Shown in pieces: positions 1 through 64,000 of a stretch of DNA of 64,000 nt (its first letter is position 1; each line of letters begins with the position of its first letter). Origin of the DNA: Gemmatimonadaceae bacterium. Its GTDB lineage: Bacteria; Gemmatimonadota; Gemmatimonadetes; Gemmatimonadales; Gemmatimonadaceae. The position numbers and the translations under genes are program-made. The notes beneath the pieces were generated by a model. The model was not told the DNA's origin and searched no databases. It worked only from the letters and a program-made list of their open reading frames with translations. The DNA lies in the NCBI GenBank assembly GCA_019752115.1, contig JAIEMN010000024.1, positions 186,001-250,000 on the forward strand, written 5' to 3'.

Positions 1-823
1 TGCCGGAGATCGATCGCGGGTGTTCGACGATGCCGTCGAGATCTTCGCTCGTGACCTTGAAGCGTTCCATGGCATCGGCATCCACGGAGATCCATGACAG
101 GCCGATGCTGCTATCGACTTCGAGGGTCTCGAGTGCGGAGCGCAGCAGCTGCAGGCGTCCGACGCTCACCTGGGCGTAGATGCGGCGGTACATCTCCTCG
201 GGGTCAACGCCGGCCGACAGGAGATGGGAGGCCACGGCGTGGGCGCGCGGGGAGGTATTGCTGTAGCGGAAGCTGCCGGTATCGGTGAGGATCGCGGCGT
301 AGAGCGACTGGGCGATCGCCGGCGTGATCTCGAGGTCGAGCGCCATGGCGATGTCGTACACGAGCTCACCGGTGGCGCAGGCAGCGGTGTCGGTCACCGC
401 GAGCGTGCCGACCGGTTCATCGCCGGCCACGTGGTGATCGATCACCGAGATCGGCACGGTCAGCGCGCGCACGCGGTCGGCGAGCTGACCGAGCCGGCGG
501 ACATCGTTGATATCGAGCACCACGAGGGCGTCGATATCATCGAGGGCCGCGGCGCCCTGGGCGGTGGCGTCGTGCACGTCATCGCCCAGGAGGAACTGGA
601 ACATCGCCGGCCACGGCGTGGGATTCACGATGCGGCACGTGATCCCCCGCTGGGCGAGGAGGCGGGCGAGTGCGGTTTCCGAACCGCACCCGTCGCCATC
701 AGCATTGATGTGGGTGGAGAGCGCCACGGTCATCCCGGGGCGCAGCGCGTCGGCCCAGCTGCGAATTGCTGCCCGACGCGCATCCGATGCGCTCAGCAGC
801 CCATCGGCCACCCCTGTACCCAT
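1..823 (-). CDS. DHH-family phosphoesterase, NrnA-like (3' end beyond window)
   Basis: Probable cytoplasmic manganese phosphoesterase that degrades short oligoribonucleotides and/or pAp. The reading frame stays open to the window edge, giving 274 residues, so roughly the last 50 of a usual 320-340 residue protein are missing. DHH-domain motifs appear in order: THINADGDGCGSE (about residues 37-49), VVLDINDVRRLG (about 110) and the signature VIDHHVAG (about 130). The ATG overlaps the stop of the upstream permease as TAATG, so translation is probably coupled. A RecJ-like exonuclease is the alternative, but the short length and lack of extra domains favour NrnA. Seen: motifs and overlap. Inferred: substrate. 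Confidence 0.88.
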   Translation of the reverse strand, partial: MGTGVADGLLSASDARRAAIRSWADALRPGMTVALSTHINADGDGCGSETALARLLAQRGITCRIVNPTPWPAMFQFLLGDDVHDATAQGAAALDDIDALVVLDINDVRRLGQLADRVRALTVPISVIDHHVAGDEPVGTLAVTDTAACATGELVYDIAMALDLEITPAIAQSLYAAILTDTGSFRYSNTSPRAHAVASHLLSAGVDPEEMYRRIYAQVSVGRLQLLRSALETLEVDSSIGLSWISVDADAMERFKVTSEDLDGIVEHPRSISG

Positions 824-2388
824 TACCGGCCCGATTCCTTCTTGCCGATCGTGGAGTTCTTCATGCCATAGATGAAGTACGTCGTCATGCCGATCGCCGT
901 CCACGCGGCCAGGAGCATCCACGTGAGCTTCGGCAGCTGGTACATCATGTACAGCGTCGCGCCGGCGCCCAGGATCGGCACGAGCGGCACGAGCGGGGTG
1001 CGGAACGGGCGCTCGAGTTCCGGCGAGCGCTTGCGGAGGACCATCACGCCAATGCAGACCGTGGCGAACGCGGCGAGCGTGCCGCCCGACACGAGCTCAC
1101 CGAGGAGGCCGAGCGGGAAGAAGCCGGCGATGACGATGGCGATGATGCCGACGATCCAGGTCGAGGCGGCCGGCGTCTGATAGCGCGGGTGCACCTTGGC
1201 GAAGATCTTCGGCAGCAGGCCGTCGCGCGACATCGTGTAGAAGATGCGCGGCTGGCCCATGAGCATGACGAGCACGACCGACGACAGACCCGCGACGGCG
1301 CCGATGTTCACGAGGTACTCGAGCCACTTGAGCTGCGGCACCGCTTCGAGCGCGGCCGACACCGGGTGCGCGACGCCAAGCGCCGTGTACTTGGTGAGGC
1401 CCGTCATGACCAGCGACATCAGGATGTAGAGCACCGTGCAGATCAGCAGCGACGAGATCATGCCGATCGGCAGGTCGCGCTGCGGGTTCTTCGCTTCCTG
1501 CGCAGCGGTGGAGACGGCGTCGAAGCCGATGTAGGCGAAGAAGACGACCGGGGCCGCGCGGAGCACGCCGGCCACGCCGTACTTCGTGCTGCCGTCGGGG
1601 TTGGTGACCATCTCCGGGATGAACGGCGTCCAGTTCTCGCGGTTCACGTACATGAACCCGAAGCCGATCACGAGGAGCACGATGACCATCTTGATGGCGA
1701 CGATGATGTTGTTGAGCGTCGCCGATTCCTGCACACCACGCACGAGGAGCATCGTGAGCGCGAGGATGAGCAGCACGGCCGGGAGGTTGATCAGGCCGTT
1801 GACCACATTGCCACCGGCGGCCGTGCACGCATCACGCGTGGCATACGCTGCCTTGCTCACCGCATCCACCAGGGTGGCGCCGCTGGCGTCCACGCAGGTG
1901 AAGGCGCGCACCACCGTGTGGCCGCCTTCCACGCCGAGTGGCGCGCTGGCGAAGGCCGCCGGAATGTGGATCCCCACCTCGTTCAGCATCGCGCTGAAAT
2001 ACCCCGACCAGCCCACGCTCACGGTCGACGCCGCGAACAGGTACTCGAGGATCAGGTTCCAGCCGATGAACCACGCCACGCCTTCACCCATGGTCGCGTA
2101 GCTGTACGTGTACGCGGACCCGGCGATCGGGATCATGCTCGCGAACTCCGCGTAGCACAGACCGGCGAAGAGGCACGCCAGGCCGGCCAGCACGAAGGAG
2201 AGCGAGACGCCCGGGCCGGCGAAATTCGCGGCCGCGGTACCCGTCAGCACGAAGATGCCGGCGCCGATGATGGCACCGATGCCGAGCATCGTGAGGTTCA
2301 GCGCGCCGAGTGTGCGCTTGAGGCCACCCTCGGAGCTGTCCGCTTCTGCGCGGAGCGCTGCGATAGACTTCTTGGACCAGATTCCCAT
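823..2388 (-). CDS. APC-family amino acid permease
   Basis: A 521-residue inner-membrane transporter of the amino acid-polyamine-organocation superfamily, cationic amino acid transporter type, importing amino acids by proton symport or exchange. The N-terminus shows the APC hallmark GIGAIIGAGIFVLTG (about residues 36-50) in the broken first helix, followed by about 12 hydrophobic segments. A polar extracytoplasmic stretch near residues 150-190 contains two cysteines. It ends with the TAATG overlap into the phosphoesterase gene. Substrate cannot be told from sequence; YfnA- and CAT-like members take branched-chain or cationic amino acids. The start lies close to the first transmembrane segment and has no strong ribosome-binding site. 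Confidence 0.9.
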   Translation of the reverse strand: MGIWSKKSIAALRAEADSSEGGLKRTLGALNLTMLGIGAIIGAGIFVLTGTAAANFAGPGVSLSFVLAGLACLFAGLCYAEFASMIPIAGSAYTYSYATMGEGVAWFIGWNLILEYLFAASTVSVGWSGYFSAMLNEVGIHIPAAFASAPLGVEGGHTVVRAFTCVDASGATLVDAVSKAAYATRDACTAAGGNVVNGLINLPAVLLILALTMLLVRGVQESATLNNIIVAIKMVIVLLVIGFGFMYVNRENWTPFIPEMVTNPDGSTKYGVAGVLRAAPVVFFAYIGFDAVSTAAQEAKNPQRDLPIGMISSLLICTVLYILMSLVMTGLTKYTALGVAHPVSAALEAVPQLKWLEYLVNIGAVAGLSSVVLVMLMGQPRIFYTMSRDGLLPKIFAKVHPRYQTPAASTWIVGIIAIVIAGFFPLGLLGELVSGGTLAAFATVCIGVMVLRKRSPELERPFRTPLVPLVPILGAGATLYMMYQLPKLTWMLLAAWTAIGMTTYFIYGMKNSTIGKKESGR

Positions 2389-2607
2389 CGGTCGGGGGGT
2401 GAGGTCGAGGTTTGGCGCACCCCGGGGAATGAACGGGCGCGCGGGGGGACGGTCGGACGGAACAATACGCTATGGACAGCCTTCGCGCTGCTCTTGTCCG
2501 AACCTTCTGACAGTCTGGACGGCGCCCGGGATGCCAGCCCGCGCGATTTCCACGCCGGGAGCTCCCCGGAGCACGCGCCGAGGTGAGACGTGAGGGCGAC
2601 ACGCCAA

Positions 2608-2639
2608 GGGCCGGCCACCCGATGCGGGATGGCCGGCCC
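2608..2639 (-). terminator. GC-rich hairpin downstream of guaB
   Basis: Inverted repeat GGGCCGGCCA / TGGCCGGCCC with a 12-base loop, starting 18 bases after the guaB stop. There is no U-tract on either strand, so it may act as an RNA 3' end or a weak terminator. Confidence 0.55.
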
Positions 2640-2656
2640 CTGTGTGACCGCGCCGG

Positions 2657-4620
<1,964 letters not shown>

Positions 4621-4631
<11 letters not shown>

Positions 4632-5076
4632 GGGTGGGCGGCGCGGTCGGGGGCGCGGTGGGGGGCGGCGTTGCCGGAGCAGCGGAAGGCGTGGTGGCCG
4701 TGGCCGCTGCGGCCGGTGCGACCGCCGCGCCCGCCGCTTCGGCCGGCGTGGGCGCGCCGATCTGATCGGCCGCGGTCTTCGCCGCCGTCACCACGTCGGT
4801 GGCGACCGTCTTGGTCGTCTCGGCGACGTTCGTCAGCACGCCCATGGCCTTGTTCAGAAAGCCCATCGCCTCGGAGACGGTGCTCACCGCCAGTCCACCG
4901 GCGCGCAGCTTGTCCTCCACCCCATCGGCGAAGCGCTGGAAGACGTTGGTCACGGGCGCCGGCTTTTCGGCGTACTTCGTCTCCAGGAACTCGACGTAGT
5001 CGAGCACCTGATAGAGCCGCTCATCGGAGAGCGTGTCGAGTTTGCGATTGATGCGGTCGCGGACGTACGGATTCAT
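4621..5076 (-). CDS. Hypothetical protein with Ala/Pro-rich tail
   Basis: A 151-residue protein of unknown function. The N-terminal 40 residues, including LSDERLYQVLDYVEFLETKY, resemble the helical DUF2281-type segment found in small antitoxin-like and structural proteins. The middle (about 45-105) is an amphipathic helix with many Val, Thr and Ala, like a membrane-surface or phasin-like helix. The last 45 residues are almost only Ala, Pro and Thr. It overlaps the YkvA-like gene by 11 bases. No toxin partner is seen next door, so an antitoxin role is not supported. Confidence 0.75.
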
Positions 5077-5106
5077 CGGGGCTTCCTCCTGGCACGCCCT
5101 ACGCGC

Positions 5107-6105
5107 TCAGCCGCGCCAGCGTTTCCGTTCGCCGCGCGCGTCGATATGGCAATATGGCGTGGCAAACCGCCGGCTGCTGTAGACCCCGAGCCCACCGGCG
5201 AGTTCCGGGTGGAGACGCTCCACCCAATCCACCGCCTGTTCGACACGGTAGGCATCGAAGATGGTCAGGCGGCCGTCGCCATCGGCGTCGATCGCCACGT
5301 CGGCGGCGTCGCCATAGAGATGGCGCGAATCGCGCGCCGACCCTTCCACGGTGGCATTGTGCAGCGGCGTGCGGAACCCGCTGTGCACCTCGAGATCGAA
5401 CTCCATCGCCTCTTCACCCCGGCGCCGCGCCAGCTCGCGCATGACGAGCTCGATCTTGTCGAGGACGCGCGGGTCGATCGCGACATACCGCGGCCAGACC
5501 GTCTGCTGATCGTGGGTGACGAAGTCGCGCACCTTGAGATGCTTGGTGAGCGGCAGATCGAGATTGGCCTCATTCACCTCGGCGAACCCGGCCGGCTTTT
5601 CGCCCTGCTCATCGGAGCTCCACTCGGCGGGATAATGCCCGATCTGGTAGCCGTTGAGCGTGGTGCCCAGCTTGAGTTCGAAGGGCACCAGTACCGCGAG
5701 GCGCGGCTCGGTGATGCGCTGATGAATGCCGCCCCGCTTGAGCACGAGCTCGTAGAAGCCCGGCGTGAGCGGCGCGAGCAGCGTATCGCTGTCGAGCGGA
5801 CGGGAGACATCGCCCGATGCATTCGACCCGACCGCCACCCACTGATAGGTAAAGCCAGCCCGGGCACTGGGGAGCGCCGCGCGCACGCGCACCGGGAACG
5901 CCACGCGCTCACCGGCGCGCACGAACTGCATCGCCACGTCGCCGCTCAGACCGCGCGTTTCGGGCGAGGCCTCGACGCGGGGCACGGCGCCCTTGGAGCT
6001 TTCGGCCGACGAGTCGGCCATCAGCTCGCCCGGCGGCTGATAGATGAGGGCCGCCGTGATGGCGGCGAGCCCCGAGAGTACGATGGCGGTGCGACGCTGA
6101 ATCAT
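5107..6105 (-). CDS. M15-type D,D-peptidase-like protein with EF-hand-like loop (copy 1)
   Basis: Probable exported zinc peptidase acting on peptidoglycan peptides. The chosen ATG (6105) lies 8 bases after the previous gene and follows a GAGG ribosome-binding site; a further in-frame start at 6171 would overlap that gene by 59 bases. Residues 1-30 form a signal anchor. The C-terminal domain has the M15 zinc motif SRHLYGDAAD (His262, Asp269) and the last ligand in PYCHIDARG (His320). Between them sits DADGDGRLTIFD (273-284), a canonical EF-hand/dockerin calcium loop. The 332-residue protein is a paralogue of the next gene. Substrate is inferred from the family. Confidence 0.82.
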   Translation of the reverse strand: MIQRRTAIVLSGLAAITAALIYQPPGELMADSSAESSKGAVPRVEASPETRGLSGDVAMQFVRAGERVAFPVRVRAALPSARAGFTYQWVAVGSNASGDVSRPLDSDTLLAPLTPGFYELVLKRGGIHQRITEPRLAVLVPFELKLGTTLNGYQIGHYPAEWSSDEQGEKPAGFAEVNEANLDLPLTKHLKVRDFVTHDQQTVWPRYVAIDPRVLDKIELVMRELARRRGEEAMEFDLEVHSGFRTPLHNATVEGSARDSRHLYGDAADVAIDADGDGRLTIFDAYRVEQAVDWVERLHPELAGGLGVYSSRRFATPYCHIDARGERKRWRG

Positions 6106-6112
6106 GCGGACC

Positions 6113-7081
6113 TCACAGCTCGCCCCATCGCGCGCGGGTGCCCCGCACGTCGATGTGCACGAAGGGTCCATGCGCCGAGGTCGCCTTGTAGATCCCGACG
6201 CCGCCGGTCAGCTCCGGATGCGCCTGCTCGACGCGCTCCGCGGCCTGCGCCAGCACACGCGCATCGCGCGTATCCACGCGGCCATCGCGATTGAGATCGC
6301 TCATCCAATCGCGCGTGCCGTTCACGACATACACATCGGCCGCATCGCCATACTGATGGCGGCTGTCCTGCACGCGACCGCCGGCGCCCACGCCCTGGGC
6401 GTTGTACTGCGGCGTGCGGAACCCCGACATCACGCGGAGTGCACGCGCCGGAATACCCATGTCGCGCAGCTCGTCGAGCACCAGCTCCAGCTTGTCCACG
6501 AGCGGTTCACGCAGCACCAGATACTTGGGCCAGACGTGCGCCTGATCGTGCGTGAGAAAATCGCGCAGACGGAAATGCTCCGAGATCGGCGTATCCTGAT
6601 TCCCCGACGTGACCTCAAGGAAGCCTTCCGGATTGCCATAGGCGTCAGAACGGATGCCCCGCTGTTCGGCGGGAAAGAACCCGATCCGATAGCTGCCGAT
6701 GCGCCCGCCGACCTTATCGGCAAAGGGGCGCATGGTGATGAAGTGGAACGCGCCCGTCGAATCGCCCGCGGCGTACACACCGGCACGGACGGCGGCGCTG
6801 TCGCCGAACAGTTCGCGCAGGATCGGCAGCCCCCTGGCCACCCGCGGGCTCACGAAACGGGCGCGGAGTTTGCGGCTCGCGCCACGCAGGGAGTCGAGCA
6901 GCGGCATCGACGTCCGCGCCGCGACGGCGCGCGTCGCGACGGGGGCCGGGCGGCTCGCCGGGACCGGACGCGCAAACGCGACCAGCGCGGCGCTGGCCAG
7001 AAGGCCAGCCACGATGGTCAGACGCGGCATGCGAACACGGGGCGAACGGCCCCCGGGGGTTTCAGAAGAACGCTGGGTCAC
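6113..7081 (-). CDS. M15-type D,D-peptidase-like protein with EF-hand-like loop (copy 2)
   Basis: Paralogue of the downstream gene, separated by 7 bases. The frame opens with GTG at 7081 (322 residues). An ATG at 7030 would give a tidier signal peptide (MPRLTIVAGLLASAALVAFA), so the start is uncertain. The C-terminal domain carries SRHQYGDAAD (His242, Asp249) and GPFVHIDVRG (His309) as the M15 zinc ligands. An EF-hand-like loop DLNRDGRVDTRD (about 262-273) is inserted between them. Likely periplasmic cell-wall peptidase. The tandem copy and the nearby L,D-transpeptidase support a peptidoglycan-remodelling role. Confidence 0.82.
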   Translation of the reverse strand: MTQRSSETPGGRSPRVRMPRLTIVAGLLASAALVAFARPVPASRPAPVATRAVAARTSMPLLDSLRGASRKLRARFVSPRVARGLPILRELFGDSAAVRAGVYAAGDSTGAFHFITMRPFADKVGGRIGSYRIGFFPAEQRGIRSDAYGNPEGFLEVTSGNQDTPISEHFRLRDFLTHDQAHVWPKYLVLREPLVDKLELVLDELRDMGIPARALRVMSGFRTPQYNAQGVGAGGRVQDSRHQYGDAADVYVVNGTRDWMSDLNRDGRVDTRDARVLAQAAERVEQAHPELTGGVGIYKATSAHGPFVHIDVRGTRARWGEL

Positions 7082-7265
7082 GGACTCGGGTGTGGCGCGC
7101 GATCGGTGCCTCGGACAACCGGCATCGGGTACCCCCTACAGACGATCGAGCGACAAGCGGGGAAATATAGCCGCACAGCCCCCGGAGTCACAGCGCCGGC
7201 ACAGGGCGAAACTCTATGCCGGGCTGCGATTTAGGTCACGTTTGTGATGCACCGAGACGGGTTCA

Positions 7266-8144
7266 TCAGTAGATGAAAACCGGGGTCCCCACAGCGACCA
7301 GGTCGTACAGCCGTTCGATGTCAGGGTTCCGCAGCCGGACGCACCCGTGGCTGACCGCCTGCCCCACGCTCGCCGGGTTGTTCGTCCCGTGCAGCGCGTA
7401 GCCGTCGCCCAGGTACAGGCGGCGGGTGCCCAGGACGTCCCCGTACTTCCGCTGATTTGTTCCGTATGGCGGAATGACGATCTGGCCATCGGCCACGATC
7501 TCCCGGCCATCGGATGCCGACAGCGGCTGCACCGACCCGTCCTTCCCGAGCCGGACCACGTCGTTCCCCCGCACCGTGAGCTGGGAGCCGTCGCGGAGCC
7601 GGATGGCCTGCCCGCGCACGAGCTGCGTGACGCCCAGGCGCCGTTTGTTGGCCTGCTCCTGATAGTGCCAGTCGGGCGGAATCCACGCCGGCGCCGAGTC
7701 GCGTCGCTGCACCACGAGCCGCCCCCGCGGCGTTTCGAAGCGGAGCACCTGGCTGTTCCCCTTCACCACGAGCTGCTTGCCGGAACCGGTCGCGACCGGG
7801 GCCGTGAACAGCACGCTGTCGCCCTGCTTGTACCAGAGGCGGCGCTCGGCGATGGACACCACGATGTACGGCATGTTCGCATTGGCCGGAGCCGCGGTGG
7901 CCCCCAGCACCGCGCGCAGGCTGTCGGCATCGCTGCCGGCCTGCAGGACGGCCTGCTCCAGCGCCTCGGTGTTGTCATTGTAGACCAGACGCGCGACGTC
8001 GCGCTGGAAGCGCACGCGGACGGTCAGGAAGAGCAACCACGCCGTGAGCGCAGCGACCACCAGATTTGCGGCGAGCAGCCACAGCGGGGCGCGCCACCAG
8101 CCGCGGCGTTTGGCCGGCGGCATCGAGAGCGGAGAGGTGGTCAT
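7266..8144 (-). CDS. L,D-transpeptidase (YkuD/ErfK domain)
   Basis: A 292-residue membrane-anchored or exported enzyme expected to make 3-3 peptidoglycan cross-links or attach proteins to the wall. A single transmembrane segment lies at about residues 20-42 (LWLLAANLVVAALTAWLLFL). The YkuD domain occupies the C-terminal half. The catalytic motif SHGCVRL (His266, Cys268, Arg270) is intact and follows the usual upstream HGTNNP. Its ATG shares one base with the stop of the upstream gene (TGATG), pointing to coupled translation of the pair. Confidence 0.92.
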   Translation of the reverse strand: MTTSPLSMPPAKRRGWWRAPLWLLAANLVVAALTAWLLFLTVRVRFQRDVARLVYNDNTEALEQAVLQAGSDADSLRAVLGATAAPANANMPYIVVSIAERRLWYKQGDSVLFTAPVATGSGKQLVVKGNSQVLRFETPRGRLVVQRRDSAPAWIPPDWHYQEQANKRRLGVTQLVRGQAIRLRDGSQLTVRGNDVVRLGKDGSVQPLSASDGREIVADGQIVIPPYGTNQRKYGDVLGTRRLYLGDGYALHGTNNPASVGQAVSHGCVRLRNPDIERLYDLVAVGTPVFIY

Positions 8145-8812
8145 CAGAAGAAGTACACCCGCGTGCCGGCCATCAGGTTCTCCCGAATGGCGCGCAGATC
8201 ACGGGCCGCGAGCCGAATGGCGCCGGGCATCACATAGGCGCTGTCGGCGAGGGGCCCCGCCGAGGGGCGCGCGTAGAGCAGCGTACCGCCGGTGGTGACG
8301 ATCGCAGCCGGGCCCGTCCACCCGGCCCCGGCGCGTTCGCTGGCGACCGGGAGTCCCCGGTCGGTCCATACCCACGCCGGGAGCGTGTATCGGTCCGAGT
8401 CACCCAGCAGCCGTTCGATCGAACGCACGCCCCGTGGGACGACCATGTGCACGGTATCCGGCGGGGTGCCCACCCGGCGCTCCGGCCCGATCTCGGCGGG
8501 CATGACCCGCAACCGGGCGGCACCGCGCTCGAGGGCGACATAGCCCGAGTCGGTGTTCACGGCCAGATGAATGGCGTCATCTCCCTGGGACTGCCGCCGC
8601 ATCAGCTCCAGCATGACGGCGGCTTTGTCGTTGTCGGCGGCCACGATGGCGTCGGCCCGCTGCCGCTCCATGGCGGTCATGCCGGCGCGCAGCCGCTCGA
8701 TCTCCTCGCGATAGCGGGCGCGCCGCCAGAGGAGCAGCCCGTCGGCGACGAGCAGCACGAGGAGACTGACGGCGAGGATGACGCTCCGCCGCCGGAACCG
8801 GAAACGGCTCAT
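8144..8812 (-). CDS. Membrane protein paired with L,D-transpeptidase, catalytic motif absent
   Basis: A 222-residue protein with one N-terminal transmembrane helix (about 12-28), a short charged coiled-coil-like helix (about 30-75) and a C-terminal domain. The extreme C-terminus (MAGTRVYFF) resembles the end of the neighbouring L,D-transpeptidase (VAVGTPVFIY). The middle has comparable strands, but no HGCVR-like motif exists, so it is not a working YkuD enzyme. It may be a degenerate paralogue or an assembly partner. It is the first gene of the pair, and the downstream start overlaps its stop. Function unknown; relationship inferred by eye. Confidence 0.72.
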   Translation of the reverse strand: MSRFRFRRRSVILAVSLLVLLVADGLLLWRRARYREEIERLRAGMTAMERQRADAIVAADNDKAAVMLELMRRQSQGDDAIHLAVNTDSGYVALERGAARLRVMPAEIGPERRVGTPPDTVHMVVPRGVRSIERLLGDSDRYTLPAWVWTDRGLPVASERAGAGWTGPAAIVTTGGTLLYARPSAGPLADSAYVMPGAIRLAARDLRAIRENLMAGTRVYFF

Positions 8813-8912
8813 GCGCCCCGCCGGGACTTTGCCAGCACCCGCGGGTATGGCCCGTGAGCCCGGATGATTCCGCTAGATTGCTGCATCCTGACGTCCCTCA
8901 CCCTGGAGACCG

Positions 8913-10484
8913 ATGTCTGCTCGTCCATCGCGCGCCGTGGCCCTGATCATCCTGGACGGATGGGGCTATCGCGAGGAGCGCGACGCCAACGCCATTCTGC
9001 TGGCCAACACGCCGAATTGGAACCGTATCTGGAGTCACGAATCCCGAACGCTGCTGACCGCCTCCGGTCGCGCGGTGGGATTACCGGACGGCCAGATGGG
9101 GAACAGCGAAGTCGGTCACCTCAATCTGGGCGCCGGGCGCGTCGTGATGCAGGATCTGGTCCGCATCGGCGCCGCGATCGAATCCGGTGCGTTCTACAGC
9201 AACCCGACCCTGGTCGCCGCGTGCCGGCACGCCAAGGACAACGGCGGCACCCTGCACCTCGTGGGGCTGCTCGGCGATGGCGGGGTGCACGCGTTCGACC
9301 AGCATCTGTTTGCGCTGGTGGATCTCGCCGTGCGCCAGCAGGTGCCACGCATCGTGCTGCATGCGCTGCTCGATGGGCGCGACACGCCGCCCACCAGCGC
9401 GATGGGATTCCTCAACGAGACGTTGGTCCATCTCGCGGGGAAGGCGCAGCTGGCGTCGGTGTCGGGGCGGTACTTCGGCATGGATCGCGACAACCGGTGG
9501 GAGCGCACGGGGCGCTGGTACCGTGCGGCCGTGTTGGGTGACGCGCCGATCGAGACCGACGCCCTCGCGGCGCTGCAGCACTCGTACGATGCCGGGATCA
9601 CCGACGAGTTCGTGCAGCCGTACGTGATGGCCGGCCCGGACGGGCGGGCGCTCGCGCCCATGAAGGACGGCGATGCGATCATCTGCTTCAACTTCCGCAG
9701 CGATCGCATGCGGCAGTCGCTGCGGGCCCTCGCGATGCCGGACTTCAGCGGCTTCGACACCGGACCGCGCCCGCAGGTGGCCATCACCACGATGACCAAC
9801 TACGACGACGCGTTCCCCTTCCCGGTCGCGTTCGCGCCGCAGTCGATGCAGAACCTCGTGGGCGAAGTGATCGCCAACGCCGGGCTCACGCAGCTGCGTA
9901 CGGCGGAGACGGAGAAGTACCCGCACGTCACGTTCTTCTTCAATGGCGGGCGTGATGAACCGTTCGCCGGTGAAGATCGGCGCATGGTGGCGAGTCCGAA
10001 GGTCGCGACGTACGACCTGCAGCCGGAGATGAGCGCCAGCGGTGTCTGCGACATTCTCTGCGACGCGCTCGCCAATCGCACGCACGACTTCATGCTCTGC
10101 AATTTTGCCAACACCGACATGGTGGGGCATACGGGCTCGCTGCCGGCGGCGATCAAGGCGGCCGAAACCGTGGACGCGTGTCTCGGACGCATCCTCGCAG
10201 CGGCCCAGCAGGGGGGCGCGCGGCTGATCATCACCGCGGATCACGGCAACGCCGATGTGATGGTGGATCCGCTCACGCACCAGCCGCACACCGCGCACAC
10301 CACCAACCCGGTCCCACTCGTCGTGCTCGATCCCGACGCGACGGTGCCGTTGCGCGCGGGTGGGGCGTTGTGCGACGTCGGCCCGACGGCGCTCGCGCTG
10401 CTTGGCCTTCCCCTTCCTGCCGACATCACCGGTCGCGACCTGCGCGATCTCACGCCTTCGGCTTCCGCCCCGGTCTCTGCCTGA
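8913..10484 (+). CDS. gpmI: 2,3-bisphosphoglycerate-independent phosphoglycerate mutase
   Basis: Interconverts 3- and 2-phosphoglycerate in glycolysis and gluconeogenesis using two Mn2+ ions. The 523 residues are typical. The first metal site is LIILDGWGYRE (Asp15), the phospho-acceptor serine is in DGQMGNSEVGHLNLGAGR (Ser65), and the C-terminal metal ligands are seen in NTDMVGHTG and ITADHGNAD. GGAG stands five bases before the ATG. Its TGA overlaps the ATG of the next gene (TGATG), so it heads a compact plus-strand operon. Confidence 0.98.
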   Translation: MSARPSRAVALIILDGWGYREERDANAILLANTPNWNRIWSHESRTLLTASGRAVGLPDGQMGNSEVGHLNLGAGRVVMQDLVRIGAAIESGAFYSNPTLVAACRHAKDNGGTLHLVGLLGDGGVHAFDQHLFALVDLAVRQQVPRIVLHALLDGRDTPPTSAMGFLNETLVHLAGKAQLASVSGRYFGMDRDNRWERTGRWYRAAVLGDAPIETDALAALQHSYDAGITDEFVQPYVMAGPDGRALAPMKDGDAIICFNFRSDRMRQSLRALAMPDFSGFDTGPRPQVAITTMTNYDDAFPFPVAFAPQSMQNLVGEVIANAGLTQLRTAETEKYPHVTFFFNGGRDEPFAGEDRRMVASPKVATYDLQPEMSASGVCDILCDALANRTHDFMLCNFANTDMVGHTGSLPAAIKAAETVDACLGRILAAAQQGGARLIITADHGNADVMVDPLTHQPHTAHTTNPVPLVVLDPDATVPLRAGGALCDVGPTALALLGLPLPADITGRDLRDLTPSASAPVSA

Positions 10485-11188
10485 TGCCCGTGTCCTTGCC
10501 TTCGTTCCGTCGTGTCGCTGCCGCGACGCTGCTTCTCGCTCCGGTGGTGGTTCGCGCCCAGGTCGGGCATGCGCCGTCGAAGAGTCCGTACGAGGACTAC
10601 GCCGTCTTTCAGACGCTCACGCTCTCGGCGGGCCAGTTGCTGCTCGGCAAGGATCCCGCCGGTGTCGCCCCCAAGGATGGCCCGCTGGCAATGGTGCGCT
10701 ACGACATCCGCGTCGGCGGCCCGGCCGGCCTGTTCGTGCGCTACATCGGCGCCCCGTCCGAACGCAATGAGCTCAAGCCGGGCAACCCGCGCGCCACGCG
10801 CGTGGTGGCCACGCCGAGTGTCTTCACGCAGGTGATCGATGGCGGGCTCAATCTCGATCTGACCGGCAAGAAGACCTATCGCCGCTTCCTCCCGAGCGTC
10901 TTCGCCGGCGTCGGCATGGCCAGTGACTTCGCCAAGGCCGACAGCGGCCAGTATTCGTTCGGCTCGAACTTCTCGTTCACCTACGGCGGCGTCCTGCGCT
11001 ACATCCCGCGTCATGGCCCGCAGCTGCGCCTGGACGTGTCGAATGTGTTCTGGAAGTACCAGTACCCGGACACCTATTACGTGAAGGCCTCCGATACGAC
11101 CTCGGTGCTGACGCTCACCCGGCAGCGCAGCGCGTGGCGCCCCAACAAGGTCGTTTCGCTCGGCATCACCTTCCCCATCTTCCGCTAG
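10484..11188 (+). CDS. Secreted, probable outer-membrane beta-barrel protein
   Basis: A 234-residue protein with a clear signal peptide (FRRVAAATLLLAPVVVRAQ, cleavage after about residue 26). The start overlaps the gpmI stop as TGATG. The mature part has alternating hydrophobic/polar strands, Gly and aromatic residues at strand ends, and a final strand ending near an aromatic residue (LGITFPIFR), as in small outer-membrane barrels. No named family is recognised. It is followed after 4 bases by the PTPS-like gene. Barrel topology is inferred, not demonstrated. Confidence 0.75.
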   Translation: MPVSLPSFRRVAAATLLLAPVVVRAQVGHAPSKSPYEDYAVFQTLTLSAGQLLLGKDPAGVAPKDGPLAMVRYDIRVGGPAGLFVRYIGAPSERNELKPGNPRATRVVATPSVFTQVIDGGLNLDLTGKKTYRRFLPSVFAGVGMASDFAKADSGQYSFGSNFSFTYGGVLRYIPRHGPQLRLDVSNVFWKYQYPDTYYVKASDTTSVLTLTRQRSAWRPNKVVSLGITFPIFR

Positions 11189-11192
11189 GCGC

Positions 11193-11621
11193 ATGCCGCG
11201 CACGTCGCTCACGCGCCGCGTCACCTTCGCGGCCGCGCATCGCTACCGTCGCCCCGACTGGAGCGATCAGGAGAATGCCGACGTGTTCGGCGCCTGTGCC
11301 CACCCGCATTACCACGGCCACACGTACGTCTGTGATGTGACGGTGGCCGGGCCGGTCGATGAAGAGACCGGCTTTCTGGTGGATCTCGGCTTCCTCGATC
11401 GCGTGCTCGCCAAGGAAGTCCGGGAGCGCTTCGATCACCGGAACATCAATCTCGATGTGCCGGAGTTTGCCGACGGGAAGCTGATTCCAACGGGGGAGAA
11501 TCTCGCGCGCTTCATCTGCGAGCGCGTGCAGGCGGCGTTGGCGCACACCACGGCGCGGGTCGTGAAGGTGAACCTCGCCGAAGACAGCACGTTGTCGAGC
11601 GCCTATGAGGTGGACGCGTGA
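11193..11621 (+). CDS. 6-pyruvoyl-tetrahydropterin synthase / QueD family enzyme
   Basis: A 142-residue zinc enzyme of the T-fold family acting on 7,8-dihydroneopterin triphosphate, either in queuosine/7-deazapurine synthesis (QueD) or pterin synthesis. The zinc ligands fit FAAAHRY (His16) and the HGH of HPHYHGHTY (His41, His43). Cys35 is spaced C-x5-HGH, as in animal-type PTPS, rather than the C-x3-HGH of E. coli QueD. No other queuosine genes lie nearby, so the pathway is uncertain. Its last four bases overlap the next start. Confidence 0.88.
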   Translation: MPRTSLTRRVTFAAAHRYRRPDWSDQENADVFGACAHPHYHGHTYVCDVTVAGPVDEETGFLVDLGFLDRVLAKEVRERFDHRNINLDVPEFADGKLIPTGENLARFICERVQAALAHTTARVVKVNLAEDSTLSSAYEVDA

Positions 11622-13201
11622 TGCGAGTGGTCCGCCGGCCCCTGTACATCGCCGCGGCGCTGCTGAGCGCGGCGTGCGCTCGCGCGTCCGCACCGGTGGC
11701 CACGGTCCCCGCGCAGCAACCGGAGCCGGCGCCGCCTCCCGTCAATCCCTCGCCGGTGGTGGTGGCCGCCCCGACCACAAAGGCGCTGGTGCAGGCGTTC
11801 GTGGATTCGGTGAAGGCCGCGCCGATGTGGCGCAACGCGCGATGGGGCATGCTCGTGGTGGACCCGGTGCGTGGCGACACGCTCGTGGCACTCGATGCCG
11901 ATCGGATCTTCATGCCGGCGTCGAATCAGAAGCTGCTCACGGCGGCGATTGCGATGGAACGGTTGGGGCCCGACTTCCGCTGGCGCACGCCGGTGCTGCT
12001 CGCGGGCCGCGCGCGTGGCACCGTCTGGCAGGGCGATCTGCTGGTGGTGGGGAGCGGCGATCCGAGCGTCAGTGACACCCTGCAGGGCGGGCGCGCCGCG
12101 CAGGCGTTCGCGCCGGTGATCGCGGCGCTCCGAGCGCGCGGCATCACGCGGATTGCCGGTCGGCTGCGCGCCGAGGGCGATGCCTTTCCCGGCGCCACGA
12201 CCGGGTTCGGGTGGGCCTTCGATGATTTCGATGAGGAGTACAGCGCCCCTGTAGACGAGCTGACCTTCAACGAAGGCGAGCTCACGTTGCGCATCCGGGC
12301 GGCCGCGAAGGCTGGCAAACCGGTGACCGTCGAACGCGCGCCCACGGCGCGCTATCCGCGCCTGCGTATCGACGCCGTGACACGCGATTCGATCGCCGGC
12401 AGCGAGCGGCCGGAGCCGATTCGCGCGGCGTACGACAGCCTCGGCGAAACGCTCGTGATCAGCGGGTCGCTGCGGCTGGGCGACAGCGTGGTAACCACGG
12501 TGTCGTATCGCCATCCGAACGACGCGTATCTGGCCGCGTTGCAGGAAGCGCTGGCCGACAGCGGTATCGTGGTGCAGCAGCGCCCGCTCGCCGTGCGCGA
12601 CACGGCAAAGCGCGCGGCCGATACGCTGGTCGTGCTGCAGTCGGCGTCGTTCGCCGATGTGCTGCGCCGCATGCAGAAGCCCTCGCAGAATCAGATCGCC
12701 GAGCTCTTCTTCCGCACGAGCGGCCGCGTAGCGTCGGGGAGTGGGTCGGTGGACAGCGCGCGCGCCGTGGCGGCCCGCACGCTGGCTGGCTGGGGCGTGA
12801 CCGGCGCCGATGCGGCCTATCGGGACGGGAGCGGCCTCTCGCGGCACGACTACGTGTCGCCGCGGGCGATCGTGAAGGTGCTGGATGCGATGCGCCGCTC
12901 GCCGCACTTCGCGGTGTATCGTGATGCGCTGCCGATCGCCGGGGTCGATGGCACGATCCGCAACCGGATGAAGGGCACGCCGGCGCAGGGGAACGCGCGC
13001 GGCAAGACCGGGACCCTCGACAAGGCGCGCTCGCTGTCGGGCTATGTGACCACGGCCGATCAGCAGCTGGTGCTCTTCTCCCTGCTCTGCAACAACTACA
13101 CGGTGCCGACGCGGGAAGTGGAGCGGGTGCAGGACGCGCTTGTCACGATGCTGGCGGGTCGCTCGCTGGGCGTGCAGGCCGTGAACGCGCCGGCCAAGTG
13201 A
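11618..13201 (+). CDS. dacB: D-alanyl-D-alanine carboxypeptidase/endopeptidase (PBP4, DacB type)
   Basis: Periplasmic penicillin-binding protein trimming or cleaving peptidoglycan stem peptides; 527 residues. GTG (11618) or the adjacent ATG (11621) can start it, both overlapping the previous stop. The N-terminus ends in LLSAAC (Cys20), suggesting a lipoprotein. A Pro/Ala-rich linker follows. Active-site motifs are ASNQKL (SxxK: Ser102, Lys105), a Ser-Gly-Leu variant of the SxN motif in DGSGLSRHDYVSP, and GKTGTLDKA (KTG). The large insertion domain between SxxK and SxN that is typical of DacB is present. Confidence 0.94.
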   Translation: MMRVVRRPLYIAAALLSAACARASAPVATVPAQQPEPAPPPVNPSPVVVAAPTTKALVQAFVDSVKAAPMWRNARWGMLVVDPVRGDTLVALDADRIFMPASNQKLLTAAIAMERLGPDFRWRTPVLLAGRARGTVWQGDLLVVGSGDPSVSDTLQGGRAAQAFAPVIAALRARGITRIAGRLRAEGDAFPGATTGFGWAFDDFDEEYSAPVDELTFNEGELTLRIRAAAKAGKPVTVERAPTARYPRLRIDAVTRDSIAGSERPEPIRAAYDSLGETLVISGSLRLGDSVVTTVSYRHPNDAYLAALQEALADSGIVVQQRPLAVRDTAKRAADTLVVLQSASFADVLRRMQKPSQNQIAELFFRTSGRVASGSGSVDSARAVAARTLAGWGVTGADAAYRDGSGLSRHDYVSPRAIVKVLDAMRRSPHFAVYRDALPIAGVDGTIRNRMKGTPAQGNARGKTGTLDKARSLSGYVTTADQQLVLFSLLCNNYTVPTREVERVQDALVTMLAGRSLGVQAVNAPAK

Positions 13202-13211
13202 GCAGCCGTCG

Positions 13212-14495
13212 ATGAGCGCGCCGGCGCGCAGCCTGAGCTACGACGAGGCGCTCGCGGCGATTCTCGATCAGGTGCCGCGGCGCACACCGGCCCTGGAGTT
13301 CGTGCCGCTGGAGCAGGCGCTAGGGCGCGCGCTCGCGCAGGACATTACGAGTCGGGTGGCCCTGCCGCCCTGGGACAATGCCGGTATGGACGGCATCGCC
13401 ACTCGGCGCGCCGATGTGGTGGGGGCTCGTGCCGATGCCCCGCGGGTGTTGCCGCTGATTGGTGCGAGTGTGGCGGGGAGTGATCCGACGCAGCTCCCGT
13501 GGGTGCAGCCGGGCACCGCGATGCGCATCATGACCGGCGCGCCGATGCCCCCGGGCGCGGATGTCGTGATTCGCGTGGAGGACACGCGGCGTGAGGGCGA
13601 CACCGTCGTGGTGCTCGATGATCGGGACGCGCAAGGTCGCGCCAACGTGCGCCCGCGCGGCGAGGATATCGAGCCCGGCCGTGTGGTGTTCACCGCCGGC
13701 ACGTCGCTTCGCGCCTCGCATCTGGGGGCCTTGGCGGCGATCGGGCTGGCGGCGGTGCCGGTCTATCGCCGGCCGCGGGTGACGATCGTATCGAGCGGCG
13801 ACGAACTGGTGCTTCTCGACCGCTTCGACGAAGTGGAGACCGGGTCGCGCATCGTGGCGTCGAGCAGCTACGCGCTGCCGGCGTTGCTGCGCAGTGCAGG
13901 CGCCGACGTAACCATGGCGCCGCTGGTGCCGGACACGTTGGAGGCCCTCACCGACGCGCTGCGCGCCGCGGTGGCGTCCTGCGACCTGCTGATCACGACC
14001 GGCGGCGTGTCGGTCGGGGAGCACGACTACACGCGCGACGCTCTGGCGGCGATCGGCGGTGTGCAGCGGTTCTGGCGGGCCCGCATCCGCCCCGGCGGCC
14101 CGATCGGCACCGGAATGATCGGCGAGGTGCCGTGGATCGGCCTTCCGGGCAATCCAGTGTCCACCATGGTGACCGGCTCGCTCTTCGCCTGGCCGCTCAT
14201 CCGCCAGCTCGGTGGCCATGCCACGGTGTGTCACGTGAAACTCCCGGTGCGCATGTGCGATGCCGCCGAAACGCCGGCGCCGCTGACGTACTTTCTGCGT
14301 GTCGCCCTGTCGGCCGGCGCCGATGGCGTGCTGGAAGCGCGCCTCTCCGGCGGTCAGGGCTCCAACCTGCTGCGTTCCATGGCGCTGGCGGATGCGCTGC
14401 TCGTCGTCCCCGAGTCGCAGTCCCGCGTTGACCCCGAGAGTCTGATGCACGCCATCCTGTTGCCCGATGCGCCACCGCTCGTGGCCCGCGCATGA
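13212..14495 (+). CDS. moeA: Molybdopterin molybdotransferase
   Basis: Inserts molybdate into adenylylated molybdopterin, the last step of molybdenum cofactor synthesis. The 427-residue protein has the MoeA order: N-terminal region with PPWDNAGMDGIA, the MPPGADVVIRVED segment, then the MogA-like fold with TTGGVSVGEHDYTRDAL (about 258-275), GLPGNPVS and a C-terminal beta domain. It begins 10 bases after dacB and ends in an ATGA overlap with the methyltransferase gene. No other Moco genes are in the window. Confidence 0.96.
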   Translation: MSAPARSLSYDEALAAILDQVPRRTPALEFVPLEQALGRALAQDITSRVALPPWDNAGMDGIATRRADVVGARADAPRVLPLIGASVAGSDPTQLPWVQPGTAMRIMTGAPMPPGADVVIRVEDTRREGDTVVVLDDRDAQGRANVRPRGEDIEPGRVVFTAGTSLRASHLGALAAIGLAAVPVYRRPRVTIVSSGDELVLLDRFDEVETGSRIVASSSYALPALLRSAGADVTMAPLVPDTLEALTDALRAAVASCDLLITTGGVSVGEHDYTRDALAAIGGVQRFWRARIRPGGPIGTGMIGEVPWIGLPGNPVSTMVTGSLFAWPLIRQLGGHATVCHVKLPVRMCDAAETPAPLTYFLRVALSAGADGVLEARLSGGQGSNLLRSMALADALLVVPESQSRVDPESLMHAILLPDAPPLVARA

Positions 14496-15226
14496 CCGAC
14501 GCGACGCCGTCCCTGCCGAGCTACGCGCATCTGGCCGACCTGCACGGTGAGGCCCTCGACGCCGCTCTCGCGCGGGGCTTCACCGTGGCGACCGAGGAGG
14601 TCACGATCGGCGTGGGTCCGACGGCGCGCACCGTCGTGCTGCACAAGCCACAGAATGCGGATCATCTGATCACCGAATCCGACTACGTGGTTGACGAGCG
14701 CCTGCCCTATTGGGCCGATCTCTGGCCGTCGGCGCGGGTGCTGGCGCATGCGCTGCTCGCGGAGGCCGGGGCCGGGCGCCGCCTGCTCGAACTCGGCTGC
14801 GGGCTCGGGCTCGACACCGTCGCCGCCATGGCGGCGGGCTTCACCGTCACGGCGACCGACTACTACGAGCAGGCCATCCACATGACGCGCGCCAATGCCG
14901 CGCGGAACCTGGGGCTCGAACCGGCGGTGCGGATGGTGAACTGGCGCCATTGGCCCGAGGACCTGGGGCAGTTCGATGTGGTGATCGCCGCCGATGTGCT
15001 CTACGAGAAGGAGTACGCGACGCTCGTGGCCCAGTGCCTGGCCCGCGCGCTCGCGCCCGATGGCGAAGCGATCATTGCCGATCCGGGGCGACTGGCACTG
15101 CCCGCCTTTCGTGACGCCCTCCCCACGAACGGGCTCGAGCTGGTGCGCACCGACACCGTGCCCTACAGCGACCATGTGGTGAAGCAGCAGGTCCAGCTCC
15201 TGCGCATCCGCCACGCGCACCGCTGA
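14492..15226 (+). CDS. SAM-dependent methyltransferase (Methyltransf_16/EEF1A-type)
   Basis: A 244-residue class I methyltransferase. The SAM-binding glycine motif LLELGCGLGLDTVAAMAAG is at about residues 95-113, followed by the acidic loop VTATDYYEQA and motif IV VIAADVLYEKEY. The pattern (WADLWPSA before motif I, then D-VLY) matches the lysine/nicotinamide methyltransferase-like group that modifies proteins or small amines. The substrate cannot be assigned. It is the last gene of the overlapping plus-strand series that starts with gpmI. Confidence 0.85.
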   Translation: MTDATPSLPSYAHLADLHGEALDAALARGFTVATEEVTIGVGPTARTVVLHKPQNADHLITESDYVVDERLPYWADLWPSARVLAHALLAEAGAGRRLLELGCGLGLDTVAAMAAGFTVTATDYYEQAIHMTRANAARNLGLEPAVRMVNWRHWPEDLGQFDVVIAADVLYEKEYATLVAQCLARALAPDGEAIIADPGRLALPAFRDALPTNGLELVRTDTVPYSDHVVKQQVQLLRIRHAHR

Positions 15227-15376
15227 CCTGTCGCGGCGGCGCGGCGGGGGCGCGGGACGGCCCCGGCAGCCGTGGGCGTGCGACAGCACCTGTCGCCCCT
15301 GGTCCACAGTTTTCGGTGTCCGACGGGGGATTTTCCTACGGTTCAGGCTGGCACGACCCTTTCAGTAGGAAGGGGC

Positions 15377-15820
15377 ATGCGTCAGCCCATTCGTCGGACC
15401 TCATGGCTTCGTGCCCCGCTCGTCGTGGTGGCGATGTTCCTGCTCGCCCTGCTGGCCCTCTACCCGGCCGCGACCGTGCGCGCCCAGGCGGCGCCGGTGG
15501 CCACCGCCGCGCGGCCGGATACGGTTGATGGCGAAGTGTCCGACGTGGTGCTCAAGGGGAAGCAGCTCGAAGTCGTGTACCGCAACACCGGCACGGTAGC
15601 CACCGCGCTGCTCGGTGAGCTGCAGGTGCGCACCGAAGACGACTCCCTCGTGGCGACCGTGCCGATCGTGGAGTCGGTGCGGATTGAAGCCGGCAAGCGT
15701 CAGGTCTTCCGCGTGCCGATGCCCACGCTGCCGCCGGGCAAGTACACGCTCTACGCAGTGATGGACTTCGGCGGCGCCGAGCTGACGGCCGCACAGGCGG
15801 CGCTGGAGATCCGGAAGTAG
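15377..15820 (+). CDS. Small secreted protein, unknown function
   Basis: A 147-residue exported protein. The ATG at 15377 is chosen because AGGAAGGGG stands just before it and because it begins a clean signal peptide (basic RQPIRR, a hydrophobic core, then ATVRAQA). The mature part is one beta-rich domain of about 110 residues (VVLKGKQLEVVYRNTG to AALEIRK), resembling an immunoglobulin-like/CARDB-like fold. No catalytic motif is seen. It may bind or decorate cell-surface material. Fold assignment is an inference from strand pattern only. Confidence 0.78.
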   Translation: MRQPIRRTSWLRAPLVVVAMFLLALLALYPAATVRAQAAPVATAARPDTVDGEVSDVVLKGKQLEVVYRNTGTVATALLGELQVRTEDDSLVATVPIVESVRIEAGKRQVFRVPMPTLPPGKYTLYAVMDFGGAELTAAQAALEIRK

Positions 15821-15874
15821 TTCGGCGGGGGGCGGTCCGGTTGGCACCACTGCCACCGGGCGGTAGCCTTGGGC

Positions 15875-18589
15875 ATGCCTTTCCGTGCCCTGCCCCGCAT
15901 CCTGCTGCTCGCCAGTCTCGCCTGCCCCGCGATCGTCGCCGCGCAGGGAACCACGCTCCCGCGTGACACGACGTCGCGCCCGCCCGCGGATGCGCCGTAT
16001 CGCTCGTCGCGCCTGAGCGCCGCGGCGCGCGCGCAGGACCTGCTGCCGCGCATGACGCTCGCCGAGAAGTTCTGGCAGCTGTTCATGATTCCCGGCGATC
16101 GCGACGACGCGTCGCACGACTACAGCGCCGGCTCCTTCGGCCTGCAGATCAACCTCCCCGCCGGGATGCGCGCCGACGCCGCGCGATCCGACACCCTGGC
16201 CGCCGATCGCGTCGCGCGAGCGCACACGCAGCGGATCAATGCGCTACAGCACTACTTCGTCGATTCGACGCGCCTGGGCATCCCGCTGCTCCCGTTCGAA
16301 GAAACGTTGCACGGCCTTGGCCGCGAAGGGGCCACGACCTTCCCGCAGGCCATCGCGCTCGCGGCCACGTGGGACACCGCCCTCGTCGCCCGCGTGGCCG
16401 GCGCCATCGCCGACGAAGCCCGCAGTCGCGGGATCCGCATGTCGCTGTCGCCGGTGATCAACATCGCGAACGACGTGCGTTGGGGGCGCGTGGAGGAGAC
16501 GTACGGTGAGGATCCCTACCTCACCTCCGCCATGGGGCGCGCGTATATCGGCACGCTCGAACGTCGCGGTGTTGTGGCGACGCCCAAGCACTTCATCGCC
16601 AATGTCGGTGAGGGCGGGCGCGACAGCTACCCGATCGAATTCAGCGAGCGCCTGCTGCGCGAGCGCTACTTCCCGCCCTTCGAAAGCGCCGTGCACGACG
16701 CGGGCGCGCGGAGCGTGATGAGCGCCTACAACTCGGTGGACGGCTCGCCGGCCACGCAGAATGCGGCGCTGCTCACGAGCTGGCTCAAGCGCGAGTGGCG
16801 CTTTCCGGGGTTCGTGATCTCCGATGCCGCCGCGACCGGCGGCGCCACCGTGCTGCATCACACCGAAGCGAGCACCGCCACGGCGACCCGGCACGCACTG
16901 GAAGCCGGACTCGATGTGATCTTCCAGTCGAGCTACGAGCAGCACCGGCCGTACCTCAATGCCTTCCGGAACGCCGGGATCGCACCGCAGATCATCGACA
17001 GTGCGGTAGCGCGCGTCCTGCGCGTGAAGTTTGCGCTCGGTCTCTTCGATGCACCGTATGCGGATCCCGACTCTGCGGCGGCCGCCGCGCGCTCCCCGGC
17101 CCATGTGGCGCTGGCGCGCGAAGCGGCCGCGAAATCGCTGGTGCTGTTACGCAATGCCCGCGGCCGGCTGCCGTTGGCGCCGACTGTACGCCGCATTGCC
17201 GTGATCGGGGGCGATGCCACCGAAGCGCGCGCCGGTGGGTATTCGCCACCGGGCGCGCGCCTGGTGAGCATCGCCGACGGTCTCCGTGCGGGCGCGCCGG
17301 CCGGCAGCACGGTGCGCGTGCTGCGCGGGGTTCCACGGCTCGCGCGCGATCTCGCGGTGATTCCGGCCGCCCAGTTCCGCACGCAGCGTGACGGGAAGTC
17401 GGTCGCCGGACTCACCGGGGAGTACTGGCCGAACATCACGCGCGATGGCGCGGTTACGCTCACGCGGGTGGACGCGAACGTGGACTTCCAGTGGACACTC
17501 AATTCCCCCGGGCGCGGCATTCCGTACGACTGGTACTCGGCGCGATGGACCGGCACGCTCACGGTCCCGGCGACGGGTGCCCGAACGATCGCCGTGGAAG
17601 GGAACGACGGCTATCGCCTCTGGATCGACGACACGCTGCGCATTGATCGCTGGCAGAAGGCGAGCTACGGCACGCAGCGCGCGCGCCTCGCCCTGCGCGG
17701 CGGCAGCACGCATCGGGTACGCCTCGAGTACTTCGAAGCCACCGGCAATGCCCGCCTCAAGCTGCTGTGGGATGCCGGCGTCACCGATACGCAGGAGCGC
17801 GATATCGCCGAGGCCGTGGCCGCCGCGCGCTCGAGTCAGGTGGCGATCGTCGTGGCGGGCATCGAGGAGGGGGAGTTTCGGGATCGCGCCAAGCTCGGCC
17901 TCCCCGGTCGCCAGGAGGAGCTGATCCGGCGCGTGGCGGCGACCGGTACGCCGACCGTGGTTGTGCTGGTGGGCGGCAGCGCCATCACGATGCCCTGGCT
18001 CGAGCAGGTCGATGCCGTGGTGGATGTGTGGTATCCCGGTCAGGCCGGCGGCCATGCGGTGGCCGACATCCTCTTCGGCCGCGTGATTCCTGCGGGTCGC
18101 CTGCCGCTCACCTTCCCCATGCACGAAGGGCAAGTGCCGCTCTACTACGCGCACAAGCCCACGGGGCGCGGAGACGACTACCTCGATCTCACCGGGCATC
18201 CGCTCTTTCCGTTCGGCCACGGCTTGAGCTACACCACGTTTGCCTATCGTGAGCTGGCCGTGGATGTCCGCCCCAAGGGCGACGCGGTGGCACTCCGCGT
18301 GACCTTTACCGTCACCAACACCGGGCGCCTCGCGGGCGATGAGGTGGTACAGCTCTACCTGCACGACGTGCTGGCCAGTGTGGCGCGGCCGGTGCAGGAG
18401 CTGATGGGCTTCGCCCGCCTCTCGCTCGCGCCGGGCGCGACACAGCGCGTGTCGTTCGACGTGCGACGTGATCAGCTGCGCTTTCTTGATGCGTCGATGC
18501 GGCTCGTGGATGAGCCGGGGACGTGGCGCATCATGGTGGGGGCGTCGAGCCGGGATATTCGGCTGCGGCAGGACGTCGCGCTGCCTTGA
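15875..18589 (+). CDS. Secreted GH3 beta-glucosidase with PA14 domain
   Basis: A 904-residue exported glycoside hydrolase family 3 enzyme, probably releasing terminal beta-linked sugars from oligosaccharides. Signal peptide at 1-24. The GH3 N-terminal barrel covers about 40-390, with the nucleophile in GFVISDAAATGG (Asp317). The C-terminal alpha/beta domain is interrupted by a PA14 carbohydrate-binding insert at about 510-630 (GEYWPNITRDG to LKLLWDAG). A fibronectin III-like domain ends the protein (about 790-900). The ATG at 15875 gives the best signal peptide; a TTG lies two codons earlier. Exact specificity is unknown. Confidence 0.95.
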   Translation: MPFRALPRILLLASLACPAIVAAQGTTLPRDTTSRPPADAPYRSSRLSAAARAQDLLPRMTLAEKFWQLFMIPGDRDDASHDYSAGSFGLQINLPAGMRADAARSDTLAADRVARAHTQRINALQHYFVDSTRLGIPLLPFEETLHGLGREGATTFPQAIALAATWDTALVARVAGAIADEARSRGIRMSLSPVINIANDVRWGRVEETYGEDPYLTSAMGRAYIGTLERRGVVATPKHFIANVGEGGRDSYPIEFSERLLRERYFPPFESAVHDAGARSVMSAYNSVDGSPATQNAALLTSWLKREWRFPGFVISDAAATGGATVLHHTEASTATATRHALEAGLDVIFQSSYEQHRPYLNAFRNAGIAPQIIDSAVARVLRVKFALGLFDAPYADPDSAAAAARSPAHVALAREAAAKSLVLLRNARGRLPLAPTVRRIAVIGGDATEARAGGYSPPGARLVSIADGLRAGAPAGSTVRVLRGVPRLARDLAVIPAAQFRTQRDGKSVAGLTGEYWPNITRDGAVTLTRVDANVDFQWTLNSPGRGIPYDWYSARWTGTLTVPATGARTIAVEGNDGYRLWIDDTLRIDRWQKASYGTQRARLALRGGSTHRVRLEYFEATGNARLKLLWDAGVTDTQERDIAEAVAAARSSQVAIVVAGIEEGEFRDRAKLGLPGRQEELIRRVAATGTPTVVVLVGGSAITMPWLEQVDAVVDVWYPGQAGGHAVADILFGRVIPAGRLPLTFPMHEGQVPLYYAHKPTGRGDDYLDLTGHPLFPFGHGLSYTTFAYRELAVDVRPKGDAVALRVTFTVTNTGRLAGDEVVQLYLHDVLASVARPVQELMGFARLSLAPGATQRVSFDVRRDQLRFLDASMRLVDEPGTWRIMVGASSRDIRLRQDVALP

Positions 18590-18606
18590 GTGGGGTTGAG
18601 CTGATC

Positions 18607-18702
18607 GCACAGAGGGCACAGAGTCACAGAGAACACTGAGGCGCGCTCCGGATGGTTTCGGAGCGCGCCTCAGTGTTCTCTGTGACTCTGTGTGCTCTGT
18701 GC
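18607..18702. repeat. Long word-repeat hairpin (element 1)
   Basis: Two 44-base arms (18607-18650 and 18659-18702) are inverted copies with two mismatches around an 8-base loop. Each arm is built from repeats of CACAGAG-like words followed by a GC-rich clamp GGCGCGCTCCG. It lies between the convergent ends of the GH3 gene and etfD and could terminate both. The left flank reads GAGCTGATCGCA, nearly identical to the boundary of element 3. Confidence 0.85.
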
Positions 18703-18724
18703 GAGCAGTTCCCAGCAAGTCTTC

Positions 18725-20782
18725 TCAGCTCACCGCAGCCGGCTGCGAGACAAGCCGCGCCGCCACCACCTCGGAGATATCGAGCACCGGCACCTCCTTC
18801 CCTGCGCCAGTGACGCCGTCGGTGATCATCGTCATGCAGAACGGACACGCCACCGCGATCTGATCGGCACCCGTGGCCAGGAGCTCCTCGGTGCGCTCGA
18901 CGTTCACGCGCTTGCCGGTGTTCTCCTCCATCCACATGCGGCCACCGCCGGCGCCACAGCACAGGCCGCGGCTCTTGGTGCGCGCAGGCTCCACGAGTTC
19001 CACGACCGGCAGCGCCTTGCGGAGCGTATTGCGCGGGGCGTCGTAGACGTCGTTGTAGCGGCCGAGGTAGCACGAGTCGTGGTACGCCACCTTGAGGCGC
19101 TGGCCATGCTCGGTATCGAGCGGCACGCGACCGGACTCCAGCAGGCGCTCGATGTACTCGGTGTGGTGAATGACTTCGTAGTGCCCGCCGAGGTCCGGGA
19201 ACTCCTTCCCCATCTGATGGAAGCAGTGCGGACAGAAGGTCACCACGGTCTTCACGTCGTAGCCGTTGAGCGTTTCGATCACGCCCTTGGCGAGCATCTG
19301 ATACAGATACTCGTTGCCCATACGGCGCGCCGGATCCCCATGGCAGGTCTCTTCCTGGCCGAGGATGGCAAACTTCACATCGGCCGCCTGCAGAATGCGG
19401 GCGAAGGCCACCGTGATCTTCTTGGCGCGATCGTCGAACGAGCCGGCGCAGCCCACCCAGAACAGGATGTCGGGCTTCTCGCCACTCGCCGCCATTTCCG
19501 CCATGGTGGGGATGTTCATCCCCTCCGCCCACTTCTCGCGATCGGAGGCGCTGAACGCCCAGGGGCTGCCGTTGCGCTCGAGGCTCGTGAGCGCCGGCTG
19601 AATCTCCTCCGGGAAGCGCGACTCCATGAGCACCAGGTCGCGACGCAGCTCGTTGATGATCTCGAGCTGGTCGATGCTCACCGGGCACTCCATCACGCAG
19701 GCGCGGCATGAGGTGCAGGCCCACAGCTCCTCTTCGGTGATCCAGCTGTCGAGCAGCTTCTTGTCGAGGACCGCCGTCTGCTCTTCCGTGGCCGTCCCAC
19801 CCGCCGCCGCGACGGCGTCGAGCACGCTCGCCTTCTCGGTGAGGCGCGCGCGCGTCTTCACCACGATCATGCGCGGCGACAGCATCTTGCCGGTGATGTT
19901 CGCCGGGCACGCCGCCGTGCAGCGGCCGCACTCCGTGCAGGAGTAGCCATCGAGCAGGTTCTTCCACGACAGATGCTCGACATCCGACGCGCCGAACTGC
20001 TCGGCGTCTTCGGCCTCGAGATCCATCGGCTTCATGGCGCCCACGCGCCCCGGGCCGCTCGTGTTCGAGAACCAGACGTTGATGAGCGACGTCAGCACGT
20101 GCAGGTGCTTCGACTTGGGCAGGTGGTTCAGGAACCACAGAATGCCCAGGGCGTGCAGCCACCAGCTCACCCGCGCCATCACCTCGGCGGTCTCGGCGCT
20201 CATGCCGCTGAAGAGCGGCAGGAGCAGGCCGCTGATCACATGGCCGCTATGATTGGCGCCGGGCTGCATCCCTTCGCCAACGAAGAGGAGCAGCAGCGTG
20301 ATCATCAGCCCGGCAATGACGCTCAGGATGAGGACCGCCTCGCCGCTGTGCACCGCGTCCACCGTGAAGCGGCGCGGCTTGATCACCAGCCGGCGGTACA
20401 GCAGGTACCCCACCGGCAGGAGCACGAAGACGGCGAAGATCTCCTGCGAAAACACGAACATCGTGTACAGCACGTCCGGCAGGAGCATGCTCCAGGTGAA
20501 GGGCGTGTACAGCCCCTGGATCATGATCTCCACGGTACCGAGGCCCAGCACGCAGAAGCCCCAGAACACCAGCGCGTGCATCATGCCGCCCAGCGGATCG
20601 CGCAGGATCTTGGTCTGCGCGAGCCCGATCAGCAGGAAGTTCCGGGTGCGAACATCCGGGTGATCGGTGCGATTCTCCGGCTTCGCCAGCTTGAGCCAGC
20701 GGACCAGCCGCTGCGCCTGCTGTGAGAACATCCACAGGGCGCCGGCGAGGATCACCGCAAAGACGGCATTCTGCACACCCAT
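18725..20782 (-). CDS. etfD: EtfD-like membrane Fe-S protein (ETF:menaquinone oxidoreductase)
   Basis: A 685-residue membrane iron-sulfur protein that passes electrons from the EtfAB flavoprotein to the quinone pool. About six hydrophobic segments at residues 1-220 resemble NarI-type cytochrome b. Two 4Fe-4S motifs follow: [12 protein letters not shown] (282-292) and [12 protein letters not shown] (356-366). Two heterodisulfide-reductase CCG domains come next, seen as [28 protein letters not shown] and [12 protein letters not shown]. This is the domain order of mycobacterial EtfD (Rv0338c type). It starts 4 bases after etfA, so etfB-etfA-etfD form one unit. Confidence 0.92.
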
Positions 20783-20786
20783 CCGG

Positions 20787-21776
20787 TCAGCCCTGTGCCT
20801 TGGCGGCCTTCACCGCGGCGGTCAGCGCCGGCATGATCTCGAACACGTCGCCCACGATGCCATAGTCGGCGACCTTGAAGATGGGCGCGTCCTTGTCCTT
20901 GTTGATCGCGACGATCGTCTTGGACGTGCGCATGCCGGCGAGATGCTGAATGGCGCCGGAGATGCCGACCGCGATGTACAGGTTCGGGCTCACATTGCGC
21001 CCGGTCTGTCCGATCTGATCCGAGTGCGGACGCCAGCCTTCATCGGTCACCGCACGCGTCGCACCGACCGCCGCGTTGCCGAACGCTTCCGCGAGGTCTT
21101 CACACAGCTTGAAGTTCTCGGCGGCCTTGAGCCCACGGCCACCAGCCACGACCACCGGCGCGTCGCCGAGATCGATCTTGCCGGTGTTCCCCTGCTTGAG
21201 CTCCACCACCTTCACGCGCGACGCCGACGGATCGGTAGCCGACGTGATGGCTTCCGTTGCCAGCGGCTTCGCCGCAGCGGCCGGCTGGAACGCCGACGGA
21301 CGCACCGAGAGAATCGCCGGCGTGCCCGCGAGGGCCAGCGTGGCGATCGTCTTGCCGTTCATGTTGAAGTGCTGGCCGTGCACGACCCCGCCCTCCACCG
21401 TGAACCCGGTGAGATCGGCCGCGAGCCCCACGCCACACTTGGCGGCCACACGCGGCGAGAGATCACGTCCCTGCGCGGTCGCACTGAACAGCGCGTACCC
21501 GTAGGTGCCGCTGCCGAGCCGCTGCGCGAGCGTCGCGGCGAGCGCTTCCGGGTTGTACTGCGTGAAGCCGGCATGTTCGAGCACGAGCACACTGTCCGCG
21601 CCATGCTCGGCGAGTGCACCGGCCTTGGCCGAGATGCCCGCCGCACCAGCGAGCACGGCGTGCACACTGCCGCCACCCGAGAGATCAGCGAGCGCACGCG
21701 CCGCCGTCACCGCCTCGAGCGCCACCTTGCGCAGCTCACCGCCACGCACTTCTGCGAATACGAGAACGTTGGCCAT
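20787..21776 (-). CDS. etfA: Electron transfer flavoprotein alpha subunit
   Basis: A 329-residue FAD-binding alpha subunit that, with EtfB, takes electrons from acyl-CoA dehydrogenases. The C-terminal FAD domain shows [15 protein letters not shown] (about 192-206), then [31 protein letters not shown], split here as [12 protein letters not shown] and [16 protein letters not shown], and [21 protein letters not shown]. All are standard for EtfA. It lies 3 bases after etfB and 4 bases before etfD. Confidence 0.97.
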
Positions 21777-21779
21777 GGG

Positions 21780-22535
21780 TCAGAGCACCTTCGCTTCGGT
21801 CTGGAGGAGGCGGACGAGCTCCGGCACCGCGGCCGCGCTGTCACCCAGAATGCGACCCGCCGCGCGCTCCGGCGGCAGCGCCATCTTGGCCACCGTCACC
21901 TTCGCGTCGCCGAGCTGCGCCGGCTTCACATCGAGTTGCTTCTTCTTGGCGGCCATGATCCCCTTGAGGCTGGGGAGGCGTTCCTTGTTGAGCCCGTCGT
22001 CGATCGTGAGCAGCGCAGGGAGCGGGAACTCCACCACTTCGCTGGCCCCTTCGAGCGCGCGTTCCGCGCGACCGCTGGTGCCGCTGATCTCGAGCTTGAA
22101 GACGTTCGTCACGCACGGCAGGTCGAGGAGCTCCGCGACCATCGGGCCCGTCATCTGATTCATCGAATCGATGGCGATGCGCCCGAAGAGCACGAGATCG
22201 TAGCCGCCGTCCTTGAGCTCGGCCGCCAGGGCGCGGGCGATGGACAGGCCATCGGCCGGCACGGCCGCCGCCTGCAGCAGCACGCCGCGATCGGCACCCA
22301 TCGCGAGCGCCTTGCGGATCTGCTCCTGCGCCGCGTCGGGGCCGAGGCAAATCGCCACCACCTCACCGGCGTTGTTGTTCTTTTCCTTGAGCTGCAGGGC
22401 CGCTTCAATGGCCCACAGGTCGAAGTCGTTGACGTCGTACTTGAGCCCCGTTTCGTCCACACGCGTGCCATCGGCCGCGATCGCGAACTTGGTTTCCATC
22501 ACGGGGACGCGCTTGATGCACACGGCGATCTTCAC
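21780..22535 (-). CDS. etfB: Electron transfer flavoprotein beta subunit
   Basis: A 251-residue AMP-binding beta subunit of the electron transfer flavoprotein. The GTG at 22535 is preferred to longer in-frame starts because VKIAVCIKRVP is the normal EtfB N-terminus and GGAG sits nine bases upstream. Diagnostic parts are NDFDLWAIEAALQLKE, the AMP loop region ALAAELKDGGYDLVLFGR, and DSMNQMTGPMVAELLDLP, followed by the C-terminal anchor arm. It is the first gene of etfBAD. Its own promoter must lie in the 200 bases separating it from the dehydrogenase gene. Confidence 0.96.
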   Translation of the reverse strand: MKIAVCIKRVPVMETKFAIAADGTRVDETGLKYDVNDFDLWAIEAALQLKEKNNNAGEVVAICLGPDAAQEQIRKALAMGADRGVLLQAAAVPADGLSIARALAAELKDGGYDLVLFGRIAIDSMNQMTGPMVAELLDLPCVTNVFKLEISGTSGRAERALEGASEVVEFPLPALLTIDDGLNKERLPSLKGIMAAKKKQLDVKPAQLGDAKVTVAKMALPPERAAGRILGDSAAAVPELVRLLQTEAKVL

Positions 22536-22634
22536 CGCGGTCGCTCCGTCAGAAGTCAGGTGGGAAAGGAACTGCCGAGGGGAAGCTAGGGAGGGGTACG
22601 GGCCGCCACAATGCGACGGTGCCGTCATATTTGC

Positions 22635-22673
22635 AAATCCGGACGACCCCTGTCGAAGGGACCGTCCGGATTT
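22635..22673 (-). terminator. Hairpin between dehydrogenase gene and etfB
   Basis: Stem AAATCCGGACG / CGTCCGGATTT with an inner 4-bp extension; the A and T ends make it usable as an intrinsic terminator in either direction. It lies after the glutaryl-CoA dehydrogenase gene. Confidence 0.65.
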
Positions 22674-22692
22674 CTCAGAACTTAACTAACCC

Positions 22693-22722
22693 CTGGCCCG
22701 CCATCAATAACGAGCGGGCCAG
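22693..22722 (-). terminator. Hairpin just after glutaryl-CoA dehydrogenase gene
   Basis: Stem CTGGCCCGC / GCGGGCCAG with a 12-base loop, starting 25 bases after the dehydrogenase stop. Together with the second hairpin it suggests that transcription from the dehydrogenase gene is largely separated from etfBAD. Confidence 0.6.
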
Positions 22723-22747
22723 ATCCAGCGTTGGCCCGCGGCGGGGC

Positions 22748-23986
22748 TCACTTGAAGGCGTTCAGGCCGGTGAGCGCCTGGCCCAGGATGAGCGAGTGCA
22801 CGTCGTGGGTGCCTTCGTACGTGTAGACGCTCTCCAGGTTCGCCATGTGGCGCATCGCCGAGTACTCGGCCAGGATGCCGTTGCCGCCCAGCAGGCGCCG
22901 CGTCTCGCGGGCGCAGTTGGTCGCGATATCCACGTTGTTGCGCTTGGCCAGCGACACCTGCACCGGCGTGAAGTTGCCGGCATCCTTGAGGCGCCCGAGG
23001 TGCAGCGACACCAGCTGCCCCTTGGTGATCTCGGTCAGCATGTCGGCGAGACGCACCTGCTGGATCTGGAAGCCGCCGATCGGCTTGTCGAACATCACGC
23101 GGCTCTTCGCATAGCTCACCGCTTCCTCGAGGCACGCCATCGCGGCGCCGAGGACGCCCCAGCTGATGCCGTACCGCGCCTGCGTCAGGCACATGAGCGG
23201 GCTCTTGAGCCCCTTCGAGTTGGGGAGAATGGCATCGGCCGGCACGTGCACGTCGGTGAGCACGAGCTCCGACGTATCGCTCGCGCGGAGGGAGAGCTTC
23301 CCCTTCTGGTCGCGGGCCTGGAAGCCGGGCGTGTTGGTCGGCACGACGAAGCCGCGAATCGACGTGTCGTCGGTGCTGTCGCCAGTCTTGGCCCAGACGA
23401 TCGCGATGTCGGCCTTGGAGCCGTTCGTGATCCACATCTTGGCGCCGTTGATGATCCAGCTGCCATCCGCCTGCTCGCGGGCGCGCGTAATCATGCCCGA
23501 GGGATTGGAGCCGAAGTCGGGCTCGGTGAGGCCGAAGCAGCCGATCAACTCGGCCTTCGCCAGCTTGGGGAGCAGGGTGCGTCGCTGCTCCTCGCTGCCG
23601 AACGCAAAGATCGGATACATGACCAGGGCGCCCTGCACCGATGCGAACGAGCGGATGCCCGAGTCACCGCGCTCGAGCTCCTGCATGATCAGGCCGTAGG
23701 CCACGCTCGACAGCCCGGCGCACCCGTACTCCTCGGGGAGGTTCGCTCCGAGGACGCCGAGTTCGGCGAGCTCGGGGATCAGCTCATCCGGGAAGCGCCC
23801 CTGCACGTAGCAGTCGCCGATGATCGGCAGGACCTTCTCGTTGACGAACGCGCGGATGGTGTCGCGAATCGCGCGCTCTTCTTCCGTGAGGGCCGCATCG
23901 ATGTTGAAGAGATCGCCCGGATGCGCGGTCAGTTCGACCGAGGGGAGCGCCGGAACAGCGGCGGCAGTGAGAGCGTCGGTGGCCAT
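22748..23986 (-). CDS. gcdH: Glutaryl-CoA dehydrogenase-type acyl-CoA dehydrogenase
   Basis: A 412-residue FAD enzyme of the acyl-CoA dehydrogenase family, oxidising and probably decarboxylating glutaryl-CoA to crotonyl-CoA, with EtfAB as acceptor. Subfamily markers are strong: ELERGDSGIRSFASVQG (the Arg that holds the glutaryl carboxylate in this group), GCFGLTEPDFGSNPS for flavin contact, LGGNGILAEY, and the base in TYEGTHDVHSLILG (Glu391). It sits directly upstream of etfBAD. It would serve lysine, tryptophan or aromatic acid breakdown. The subfamily is recognised from motif similarity to known GCDH proteins. Confidence 0.92.
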   Translation of the reverse strand: MATDALTAAAVPALPSVELTAHPGDLFNIDAALTEEERAIRDTIRAFVNEKVLPIIGDCYVQGRFPDELIPELAELGVLGANLPEEYGCAGLSSVAYGLIMQELERGDSGIRSFASVQGALVMYPIFAFGSEEQRRTLLPKLAKAELIGCFGLTEPDFGSNPSGMITRAREQADGSWIINGAKMWITNGSKADIAIVWAKTGDSTDDTSIRGFVVPTNTPGFQARDQKGKLSLRASDTSELVLTDVHVPADAILPNSKGLKSPLMCLTQARYGISWGVLGAAMACLEEAVSYAKSRVMFDKPIGGFQIQQVRLADMLTEITKGQLVSLHLGRLKDAGNFTPVQVSLAKRNNVDIATNCARETRRLLGGNGILAEYSAMRHMANLESVYTYEGTHDVHSLILGQALTGLNAFK

Positions 23987-24205
23987 GGTCGGAGCAGCAG
24001 AGGGAACGGGGCGACATGCCCCGGCATGATCTCAAAAATGTAGTCGGCGCGTATGGCTGTGCTCGTCTACCGAGCCGGAATTCGGCGAAAGACGGGGGTA
24101 ATTCCACCCTTATGAACAGCCGAATCGAACCGCACATTATCGCACGTTCATTTCGTCCGCCACGGCTTTGGGCGGACCTCGTGCTCCTTTTTGCGGATTG
24201 TTGCC

Positions 24206-27110
24206 ATGCTCACCGTTCCCCGCGCACTGATGCGCCACCGAGCGCCGCGCCTCCAGGCGCCGCGCTCACGAATGCTCCCCACCCTGCGAACCTCGCGGCG
24301 CTGGCTCGCAGCGCTGGGCGCGGCGCTGCTCACGGCGTGTGGCGGCGGGAGCGATGCCGGCCCCACGAATACCACGCAGGGGAGCATCAGCATCAGTGGC
24401 TCCGGAAGCACGTCGCTGACCATGGTGCGCGGTTCCACGCAAACGTCCACCATCACGATCATCCGTTCGAACTACACCGGACCGGTGACGCTCGCGGTCC
24501 AGGGGCTGCCGACGGGCGTGACGGTGGACTTTGCCCCGGCCACCGTGCCGAGTGGGTCCACGTCGAGCACGATCACGGTGACGGTTGGCGCCACCGCAAC
24601 GCCGGGGACTTACACGATCACGGCGACGGCGAGCGGCACGGGGATCGCCACGGCATCGCTCCCGTTCACGCTCACCATTCCCGCGCCGACGATCACGGTG
24701 ACCGCCGGGAGCGGCACGAGTTCCGTCACACAGGGGCAGACCGCCTCGGTCCCCATCACGATCACGCGTGGCGGCGGCTACACCGATGCCGTCACACTCA
24801 CCACGGGACAGTTGCCCACCGGCATCACGGCGGCGTTTGCGCCGGCCAGCCTGGGCACCGGCGTCACGGCCAGCACGCTGACGTTCACCGCGGCGACCAA
24901 CGCCACCCCCGGGACGTATCCGGTGGTGGTGACGGCGGCCGGCACCGGCGTCACCTCGCAAACGGCGACGGTGAATCTGACGGTGACGGCGTCGAGCACG
25001 CCCACGATCTCGGTGTCGGCCGCGCCGGCGGCGTTGTCGGTGCAGGCGGGGCAGAACGGCACCAGCACCATTACGATCACGCGCAGTGGCGGCTTTGCCG
25101 GTGATGCAGCGCTGACGGTTACGGGCGCGCCCACGGGTACCACGGCGACGCTGTCGCCAACGACCCTCTCGGCGCCGAACACCGGGAGCACGCTGACCCT
25201 CGCCGTGGGGGCGAACACGACGCCGGGGCTCTACAACCTCACGGTGACGGCCGCAGGGACAGGAGTGGCGAACGCCACGGCCACCGTCGCGCTCACCGTG
25301 ACCGCCGCGCCGTCGATCACCATCTCCACGGCGCCGAACGCGGTCACGCTCGCGCAGGGCGCCAGTACCACCAGCACCATCACGCTCGCGCGCACGAACT
25401 TCACCGGTGACGTGGCGCTGGCGGCGACGAATCTGCCGACGGGCGTGACGGCCGCCTTCGCGCCAGCCACGCTCAGCGGCGCCACGCTCCAGAGCACGCT
25501 GACGCTCACCGCCGCGGCGGGTGCGACCCTTGGCGCGCAGACCATCACCGTGACCGCGACCGGCACGGGTGTGAGCAGTGCGACGGCGACGATCGGTACG
25601 ACCGTCACCGCGGCGCAGGGCTTCTCGCTCGCCGCCACCGCCGCGAGCGCGGCGCAGGGGGGCAACGCGACCAGCACCGTCACGATCACGCGCACAGGTG
25701 GCTACGCGGGCGCGGTGACGCTGTCGGCGAGCGGACTGCCGAGCGGCGTGACGGCGAGCTTCGCGCCGAACAACACCACCGGGAACAGCTCCACGCTCAC
25801 GCTGGCCGTGGCGGGCGGAGCCACCGCCGGTTCCTTCCCGATCACCGTGAGCGGCGCCGGCGCGGGGCTGACGGGGGACGGTGTCGACCTCGCTCACCCT
25901 GACCGTCACCGCGAGTGGCGGCGGATCGGGCAATGTGAACTGGACGTTCTGCGCGAGCGATCGCTTCCCGACCTGGTTCGCGGTGCAGAATGGCACGAGC
26001 GGGAGCTGGACCACCATCACGCCCACCGGCAGCAGCACGCGCGTGTACAACTTCTCGGTGTCGTCGGTGGGTGGCGTGGCCTATGCCATCGCGCGAAGCG
26101 GCGGCGGGACGGATGTCACCGTGCAGTACGGCACCGCCACCGAGTTCACCAACTCCGGCGCGCAGGAGTGCACCACGAACAAGGCGCGTCAGAATCTGAC
26201 CGGTACGGTCGCCGGGTTGGCCCTCGGCACCAACACGGCGACGATCGCCCTCGGCAACGTGAGCGCGTCACCGAGCGCCAACGGCCCGTACACCATCACC
26301 AACGGTCCACTCGGCACAACCGATCTGGTGGCAGTGCGCAGCGCGATCAATCTCACGACCTTCACCTCCCAGCCCGACCGCGTAGTGTTCCGGCGGAATG
26401 TGAATTACACCTCCACCATTCCGGCCATCGACTTCGGCACGGAAGGCGTGGCCCCGGCAAGCGGGACGTACACGATCACCAACCTCGCGGGCGAGAACTT
26501 CACGCAGGCCGCGGCGATCTTCACCACGGCGAACGGGTCGGCCGGATCCTTCTCGTCCGTGAGCATCAGTGGCGCGGCGGCGCTTACGGTGTACGGCATC
26601 CCGAACAGCCTGCTGACCTCAGGCGATCAGCATCTGGTTACGGTGTCGGCGATGAACTCGTCGGGCTCGACCATCAGCTCCTATCGCTCGGTCCTGCTCT
26701 ACAATCAGCAGATCGCGAACCGGTCCGTCACGCTCGGGGCCGCGGCACCGGCGCTCACGCCCGCGTCACTCGGGTCCTCTCCCTACGTGCGGTTCAGCGC
26801 GTCCGGCACCTGGAGCAGCGAGTATGGCGACGCGCTGGGCATCGGATACACCCAGTCGACCACGGGTAGCAATTCGTGGACGGTCACGATGACGCGCGGC
26901 TACACCGGCGCCTCGAGCAGCTGGACGATGACCCTCCCCGATTTCAGCGGCGTGAGCGGATTCCAGACGAGCTGGGGACTGGCGTCGTCGAGCACCAACT
27001 GGGCGTTCACGCAGACCGGCATCGTGAACGGCTTCAACAGTGGGACTGGCAAGTTCGATGAAGGCGCGCTCGTGAAGCTCGCGTCGCGCAGTGGCACCGT
27101 CTCACCGTAA
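24206..27110 (+). pseudogene. Ig-repeat cell-surface lipoprotein gene, interrupted by a one-base frameshift
   Basis: A large exported protein split over two frames. Part one has a lipoprotein signal ending LLTACGGGSD and five repeats of about 95-100 residues with the pattern QG..TSTITITR..(Y/F)..V.L...LPTGVTA.FAP...TLT..A...ATPGTY...VTA.GTGV. Near 25873-25877 a run of five Gs shifts the frame. With four Gs it would read LTGTVSTSLTLTV and complete repeat five. The second frame then encodes about 400 further residues (to 27110) rich in Ser, Thr and Asn, ending in LASRSGTVSP. ATGs at 24206, 24230 and 24272 are possible starts; 24272 gives the most usual lipoprotein signal. Function unknown, probably surface adhesion or binding. 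Confidence 0.8.
25873..25877 (+). other. Frameshift site in Ig-repeat gene (GGGGG)
   Basis: The upstream frame is coding up to here and the downstream frame is coding from 25872 on (its preceding in-frame stop is TGA at 25869). Removing one G joins them without loss of pattern. It may be a true mutation, phase variation, or a base-calling error. Confidence 0.8.
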
Positions 27111-27132
27111 CACCGGAGAGCGGAGTCACGAC

Positions 27133-27168
27133 CACGGCGCCGTCATCCTTCGGGATGGCGGCGCCGTG
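27133..27168. terminator. Bidirectional terminator hairpin with TTCG loop
   Basis: Near-perfect stem CACGGCGCCG..CATCC / GGATG..CGGCGCCGTG closed by a TTCG tetraloop, placed between the convergent ends of the Ig-repeat gene and the SprT-like gene. Confidence 0.75.
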
Positions 27169-27177
27169 TGCATTGGA

Positions 27178-28011
27178 TCAGACGATCTGCCGGCGCTTGC
27201 GTTCGAGCGGCGTCACGTCACGTCGTGCCGCGGGGGTAATCCCCACCTCGCGGCACTTCGCACGAAAATCGGGGCCGTGATCGACGGGGCGCCCGGTCTC
27301 GTGTTGCCACTGATGCACCATCTCGTGCAGCAAGGTATGCATCGCCTCGCGCCAGCCGTGCTTGGCAATGTGCTTGCGCGACATGACGATCTCGGACGGC
27401 GTATGCCGCGATCCGGGATCGAAATGGCCGAGCCGCGTGGCCATGCGTCCCGACAGACGAATCGGGATGGCGCGCAGCGCGTTGCTGAACCACTCGGCGT
27501 TGAGCTGCCGATGCGCTTCCGTGAGCTGGGCGATCAGCGCGACGTCGCCCGGACGGGCCGGTTCATCGCGACGCGCCGCCGGCGCCCGCTCCACGTCGTG
27601 CGCCAGGATGACGTCCTTGGCCGCTGCCCGTTCGTGCTTGTTGCGCGCCACCGCAAAGGCCACGATGGCGCGCAGCACCGATTCAGGCGCTTCGGCGTAC
27701 CCTTCGTGCACCCGCAGCGTTCGACCGATGAGCGACACCATCACCGTGCGCGTGCGCATCAGGACGAGCGTCTCCACACCGCGCAGCCCCATCTCCTGCA
27801 GGCGGCTGAAGAGCACCGCCGTGCGCGCGCGGATGGCGGTGCGGCCGATGGCCCGACGTTCGTCCGGCGCTTCGCGCGGTGGCGGCGTGACGACCAGCGA
27901 CGGCGCTGGTGCGGATGGCGCGGCCGACGACGTGGCGGGAGACGCAGAGGCCGGCGCCGCGAGCGGCGCCTCCTCGAACCCGAACAACCCGAGCTGCATC
28001 TCAATCGCCAT
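27178..28011 (-). CDS. SprT-like zinc metalloprotease domain protein
   Basis: A 277-residue cytoplasmic protein. The C-terminal half is a SprT-like domain with the zinc motif LLHEMVHQWQHETG (His229, Glu230, His233) and the third ligand in VDHGPDF (His245). The N-terminal 60 residues are Ala/Pro-rich and low in complexity. The middle (about 60-140) is a basic helical region. The C-terminal zinc ribbon of some SprT proteins is absent. By family it might cleave DNA-bound proteins, but that is not shown. It ends at the TTCG terminator. Confidence 0.85.
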   Translation of the reverse strand: MAIEMQLGLFGFEEAPLAAPASASPATSSAAPSAPAPSLVVTPPPREAPDERRAIGRTAIRARTAVLFSRLQEMGLRGVETLVLMRTRTVMVSLIGRTLRVHEGYAEAPESVLRAIVAFAVARNKHERAAAKDVILAHDVERAPAARRDEPARPGDVALIAQLTEAHRQLNAEWFSNALRAIPIRLSGRMATRLGHFDPGSRHTPSEIVMSRKHIAKHGWREAMHTLLHEMVHQWQHETGRPVDHGPDFRAKCREVGITPAARRDVTPLERKRRQIV

Positions 28012-28031
28012 GGCGGCGAAAGATGACGGGG

Positions 28032-28715
28032 TTACGCCACGGCAGCAACCACCGCCGCCACCATGGCGGTGAGGCGTTCGATCTCGTCGCCCACGATGTC
28101 GTGGCCGACGCCCGGATAGAGTTGCAGATCGACCGCGGCGCCGAGTGCGGTGAACACCTCAGCGCTCTGCCTCACGCGTGCCTCCGGGATGTGCAGATCG
28201 CTGGTCCCGCAGGCGAGCAACACGGGCGTGCCCGCGAGCGAACCGGCGGGTGGTGCGTGCAGCCACCGGGCCGCTTCGTCATCGCTCCCGATCAGCGCGC
28301 CGGCGAAGGCCGCTACGCCGCCAAAGCGCGCACCGGCCTGGGCCTGTCGCGCGACGTATTCGAGCGTGAGACAGGCGCCCTGCGAAAAGCCCACGAGGAT
28401 GACGCGCTCACGTGGAATGCCGGCCGCGGTCGCCAGCGCCACGGCCGCCTCCACGCGCTCGAGGGCGCTCGAGAGCCAGGGCTCGTTGCGCGGCATGGGC
28501 GCGAGAAACCGATCGGGATACCAGCTCTGCCCCGCCGCCACGGGCGCGATCAGCGCCGCGCCCGTGGCTTTCGCCGCGCGGGCAATGGGGAGCATCCCCG
28601 ACGCGCTCCCACCGCGCCCGTGCGTCAGCACGAGCGCGTGGGAGGCCTCGGTCAGTGGTACACCGGCCAGCAGCGGGACCTCCTGCGCATGCGGGCCACT
28701 CGGCGAGGCACTCAT
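28032..28715 (-). CDS. Alpha/beta hydrolase, phospholipase/carboxylesterase family (MhqD-like)
   Basis: A 227-residue cytoplasmic esterase. The ATG at 28715 is chosen because it forms an exact ATGA overlap with the stop of the dioxygenase gene. The nucleophile elbow is GFSQGACL (Ser about 120), the acid lies in ACGTSDLHIPE and the histidine in GVGHDIVGDE. The family includes B. subtilis MhqD, whose gene is coregulated with ring-cleaving dioxygenases during quinone stress. The coupled arrangement here supports the same pairing. The true ester substrate is not known. Confidence 0.88.
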   Translation of the reverse strand: MSASPSGPHAQEVPLLAGVPLTEASHALVLTHGRGGSASGMLPIARAAKATGAALIAPVAAGQSWYPDRFLAPMPRNEPWLSSALERVEAAVALATAAGIPRERVILVGFSQGACLTLEYVARQAQAGARFGGVAAFAGALIGSDDEAARWLHAPPAGSLAGTPVLLACGTSDLHIPEARVRQSAEVFTALGAAVDLQLYPGVGHDIVGDEIERLTAMVAAVVAAVA

Positions 28716-29797
28716 ACGGCCACCATCCACTCAGGACGCGTCAGGGTTGGGAGGCGGCGCTCGATCTCGGCCCGCTGCGCCTCGAGCCACGGCGGCAGCC
28801 GCAGCGTGGAGCCGGTCGTCGCCACCGGTTCATCCACCAGGAAGCCGGGGCCCATCGTGGCCAGCTCGACGATGTGCCCATCGGGATCGCGGGTGTAGAT
28901 GCTCTGGAAGTACACGCGGTCCATCACCGCCGACACCCGATGACCGGCGTCGAGCAGCCGATCCCGCATCGCGAGTTGGATCTCGGGCGTGGCGACGGCG
29001 AGGGCGTAGTGATGACCCTGCCCCGTGCCCATCTGCGCGCGCCGTTCCGTGGCGGGGCGCTCGAGATACGTCACGAGCGAACCCGGGCGGGCATCGGCAC
29101 TGCCCCACGACCAGTGCCGCGTGCCGGGGTCATCAAAGTTTTCGGTCTTCTTCACGAGCGTCATGCCGAGCGTGTCACGCAGGAACGCGTCGGTCCGTTC
29201 GAGATCCGTGGTCATGGCGGTGAGATGATGCAACCCGCGCGTGAGCGCCATGGCGGCGTCGATCGTGGTGACCGGCTCCGGCCAGGTGAGCGCCGCGATC
29301 GCCGCTTCGTCGCGCCCGCCCTTCACCAGCTCACGGGGCGGCGTGCGATGCGGTAGCGCGTCGTTCACGACGCCGACCGCCTCATTGTAGAGCATCCCCG
29401 GCCCGTCGGTCGCGATCTCGATGATCACGCCATCGGGATCACGGAAGTAGATGCTCGTGAAGTACTGCCGATCGTACGGGCCGATGATGCGGATGCCGAG
29501 ATCGGTCAGCCGGCGCTTCCAGCGCAGCAGCGCGTCCCGATCGGCGACGCGCAGCGCGAGATGATGGGTGCCGCCGATCCCGGTCCGGCCGCGCGGCGCG
29601 GTCGGCCATTCGAAGAACGTGACGACCGTCCCCGCGCCACCGATCTCGTCGGCGAAGTACAGGTGATAGCTCCCCGGGTCATCGAAGTTGACCGTCGTCT
29701 TGACCAGCCGCAGCCCAAGGACGCGGGTGTAGAAGTCCACCGTCCGCTGCGCATTGGCGGCAACGAGGGTGATGTGATGCAGACCGAGAATGGACAC
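28712..29797 (-). CDS. Ring-cleaving dioxygenase, VOC superfamily (MhqO-like)
   Basis: A 361-residue iron-dependent extradiol-type dioxygenase, predicted to open hydroquinone or catechol rings. The GTG at 29797 has a perfect AGGAGG seven bases upstream, so longer starts are rejected. Two glyoxalase/VOC modules are visible: LGLHHITLVAANAQRTVDFY with ETF-like metal positions at HHLALRV and YFRDPDGVIIEIATDGPG, then GLHHLTAMTTDLERTDAFL, HHYALAVATPE and YTRDPDGHIVELATMGPG. Its stop overlaps the esterase start. A palindromic operator lies in its promoter. It probably detoxifies quinones or aromatic electrophiles. Confidence 0.92.
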   Translation of the reverse strand: MSILGLHHITLVAANAQRTVDFYTRVLGLRLVKTTVNFDDPGSYHLYFADEIGGAGTVVTFFEWPTAPRGRTGIGGTHHLALRVADRDALLRWKRRLTDLGIRIIGPYDRQYFTSIYFRDPDGVIIEIATDGPGMLYNEAVGVVNDALPHRTPPRELVKGGRDEAAIAALTWPEPVTTIDAAMALTRGLHHLTAMTTDLERTDAFLRDTLGMTLVKKTENFDDPGTRHWSWGSADARPGSLVTYLERPATERRAQMGTGQGHHYALAVATPEIQLAMRDRLLDAGHRVSAVMDRVYFQSIYTRDPDGHIVELATMGPGFLVDEPVATTGSTLRLPPWLEAQRAEIERRLPTLTRPEWMVAV

Positions 29798-29828
29798 GGG
29801 GTCCTCCTGCCCGTCGCGCGGGCGTTTA

Positions 29829-29868
29829 TATCTTAGCACTAAGATACTATTTCCCTGAGGAACCGCAA
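29829..29868 (-). promoter_or_regulatory. Promoter with overlapping 18-bp perfect palindrome (MarR-type operator)
   Basis: TATCTTAG-CA-CTAAGATA (29829-29846) is a perfect 8-bp inverted repeat with a 2-base spacer, typical of MarR-family sites. Read on the minus strand it supplies a -10 (TATCTT, 29846-29841) with TTGCGG as -35 (29868-29863) after 16 bases. A bound repressor would block the dioxygenase/esterase promoter. No MarR gene is in the window. Confidence 0.75.
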
Positions 29869-29896
29869 GCCTATTCCGGATAGTTTTCGTCCCATT

Positions 29897-31765
29897 ATGC
29901 CCGCCTCATCTCCCGCCGCCCTGCCCGCCGGTCTCGCCGCCCAGTTCGACGTTGTCCGCCTGCTTGGCGCCGGCGGGATGGGCGCCGTCTGGCTCGTCCG
30001 CGATCGGTTTCTCGATCGCCTCGTCGCCCTCAAGGTACTGCTCGCCGATCAGGCCAACGCCGAGGAGCGGGAGCGCTTCCTTCGCGAAGCGCGCACGAGC
30101 GCGCGCCTCGAGCACCCGCACATCATCGATGTATATCGGGCCGACGAGACCGACGGCGTGGTGTGGTTCACGATGCGGTACATCAACGGCGAGTCGCTGG
30201 GCGACCGCCTCCGCGAGCGTGGGCGACTCGCCGTCTCGGATGTCGTGCGCATCCTGCGAGAGGTGTCGTGGGGGCTCGCCTACGCGCACGCGCGCCAGGT
30301 GGTGCACCGCGACATCAAGCCCGACAACATCCTCCTCGATCGGGAGTCGGGGCGTGCCGTCGTGACCGACTTCGGGATCGCCCGCGATGCGAGCGATGCC
30401 AACGGCCTCACCCAGATGGGCAACGTGCTGGGCTCGGTGCACTACATGAGCCCCGAGCAGGCCTCGGGCGAAGCCCTCGACGGCCGCAGCGACATCTATG
30501 CGCTCGGCTGCGTGGGCTTTCACGCGCTGAGCGGCACGCCGCCCTTCGACGGCTCGGCGCAGAGCGTACTCGTGGCCCATGTCACCCGCCCCGCCCCGTC
30601 GCTCGCGACGATCGCCGAGCACGTGCCGGAGAGCGTGGTGGCCGTGATCGAGAAGTGTCTCGCCAAGGATCCGGCGCAACGCTATCCCACCGCCGACGCC
30701 GTGGCCGCCGCGCTTGATGCGGCGCTGCGTGATGCGGAGGCCACCGAGCAGGCCGCGGCCGATGCCGCCCCCGGCGGCGTGCTGAGCGAAGACGATGCGC
30801 TGGCAGTGTGGCAGCGCGCCGCGCAGCTGCAGGCGGAAGCGGCGCATCGCATGGAGCGGTCGGCGGCATTGCGGAGCGCGAATACCGGAGCGCACGCGCG
30901 CGTGTCTGCGGGCGCCAGCAACAGCGCCGCCGTGGTCGATACCGGACAGTATCGCGTCCGCGATGTCGAGGCCGCGGCGGTGGAAGCCGGGATCTCGCGA
31001 CAGTACGTCGCGCTGGCGCTCGCCGAGATCAAGGCGCGGAGCGCGAGTGGTCAGGTCATCCGCGCCAGCAGTGAGGCCGAAGATCGTCGCCTGACCTTGT
31101 TCATGGGGACGCCGGACCGCGCGTTGTCGGTCAGCCGCGTCATTCCCGGCACCCCGAAGGACGTGCTCGCGGCGCTGGGTCAGGTGTTCACGACGCATCC
31201 CGCGAAGCTGGCGCTGCTCGATACGGTGAATGGGCATCCGCTCGACGGCGGCATCATGCGATTCCGGATGCCGAGGTTCAAGGAGGCCTATGTCAATCCC
31301 TTCGTCATGGCCGACAAGGACAAGGCGTTGGCCATGCGACTCGAGCAGATCGAGCTCTACGATCTCAACGTCACGCTGCAGCCGCGCGGCACGGCCGCCG
31401 CGCCGATGTGCGAAGTGGTGATCACCGGTGACCTGCGCCCCGGGCTTCGCACCAACCTCAAGCTCGATCTCGCGATGATGGCGGGGTCGGCGCTGATCGC
31501 CGGCGTGGGTGGGGCGAGTGCCGTCGCCAAGTACCTCGCGCCGGGACCGGTGGCGACCGCCGCCCTCGCGGCGCTCGGCGCGGTCATGGGCGCTGGCGCC
31601 TGCTTCCTCTGGTATCGCGGCCTCTTCCGCAGCGCGCTGGAGCATGCCCAACGCGAGATGGGCACGCTGCTGCAGACCATCGAACAGCAGTTGGCGACGC
31701 AGCGGCTCTTCCGCGGCGAGACCGCGGCGCTGCCGGCTGCGCCTACGACGAGCGGCGCGCGGTAG
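29897..31765 (+). CDS. Membrane-associated Ser/Thr protein kinase
   Basis: A 622-residue Hanks-type kinase. The catalytic domain starts almost at the N-terminus: LLGAGGMGAVW (about 22-32), Lys46 in VALKVL, VVHRDIKPDN (Asp139), DFG (158-160) and a TPEQ-like activation region MSPEQAS. After residue 275 comes a helical stretch with KxxAEAAHRMERSAA-type repeats and a domain of about 150 residues with no recognised family. A transmembrane pair lies at about 525-575, near the C-terminus rather than after the kinase domain. It is divergent from the dioxygenase gene. The last 23 bases overlap the convergent phosphoesterase gene. Confidence 0.92.
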   Translation: MPASSPAALPAGLAAQFDVVRLLGAGGMGAVWLVRDRFLDRLVALKVLLADQANAEERERFLREARTSARLEHPHIIDVYRADETDGVVWFTMRYINGESLGDRLRERGRLAVSDVVRILREVSWGLAYAHARQVVHRDIKPDNILLDRESGRAVVTDFGIARDASDANGLTQMGNVLGSVHYMSPEQASGEALDGRSDIYALGCVGFHALSGTPPFDGSAQSVLVAHVTRPAPSLATIAEHVPESVVAVIEKCLAKDPAQRYPTADAVAAALDAALRDAEATEQAAADAAPGGVLSEDDALAVWQRAAQLQAEAAHRMERSAALRSANTGAHARVSAGASNSAAVVDTGQYRVRDVEAAAVEAGISRQYVALALAEIKARSASGQVIRASSEAEDRRLTLFMGTPDRALSVSRVIPGTPKDVLAALGQVFTTHPAKLALLDTVNGHPLDGGIMRFRMPRFKEAYVNPFVMADKDKALAMRLEQIELYDLNVTLQPRGTAAAPMCEVVITGDLRPGLRTNLKLDLAMMAGSALIAGVGGASAVAKYLAPGPVATAALAALGAVMGAGACFLWYRGLFRSALEHAQREMGTLLQTIEQQLATQRLFRGETAALPAAPTTSGAR

Positions 31766-32597
31766 CGGTCGTCGGGCCCGGCGCAAAACGTCGGGTCGCG
31801 GCGTCATAGACCCAGGCGGTCGCGGTGACGGCCCCGTCGCGCTGCTCAATGACGTTGAGGGCACTGGGGCGGTGCCCCCGCATGCGGCTCGAGAGCGTGT
31901 TGGCCGCACTGAGCAGGAAGCGGCCGGTGCGCCGTTCGACCACCTCGATGCGCTCTTCGTGATCGTGTCCGGTGCACACCACGTCCACCGGCATCGCCGC
32001 GATGGCGTCGAGCGCCGCCTCGGGGCGCTTGAGCCCCCAGCGGCGCGACAGGCGCCCCTTCACCACGTTGTGGTGCACGACGAGCAGCCGGAGATCGCCC
32101 GCCGGGCTGGCCGCGAGCCGCGCCTGCGCATCGGCCAGCTGCGCGGCGGTGAGCCCGCCCTTCACGCGCCAGTCACGCGGATACCACGTGAGCGCGGGCG
32201 GGTTCGTGCCCCACGCCGAGTTGAGCCCCACGATGGAGACGCCGGGGACGCGCAGCGTGGGCTCGGTCTCCGGATGGATGTGGGCCCGGTAGCCCGCATG
32301 CACCTTCGTGAAGTCACCGTAGCCGAACGGCGCATGCCACCATGCGGCATCGTGATTCCCCGGTACCGTCAGCACGGGAGCGACGGCGCGAAACTGATCC
32401 ACGATGGCGCGCGCGGCGACGAACTCCACATCGCGCGCACGCTGCGAGAAGTCACCCGACAGCACGATCGCGCTCCACGAGCCGGCCCGTGCGACGTCCA
32501 GAGCCGCGTTGACGTGCGCCTCACGGAACGGGTGCCCGCAGTGAATATCGGAGACGTGCAGGATGCGCACGCCGCCGGTTGGCGGGGTATCAGCCAA
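31743..32597 (-). CDS. Calcineurin-like metallophosphoesterase
   Basis: A 284-residue dinuclear-metal phosphoesterase. Motifs run in order: VSDIHCGHP (D-x-H), VLSGDFSQRA (GD), VPGNHDAAW (GNHD), LLVVHHNVV and TGHDHEERI (GHxH). This is the CpdA/Icc-like arrangement of 3',5'-cyclic nucleotide or other phosphodiesterases, but the substrate is not set by sequence. The start is TTG at 32597, overlapping the previous gene by 8 bases; a GTG at 32570, just before RILHVSDIH, is also possible. The 3' end overlaps the kinase gene in antisense. Confidence 0.9.
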   Translation of the reverse strand: MADTPPTGGVRILHVSDIHCGHPFREAHVNAALDVARAGSWSAIVLSGDFSQRARDVEFVAARAIVDQFRAVAPVLTVPGNHDAAWWHAPFGYGDFTKVHAGYRAHIHPETEPTLRVPGVSIVGLNSAWGTNPPALTWYPRDWRVKGGLTAAQLADAQARLAASPAGDLRLLVVHHNVVKGRLSRRWGLKRPEAALDAIAAMPVDVVCTGHDHEERIEVVERRTGRFLLSAANTLSSRMRGHRPSALNVIEQRDGAVTATAWVYDAATRRFAPGPTTATARRSS

Positions 32598-33603
32598 GGT
32601 TCGCGATCACTTCATCGGTGAACGCATCGGTGCCGGCGGTGCCGCCGAGATCGCGCGTGAGCACCTTTCCCTCGCGAATCGTGCGCTCGAACGCCGAGCG
32701 GATGCGATGCGCCCGCTCGGTGTCGCCGATGTGCTCGAGCATCATGCACGCCGCGAGCACGAGCGCGCCGGGGTTCGCGATGTTCTTGCCGGCGATATCG
32801 GGGGCGGTGCCGTGCACGGCTTCGAAGATCGCGGCCGTCTTGCCGATATTGGCCCCGGGCGCGAGCCCCAGCCCGCCCACGAGCCCCGAGATCTCGTCGG
32901 AGAGAATGTCGCCGAACAGGTTCGTCGTCACCACGACATCGAACTGCTCGGGGCGCATGACGAGGTGCATCGCCATGGCGTCGATGATCCGCTCTTCGAA
33001 TTGGATGCGCCCTTCGTACTCGCGGGCCACCATGCGGCCGACGTCGAGGAACAGCCCCTGCGAGAACTTGAGGATGTTCGCCTTGTGGACCAGCGTGACC
33101 TTCTTGCGGCCATGCGCCAGCGCATACTCGAAGGCGTAGCGCACGATGCGCTCCGACCCTTCGCGCGTGATGATGGCCACCGACTCGGCCGCCGCCTTGG
33201 GGTCATCGCCGATGCGGACGTAGTGCTCGACCCCGATGTAGAGCCCCTCGGTGTTCTCGCGCACGAGCACGATGTCGATGTTCTCGAAGCGCCCGGGAAC
33301 GATCGTGTAGGCCGGCCGCACGTTCGCGTAGAGATCGAAGGTCTTGCGCAGCGCCACGTTGATGGAGCGGAACCCTTCCCCGACCGGCGTTTCGAGCGGC
33401 CCCTTGAGGGCCACGCGGGTCCGCTTGATGGAATCGAGGGTGGCGTCGGGGATGGGGTCGTTCCACCGGGCGACACCGGCCATGCCGGCGACCTGGCGGT
33501 CCCATTCGATGTCGGCGCCGGCAGCGGCCAGGATGCGGACGGTGGCTTCGGCGATCGACGGGCCGATGCCATCGCCGGGGATCAGGGTCACGGGAGTGGG
33601 CAT
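32590..33603 (-). CDS. icd: NAD-dependent isocitrate dehydrogenase
   Basis: A 337-residue decarboxylating dehydrogenase of the isocitrate/isopropylmalate family, converting isocitrate to 2-oxoglutarate in the TCA cycle. Substrate-loop residues FRSINVALRKTFDLYANVRP carry the Ser-x-Asn pattern of isocitrate enzymes rather than the LeuB loop. ENTEGLYIG, the metal site TTNLFGDILSDEISGL and the nucleotide loop EAVHGTAPDIAGKNIANP are present. The length fits the short NAD-type (IDH3-like) rather than the long NADP Icd. Homoisocitrate dehydrogenase is a remote alternative. Confidence 0.92.
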   Translation of the reverse strand: MPTPVTLIPGDGIGPSIAEATVRILAAAGADIEWDRQVAGMAGVARWNDPIPDATLDSIKRTRVALKGPLETPVGEGFRSINVALRKTFDLYANVRPAYTIVPGRFENIDIVLVRENTEGLYIGVEHYVRIGDDPKAAAESVAIITREGSERIVRYAFEYALAHGRKKVTLVHKANILKFSQGLFLDVGRMVAREYEGRIQFEERIIDAMAMHLVMRPEQFDVVVTTNLFGDILSDEISGLVGGLGLAPGANIGKTAAIFEAVHGTAPDIAGKNIANPGALVLAACMMLEHIGDTERAHRIRSAFERTIREGKVLTRDLGGTAGTDAFTDEVIANLG

Positions 33604-33688
33604 CCCTCATGATAGCCACCTGCGCGGGGGCTTTCAGCGGGTCCCGGGGCGCCGGGCGGGACAACGCCCCCCTCGGGGTCCGCGTTCA

Positions 33689-33718
33689 TTGACAACGGCC
33701 GGTTCCGGAGCGCATATC
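33689..33718 (+). promoter_or_regulatory. Probable cstA promoter
   Basis: TTGACA (33689-33694) followed after 18 bases by CATATC, about 40 bases before the GTG of cstA. The -35 is perfect and the -10 weak. Confidence 0.45.
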
Positions 33719-33756
33719 GGCTGTCCCACCTCCTTTCCCACCTCGGCGTCCCCCGC

Positions 33757-35826
33757 GTGCTCAAAGTCCTTCCCTGGCTCGGTGTCGCCGCCCTTGGCGC
33801 CGGCGCCCTCGCGACGGTGGCCCTGTCTCAGGGCGAATCCATCAGTGCGGCCTGGCTGCTCGTCGCCGCCGTCTGCACGTACATGATCGGCTACCGGTTC
33901 TACAGCCGCATCATCTCCCACGACATCTTCGGCCTCGATGCCAAGCGGGCCACCCCCGCCGAGCGACTCGACGACGGCCGCGATTTCGTCCCCACGAACA
34001 AGTGGGTGACGTTCGGTCACCACTTCGCCGCCATTGCCGGCCCCGGTCCGCTGGTTGGTCCCACCCTCGCGGCCCAGTTCGGCTTCCTCCCGGGTGCCCT
34101 CTGGATCCTGGTCGGGGTGGTGCTCGGTGGCGCCGTGCAGGACTTCGTGATCCTCTGCGCCTCCATGCGCCGCGACGGCAAGTCGCTCGGCCAGATGGCC
34201 AAGGAGGAGATCGGTACGCTGGCCGGTGCCACCGCGCTCATCTCGGTACTCGGCATCATGATCATCCTGATCTCGGTGCTGGCGCTCATCGTGGTGAATG
34301 CGCTGCGCGACAGCCCCTGGGGCGTCGTGACGATCGGCCTGACGATCCCCATCGCGCTGCTGATGGGCGTCTACATGCGGTGGATCCGCCCCGGTGCCGT
34401 GTTAGAGACGACGGCGATGGGCCTCGTGCTGCTCGCCCTCTCGCTGTACGCCGGCAAGTGGGTGTCGGAGAGCCCCACGTGGGCGCCGGTGTTCACGCTC
34501 AGCGCCACGACGATCTCGCTCGGTGTGATGGGCTACGGCTTCCTGGCCTCGGTGCTCCCGGTGTGGCTGCTGCTCGCGCCGCGCGACTATCTCTCGGCGT
34601 TCGTGAAGATCGGCGTGGTGATCGCGCTGGCAGCCGGCATTCTGATCGTGCTGCCGCCGCTCGAGATGCCGCGCGTGACCAAGTTCATCGACGGCACGGG
34701 CCCGGTGTTCGCCGGCAAGCTCTTCCCGTTTGTGTTCGTGACGATTGCCTGCGGGGCCATCTCGGGCTTCCACTCGCTGGTGTCCTCGGGCACGACGCCC
34801 AAGATCATCCGCCGCGAGCCCGATGCACGGCTCGTGGGGTATGGCTCGATGCTCACCGAGTCGCTGGTGGCCACCATGGCGCTCATCGCCGCCTGCGTGC
34901 TGACCCCGGGCATCTACTTCGCCATCAACTCGCCGGCGGGTGTCATCGGTACAACGGCGGCGGGCGCGGCGGATGTGATCAACAACTGGGCGCTCTTCAA
35001 GCCCATCACGGGCGCCGAGCTCGAGCTGCTGGCCCAACAGGTGGGTGAGCATTCGCTGCTGTCGCGCACGGGCGGTGCCCCGTCGCTGGCGGTGGGCATG
35101 GCGCACCTCTTCGCGCAGGCGATGGGCGGCCCGGGCGCGATGGCGCTCTGGTACCACTTCGCCATCATGTTCGAGGCGCTGTTCATCCTCACCACGCTCG
35201 ACGCCGGCACGCGCGTCGGCCGCTTCATGCTGCAGGACATGCTGGGCAACGTCTGGAAGCCGCTGGGCCGCGTGTCGTCCACGCCGGCGAGCATCTTCAC
35301 GAGCGCGCTCTTCGTGTGCATGTGGGGCTACTTCCTCTACCAGGGCGTCACCGACCCCCTCGGCGGCATCAACTCGCTCTGGCCGCTCTTCGGCATCTCG
35401 AACCAGCTGCTCGCCACGGTGGCGCTCTGCGTGGGCACCACGATCATCATCAAGATGGGCAAGCAGAAGTACGCGTACGTGACGCTCATTCCGATGGTGT
35501 GGCTGGTGATCGTGACGATGACGGCCGGTATCACCAAGGTCTTCTCGAGCGACCCGAAGATGGGCTTCCTGGCCCATGCGCGCGTCCTGGGTGAGCAGAT
35601 CGCCAGCAACACGCTGCCGGCGAACATCAAGTCGGTGGAAGCCGCGCAGCGGATGATCTTCAACGACCGGCTCGACGCCGGCGTGGCGATCTTCTTCCTG
35701 ATCTCCGTCGTGGTGATCCTGACGGCGTCGATCAACGAGTGGCTCAAGGTCACCAGCGGCAAGAAGGCGGCGCAGACCAGCGAGTCGCCGTTCGTGCTCA
35801 CCCAGCTCCGCGAGGAGGCGGCCTGA
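33757..35826 (+). CDS. cstA: Carbon starvation protein A family transporter
   Basis: A 689-residue inner-membrane transporter with about 16-18 hydrophobic helices, of the CstA/BtsT family that imports pyruvate or peptides. The N-terminal domain has the family segments YRFYSRIISHDIFGLD, KWVTFGHHFAAIAGPGPLVG and FGFLPGALWILVGVVLGGAV. Later come GFHSLVSSGTTPK and DAGTRVGRFMLQD. It begins with GTG. It is followed by ybdD after a 1-base gap, which is the usual partner arrangement. Regulation by carbon limitation is expected from the family but not visible here. Confidence 0.95.
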   Translation: MLKVLPWLGVAALGAGALATVALSQGESISAAWLLVAAVCTYMIGYRFYSRIISHDIFGLDAKRATPAERLDDGRDFVPTNKWVTFGHHFAAIAGPGPLVGPTLAAQFGFLPGALWILVGVVLGGAVQDFVILCASMRRDGKSLGQMAKEEIGTLAGATALISVLGIMIILISVLALIVVNALRDSPWGVVTIGLTIPIALLMGVYMRWIRPGAVLETTAMGLVLLALSLYAGKWVSESPTWAPVFTLSATTISLGVMGYGFLASVLPVWLLLAPRDYLSAFVKIGVVIALAAGILIVLPPLEMPRVTKFIDGTGPVFAGKLFPFVFVTIACGAISGFHSLVSSGTTPKIIRREPDARLVGYGSMLTESLVATMALIAACVLTPGIYFAINSPAGVIGTTAAGAADVINNWALFKPITGAELELLAQQVGEHSLLSRTGGAPSLAVGMAHLFAQAMGGPGAMALWYHFAIMFEALFILTTLDAGTRVGRFMLQDMLGNVWKPLGRVSSTPASIFTSALFVCMWGYFLYQGVTDPLGGINSLWPLFGISNQLLATVALCVGTTIIIKMGKQKYAYVTLIPMVWLVIVTMTAGITKVFSSDPKMGFLAHARVLGEQIASNTLPANIKSVEAAQRMIFNDRLDAGVAIFFLISVVVILTASINEWLKVTSGKKAAQTSESPFVLTQLREEAA

Positions 35827-35827
35827 C

Positions 35828-36016
35828 ATGACGTGGCGTGAACGTCTGCGCCGAGTGGCGGTGATCGTGCGTCGCATCATGGGCGCGCCGGATTACGACA
35901 CCTACCTCGCGCACATGCGCGCGAACTATCCCGGATGCACACCGCTGGATCAGCAGACGTTCGCGCACGAGCGGTGGAAAGCCAAGTACACCCGGGCGGG
36001 ACACCGCTGCTGTTAA
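35828..36016 (+). CDS. ybdD: YbdD/YjiX family small protein
   Basis: A 62-residue partner of CstA-type transporters. Diagnostic features are IMGAPDYDTYLAHMRANYPG, FAHERWKAKY and the terminal Cys-Cys (GHRCC), all matching the YbdD/YjiX (DUF466) family. It starts one base after the cstA stop. In related systems the small protein is needed for pyruvate uptake; that function is assumed here from the family and context. A long hairpin begins 4 bases after its stop. Confidence 0.93.
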   Translation: MTWRERLRRVAVIVRRIMGAPDYDTYLAHMRANYPGCTPLDQQTFAHERWKAKYTRAGHRCC

Positions 36017-36019
36017 GAA

Positions 36020-36099
36020 ACCCACAACCCACGACCAAAAACACGAAACCCTAAACTGATCGGTTTAGGGTTTCGTGTTCTAGGTCGTGGGTTGTGGGT
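36020..36099. repeat. Long word-repeat hairpin (element 2)
   Basis: Two perfect 17-bp stems separated by a 3x3 internal loop: ACCCACAACCCACGACC with its inverse, then AACACGAAACCCTAAAC with its inverse, around the loop TGATCG. It lies between the convergent ybdD and MFS genes, and its right arm encodes the last residues and stop of the MFS gene. Low-complexity A/C-rich arms like these differ from ordinary terminators in the window. Confidence 0.88.
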
Positions 36100-37279
36100 G
36101 ACCGGCGGCTATTCGGACGGTTGCCATCCATACCGCCGCCAGGGCCAGCGACGCGCCCATGCTGAAGGCGGCCGCCGAGTTCCAGCGTGTCCACACCGCC
36201 CCGAAGAGCACGCTCGCCGGCAGTGCGGCGGCGCCGATGAGACCCTGGTACCAACCGAAGGCGGTGCCGCGATGGGTGGGGCCGACGACGTCGGCGATGA
36301 AGGCCTTCTCGGTGCCCTCGGTGAGGCCGAAGACGAAGCCGTAGACGGTGAAGAGCGCCCAGGCGTGCCAGGTGCTCGTGGCGAGCGCGAACCCGGCGTA
36401 GACGGCCGCGTAGAGCAGCCAGCCGCTCACGATGAGGGGCTTTCGCCCCACGCGATCGCTGAGGGCGCCGCCGGGGGTGCTCGACGCGCTCTTCACCACG
36501 TGCAGCGCGACCCAGAGCAACGGGATGAGCGGCGTCGGCACGCCGAGCTGCGAGGCGCGCAGCAGCAGAAAGGCGTCGGTGGAGTTGCCGAGGGTGAAGA
36601 GCACCACCGGGCCGACCACGTGCCAGAACGCGCGTGGCAGGGGCGTCGCGGGCTTCTCCCGTGGCTCGCGCACGACGAAGGTGCGACCGGGCGATTCGGC
36701 CACGAAGCGGAGCGCCACCAGCACGGCGAACACTCCCGGGACCGCCGCGACCCAGAAGACCTGACGGAGGGGGAGGTGCCACCAATTCAGACAGGCGAGG
36801 GCGATCAGCGGCCCCACCACGGCGCCGAAGTGATCGGAGGCGCGATGGAAGCCGTAGGCCCGCCCCCGATGCTCGGGCTCGGTGGATTCACCGATCAGCG
36901 CATCGCGGGGCGCCCCGCGGATCCCCTTGCCGACACGGTCGATGAGGCGGATCATGAGGACCTGCCCGCCGGTCTGCGCCACGGCCACCAGGGGGCGGAC
37001 CAACGAGGCGATGCTGTAGCCGGCCACGATGAGCGGCTTGCGCCGCGCCGCACGGTCTGACCACCATCCGCTGGCGAGCTTCAGAAAAGACGCCACGGCC
37101 TCGGCCGCGCCTTCGATCACCCCGACCATCTGCACCGACGTGCCCAGCGTCCCGACCAAGAAGAGCGGCAGCAGCGGCGCGATGATTTCGCTCGAGGCGT
37201 CGGTGAGCAGGCTCACCGCCGAGAGCGCCAGCACGTTCCGCGACGGCCGCCAGCGCGTGGGAGGAGTGGGTGATGTCAC
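36080..37279 (-). CDS. MFS transporter
   Basis: A 399-residue major facilitator with 12 predicted helices. The N-terminal motif LLTDASSEIIAPLLPLFL in helix 1 and GWWSDRAARRKPLIVAGY in the loop between helices 2 and 3 (motif A-like) identify the family. DRVGKGIRGAPRDALIGE is a strong feature of a subgroup often annotated as MFS permease of unknown substrate. The GTG at 37279 lies inside the 5' end of the divergent peptidase gene. A GTG just before LALSAVSLL would avoid the overlap, so the exact start is open. Confidence 0.9.
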   Translation of the reverse strand: MTSPTPPTRWRPSRNVLALSAVSLLTDASSEIIAPLLPLFLVGTLGTSVQMVGVIEGAAEAVASFLKLASGWWSDRAARRKPLIVAGYSIASLVRPLVAVAQTGGQVLMIRLIDRVGKGIRGAPRDALIGESTEPEHRGRAYGFHRASDHFGAVVGPLIALACLNWWHLPLRQVFWVAAVPGVFAVLVALRFVAESPGRTFVVREPREKPATPLPRAFWHVVGPVVLFTLGNSTDAFLLLRASQLGVPTPLIPLLWVALHVVKSASSTPGGALSDRVGRKPLIVSGWLLYAAVYAGFALATSTWHAWALFTVYGFVFGLTEGTEKAFIADVVGPTHRGTAFGWYQGLIGAAALPASVLFGAVWTRWNSAAAFSMGASLALAAVWMATVRIAAGHPQPTT

Positions 37280-38478
37280 CTGAAGTGCTGGCAGCGCCCG
37301 GTCGTGGCGCCGATCCGGAGTGGCAAACCACTCTGTACGGCGCGTGGCGGAAACGTCGGGCGTGGGTGCTCGACGAGCAGGTGGCGCTGGCCGATGTGCC
37401 GGCGCCCACCGGGAACGAAAGCGCCCGGGCCGATCACCTGCAACGGCGATTCCACCACATCACGGGGCTCGATGTCACGCGCGACGCGGTGGGCAATGTG
37501 TGCGCCACCGTGTCACCACGCGTGGTGGACGCCCATCGCGCCGCCCCCGTGGTGTGCCTCGCGCATCTCGACACGGTCTACGCCAATGGCGTCCCCACGC
37601 CGATGCATCGTGAGGGGTGGCACGTGCGCGGGGCGGGCATTGGCGACAACGGTCGTGGTCTTGCCGCGCTGCTCACGCTGGCGCACGCGCTCCAGGCGCC
37701 ATCGATCCGTCAGCGCCTGCAACGCCCGGTGCATCTCGTGGCGACGGTCGGCGAGGAAGGCGAAGGCAATCTGCGTGGCGCGCGCCACTGGTTCGACAGC
37801 GCCAGCGAGGCCGGCATCGTCCCGGCCGCCGCGATCGCCATCGATGGTCCGGGCGACGACGCGATCATTCATCACGCGGTCGGCTCACGCCGCCTCCGTA
37901 TCACGTTGCGCGGACCGGGCGGCCACAGTTGGGTGCAGCAGCAGGTCGCCAACCCGCTGCATGCGCTGGGCGGCCTGCTCACCGCCATCGCCGCCCTCCA
38001 CGCCGACGGTCAGCGCCGTCCGCACGAGCGCACGACGGTCCAGGTCACGCGCATGCACGGCGGCGAGTGCCTCACGGCGATCCCGCGCGAAGGCTGGCTC
38101 GATGTGGACCTGCGTTCCTCGTCGGAAGCGGCGCTGACGCGCGTGCAGCAGGAGCTGGTGCGCCTCGCCCACGCCCATGCGCGGGGGCTCACGATCGCGC
38201 TCAGCCCCCTCGGCGACCGCCCCGCGGGCGCACTCGCAGCAGATCACCCCCTCGTGCGACTCGCCGCCGCCTGCACCGAGCGCGTCGGCCGAACGCCACG
38301 CGCAGCGATCGCCTCAACCGATGCGAACGTCCCCCTCGCCCGAGGCATCCCCGCCCTCGCCATCGGCGCCGGCGGCACCGGCGGTGGCGCGCATACGGAA
38401 GCCGAGTGGTACTCGGACGAGCACGCGGAACTGGGGTTGGAGCGCGTCCTGCGCCTGGTGGTGGCGCTGGCGGCGTAG
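37273..38478 (+). CDS. M20-family metallopeptidase
   Basis: A 401-residue dizinc aminoacyl-peptidase or amidohydrolase. ATG 37273 is preferred over the adjacent GTG because GGAGGAG is spaced correctly before it. Zinc-site motifs: CLAHLDTVYANG (His about 98), GAGIGDNGRGLAALL (bridging Asp), TVGEEGEGNLRGAR (catalytic Glu and ligand Glu), AIDGPGDD, and the last His in GGAHTEAEW. The dimerisation domain is present (about 200-310). The physiological substrate is unknown; a peptidase T-like or ArgE-like role is possible. Confidence 0.9.
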   Translation: MSPEVLAAPGRGADPEWQTTLYGAWRKRRAWVLDEQVALADVPAPTGNESARADHLQRRFHHITGLDVTRDAVGNVCATVSPRVVDAHRAAPVVCLAHLDTVYANGVPTPMHREGWHVRGAGIGDNGRGLAALLTLAHALQAPSIRQRLQRPVHLVATVGEEGEGNLRGARHWFDSASEAGIVPAAAIAIDGPGDDAIIHHAVGSRRLRITLRGPGGHSWVQQQVANPLHALGGLLTAIAALHADGQRRPHERTTVQVTRMHGGECLTAIPREGWLDVDLRSSSEAALTRVQQELVRLAHAHARGLTIALSPLGDRPAGALAADHPLVRLAAACTERVGRTPRAAIASTDANVPLARGIPALAIGAGGTGGGAHTEAEWYSDEHAELGLERVLRLVVALAA

Positions 38479-38480
38479 GA

Positions 38481-38590
38481 TTGAACTGATCGCATCCAAG
38501 ACATCCAAGAGATCCAAGGCGTTCAAGGGGGCGTCTCGCCATGCTAAGGAGACTTGGATCCCTCGGATGCCTCGGATGTGATCAGTTCAA
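38481..38590. repeat. Long word-repeat hairpin (element 3)
   Basis: Arms 38481-38519 and 38552-38590 form an inverted repeat of about 39 bp around a 32-base middle. The outer boundary is TTGAACTGATCGCA / TGTGATCAGTTCAA. The arm interior is a near-tandem series of ATCCAAGA/G words. Nearly all mismatches between arms are A/G transitions, so RNA from the minus strand would keep G-U pairs. It sits between two plus-strand genes. Confidence 0.85.
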
Positions 38591-38636
38591 CACCGGCCAG
38601 TGACATCGCGATGACGCGAAGGCATAGCCTGAGAGC

Positions 38637-39041
38637 ATGTCCTCCGCCAATTCCCTGATCGAGCTCGTCACTCGCATCGCCATTGATGTGCACAAGGAGC
38701 TCGGCCCTTCACTGCTCGAGTCTACCTACGAAGCCATTTTTGTAGACGAGCTCCGACTCGCTGGTTGCCAGGTCGCCACCCAGGTCCTGCTTGCGGTCCC
38801 ATATAAGGGACGGGTCTACCAGCAGGCGTACCGGCTCGACATGCTCCTCGAGAACCAACTGGTGGTCGAGCTCAAGTGCACTGAGCGAGTGGCGCCGATC
38901 CACAGCCGCCAGGTCCTCACCTACCTGCGCTGCCTCAAGCTGCGGCACGGGCTTGTTGTGAACATGGGGCTCGAGCGGGCCATTGATGGCATTGATCGCG
39001 TGGTGAACTTCCGCGTGCCGCCTGAGCCGGGCGACAGCTAG
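38637..39041 (+). CDS. GxxExxY protein
   Basis: A 134-residue protein with the family signature GPSLLESTYE near residues 23-32 and a PD-(D/E)XK-like core: YRLDMLLENQLVVELKCTE, with Asp and the E-x-K pair. The family is widespread in environmental bacteria and its nuclease activity has not been established. It begins just after hairpin element 3. Its last four bases overlap the convergent galactokinase-like gene. Confidence 0.9.
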   Translation: MSSANSLIELVTRIAIDVHKELGPSLLESTYEAIFVDELRLAGCQVATQVLLAVPYKGRVYQQAYRLDMLLENQLVVELKCTERVAPIHSRQVLTYLRCLKLRHGLVVNMGLERAIDGIDRVVNFRVPPEPGDS

Positions 39042-40408
39042 TCGACGACTTCGAACGCCGGGGGTGAGGGGCGGGTTACGAAGAAGAGGGCGCGCTGCGA
39101 GGCGTTGGCGTGGGTGCGGAGGTACTTCTCACGCCAGCGGGCGGCGAACTTCTCGGCGTCGTCGGTGCGGATCATGGCCCACACGCTCCCGCCAAAGCCG
39201 GCGCCGAAGGCGCTCGCGGCGTCGGCGCCGAGTTCGCGGGCGTAGCGCTGGAGGTGCACCGTTTCGGCGATCTGATTCTCGAGCGCGCGCTCGGCACCCG
39301 CCTGCGAGCGATCCACGATGGAACCGAAGGCGGCGATGTCGCCACGATCGAGTGCGTCCGCCGCCGAAGGGACGAGCACAAACGTCTCCTCGAAGAACTG
39401 ATCGAGGCGCGCCGAGAGATGCGCGACGGTGAAGTCGGCGCTGCCCGCCTGTGCGACGGCGGCCCGCAGCGCGTCCGGCACATCGGTCGGAACCGCCCCG
39501 CCGGCGGCGGCGGTGAAGGCTTCACGCAGCGTTCGCGCCGGTGGCCCCGCGTGCTGGTTCCATGCGTCCACGATGCGATGCGCCGTGCGCGCGACGCGGT
39601 TGTAGCGCTCCTTGGCCGCGCCCGTCTTGGCGGCCACGACGCCGCTCACGCCGACGACGAAGGCGTGCGTCTCCGGCCAGGGGGCACTGCGCTCGTAGCG
39701 TACCGGCGCCCACGAGAACACATCGAGCCGCCCCTGATCGCTGCACAGGATGGCCGTCTGATCCTGTGCCCCGCCGAGCGTGCCCACGCCCTTCTCGCCA
39801 CCGAGCACGCCGTAGTCGTTGCCATTCTCGAGTGCGCCCACGTAGCCGGCGAGCGCGGCGCGGTCCACGATGGCCTGCGGCCAGAGGGGATGCGCCTCGA
39901 GCTGAGACACCGCCGTGAACGCGAGCGTGAGCCCGACCGTCAGCGCGCTCGAACTCGAGACGCCGGCGGCCGGCGGCAGGTTGCTGGCGAGCGCGACATC
40001 CATGCCCTGCACCGCGTCGCCGAAGTTGCGGACCAGGCGATTGATGACGGTGCGCGGGTACACCGACCACGGGATATGCCCCTTCGACGGCTGATGCAGC
40101 GACAGCTGCAGCGCCTCACGACGGCGCGCGTCACGCAACACCACCGTGCGGTCGTCACGTGCCCGCGCCACGATGGCGATGCCCCGCTCCACCGTGCACA
40201 AAAGCGAGCGACCACCGGCGTAGTCCACATGCTTGCCGAGCACTTCGATGCGGCCGGGGACGATCCACGTGCGGCGCGCGTCGGCGGGGACGCCGGCTTC
40301 ATCGAGCGCGCCGTGTGCCTCGGCCGCCAGCGCGCGATACGCCTCGAGCACCGCCGGCGGGAAGCCGGCGTGCTCGAGCGGTTGACGCACCAGCGTGGGG
40401 CTGATCAC
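39038..40408 (-). CDS. Galactokinase-family GHMP sugar kinase
   Basis: A 456-residue ATP-dependent sugar 1-kinase candidate. The GTG at 40408 overlaps the upstream stop as GTGA, the same coupling as in the rest of the operon. Motif 1 is GRIEVLGKHVDYAGGRSL, where the usual Glu-His-Thr-Asp-Tyr of galactokinase reads Lys-His-Val-Asp-Tyr. Motif 2 is NLPPAAGVSSSSAL (ATP loop) and motif 3 GAGFGGSVWAMI. The altered motif 1 means the sugar may not be galactose; GalNAc or arabinose are options. It lies downstream of a GH109 glycosidase and two nucleotidyltransferases, suggesting kinase and activation of the released sugar. Confidence 0.87.
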   Translation of the reverse strand: MISPTLVRQPLEHAGFPPAVLEAYRALAAEAHGALDEAGVPADARRTWIVPGRIEVLGKHVDYAGGRSLLCTVERGIAIVARARDDRTVVLRDARRREALQLSLHQPSKGHIPWSVYPRTVINRLVRNFGDAVQGMDVALASNLPPAAGVSSSSALTVGLTLAFTAVSQLEAHPLWPQAIVDRAALAGYVGALENGNDYGVLGGEKGVGTLGGAQDQTAILCSDQGRLDVFSWAPVRYERSAPWPETHAFVVGVSGVVAAKTGAAKERYNRVARTAHRIVDAWNQHAGPPARTLREAFTAAAGGAVPTDVPDALRAAVAQAGSADFTVAHLSARLDQFFEETFVLVPSAADALDRGDIAAFGSIVDRSQAGAERALENQIAETVHLQRYARELGADAASAFGAGFGGSVWAMIRTDDAEKFAARWREKYLRTHANASQRALFFVTRPSPPAFEVVD

Positions 40409-41214
40409 AGCCGCGGCTCGATGGATTCGAGCCGCGCGACGACTCCCGCGATATCCGAGCGGCGACTCAGATCGAGCACTGCCGCCGCCATCCGCACCGC
40501 GCGCACCGGCACGCCTTCGCGCACCGCCATCCCTACCGCCTCGGGGAGTTCGTACTCGCCGCGCACACTGATCGGCACATGTCGGCAGGCACTCACGAGT
40601 GCCGGCGTGATGGCCCACAGATTCATCCCGACCCATCGTGCGGCTTCGCTCGCCAGGTCGAGCGCGTCACCCGGCTTCTCGACAATGCCGGTGAGCCAAC
40701 CAGCGTCACTCACCGACAGCACGGCAAACGCCCGCACGCGCTCCGGGTCGATGTTGCCGCCTTCGACGAGCGCGTGGCGATCGAAGGCGATCGTACCGGC
40801 CGTCGCTTCGGCGGCCAGACGCCGGTAGGCCTCGACGGGGTAGTAGTTGTCGGCGTTGAGCACCAAGAAGGCTTCGTCGCCGATATGCTCGGCGGCGGTC
40901 ACGACCGCATTCGCCGTCCCGATGGGCGTGGGCTGCACCGCGAACGAGATGCGCACCCGTTCGGTGGTGACGCCCTGCGTGAAATGCTCGCGGATGGCGT
41001 CGTGATCGGGGCCGATCACGAGTACGATGTGCTCGAGGCCGGCATCGGCGAGCGCGGAGATCACGTACTCCAGAAACGGGCGCTTGATGGGAATCATCCC
41101 CTTCACGCCGCTGGCCGCCACCTTCGCCTGGGTATCGTCGAGCTGCGCCGCGTCATCGGCACGGCGCATGCGCGAGCCGAGCCCGGCGGCGAGGATGGCG
41201 GCGGTCCGAATCAT
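40405..41214 (-). CDS. Sugar-1-phosphate nucleotidyltransferase-like protein
   Basis: A 269-residue NTP-transferase. ATG 41214 forms an exact ATGA overlap with the GH109 stop. The signature AAILAAGLGSRM opens the protein, followed by IPIKRPFLEYVISALADAG, VLVIGPDHDAI, LVLNADNYYPVEA (metal-binding Asp) and a late GEYELPEAVG. The classic PKPL lysine motif is replaced by IPIKRP. It probably makes an NDP-sugar from the sugar-1-phosphate produced by the neighbouring kinase; that link is inferred from the operon. Confidence 0.85.
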   Translation of the reverse strand: MIRTAAILAAGLGSRMRRADDAAQLDDTQAKVAASGVKGMIPIKRPFLEYVISALADAGLEHIVLVIGPDHDAIREHFTQGVTTERVRISFAVQPTPIGTANAVVTAAEHIGDEAFLVLNADNYYPVEAYRRLAAEATAGTIAFDRHALVEGGNIDPERVRAFAVLSVSDAGWLTGIVEKPGDALDLASEAARWVGMNLWAITPALVSACRHVPISVRGEYELPEAVGMAVREGVPVRAVRMAAAVLDLSRRSDIAGVVARLESIEPRL

Positions 41215-42602
41215 GGGGCAGCGATGTGGCTCGGCCCCTGCGGGGCGGTAGACGTGCGCCACGCGCCACGCGTGAAGTCGGGGAACTTCACCGGCGCCGA
41301 GTCCTTCTTGAGCGAGATCTCACTCAAGGCAAACGGCACACTCCACGCCGCCGCGTCGTACACGTCGAAATCCGGCGCCAGCCCTTGCCGCAGGCACTGC
41401 ACCAAGCGGTAGGCCATGACGAAGTCCATGCCGCCGTGGCCGCCATTGCGAGCCTGATCGCCGATCGCCGTCCAGAGCGGATGCTCGTACTTCGCCTTGA
41501 ACTCCGAGAGCGGCGTCCACTTCTCGCCGCCCGGCGCGCCATCGATGTACAGGCGCGGCGGATAGTCGTTGAAGATCGCCTTCGACCCCTGGAGGTTGTT
41601 GAGCCGCGAGTACGGGCGCGGGTTCACCACATCATGCTGCAGCAGGATCGTGCGCCCCTTGGCCGTCTTGATCAGCGACGAGTTCATGTCGCCAGCGACG
41701 TACTTCTCCTGCCACTTGGGGCTATCCTTGGGCTCGTGGGCTTCACGCCACTCGGTGAGGCCGGCCTCCCCGCTCGACATCGAGACCATGTACTCGAACT
41801 TGTCGCCCCGGTGAATGCCCAGATACTGCGCCACCGGCCCGAGCCCATGCGTGGGATAGAAGTTCGCGTTGCGCTGCGTGTGCGGGATGCGGCGCCACAG
41901 CCCTTCGTCGCGATTCTCGAAGAGGATCTCGCGCAGATCGTGCAGATACGCCGCTTCGGCGTGCAGCAGCGTGCCGAACACCCCTTCGCGGACCATGCGC
42001 AGCACGGTGAGTTCACTGTTGCCGTAGCAGCAGTTCTCCATCATCAGGCAGTGCTTGCGCGTCTTTTCGGACGTCTCGACGAGCTCCCAGCAGTCATCGA
42101 GGCTCATCGCGATCGGCACTTCGCTGGCGGCATGCTTGCCCGCGCGCATGGCGGCGAGCACGACCGGCGTATGAAACGGCCACGGCGTGGCGGTATAGAC
42201 AAAGTCGATGTCGTCGCGCTTGACGAGGCGCTCGTAGTCCCGTTCCCCGTTCGTGTAGAGCTCCGGCGCCTTGCGACCGGCCTTCACACACATCGCCGCC
42301 GCCCGCTCGGCCTTGTCCTTCACAATGTCGGCGACGGCCACGATCTCCGTGCCTTCAATGGCGAGCAGCTCGTTGAGCACGCTCCGCCCACGCAAGCCGG
42401 TGCCGACGATGGCAAAGCGCACCTTCTCATGCTTCTCGAACGGCACGCCAAGCATGGAGCCGTTGCCGGCCGCGACCGGCGGCGCGAGGTCGACGCGCCA
42501 GTCATCTGTGGCCGCCAGCAGGCGCGCCGGCGTGGCCGTGAGGGCCGCGGCCGCGGCGGCGGCGGCACCGCTCAGCAGATCGCGGCGGGAGAGCTCGCTC
42601 AC
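41211..42602 (-). CDS. GH109-type NAD-dependent glycosidase, Tat-exported (Gfo/Idh/MocA fold)
   Basis: A 463-residue oxidoreductase-fold protein with a twin-arginine signal (LSRRDLLSGAAAAAAA). The Rossmann motif is FAIVGTGLRGRSVLNELL. Several segments match glycoside hydrolase family 109 (alpha-N-acetylgalactosaminidase): MMENCCYGNSEL, YPTHGLGPVAQYLGIHRGDK, NGGHGGMDFVMAYRLVQCL and the end PDFTRGAW. GH109 enzymes cleave by NAD-assisted redox chemistry. Tat export fits loading with NAD in the cytoplasm. The GTG start and stop both overlap neighbours by 4 bases. A generic Gfo/Idh dehydrogenase is the alternative. Confidence 0.9.
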   Translation of the reverse strand: MSELSRRDLLSGAAAAAAAALTATPARLLAATDDWRVDLAPPVAAGNGSMLGVPFEKHEKVRFAIVGTGLRGRSVLNELLAIEGTEIVAVADIVKDKAERAAAMCVKAGRKAPELYTNGERDYERLVKRDDIDFVYTATPWPFHTPVVLAAMRAGKHAASEVPIAMSLDDCWELVETSEKTRKHCLMMENCCYGNSELTVLRMVREGVFGTLLHAEAAYLHDLREILFENRDEGLWRRIPHTQRNANFYPTHGLGPVAQYLGIHRGDKFEYMVSMSSGEAGLTEWREAHEPKDSPKWQEKYVAGDMNSSLIKTAKGRTILLQHDVVNPRPYSRLNNLQGSKAIFNDYPPRLYIDGAPGGEKWTPLSEFKAKYEHPLWTAIGDQARNGGHGGMDFVMAYRLVQCLRQGLAPDFDVYDAAAWSVPFALSEISLKKDSAPVKFPDFTRGAWRTSTAPQGPSHIAAP

Positions 42603-43588
42603 GCATCCCCCCGGATTTCGGAGTGGTCGCCGATCGTCATGCGGCCCTTCACCCCCTCGACCACCACGCTGTCGCCGAGGAAGCAGTCATGCAACGTGCT
42701 GTTGGTGATCGTCACTTTCTCGCCGGCCACCGTATCGCGCATCGTGCTGTGCTTCACCACGCTGCCGGCGCCCAGGGACACGTTCGGCCCGACCGTCGCG
42801 TGCTCGATCGTGCAGCCATCCTCGATGTAGACCGGCTCCACGATCGTGGCGCCCTCACCCAACTGCGCCGGCTTCCGGGCGCGCCCCTTCTCCAGCATGA
42901 CGCGATTGGTGTCGAGCAGCGTCTCGAGCTGCCCGGCGTCGTACCACCCTTCCACGTCCACGACTTTGATCTTGGCGCCCTTGTCGATCATGTACTGGAA
43001 GGCGTCGGTGAGATACCACTCGCCCTTGTTGGGCGCCGTGGTCAGCACATGCGCGATGCCTTCGAGGAGCAGCTGCCAGTTGCGGATGTAGTAGAGGCCG
43101 ATGTTGGCGCGCTTGGAGATCGGCGTCTTCGGCTTCTCCACGATCTTGGTCATGTGGCCGTTCTCATCGGTCACGACCACACCGAAGCGCTGATAGTCCT
43201 CGACTTCCTTGGTCCAGATGATGCCGTCGTCGGTGCTGTCCTTCACGATGCTCAGGTCTGCGTCGAAGATCGTGTCGACGAAGATGATGAGCACCGGGGC
43301 GTCGATGTACGGCTTGGCGAGCGCCACCGCGCCGGCGGTGCCATCCTGGACGGCCTGCTCCACGAACACACTGGGAATCGGATAGGTGGCCTTGGCGTAC
43401 GCCTCGACCTTCTCCTTCAGATGCCCGGTGATGTACACGACCTGCTCGACGTTTCCGAGCTTGAGCACATCGTCCATCACGTAGCTCATGACCGGTCGCC
43501 CGGCGACCTTGAGCATGGGCTTGGGGACGACGTGCGTATGCGGGCGAAGGCGCGTGCCTTTGCCGGCGAGCGGGATAATGACCTTCAT
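42599..43588 (-). CDS. Glucose-1-phosphate thymidylyltransferase-like sugar nucleotidyltransferase
   Basis: A 329-residue enzyme expected to couple a sugar-1-phosphate to UTP or dTTP. ATG 43588 begins the signature VIIPLAGKGTRLRPHT and PKPMLKVAGRP; GGA lies at a suitable distance upstream. The metal site is IIFVDTIFDAD. After about residue 240 a left-handed beta-helix of hexapeptides begins (GATIVEPVYIEDGCTIE onwards). It resembles the RmlA-long/acetyltransferase-like group. It is the first of four genes linked by 4-base overlaps, so it leads the glycosidase/kinase operon. Confidence 0.92.
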   Translation of the reverse strand: MKVIIPLAGKGTRLRPHTHVVPKPMLKVAGRPVMSYVMDDVLKLGNVEQVVYITGHLKEKVEAYAKATYPIPSVFVEQAVQDGTAGAVALAKPYIDAPVLIIFVDTIFDADLSIVKDSTDDGIIWTKEVEDYQRFGVVVTDENGHMTKIVEKPKTPISKRANIGLYYIRNWQLLLEGIAHVLTTAPNKGEWYLTDAFQYMIDKGAKIKVVDVEGWYDAGQLETLLDTNRVMLEKGRARKPAQLGEGATIVEPVYIEDGCTIEHATVGPNVSLGAGSVVKHSTMRDTVAGEKVTITNSTLHDCFLGDSVVVEGVKGRMTIGDHSEIRGDA

Positions 43589-43657
43589 GGAGTTCCGGGT
43601 TGGAAGTGGGCGGTCTGGGGTCCGCGAGCCACGGAGGAAGGATCTCCCCAAAATGCA

Positions 43658-43693
43658 GAACGGCGACGGCCCTCGGGAGGGGCGTCGCCGTTC
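43658..43693 (-). terminator. Hairpin after cupin gene
   Basis: Stem GAACGGCGACG / CGTCGCCGTTC with a 14-base loop that itself pairs (CCTC/GAGG), starting 21 bases after the cupin stop. The minus strand then reads TTCTGCATTTTGG, a moderate U-tract. Confidence 0.7.
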
Positions 43694-43713
43694 GGTTTGC
43701 CGGAAGCGGGCGC

Positions 43714-44091
43714 TTACGGGGCGCTGGTGCCTTCGCGGCCGTAGCGATCCTTGATCCGGACCACGTCATCGAGCTCGGGCGTGCTGGCCTCGAGGATGTC
43801 GCAGTCGGTGATCGCCTCGATGTAGTGAATCGTACCCGGCGTGATGCGGAAGCTCTGGCCGGTGGTGAGGCGCTGATCGCGGAGCTCGGTATCGCCGGGG
43901 AGCTGCACCCAGTACTTCATCTCCCCCTGCAGCAGGTAGACCGTCTCATCCTTGCGCTCGTGGTATTGCACCGAGAGCGCCTGGCCGGCGGTGACGTGCA
44001 GGATCTTGCCGACGTAGCGGTCGGTGTGTGCCCAGATGGTCTCATGACCCCAGGGCTTGGAAACGTGGCGGACTTCAACGCGGCCGCTCAT
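43714..44091 (-). CDS. Cupin, mannose-6-phosphate isomerase-like
   Basis: A 125-residue single-domain cupin like the C-terminal isomerase domain of ManC/AlgA. Features are KPWGHETIWAHTDRYVGKIL, SVQYHERKDETVYLLQGEM (metal ligands HxH-like and Glu) and FRITPGTIHYIEAI (last His). It may isomerise a hexose-6-phosphate or only bind a sugar. It stands upstream of the sugar operon but is separated by a hairpin. It follows the atp terminator, so its own promoter is likely in the 95-base gap. Confidence 0.85.
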   Translation of the reverse strand: MSGRVEVRHVSKPWGHETIWAHTDRYVGKILHVTAGQALSVQYHERKDETVYLLQGEMKYWVQLPGDTELRDQRLTTGQSFRITPGTIHYIEAITDCDILEASTPELDDVVRIKDRYGREGTSAP

Positions 44092-44124
44092 GGGCAGGAC
44101 TCGGCGAGTGGTTCGAAAAAGAGA

Positions 44125-44156
44125 CTGGCCTCCTAGGACGATACCCAGGAGGCCAG
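44125..44156 (-). terminator. Intrinsic terminator after atpH
   Basis: Perfect stem CTGGCCTCCT / AGGAGGCCAG with a 12-base loop. The minus strand continues TCTCTTTTTCG. It lies 30 bases after the atpH stop and should end the atp transcript. Confidence 0.88.
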
Positions 44157-44186
44157 CGTCACGTCAGCGGGCCGCGGCCCGGGCGC

Positions 44187-44741
44187 TTAGCGGCCCGTGC
44201 CCATCCGGCGACGGAGAATCGACAGCTTCCGGCGCACGGAGCCGTCCATCACCGTATCGCCCATGCGGACGACCACGCCACCGATGATCGCGGGGTCGAT
44301 GCCCACGTGCGGCACCACCTTCTTGCCGACGATGCGCGAGAGCTGCGCGCCGATCGAACCGACCTCGGCCTCGCTGGCCGGCTTGGCCAGCGTGACCTTG
44401 GCGTGCACGATGCCTTCGGAGGCATCGAGCAGCGTCTCGTACTCTGCCGCGATCGTCGGGATGAGCGACAGGCGGCGATTCTTCACCAGCTGCTGCAGGA
44501 AGCGCAGAAAGAGCTGCGGCACGCGATCGCCCAGCGCCTTGCCGAGCACCGCCGACTTCTGCTCACCGGCAATGCGCGGCGAGTCGAGGAACTGCGCGAG
44601 CGTGGCGTCGGTCAGCACGGCGTCGGCGACCTGGCGGATCATCGTCCCCCAGCCCGCCGGGTCGTTGGCCTTCCGCGCAAGCGCGAGGAGCGCCTCGGCG
44701 TAGTTGCGGGCGACGGATTCGCCCTGCACGCCGGCCGGCAT
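44187..44741 (-). CDS. atpH: ATP synthase delta subunit
   Basis: A 184-residue F1 delta subunit (OSCP), which joins the peripheral stalk to the alpha/beta head. It shows RNYAEALLALARKAND near the N-terminus, FLRFLQQLVKNRRLSLIPTI, split here as FLRFLQQLVKNRRLS and LIPTIAAEYETLL, and the family end GGVVVRMGDTVMDGSVRRKL. Its ATG shares one base with the atpF stop. It is the last gene before a strong terminator, so the other F1 genes are elsewhere. Confidence 0.97.
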   Translation of the reverse strand: MPAGVQGESVARNYAEALLALARKANDPAGWGTMIRQVADAVLTDATLAQFLDSPRIAGEQKSAVLGKALGDRVPQLFLRFLQQLVKNRRLSLIPTIAAEYETLLDASEGIVHAKVTLAKPASEAEVGSIGAQLSRIVGKKVVPHVGIDPAIIGGVVVRMGDTVMDGSVRRKLSILRRRMGTGR

Positions 44742-45349
44742 CAGTTCGTCCCCTTGCTGCCGCTGAGCGAAGCCAGGAAGGACTCCACGATCTGACGGTT
44801 GCCCGTCGAATCGAGGTTCTGCTCGATGACCTTCGACGCGCCGGCAATGGCGAGGTCGACGGCTTCGCGGCGCAGGTCGGCGATGGCGGCGGCCTTCTCG
44901 CCTTCGATGGCGCGGCGGGCCTGCTCGATCATCTCTTCCTGCTGCTGCTTCGTTTGGGCGAGCATGTCGCTGCGCATCTTCTCGGCCGTCGCACGGCTTT
45001 CGGCGATGATCTGCTGCGCGTCGTTGCGGGCGGCTTCGAGCTGCGCGCGCTGCTGCGCGAGGAGCTGCTCGGTTTCGGCCCGATCACGCTTGGCGCCTTC
45101 GATCGCGTCTTCGAGCGCCTTTTCGCGGGCCTCGACGGCGGCGAAGAGCGGCTTGAAGGCGAACTTCGCGAGCACCGTGAAGAGCAGCACGAAGATGATC
45201 AGCGTCCAGAACATCACGCCGACCTTCGGGTCGAGCAGACCGCCGCCCGACTCTCCGCCTTCAGAGGCGAAAGCCGGCGTGGCGGTGACCATCAGGGCAG
45301 CGGCGAGGGCGCTCAGGCGACCACCGGTGCGACGGAGATATGCGAGCAT
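44741..45349 (-). CDS. atpF: ATP synthase b subunit with N-terminal signal-like segment
   Basis: A 202-residue peripheral-stalk subunit. The ATG at 45349 starts a basic-hydrophobic segment ending TATPAFASEGG, like a cleavable signal peptide. The true b-subunit membrane helix follows (VGVMFWTLIIFVLLFTVLAK, about 44-63), then a long charged coiled coil (EAREKALEDAIEGAKRDRAE onwards) to the C-terminus. The signal-like part is longer than in E. coli AtpF. It lies 74 bases after atpE and directly precedes atpH. Confidence 0.95.
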   Translation of the reverse strand: MLAYLRRTGGRLSALAAALMVTATPAFASEGGESGGGLLDPKVGVMFWTLIIFVLLFTVLAKFAFKPLFAAVEAREKALEDAIEGAKRDRAETEQLLAQQRAQLEAARNDAQQIIAESRATAEKMRSDMLAQTKQQQEEMIEQARRAIEGEKAAAIADLRREAVDLAIAGASKVIEQNLDSTGNRQIVESFLASLSGSKGTN

Positions 45350-45423
45350 GGAAGAGTCCACGAAGAAAAGAGAGTGCGGCGGGGCACCGGCGATTGCGCG
45401 CCGATGCCCCACGCGCGAACACA

Positions 45424-45702
45424 TCAGAACGTGATCTTGCCCTGGATCTGGAAGCCGATCACGACGCCGAACAGCGCGGCGCCTTCGATGAGGGCGGCCA
45501 GGATGAGCGCGGCCGTCTGGATCTTGCCCGCGACTTCCGGCTGACGCGCCATGCCTTCCACGGCCGAGCCACCGATACGGCCGATGCCCATGCCCGCGCC
45601 GATCACGGCGCCGCCGGCGGCGATACCGGCACCGATCATCGCCATGCCCTTCGGATCCTGCACCACCGGAGCGGCGGCCTGGAGGAGACCCATGATTTCC
45701 AT
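45424..45702 (-). CDS. atpE: ATP synthase c subunit
   Basis: A 92-residue proteolipid forming the rotor ring. ATG 45702 has GGAG seven bases upstream. Helix 1 is Gly/Ala-rich (GAGIAAGGAVIGAGMGIG), the polar loop carries ARQPE (53-56), and helix 2 has the ion-binding Glu73 in AALIEGAALFG. The residues that signal sodium coupling (Gln in helix 1, Ser after the Glu) are absent, so protons are the probable ion. Three hairpins separate it from atpB. Confidence 0.97.
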   Translation of the reverse strand: MEIMGLLQAAAPVVQDPKGMAMIGAGIAAGGAVIGAGMGIGRIGGSAVEGMARQPEVAGKIQTAALILAALIEGAALFGVVIGFQIQGKITF

Positions 45703-45776
45703 CGTATAACTCCGAGTACGTAGTCGTTGAGATGCTGCGCTCCCGACGGACACTCTGGTCCGCATGTCCCGTCAGT

Positions 45777-45855
45777 GAGCCCCGAGGGGCTCAACGGGTT
45801 TCGCCGGTCGCTCGACCGGCTACTGGCACCGCCGCACGGGAGTGGCGCGGCGGTG
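45777..45855 (-). other. Three consecutive hairpins between atpB and atpE
   Basis: Perfect inverted repeats GAGCCCC-GA-GGGGCTC (45777-45792), GCCGGTCG-CT-CGACCGGC (45803-45820) and CACCGCCGC / GCGGCGGTG (45827-45855) fill the gap between the atpB stop and the atpE start. No U-tract follows. They may protect the mRNA or adjust expression of the many-copy c subunit. Confidence 0.75.
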
Positions 45856-45871
45856 TCCTGCCAAGTGCAGC

Positions 45872-46864
45872 TTAGTGGTGCGCTTCCCGGATCTGGCCGA
45901 TGAACACGCTGGCCAGCAGCGTGAAGATGAAGGCCTGCAGGAAGGCGACGAACAGTTCGAGCATGCTGATCGCGGTGGCCATGAGGACCGGCACCGGCGT
46001 GATCACCCAGCTCTTGAAGGTGAAGATGAGCCCCATGAGCGCGAGGAGCACGATGTGCCCGGCGGTCATGTTCGCGAACAGACGGATCGTGAGCGCGAAC
46101 GGCTTGGAGATCTTGCCCACCATTTCGACCGGCGACATCACGACGAACATGATGACGCGCATGACGAGCGGGAGCTCCTTGTTCCAATAGAAGATCGTGC
46201 TGAGGTACCCAAGGCCGTTGGCCCGGATGCCCGCGACTTCCACGACAATGGCGGTGATGATGGCCAGCGTCGCGGTGACCGACACATTGCCGGTGGCGGT
46301 GGCGCCCCACGGCAGCATGCCGAAGAGGTTCATCACGAGGATGAAGAAGAAGAGCGTCAGCGCGAACGGCACGAACGCTTCGCCGTGATGGCCGACGTTC
46401 GGCAGCACCACTTCATTGCGGAGGTAGAGCGCCATCGCCTCGATGGCGCAGGCAAAGCCCTTGGTGTGGCCGATCGTTTCGTGCTGCTTCTTGGACGTGT
46501 TCGCCGAGATAATCAGGACCAGCGCGACGATGATGGCGGCGAGCGCCATGAACACGACGTGCTTGGTGGGCGAGAGGTCCACTTCGAGCGAGCCGATGTG
46601 CACCGGCGCGAACGTCGGCAGCTCGACTTCCTTGGCCAGATGCGCATTGGGCCACGGGATTTCGAGGTACCGGCTGTCGGTGATGTGCGGCGTGATGATG
46701 TCGACCGGGCCTTCCGCCTGCGGCACCGCATGTTCGGCGGCGGCGGCACCCTCGTGCTCCTGGGCGCGCAGCGACAGCGGCGCGGTGGCCAGCACGGTGA
46801 ATCCGGCGATCATGGCGAACGACCGCGTGAGCGATCGCGAAAGCGAACGGAGCATCGACTGCAT
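45872..46864 (-). CDS. atpB: ATP synthase a subunit with periplasmic N-terminal extension
   Basis: A 330-residue F0 channel subunit. ATG 46864 is taken as start; a TTG at 46885 and an ATG at 46855 are also in frame. Residues 1-38 form a signal peptide ending LSLRAQ. They are followed by about 60 polar residues before the first a-subunit helix (KHVVFMALAAIIVALVLIIS). The essential channel arginine is in ALTIRLFANMTAGHIV. The C-terminal two helices are normal. Bacterial a subunits with a secreted extension are known in Bacteroidota; here it accompanies a signal-like atpF. Confidence 0.95.
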   Translation of the reverse strand: MQSMLRSLSRSLTRSFAMIAGFTVLATAPLSLRAQEHEGAAAAEHAVPQAEGPVDIITPHITDSRYLEIPWPNAHLAKEVELPTFAPVHIGSLEVDLSPTKHVVFMALAAIIVALVLIISANTSKKQHETIGHTKGFACAIEAMALYLRNEVVLPNVGHHGEAFVPFALTLFFFILVMNLFGMLPWGATATGNVSVTATLAIITAIVVEVAGIRANGLGYLSTIFYWNKELPLVMRVIMFVVMSPVEMVGKISKPFALTIRLFANMTAGHIVLLALMGLIFTFKSWVITPVPVLMATAISMLELFVAFLQAFIFTLLASVFIGQIREAHH

Positions 46865-46877
46865 CCGAAAGTGTCGG

Positions 46878-54566: not shown

Positions 54567-55460
54567 TTAGCGATCGAAATGCACCCAGCGGTTGGTCGCG
54601 TCGAGCACCGCCAAAACCGCGCTCGTTTCCGCGCTCTCCCGCACTTCACAGCTGCCCGTCAGTACCACCGGCTCACGTCCCACCTTCGCCGACAGGCTGA
54701 CAAACACGAACTCCCGATCAAACGCGTCGATCAACTTGGCCCCTTCCAGCGCCAGGCTCTTGTCGCCGCCCGGCGTGGCCTTCGTGGCCGTCGAGATCGC
54801 CTGCAACGTCGCGCGGGCCGACAGCTCGATCCGCGAACGCTCCGATTCCTGCCCTTCCGCCTCGCCGAAGTACTCCTCGCCATCGCGCGTCAGCGTGACG
54901 CGGCACAACACCCCGCGCGCGCGCGAACGACGGACTTCGACATCCTCGAACACCAGCAACCGACGGCTTGCCCCGACGGTCGACACCGTAGAGGCAGACG
55001 ACTCAGGAGCGGAAACGGCACTGAGATGGGCGTGCAACCGACCACCCGGCAGCGGGGTCGGCTGAGGGGCCGGCTCGGGGGCGACCGCCTGCGGCATCGG
55101 CGGCACGGCCGCCTGGGGCGCTGAGGGGGCTGCTCCGCCGGCCATGGCCGTCAGGCCGGCAGGCGGGGTCACCGGCGGCGCTTCGGGACGAGGCGTGTCT
55201 ATAGTGGTGGCAACCGAGATCTTCCGGTGGTTGACCCGGAGACCGAGCTGCGCAATGAGCGCGCTCTCGATGTTGCGAACCGTATTCTTGGGGGCGACCT
55301 GATCGGTCGTCAGCACGTGGATCTCTTCCACGGCGCCCGTTTCGTTCGGCATGATCCGAACCGCAACCACCCCTGGCAGGGTGGCGATCAGCTCCTCAGC
55401 CCTCCGAATGGGCAACACACTCCCCGCAATGGTTCCGGAGGGAGAAGAGGGCGACGACAT
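54567..55460 (-). CDS. Two-domain protein of unknown function
   Basis: A 297-residue protein. ATG 55460 is chosen because the region upstream does not look coded. The N-terminal domain (about 10-90) has IRRAEELIATLPGVVAVRI and NTVRNIESALIAQLGLRVNHRKISVA, in which DIES/HRKIS-like words recur in proteins of many Gram-positive and deep-branching bacteria; function unknown. A Pro/Ala-rich linker (about 95-150) follows. The C-terminal domain (about 165-297) has LLVFEDVEVRRSRARGVLC, ARATLQAI and ending VLDATNRWVHFDR, an alpha/beta pattern also seen as an uncharacterised repeat in actinobacteria. GC returns to the chromosomal level here. Confidence 0.78.
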   Translation of the reverse strand: MSSPSSPSGTIAGSVLPIRRAEELIATLPGVVAVRIMPNETGAVEEIHVLTTDQVAPKNTVRNIESALIAQLGLRVNHRKISVATTIDTPRPEAPPVTPPAGLTAMAGGAAPSAPQAAVPPMPQAVAPEPAPQPTPLPGGRLHAHLSAVSAPESSASTVSTVGASRRLLVFEDVEVRRSRARGVLCRVTLTRDGEEYFGEAEGQESERSRIELSARATLQAISTATKATPGGDKSLALEGAKLIDAFDREFVFVSLSAKVGREPVVLTGSCEVRESAETSAVLAVLDATNRWVHFDR

Positions 55461-55621
55461 GCCGAAATTGACTGGAATGGACAGGCGTGGCTCCGCGGCT
55501 GACCAGCTCGAGGGGAGGGGACCGACCGTCTTACAGGGCCAATATGTGGCTGAGGACGCCGTGTGGCAAGGCTCCCCGTCCCTACAAGATGTTGTCGGAC
55601 TTACACGTACCCCCATCCACC

Positions 55622-57288
<1,667 letters not shown>

Positions 57289-57292
<4 letters not shown>

Positions 57293-58398
57293 GCCTTCCC
57301 CGGGCGCTTGTAGAACGGCAGCTTGACCACGCGCGCGGGGACCGCCTTGCCGCGAATCTCCACCGCGAAGGTCGCGCCTTCCACCGCCGCGGCGGCCGGC
57401 AGGAAGCACGTGCCGATCGGGATACCGAGCGTGGGGCTCATGGTGCCGCTGCGCACTTCGCCAAACGGCACGCCGTCCACATGCACGGGATAGCCGTGCC
57501 GCGGAATGGCGCGTTCGTCGAAGGTGAAACCCACGAGCTTGCGCGCCGTGCCTTCCGCGGCCTGCTTCGCGAGCACGTCCTTGCCCAGGAACGGTTCGGC
57601 CTTGCCGAGCTTGAGGAGCCAGTTGAGGCCCGCCTCGACGGGCGTCACCTGGTCATCGAGTTCATGGCCGTAGAGGCACATCCCCGCCTCGAGACGCAGG
57701 GAGTCGCGGCACCCAAGCCCCGCCGGCGTCACTGCGCCACTCGCCATCACGGCGTTCCAGATGTGCGCCGCCTTGCTCTCATCGAAATAGAGCTCGAAGC
57801 CGAGTTCACCGGTGTAGCCCGTGCGCGAGATGATGCACGGCACCCCGGCGACATGACCCTCGGTGAACCAGTAGTACTTGATGCCATCGAGCGGCACATC
57901 GGCGAGCGCGGCGACGATCGCCGGCGCCTTCGGGCCCTGGATCGCCAGCAGCGCCGTGGCGTCGGAGATATCCGTCATCGTGCAGTCGAAACCGGCACGA
58001 TGCGCCTCGAGGTGCGCGAGGTCCTTGTCGCGATTGCTCGCGTTGATCACCAGCATGAGGTGATCGGCGAAGCGATACACGAGCAGGTCATCGACGATGG
58101 TGCCGTCGGCGCGGAGCAGCGTGGAGTACTGCACCTGCCCGATGCCGAGCGCGGCGACGTCATTGCTCGTGACCGAGTTGACGAAGCGAATGGCATCGGG
58201 GCCCTTCACGATGACCTCACCCATGTGCGACACGTCGAACATGCCGCAGCTCTCGCGCACGGCCTTGTGCTCGGCGGTGATCCCGCTCGGGTACTGCACC
58301 GGCATCTCGTAGCCGGCGAAGGGAACGATCTTGGCACCCAGGGCGACGTGGATGTCGTAGAGCGGCGTGCGCTTGAGCGCGGCAGTCGAGTCAGTCAT
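57289..58398 (-). CDS. gcvT: Aminomethyltransferase (glycine cleavage T protein)
   Basis: A 369-residue tetrahydrofolate-dependent enzyme that releases ammonia and forms methylene-THF from the aminomethyl-lipoyl H protein. It shows the family parts PFAGYEMPVQYPSGI, CGMFDVSHMGEVIVKGPDA, NSVTSNDVAALG and RTGYTGELGFELY, and the C-terminal barrel GSVRSGTMSPTLGIPIG-like segment (EVRSGTMSPTLGIPIG). The other gcv genes are not in the window. No glycine riboswitch is visible in the 96-base upstream gap. Its stop overlaps the sigma-54 activator start. Confidence 0.97.
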
Positions 58399-58411
58399 GG
58401 GCTGGAAAGAA

Positions 58412-58442
58412 TCAGGGCGCGTCCGATGTGGGCGCGCCCTGA
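58412..58442 (-). terminator. Terminator after bcp
   Basis: Stem TCAGGGCGCG / CGCGCCCTGA with an 11-base loop; the minus strand continues TTCTTTCCAG. It lies between the bcp stop and the gcvT start. Confidence 0.78.
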
Positions 58443-58494
58443 AACATGCTCAAAATGGCAGACAATCGCCAGCCAAGCTGGCAGTCGCCCGCGA

Positions 58495-58953
58495 TCAGCC
58501 GATGACGGCCATGACCTCTTCGGCGTGGCCGGCCGGTTTCACCTTCTCGAAGACCTTGGCGATCTTGCCCTTGGGGTCGATCACGAAGGTGGTGCGTTCG
58601 ACGCCCATGTACTTCCGGCCGTACATCGACTTCTCCTTCCACACTTCGTAGGCCTGGAGCACGGTCTTTTCCGTGTCGGCGAGGAGCGTGAAGGGGAGCT
58701 CGTACTTGGCCTTGAACTTGGCGTGCGACTTCACCGGGTCCGGGCTGATGCCGAGGATGACCGCCTTCCCCTTCTTGAACTTGGGGAAGAGGTCACGGAA
58801 CTCGCAGGCTTCGGTGGTGCAGCCGGAGGTGTCGTCCTTGGGATAGGCGTACAGCACGACCCACTGCCCCTTGAGCGACGAGAGCGTGAGTTCCTCACCG
58901 GTGTCGGTGGGGAGGGTGAAATCGGGGGCCTTGGTGCCTTCAGCGATGGGCAT
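58495..58953 (-). CDS. bcp: Thioredoxin-dependent peroxiredoxin (Bcp/PrxQ)
   Basis: A 152-residue cytoplasmic thiol peroxidase reducing hydroperoxides with thioredoxin. PDFTLPTDTGEELTLSSLKG opens the thioredoxin fold; the peroxidatic cysteine lies in DDTSGCTTEACEFRD, with a second cysteine five residues later as in PrxQ. The C-terminal FVIDPKGKIAKVFEKV is standard. It ends at a clear terminator, so it is probably a single-gene unit. Confidence 0.96.
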   Translation of the reverse strand: MPIAEGTKAPDFTLPTDTGEELTLSSLKGQWVVLYAYPKDDTSGCTTEACEFRDLFPKFKKGKAVILGISPDPVKSHAKFKAKYELPFTLLADTEKTVLQAYEVWKEKSMYGRKYMGVERTTFVIDPKGKIAKVFEKVKPAGHAEEVMAVIG

Positions 58954-58975
58954 GGTGCGCGAGAGTTCCGGCTAG

Positions 58976-59017
58976 AGCGTTTCGATTACAGCGTTTCGGT
59001 TACAGCGTTTCGTTTCC
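58976..59017. repeat. 14-bp tandem triplication at the argF 3' end
   Basis: Three copies of AGCGTTTCGRTTAC (58976-58989, 58990-59003, 59004-59017), the third degenerate. On the minus strand each unit reads GAAACGCTGTAA or a variant, so the argF C-terminal codons and stop are repeated in tandem. Confidence 0.85.
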
Positions 59018-59941
59018 CATGAGCACCGCCATGATCGCCTTCTGGATGTGCAGGCGATTCTCGGCTTCATCCCAGACCACGCTCTGCGGGCCGTCGATGA
59101 CGCTGGCGGTGACCTCTTCGCCGCGGTGCGCGGGGAGGCAGTGGAGAAAGATCGCGTGGGGGGCGGCGAGTTCCATGAGCGTGTCGTCCACCTGATAGAG
59201 CGCGAACGCCAGCGCGCGCTTGGCCTGCTCCTCCTCCTGCCCCATCGACGCCCACACGTCGGTGGTCACGACATCGGCGCCGGCCACCGCCTCTCGCGGG
59301 TCGCGGAGCAGGCGCACATCGGCGGCCTTTTCGCGGGCGAGCGCGAGGAACTGCTCGTCGGGCTCGAAGCCCTCGGGGCACGCGATCGTGAGCGTGAAGC
59401 CCAGGTGCGCGGCCGCCTCGATCCACGAGTTGGCCATGTTGTTGCCGTCGCCAATCCATGCCACTGTCTTGCCGCGGATGGTGCCGCGGTGCTGGTGCAC
59501 GGTGAGGATATCGGCGAGGATCTGACAGGGGTGCGACAGATCGGTGAGGCCGTTGATCACCGGCACATCGGCGTCGGCCGCCAGATCCACCGCGTCCTGA
59601 TGCGCGAAGGTGCGGATCATGATGCCATGCACGTAGCGCGACAGCACGCGGGCCGTATCGGCGATGGGCTCCCCGCGGCCGATCTGTACGTCACGCGGCG
59701 ACAGGAAGTGCGCCGACCCGCCCAACTGCAGCGCCCCCACTTCGAAGCTCATGCGCGTCCGCGTGGACGACTTCATGAACAGCATCGCGAGCGCCTTGCC
59801 GGCGAGCGGCTTCTTGTCGTAGCCGCCGGTTCGCATCCGCTCGGCGAGATCGAGCAGCGCAAACGTTTCGGCCGGCGAGAAGTCGGCGATGTTGAGGAAG
59901 TCGCGATGGGGCCGATTGGCCCGCGGCGGCGGTGCGTGCAT
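59000..59941 (-). CDS. argF: Ornithine carbamoyltransferase
   Basis: A 313-residue enzyme making citrulline from ornithine and carbamoyl phosphate in arginine synthesis. The carbamoyl-phosphate loop SSTRTRMSFEVGALQLGG, the HPCQILADI motif, the ornithine loop AWIGDGNNMANSWIEAA and FLHCLPAHRGEEV (Cys and Arg for substrate binding) are all typical. N-acetylornithine transcarbamylase is less likely. The last codons and stop overlap a 14-bp tandem repeat, so the C-terminus (MGNETL) may have been altered by slippage. Confidence 0.96.
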   Translation of the reverse strand: MHAPPPRANRPHRDFLNIADFSPAETFALLDLAERMRTGGYDKKPLAGKALAMLFMKSSTRTRMSFEVGALQLGGSAHFLSPRDVQIGRGEPIADTARVLSRYVHGIMIRTFAHQDAVDLAADADVPVINGLTDLSHPCQILADILTVHQHRGTIRGKTVAWIGDGNNMANSWIEAAAHLGFTLTIACPEGFEPDEQFLALAREKAADVRLLRDPREAVAGADVVTTDVWASMGQEEEQAKRALAFALYQVDDTLMELAAPHAIFLHCLPAHRGEEVTASVIDGPQSVVWDEAENRLHIQKAIMAVLMGNETL

Positions 59942-59997
59942 GGATATGCGCCCCGAACGGGGTCCCCGGGGGACCCCCCGGTGGGGGGAAAGCAGAC

Positions 59998-60019
59998 GGC
60001 GCGGCTGGAGGGCCGCGCC
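59998..60019 (-). terminator. Hairpin after the kinase gene at 60 kb
   Basis: Perfect stem GGCGCGGC / GCCGCGCC with a 6-base loop, followed on the minus strand by GTCTGCTTTCCCC. It lies 60 bases beyond the kinase stop and before argF. Confidence 0.65.
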
Positions 60020-60081
60020 GAGCGAGTTGGGAATCTATGCGGGGGTGGGGCGTGGGGGGAGCGGGGTGCCGCCCGGCGAGA

Positions 60082-62430
60082 TCAGGGCGTCGGCGGCAGG
60101 CCCTTGATGCCGTAGCTCGTGAGCAGCGCCTGATAGTGAGGCTCAGCGCGGTGACTCCCGATCTTCCCGCCAAAAATCCCGATGAAGAGACGCCAGGCTG
60201 ACCGCTCGCGGTTTCCGATCTCGAGCCACTTGTACATCGCGGTGGTGTCGCCGACTTCGGCGGCGGCCCACGCGATCATCTCGGGCGGCGAGTAGCTGCG
60301 CTCCCACGCGCGCTCGGCGGCCTGCAGCCGAGTTCGGGCCTCGGCGCCACGGCCCATGCGCGCGAGCGCGATGATGCCGATCGACGAGGGGTGCCCGATC
60401 GTGGGCTCCTGCGCCGTGGCAATCTGCAGGGCCTCCGCATGGCGACCGCTCACCAACGGCACCATCGCTGCACCGACGTCCCCGTAGGTCACGGATTTCA
60501 CGAAGTCCGGCGCGCGCGCCCACGCGCGCTCCGCGGACACACGGTCGCCCATCATGACGGGCAGATAGATCTGATTCAGCGCCGGCAGCGGATCCAACGG
60601 GTCGACCTTCACCATCGAATCGAGGAGCGCCATGGCGGCGGGCACGTTCGCCTGCGACGTGTGCACCATGTATTGCGCGAACATCGCCCGGATCGAGAGG
60701 GGGTCGCGACGGCGTGCTGCGGCCACCAGCTGCTGCGCTCGCGACCAATCGAACGCATAGCCCGCGGTATGGGTTGCCGCGGCGGCGAGCACGTCGGCGC
60801 GCGTGCTGTCGATTGACATCGCTCGACCGATAAACTCGGAGGCCTTTGGCATCACCGCGTTCGGGTGCTCGAAGCCGTCCGAGAGCGCACTGTAGACAAA
60901 TGCCTTGCCGATCAGCGCGTCGACCAGAGTGGCATCGATCGTCAGTGCACTGTCGTAGAGGGCGAGTCCCCGATCCAACCCGTCTCGCGAAAGGCTGTTG
61001 ACCGCATACCGAGCGCGAAGCACGAGGTCGTAGCTGCGCGGATCGACGAGTCGTCGGCCGCCTTGATGGTCGCCCGCCAACCCGACAATCCGCTTGGCGA
61101 TGGAGTCGACGATATCCCGCTGCAGCTCCACGATCTCCGCGTTCGATCGCTCGGCGCTAAAGCTCCAGAGCACCGAGTTGTCGCCCGCGCGGGCGAGTTC
61201 AGCGGAGATGCGTACCTGTTGGCCACTGCGTCGCACGGCGCCGGTCAGCACGGTGGCGACGCCGGTGGCACGCCCGGCCTCCTGCGGCGTCGGGTGCTTG
61301 CCCTTGAACGAGAAGGCGGTGTTCCGTCCGATCACCCGCATCCCCGACTCGGCCAGTTTACCGATGAGATCCTCGGTGACACCGTCGGCGAAGTACTCCT
61401 GCGCCGTGTCGCGCGCGGCGTTGTCGAACGGAAGGACCACGATGGACCGATCGGTTGCGGCAGCGACGGCCGGCGCCGCGGTTCCGGAGCGCCACCACCA
61501 GCCCGCGGCGAGTAGCAGGGCGACCAGCGGCAGGACCATTAACCCGCGAGGCGTCGATTTTGTCGCGGACGCCACGATCGCCGCGGGGGTCGCGATGCCA
61601 TCGATTACCGCCAGCAGCTCGCGCGCGGACTGGGGCCGATCACCCGGCATCTTGGCCAAGCACTGCTCCACCAGCCGCGCCAGCGACTCCGGCACGTCGG
61701 CGCGCGTCGCGCGCACTGGCTTTGGCGCTTCCGTGATGTGCGCGGCGTAGATCGCGCTCGGCGCCCGATTGCCGAATGGCGTGCTGCCCGTGAGCAGCTC
61801 ATACGCCACGCAGCCCCACGCGTACAGATCCGCGCGATGATCGAGTTGCGGATCGGCACTCACCTGCTCCGGCGCCATGTAGGCGGGCGTGCCGAGGGCC
61901 ATGCCGGCGCCGGTGAGCGCGGTCGTGTTCGGCGCGTTGGTAGCGCTCGAGAGCGCCTTTGCCACGCCGAAATCCGTCACCACCGCCGCGCCGTCGGCGA
62001 GGAGCACGTTGTCCGGCTTGATGTCGCGGTGCACGAAGCCCTGCGCGTGCGCGTAGGCGAGCGCCTGGGCGATATCGCGCAGGATCTTGGTCGCCTCGGC
62101 GACCGGAAGGGCGCCCTGCCCTGCGATGCGCGCCCGGAGCGACTCACCGGCCACGTAGGGCATGGCGAACCACGGTACCCCATTCGCCTCGCCGGCGGTG
62201 AGCACGGGGACGATGTGGGGGTGCTGCAATTGGGCCGCGGTGCTGATCTCGCGACGGAAGCGCTCGACCGCCTGGGCCCCGCCATCAACGGGCACGACCT
62301 TGATGGCGACGCGGCGGTTGAGCGCGGTCTCCACAGCCACGAACACGCGCGACATGCCCCCGCCACCGAGCTCGCGTTCGAGGCGGTAGGTGGGGGCGAG
62401 GGCTTGGGCGAGATCGGGCGCGTCGGCCAT
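60082..62430 (-). CDS. Ser/Thr protein kinase with TolB-like and TPR-like regions
   Basis: A 782-residue kinase. The catalytic domain has LGGGGMSRVFVAVE (about 21-34), Lys44, VHRDIKPDNVLL (Asp136) and DFGVAKAL (153-155). A transmembrane helix sits at about 300-320 (LMVLPLVALLLAAGWWW). It is followed by a TolB/FlgO-like domain (RSIVVLPFDNAARDTAQEYF, DGVTEDLIGKLAE, VLTGAVRRSGQQVRI) at about 335-460. The remaining 320 residues are helical, TPR-like (ALYDSALTIDATLVDALIGK). Such kinase-TolB-TPR proteins are plentiful in Gemmatimonadota and Acidobacteriota. The external part is probably a sensor. Confidence 0.93.
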   Translation of the reverse strand: MADAPDLAQALAPTYRLERELGGGGMSRVFVAVETALNRRVAIKVVPVDGGAQAVERFRREISTAAQLQHPHIVPVLTAGEANGVPWFAMPYVAGESLRARIAGQGALPVAEATKILRDIAQALAYAHAQGFVHRDIKPDNVLLADGAAVVTDFGVAKALSSATNAPNTTALTGAGMALGTPAYMAPEQVSADPQLDHRADLYAWGCVAYELLTGSTPFGNRAPSAIYAAHITEAPKPVRATRADVPESLARLVEQCLAKMPGDRPQSARELLAVIDGIATPAAIVASATKSTPRGLMVLPLVALLLAAGWWWRSGTAAPAVAAATDRSIVVLPFDNAARDTAQEYFADGVTEDLIGKLAESGMRVIGRNTAFSFKGKHPTPQEAGRATGVATVLTGAVRRSGQQVRISAELARAGDNSVLWSFSAERSNAEIVELQRDIVDSIAKRIVGLAGDHQGGRRLVDPRSYDLVLRARYAVNSLSRDGLDRGLALYDSALTIDATLVDALIGKAFVYSALSDGFEHPNAVMPKASEFIGRAMSIDSTRADVLAAAATHTAGYAFDWSRAQQLVAAARRRDPLSIRAMFAQYMVHTSQANVPAAMALLDSMVKVDPLDPLPALNQIYLPVMMGDRVSAERAWARAPDFVKSVTYGDVGAAMVPLVSGRHAEALQIATAQEPTIGHPSSIGIIALARMGRGAEARTRLQAAERAWERSYSPPEMIAWAAAEVGDTTAMYKWLEIGNRERSAWRLFIGIFGGKIGSHRAEPHYQALLTSYGIKGLPPTP

Positions 62431-62458
62431 GGCCTATACTAGCGACGGCGCACAGCGA

Positions 62459-62959
62459 TCACGAGCCATTCCCGCGCAGGGCACGGCGCACCTCGGTGGC
62501 GAAGTTACGCACCACGATGAGACGCGGCTCGCGCACGCGGCGGATCCCGATGATATCGCCGTTCGGCCCCACGTCGAAGGCGGCGTGCAGGCGATCATCA
62601 GAGGCCAGCACCCCTTGGGTGACGGCGCGCGTGCCGGTGATCACGGGATCCGGGGTGAAGGCGAGCGACACCTCGACAATGGCGTCCCCTTCCGGGTAAA
62701 AGAGCGCCTTGCTGTCGCGACGCCAGACGGGGAGGATATGCGGATGCTGCAGCTTGGCCGTGGTCTTGATCTCACTCAGGAACCGCTCCGCCCCCAGCGC
62801 AGCGCCCAGGTCCGGGTGCAGGACCTTGATGGCGACGTCGCGCTCATGACGCAGATCGTGCGCAAGATAGACGGTGGCCATGCCACCGGCGCCGAGTTCG
62901 CGCTCGACGCGGTAGCGGTCGGCGACGGCAGTGGTGAGGCGCTCGAGCGTGGAACTCAT
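62459..62959 (-). pseudogene. Kinase/beta-propeller deletion fusion (remnant)
   Basis: A 166-residue open frame. Residues 1-77 are an intact kinase N-lobe start (RVERELGAGGMATVYLAHDL, VAIKVL, LQHPHILPVW). At PVW the sequence jumps to the end of a PD40/TolB-like propeller (RRDSKALFYPEGDAIVEV... to VVRNFATEVRRAL). The next gene has the same junction words as PVWSRDGRSLFYRT and ends similarly (MLVLNWAAEVRARLKK). A deletion of about 2 kb between short homologies would explain it. The catalytic loop is missing, so it cannot be a kinase. It begins 7 bases after the upstream gene. Confidence 0.8.
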
Positions 62960-62966
62960 GACGTCC

Positions 62967-64000
62967 TTAAGGCTTCTTGAGGCGCGCGCGCACTTCCGCG
63001 GCCCAGTTGAGCACGAGCATCACCGAGGCGCGCGAGTCCTTCGTTTGCAGCATCAACAGGTGCTTGCCGTCGGGTGCCACATCGTACGACGCGTGCGGCC
63101 CTGAGGACTCGAACGCGTTCGCGAAGAGCGCGCGCCGCGATTGCACCGTAAAGGTGGGCGACGCGTTGACCGCGGCGACCACCACGGCGGTGTCGGTGCG
63201 ATAGAAGAGCGACCGGCCGTCGCGCGACCAGACCGGTTCGCTGCCACCACCGCTCGAGACTTGCACGCGACCGCCGGGGCCGGGCCACGGGCGAACATAT
63301 ACCTCCGCGTCCCCCGACTCATCGGAGCTGTAGGCGAGCCACTTGCCGTCGGGCGAGAACCGCGGCGCCCAGTTCACCGACTTGGTGAGGAACGCCGTCG
63401 CAGCCGCAGACTTGTCGAGCGGCATCATGAAGACCTGCTGATCGCCGTTGCCTTCGTCGGTGCGGTACATCAGCGTGCGCCCGTCGGGCGAGACCATCCC
63501 TTCATTCGGTCCACCGGGCACTTCCACGAGGAGTTCCGGCGTGCCGCTGCCATCCGCCGGCTGCCACCTGAGCCCGCGCCGCGGCGAGACCTGACGATAG
63601 AGCACCCGCTTGCCATCGGGCGTCCATTCGGGGCGGACATTGCTGCCGCCGGAGGTGAGTCGAGTCAGCGTGGCCGACGCGATCTCGTAGATCCAGATAT
63701 CGCGCCCCTGTGGGCCGCCGATATCGAACGCGACCCGCGAGCCGTCGGGTGAATAGCGCGGATTCCCGAACTGCCGCGCCTCGGTGAGAAAGGGCGTGGT
63801 GGCACCGCGCTCGTCCACGAGCACCGCCGAGACGGCCGACTGCCCCGGTGAATAGAGCAGCGCGCCCGACGCCGAGAGCCCGGGTCCCTGCACCGACTCC
63901 ATGAGGGGTACCGCCGGTCCGGTGGTCTTGCGCGCGTTCAGATCGACCGGTACCCCCATGAGCGTGCCGTCGGCGCGCAGGAACACCACATAGTCATCGA
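62967..64000 (-). CDS. C-terminal part of Ser/Thr kinase with PD40 propeller (5' end beyond window)
   Basis: The frame is open to the window edge (344 residues visible). Six or more beta-propeller blades of PD40/TolB type are seen: RYSPDGSRVAFDIGG, EWTPDGKRVLYRQ, MVSPDGRTLMYRTD, RFSPDGKWLAYSSDESG and PVWSRDGRSLFYRTD. It ends YDVAPDGKHLLMLQTK and VLNWAAEVRARLKKP. This is the typical C-terminus of kinase-propeller proteins in this group; the kinase domain should lie to the right of the window. It is the likely donor-type relative of the adjacent deletion fusion. Confidence 0.88.
   Translation of the reverse strand, partial: DDYVVFLRADGTLMGVPVDLNARKTTGPAVPLMESVQGPGLSASGALLYSPGQSAVSAVLVDERGATTPFLTEARQFGNPRYSPDGSRVAFDIGGPQGRDIWIYEIASATLTRLTSGGSNVRPEWTPDGKRVLYRQVSPRRGLRWQPADGSGTPELLVEVPGGPNEGMVSPDGRTLMYRTDEGNGDQQVFMMPLDKSAAATAFLTKSVNWAPRFSPDGKWLAYSSDESGDAEVYVRPWPGPGGRVQVSSGGGSEPVWSRDGRSLFYRTDTAVVVAAVNASPTFTVQSRRALFANAFESSGPHASYDVAPDGKHLLMLQTKDSRASVMLVLNWAAEVRARLKKP

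Follow-up and report, generated by a model that had tools for sequence, protein, structure and literature searches.

The short-word hairpins described here, together with two families of small genes, probably constitute a class of small mobile units with gene-less solo derivatives, which is apparently undescribed and apparently widespread in bacteria. This reading is carried by the linkage of hairpins to genes, the correspondence between words and genes, empty sites in related species and the dispersal of multiple copies.

Three hairpins and one gene-bearing unit

The window, which is the whole stretch of 64,000 nucleotides that was analysed, belongs to the genome of a Gemmatimonadaceae bacterium (own genome, G000; a draft of 83 contigs). 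A preliminary description of it had reported three hairpins with arms made of tandem variants of a short word, different each time. All three were recovered with arms of this kind, and the word does change between families. The relevant features of the window are as follows.

18598..18711, no strand: element 1, solo hairpin, word CACAGAG, boundary GAGCTGATCGCA / CGAGCAGTTC
36020..36099, no strand: element 2, solo palindrome, word ACCCACAA/ACCCACGA, apex AAACTGATCGGTTT
37270-38478, + strand: M20 peptidase gene, one neighbour of the element 3 unit
38481..39041, + strand: inserted unit (element 3 hairpin plus GxxExxY gene), from the gap comparison with congeners
38481..38590, no strand: element 3, hairpin, word (C)ATCCAAGA in tandem, 34-nt loop
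38483..38492, + strand: left boundary of element 3, GAACTGATCG, a genome-wide repeat
38580..38588, - strand: right boundary of element 3, GATCAGTTC, inverse of the left boundary
38637..39041, + strand: GxxExxY protein gene, 134 aa, profile match to PF13366 / TIGR04256
39038-40636, - strand: galactokinase-type gene, other neighbour of the element 3 unit

Element 3 is a real hairpin bounded by a motif and its inverse, as had been described: its arms (38481-38518 and 38553-38590) comprise 38 nt each and are 87% complementary, and its termini are TTGAACTGATCGCA / TGTGATCAGTTCAA. It ends 46 bp upstream of the GxxExxY gene. The gap between the M20 peptidase gene and the galactokinase-type gene measures ~565 bp in the own genome compared to 15-111 bp in 16 congeners with a readable junction, and two further congeners carry a different sequence there. 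A second copy of the element 3 family on contig C20 (L276:2528-2627) matches element 3.

Element 1 lies between convergent genes and matches the arms of a distant GxxExxY locus of the same genome (L001 on contig C7; E 3e-32). Its site is empty in four congeners and holds a different word in the congener G044. Element 2, a clean insertion directly after a stop codon with a clean empty site in four congeners, matches the arms of a PF05635 locus (L317 on contig C62; E 4e-11). The reported AACTGATCG at its apex is genuine, the palindrome AACTGATCAGTT being found at the apex or at the ends in the ACCCACAACCC family to which element 2 belongs. Inside-out forms of this family were also observed (L273:15636-15737 and L281:6699-6814 compared with window 36020-36099), in which AACTGATCAGTT occupies either the apex or both ends. 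Comparison of loci with and without the element thus gave empty sites in relatives for elements 1, 2 and 3; all of these are comparisons between species, and the observed evidence of insertion is comparative.

The assumption that elements 1-3 form one family with a drifting word was rejected. Elements 1 and 3 represent two GxxExxY-type families and element 2 an IVP-type family (PF05635), and their common feature is the end motif only.

Genome-wide distribution of hairpins and boundary motif

Hairpins were counted in a 464-kb genome sample including the window and complemented by pattern searches. The sample contained 38 hairpins with a score of at least 17, compared to none in a Markov-shuffled sample, and we estimated by extrapolation that the genome holds ~400 of them. 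Genome-wide, the boundary GAACTGATCGCA had 20 exact occurrences and 84 when up to one mismatch was allowed, whereas the pattern read backwards (up to one mismatch) gave 8 matches; many of the matches are inverted pairs ~100-125 bp apart which bound hairpins. Hence, other copies do exist and the shared boundary is not due to chance. This confirmed the proposed kind of repeat, in which the boundary stays constant and the word varies: the boundary is repeated throughout the genome, the words are family-specific and a gene is linked. The motif CTGATCG, originally regarded as the boundary, is by itself common here (39 occurrences in the window, 18.6 expected), so that it is the longer GAACTGATC(G/A)CA which is informative as a boundary. 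Hairpin ends in the own genome are mostly GAAC...GTTC, and AAC...GTT ends recur in several word families and with both gene types.

The gene context of the 38 hairpins, scored with a simple custom gene caller, was convergent in 20 cases, tandem in 14 and divergent in none, with three hairpins inside called ORFs and one at an edge. Hairpin sites therefore prefer the 3' ends of genes. No target duplication was detected for 35 elements (mean direct repeat 0.60, compared to 0.61 for mismatched flanks), which argues against an ordinary DDE transposase.

Mismatches in element 3 had been described as mostly A/G transitions that preserve G-U pairing in RNA. This interpretation failed, as G-T and A-C mismatches showed no strand bias in the hairpins of the own genome (41 versus 61, inconsistent within hairpins, p 0.30) or at the GxxExxY genes of the genus (111 versus 107). 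Across phyla, the bias in gene sense was weakly opposite to wobble (69 GU-type versus 104 AC-type mismatches). Selection for an RNA hairpin through G-U wobble was consequently rejected.

GxxExxY genes and their arms

The GxxExxY protein of the window matched PF13366 / TIGR04256 with 108 bits, well above the cut-offs of 22 and 35. Based on the Pfam match it is predicted to have a PD-(D/E)XK nuclease fold; its best match among solved structures was weak (4ic1, E 0.096). The residues D68, E78, K80, Q92 and Y96 are invariant in 62 homologues, with D68, E78 and K80 forming the triad. This pattern (D68, E78-x-K80, Q92, Y96) suggests a putative RecB/Cas4-like nuclease acting at or near the arms. In the accessible parts of the open-access literature, GxxExxY proteins are mentioned only in passing and no role is known.

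Among the eight GxxExxY genes of the own genome, seven have word-repeat inverted arms at one or both ends and one (L006) is without arms. At some of these loci the gene sits in the loop of the inverted arms, and the arms of one locus (L007) contain terminator-like stems. At 40 further loci of the genus, 18 short-loop hairpins fell within the 500 bp that follow the 3' end of the gene, corresponding to a density of 0.90/kb compared to 0-0.17/kb in the other 500-bp bins out to 9.5 kb. Across phyla, arms spanning the gene were present at 40 of 66 loci compared to 19 of 438 shifted control placements (score 16), and at 29 of 66 loci compared to 3 of 438 placements at score 20; the 66 usable loci cover many phyla. 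In all of these counts, related loci are not independent. Typical arms are TCTCGCAAAGGCGCAAAGGC, CACGCAGAGACGCAGAGGCGCAGAG and ACCACAGAGTCACAGAGACACAGAG, and the unit of gene and arms has a median length of 490 bp. One locus (L098) displays a higher-order repeat of ~50 bp which extends over more than 300 bp on each side.

A second gene family with word-repeat arms

As several hairpin families, including that of element 2, did not fit the words of GxxExxY genes, PF05635 (23S IVP/S23) was tested as a guess. Gene-spanning word arms were found at 19 of 20 IVP loci (7 of 114 control placements) and, across phyla, at 21 of 27 sampled loci (0 of 54 controls); the locus L321 of the own genome is without arms. 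PF05635 was present in 24 of 25 GxxExxY-bearing genomes of other phyla. To our knowledge, IVP has no nuclease motif, so that the principle common to both families would be recognition of the arms rather than cutting. We found no report in the open-access literature linking IVP to inverted repeats or word sequences to genes.

In the cyanobacterial genomes analysed, IVP genes lie between arrays of heptamer type (AAAGTCA, GTTGTCA, GGGGCAT). In one cyanobacterial genome, three GGGGAYT heptamers in a row occurred 1334 times, compared to 0 for the reversed control, and the words at its two IVP genes (GGGGCAT and ACAAGGG) are related to this heptamer in type, not identical to it. Inverted word arrays, some of them very long, were seen at IVP genes in cyanobacteria and in the genus (among L410-L414 and L324-L334). 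The own genome contains a single reverse-transcriptase domain (G000:C7:116018-116635), for which a link to IVP/Avd-like proteins is possible.

Words follow proteins

The period of the arms differs between the two gene families, being 8 nt (also 9, 10 and 16) for GxxExxY (lag 8 z 14, lag 16 z 10) and 7 nt (also 14) for IVP (lag 7 z 23, lag 14 z 12.5). Within the genus, NRAG words accompany 20 of 20 GxxExxY genes of the VHRxLGPG type (VH) and 0 of 17 of the VYNxLGWG type (YN), which carry GGAT/GGAA words in all 17 scorable cases, with 6 ties. The difference between VH and YN is significant (Fisher 6e-11), with word classes that were defined after inspection of the arms; the Mantel test needs no classes and is thus the fairer one. 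It revealed a correlation of words with proteins both in the genus (rho 0.41) and across phyla (rho 0.20), with p 5e-4, the minimum possible with 2000 permutations, and with rho ~0 for control DNA. Part of this covariation may stem from arms and gene being inherited together as one unit.

For most of the 38 sampled hairpins, a single gene locus of the own genome has matching arms, and some dispersed solo copies resemble the resident locus over ~100 bp. An independent example from another genome agrees with this. The congener G044 has, between the same two flanking genes as element 1, a hairpin with the word ACGCGAAG; its sole full-length GxxExxY gene, looked up after the hairpin had been seen, carries ACGCGAAG arrays on both sides. 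One intergenic site (L248:10129-10191 compared with window 18598-18711) holds different words in two species, each fitting the resident GxxExxY gene. Such a site may reflect either a preferred site or a word swapped in place.

Four word families (CGGAAGCTG..., GAGAACCGAGAGCC..., ACGTATGCGCCC and GCAGAGAAAAGGAG) have no matching gene among the GxxExxY and IVP genes found, and a third gene family may stand behind their hairpins, which are located at:

L277:11189-11347
L279:6221-6336
L284:18403-18514
L284:3521-3618
L274:15808-15986
L286:1810-1885

A probable IS110-family element within hairpins

A long repeat with at least 9 copies is located inside element-3-type hairpins (GAACTGATCACATCCAAG|...) and breaks the assembly. 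Its sites and relatives are:

G000 contig ends C12, C15, C20, C26, C29, C49, C58, C82 (L337, L339, L342-L346): sites of the long repeat
L371:3627-4742 and L372:3615-4676: relatives of the long repeat

Judged by these relatives, the repeat appears to be an IS110-family element, which is likely to target the hairpins. Elements of the IS110 family use palindromic repeats (REPs) as insertion targets (PMC1525189, PMC11208160), so that this element is likelier to exploit the hairpins as a parasite than to move them. As it lies within the hairpins and thus uses them as a target, IS110 was rejected as the agent that moves them.

Proposed mechanism and alternative explanations

A full mobile unit of ~0.45-0.7 kb would consist of one short gene between two inverted arrays of a short word, the gene encoding either a GxxExxY nuclease-fold protein or an unrelated S23/IVP four-helix-bundle protein. 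The protein family would determine the word period (8 nt, also 9-10, in the case of GxxExxY and 7 nt in that of IVP), and the word sequence would depend on the gene lineage. Solo hairpins such as elements 1 and 2, estimated at several hundred genome-wide, would derive, like MITEs, from gene-bearing units of their own genome and lack the gene. As for word recognition and the chemistry of movement, we infer that the protein binds the word array, which would keep the words uniform within a unit and allow units and solo derivatives to reach new sites as copies. In the case of GxxExxY, DNA at the arms or close to them, perhaps extruded as a cruciform, would be cleaved by means of the nuclease triad, and completion of the copy at the new site would be left to host repair. 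Since two unrelated proteins share the same arm architecture, the nuclease activity of GxxExxY would not be the whole mechanism. The simplest idea for the set-wise change of words would be slippage and gene conversion under selection for binding; template copying is a possible source of word change, and growth of the arms by template copying or slippage is likewise possible.

With slightly less than even confidence, we extend this proposal to the view that the two unrelated families, GxxExxY and S23/IVP, independently run the same selfish unit, in which the protein fixes the word length and all words change their sequence collectively along with the protein, and that the intergenic heptamers, octamers and nonamers repeated in many bacteria, so far without explanation, originate from such units. 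If true, such a collective change of words would be an unusual example of co-evolution between a repeat array and its presumed binding protein. The word-repeat units would also offer an origin for abundant short-word intergenic repeats that were reported without explanation. GxxExxY and IVP/S23 genes occur in many of the searched genomes from many phyla, and their placement in units gives both a testable function.

An unlikely alternative, although the best of the others, is that the arms are operator or terminator arrays by which the protein controls itself and that solo hairpins are bidirectional terminators at gene 3' ends, with nothing mobile by itself. The predominance of convergent (20) and tandem (14) over divergent (0) contexts and the terminator-like stems in the arms of L007 agree with this, but solo copies at scattered sites are similar to a single resident gene locus, in some cases over ~100 bp, relatives have clean empty sites, and the stems are long and imperfect, most of them without a T run.

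Slightly less probable still is mobilisation in trans, with the units as passengers of an unrelated enzyme which reads the common ends GAAC...GTTC. Such an enzyme would account for AAC...GTT ends in several word families with both gene types, and the IS110-family element with its at least 9 copies within element-3-type ends could be a candidate for it, were it not the likelier parasite as judged from its known target preference (PMC1525189, PMC11208160). Moreover, arms and genes co-occur in other phyla too, although no GAAC end is apparent in the arms there, and the fact that word and period follow the protein is left unexplained.

Quasipalindromes can acquire uniform words and arms by slippage and template switching. 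Neutral growth of this kind anywhere in the genome, with the genes being incidental, would explain the uniformity of words throughout a unit and of its arms; however, in many phyla the arms concentrate strongly at two gene families and have a family-specific period, which refutes neutral growth as a complete account, and we consider such an account very improbable. Slippage and quasipalindrome correction may nevertheless be the process that homogenises the words within the proposed mobile units.

The least probable explanation is dispersal of the palindromes by the Y1 HUH transposase of a REP/RAYT (BIME) system. Palindromes dispersed at gene 3' ends, a gene-bearing parent and absent target duplication would suit it. 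However, the REP/RAYT-type transposase for which the preliminary description had suggested a test had no match (PF01797) in the own genome in a search that was positive in 5 control genomes, the linked genes being GxxExxY (PF13366) and 23S-IVP (PF05635). Unless the assembly lacks the contig in question, this explanation is refuted for the own genome.

Comparison with known systems

The proposed units resemble REP/RAYT systems (REPtrons, BIMEs) in having a gene flanked by inverted palindromes in addition to many gene-less intergenic ones; dispersed short intergenic palindromes related to the gene-flanking ones are indeed present in the own genome. Both lack target duplications and both are targets of IS110-type elements. 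Unlike REP/RAYT systems, the units described here are without a Y1 HUH transposase, their gene encoding a PD-(D/E)XK-fold protein or a four-helix bundle, and their arms are tandem short words which vary in sequence between units, with a period that follows the protein family. The tetranucleotide GTAG/GGAG was not found at the foot of the palindromes, where the own genome mostly has GAAC...GTTC.

Like MITEs, the solo elements are short, gene-less inverted repeats which have their ends in common with a gene-bearing parent of the same genome. They differ from MITEs by the absence of target duplication and of an identified DDE transposase parent and by an arm that is mostly a tandem word array.

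S23 is known mainly from rRNA. The intervening sequences (IVS) of 23S rRNA likewise have the S23 (PF05635) gene within the loop that a long inverted repeat forms; this arrangement was found for the family of element 2 (parent L317) and at 19 of 20 sampled IVP loci, whereas elements 1 and 3 go with GxxExxY genes. In contrast to these IVS, the units lie between protein genes rather than in 23S rRNA, their stem is an array of 7-nt words, and a second, unrelated gene family shares the architecture. A screen for Rfam families, rRNA included, gave no match in the window holding the three elements; the IVP loci of the own genome lie outside that screen. The IVS of Coxiella, which has a terminal stem of 28 bp, has been regarded as a selfish element that may once have been mobile (PMC4990558).

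Heptameric intergenic repeats were described as GGGAATC in Xanthomonas and GGGGATT in Nostoc (PMC4692102) and as TAACTGA in Beggiatoaceae (PMC4679880); the Xanthomonas and Nostoc heptamers are rare between divergent genes (PMC4692102, PMC4679880), and a repeat-binding protein was proposed as a possible mobile element (PMC4679880). As far as the accessible text of these two papers (PMC4692102, PMC4679880) extends, no linked gene is reported and the terms S23 and intervening are absent. To the same extent, the arrays described here resemble these repeats in their intergenic 7-nt words, which partly form inverted pairs, and differ from them in having a linked gene, as cyanobacterial IVP genes are located between such arrays.
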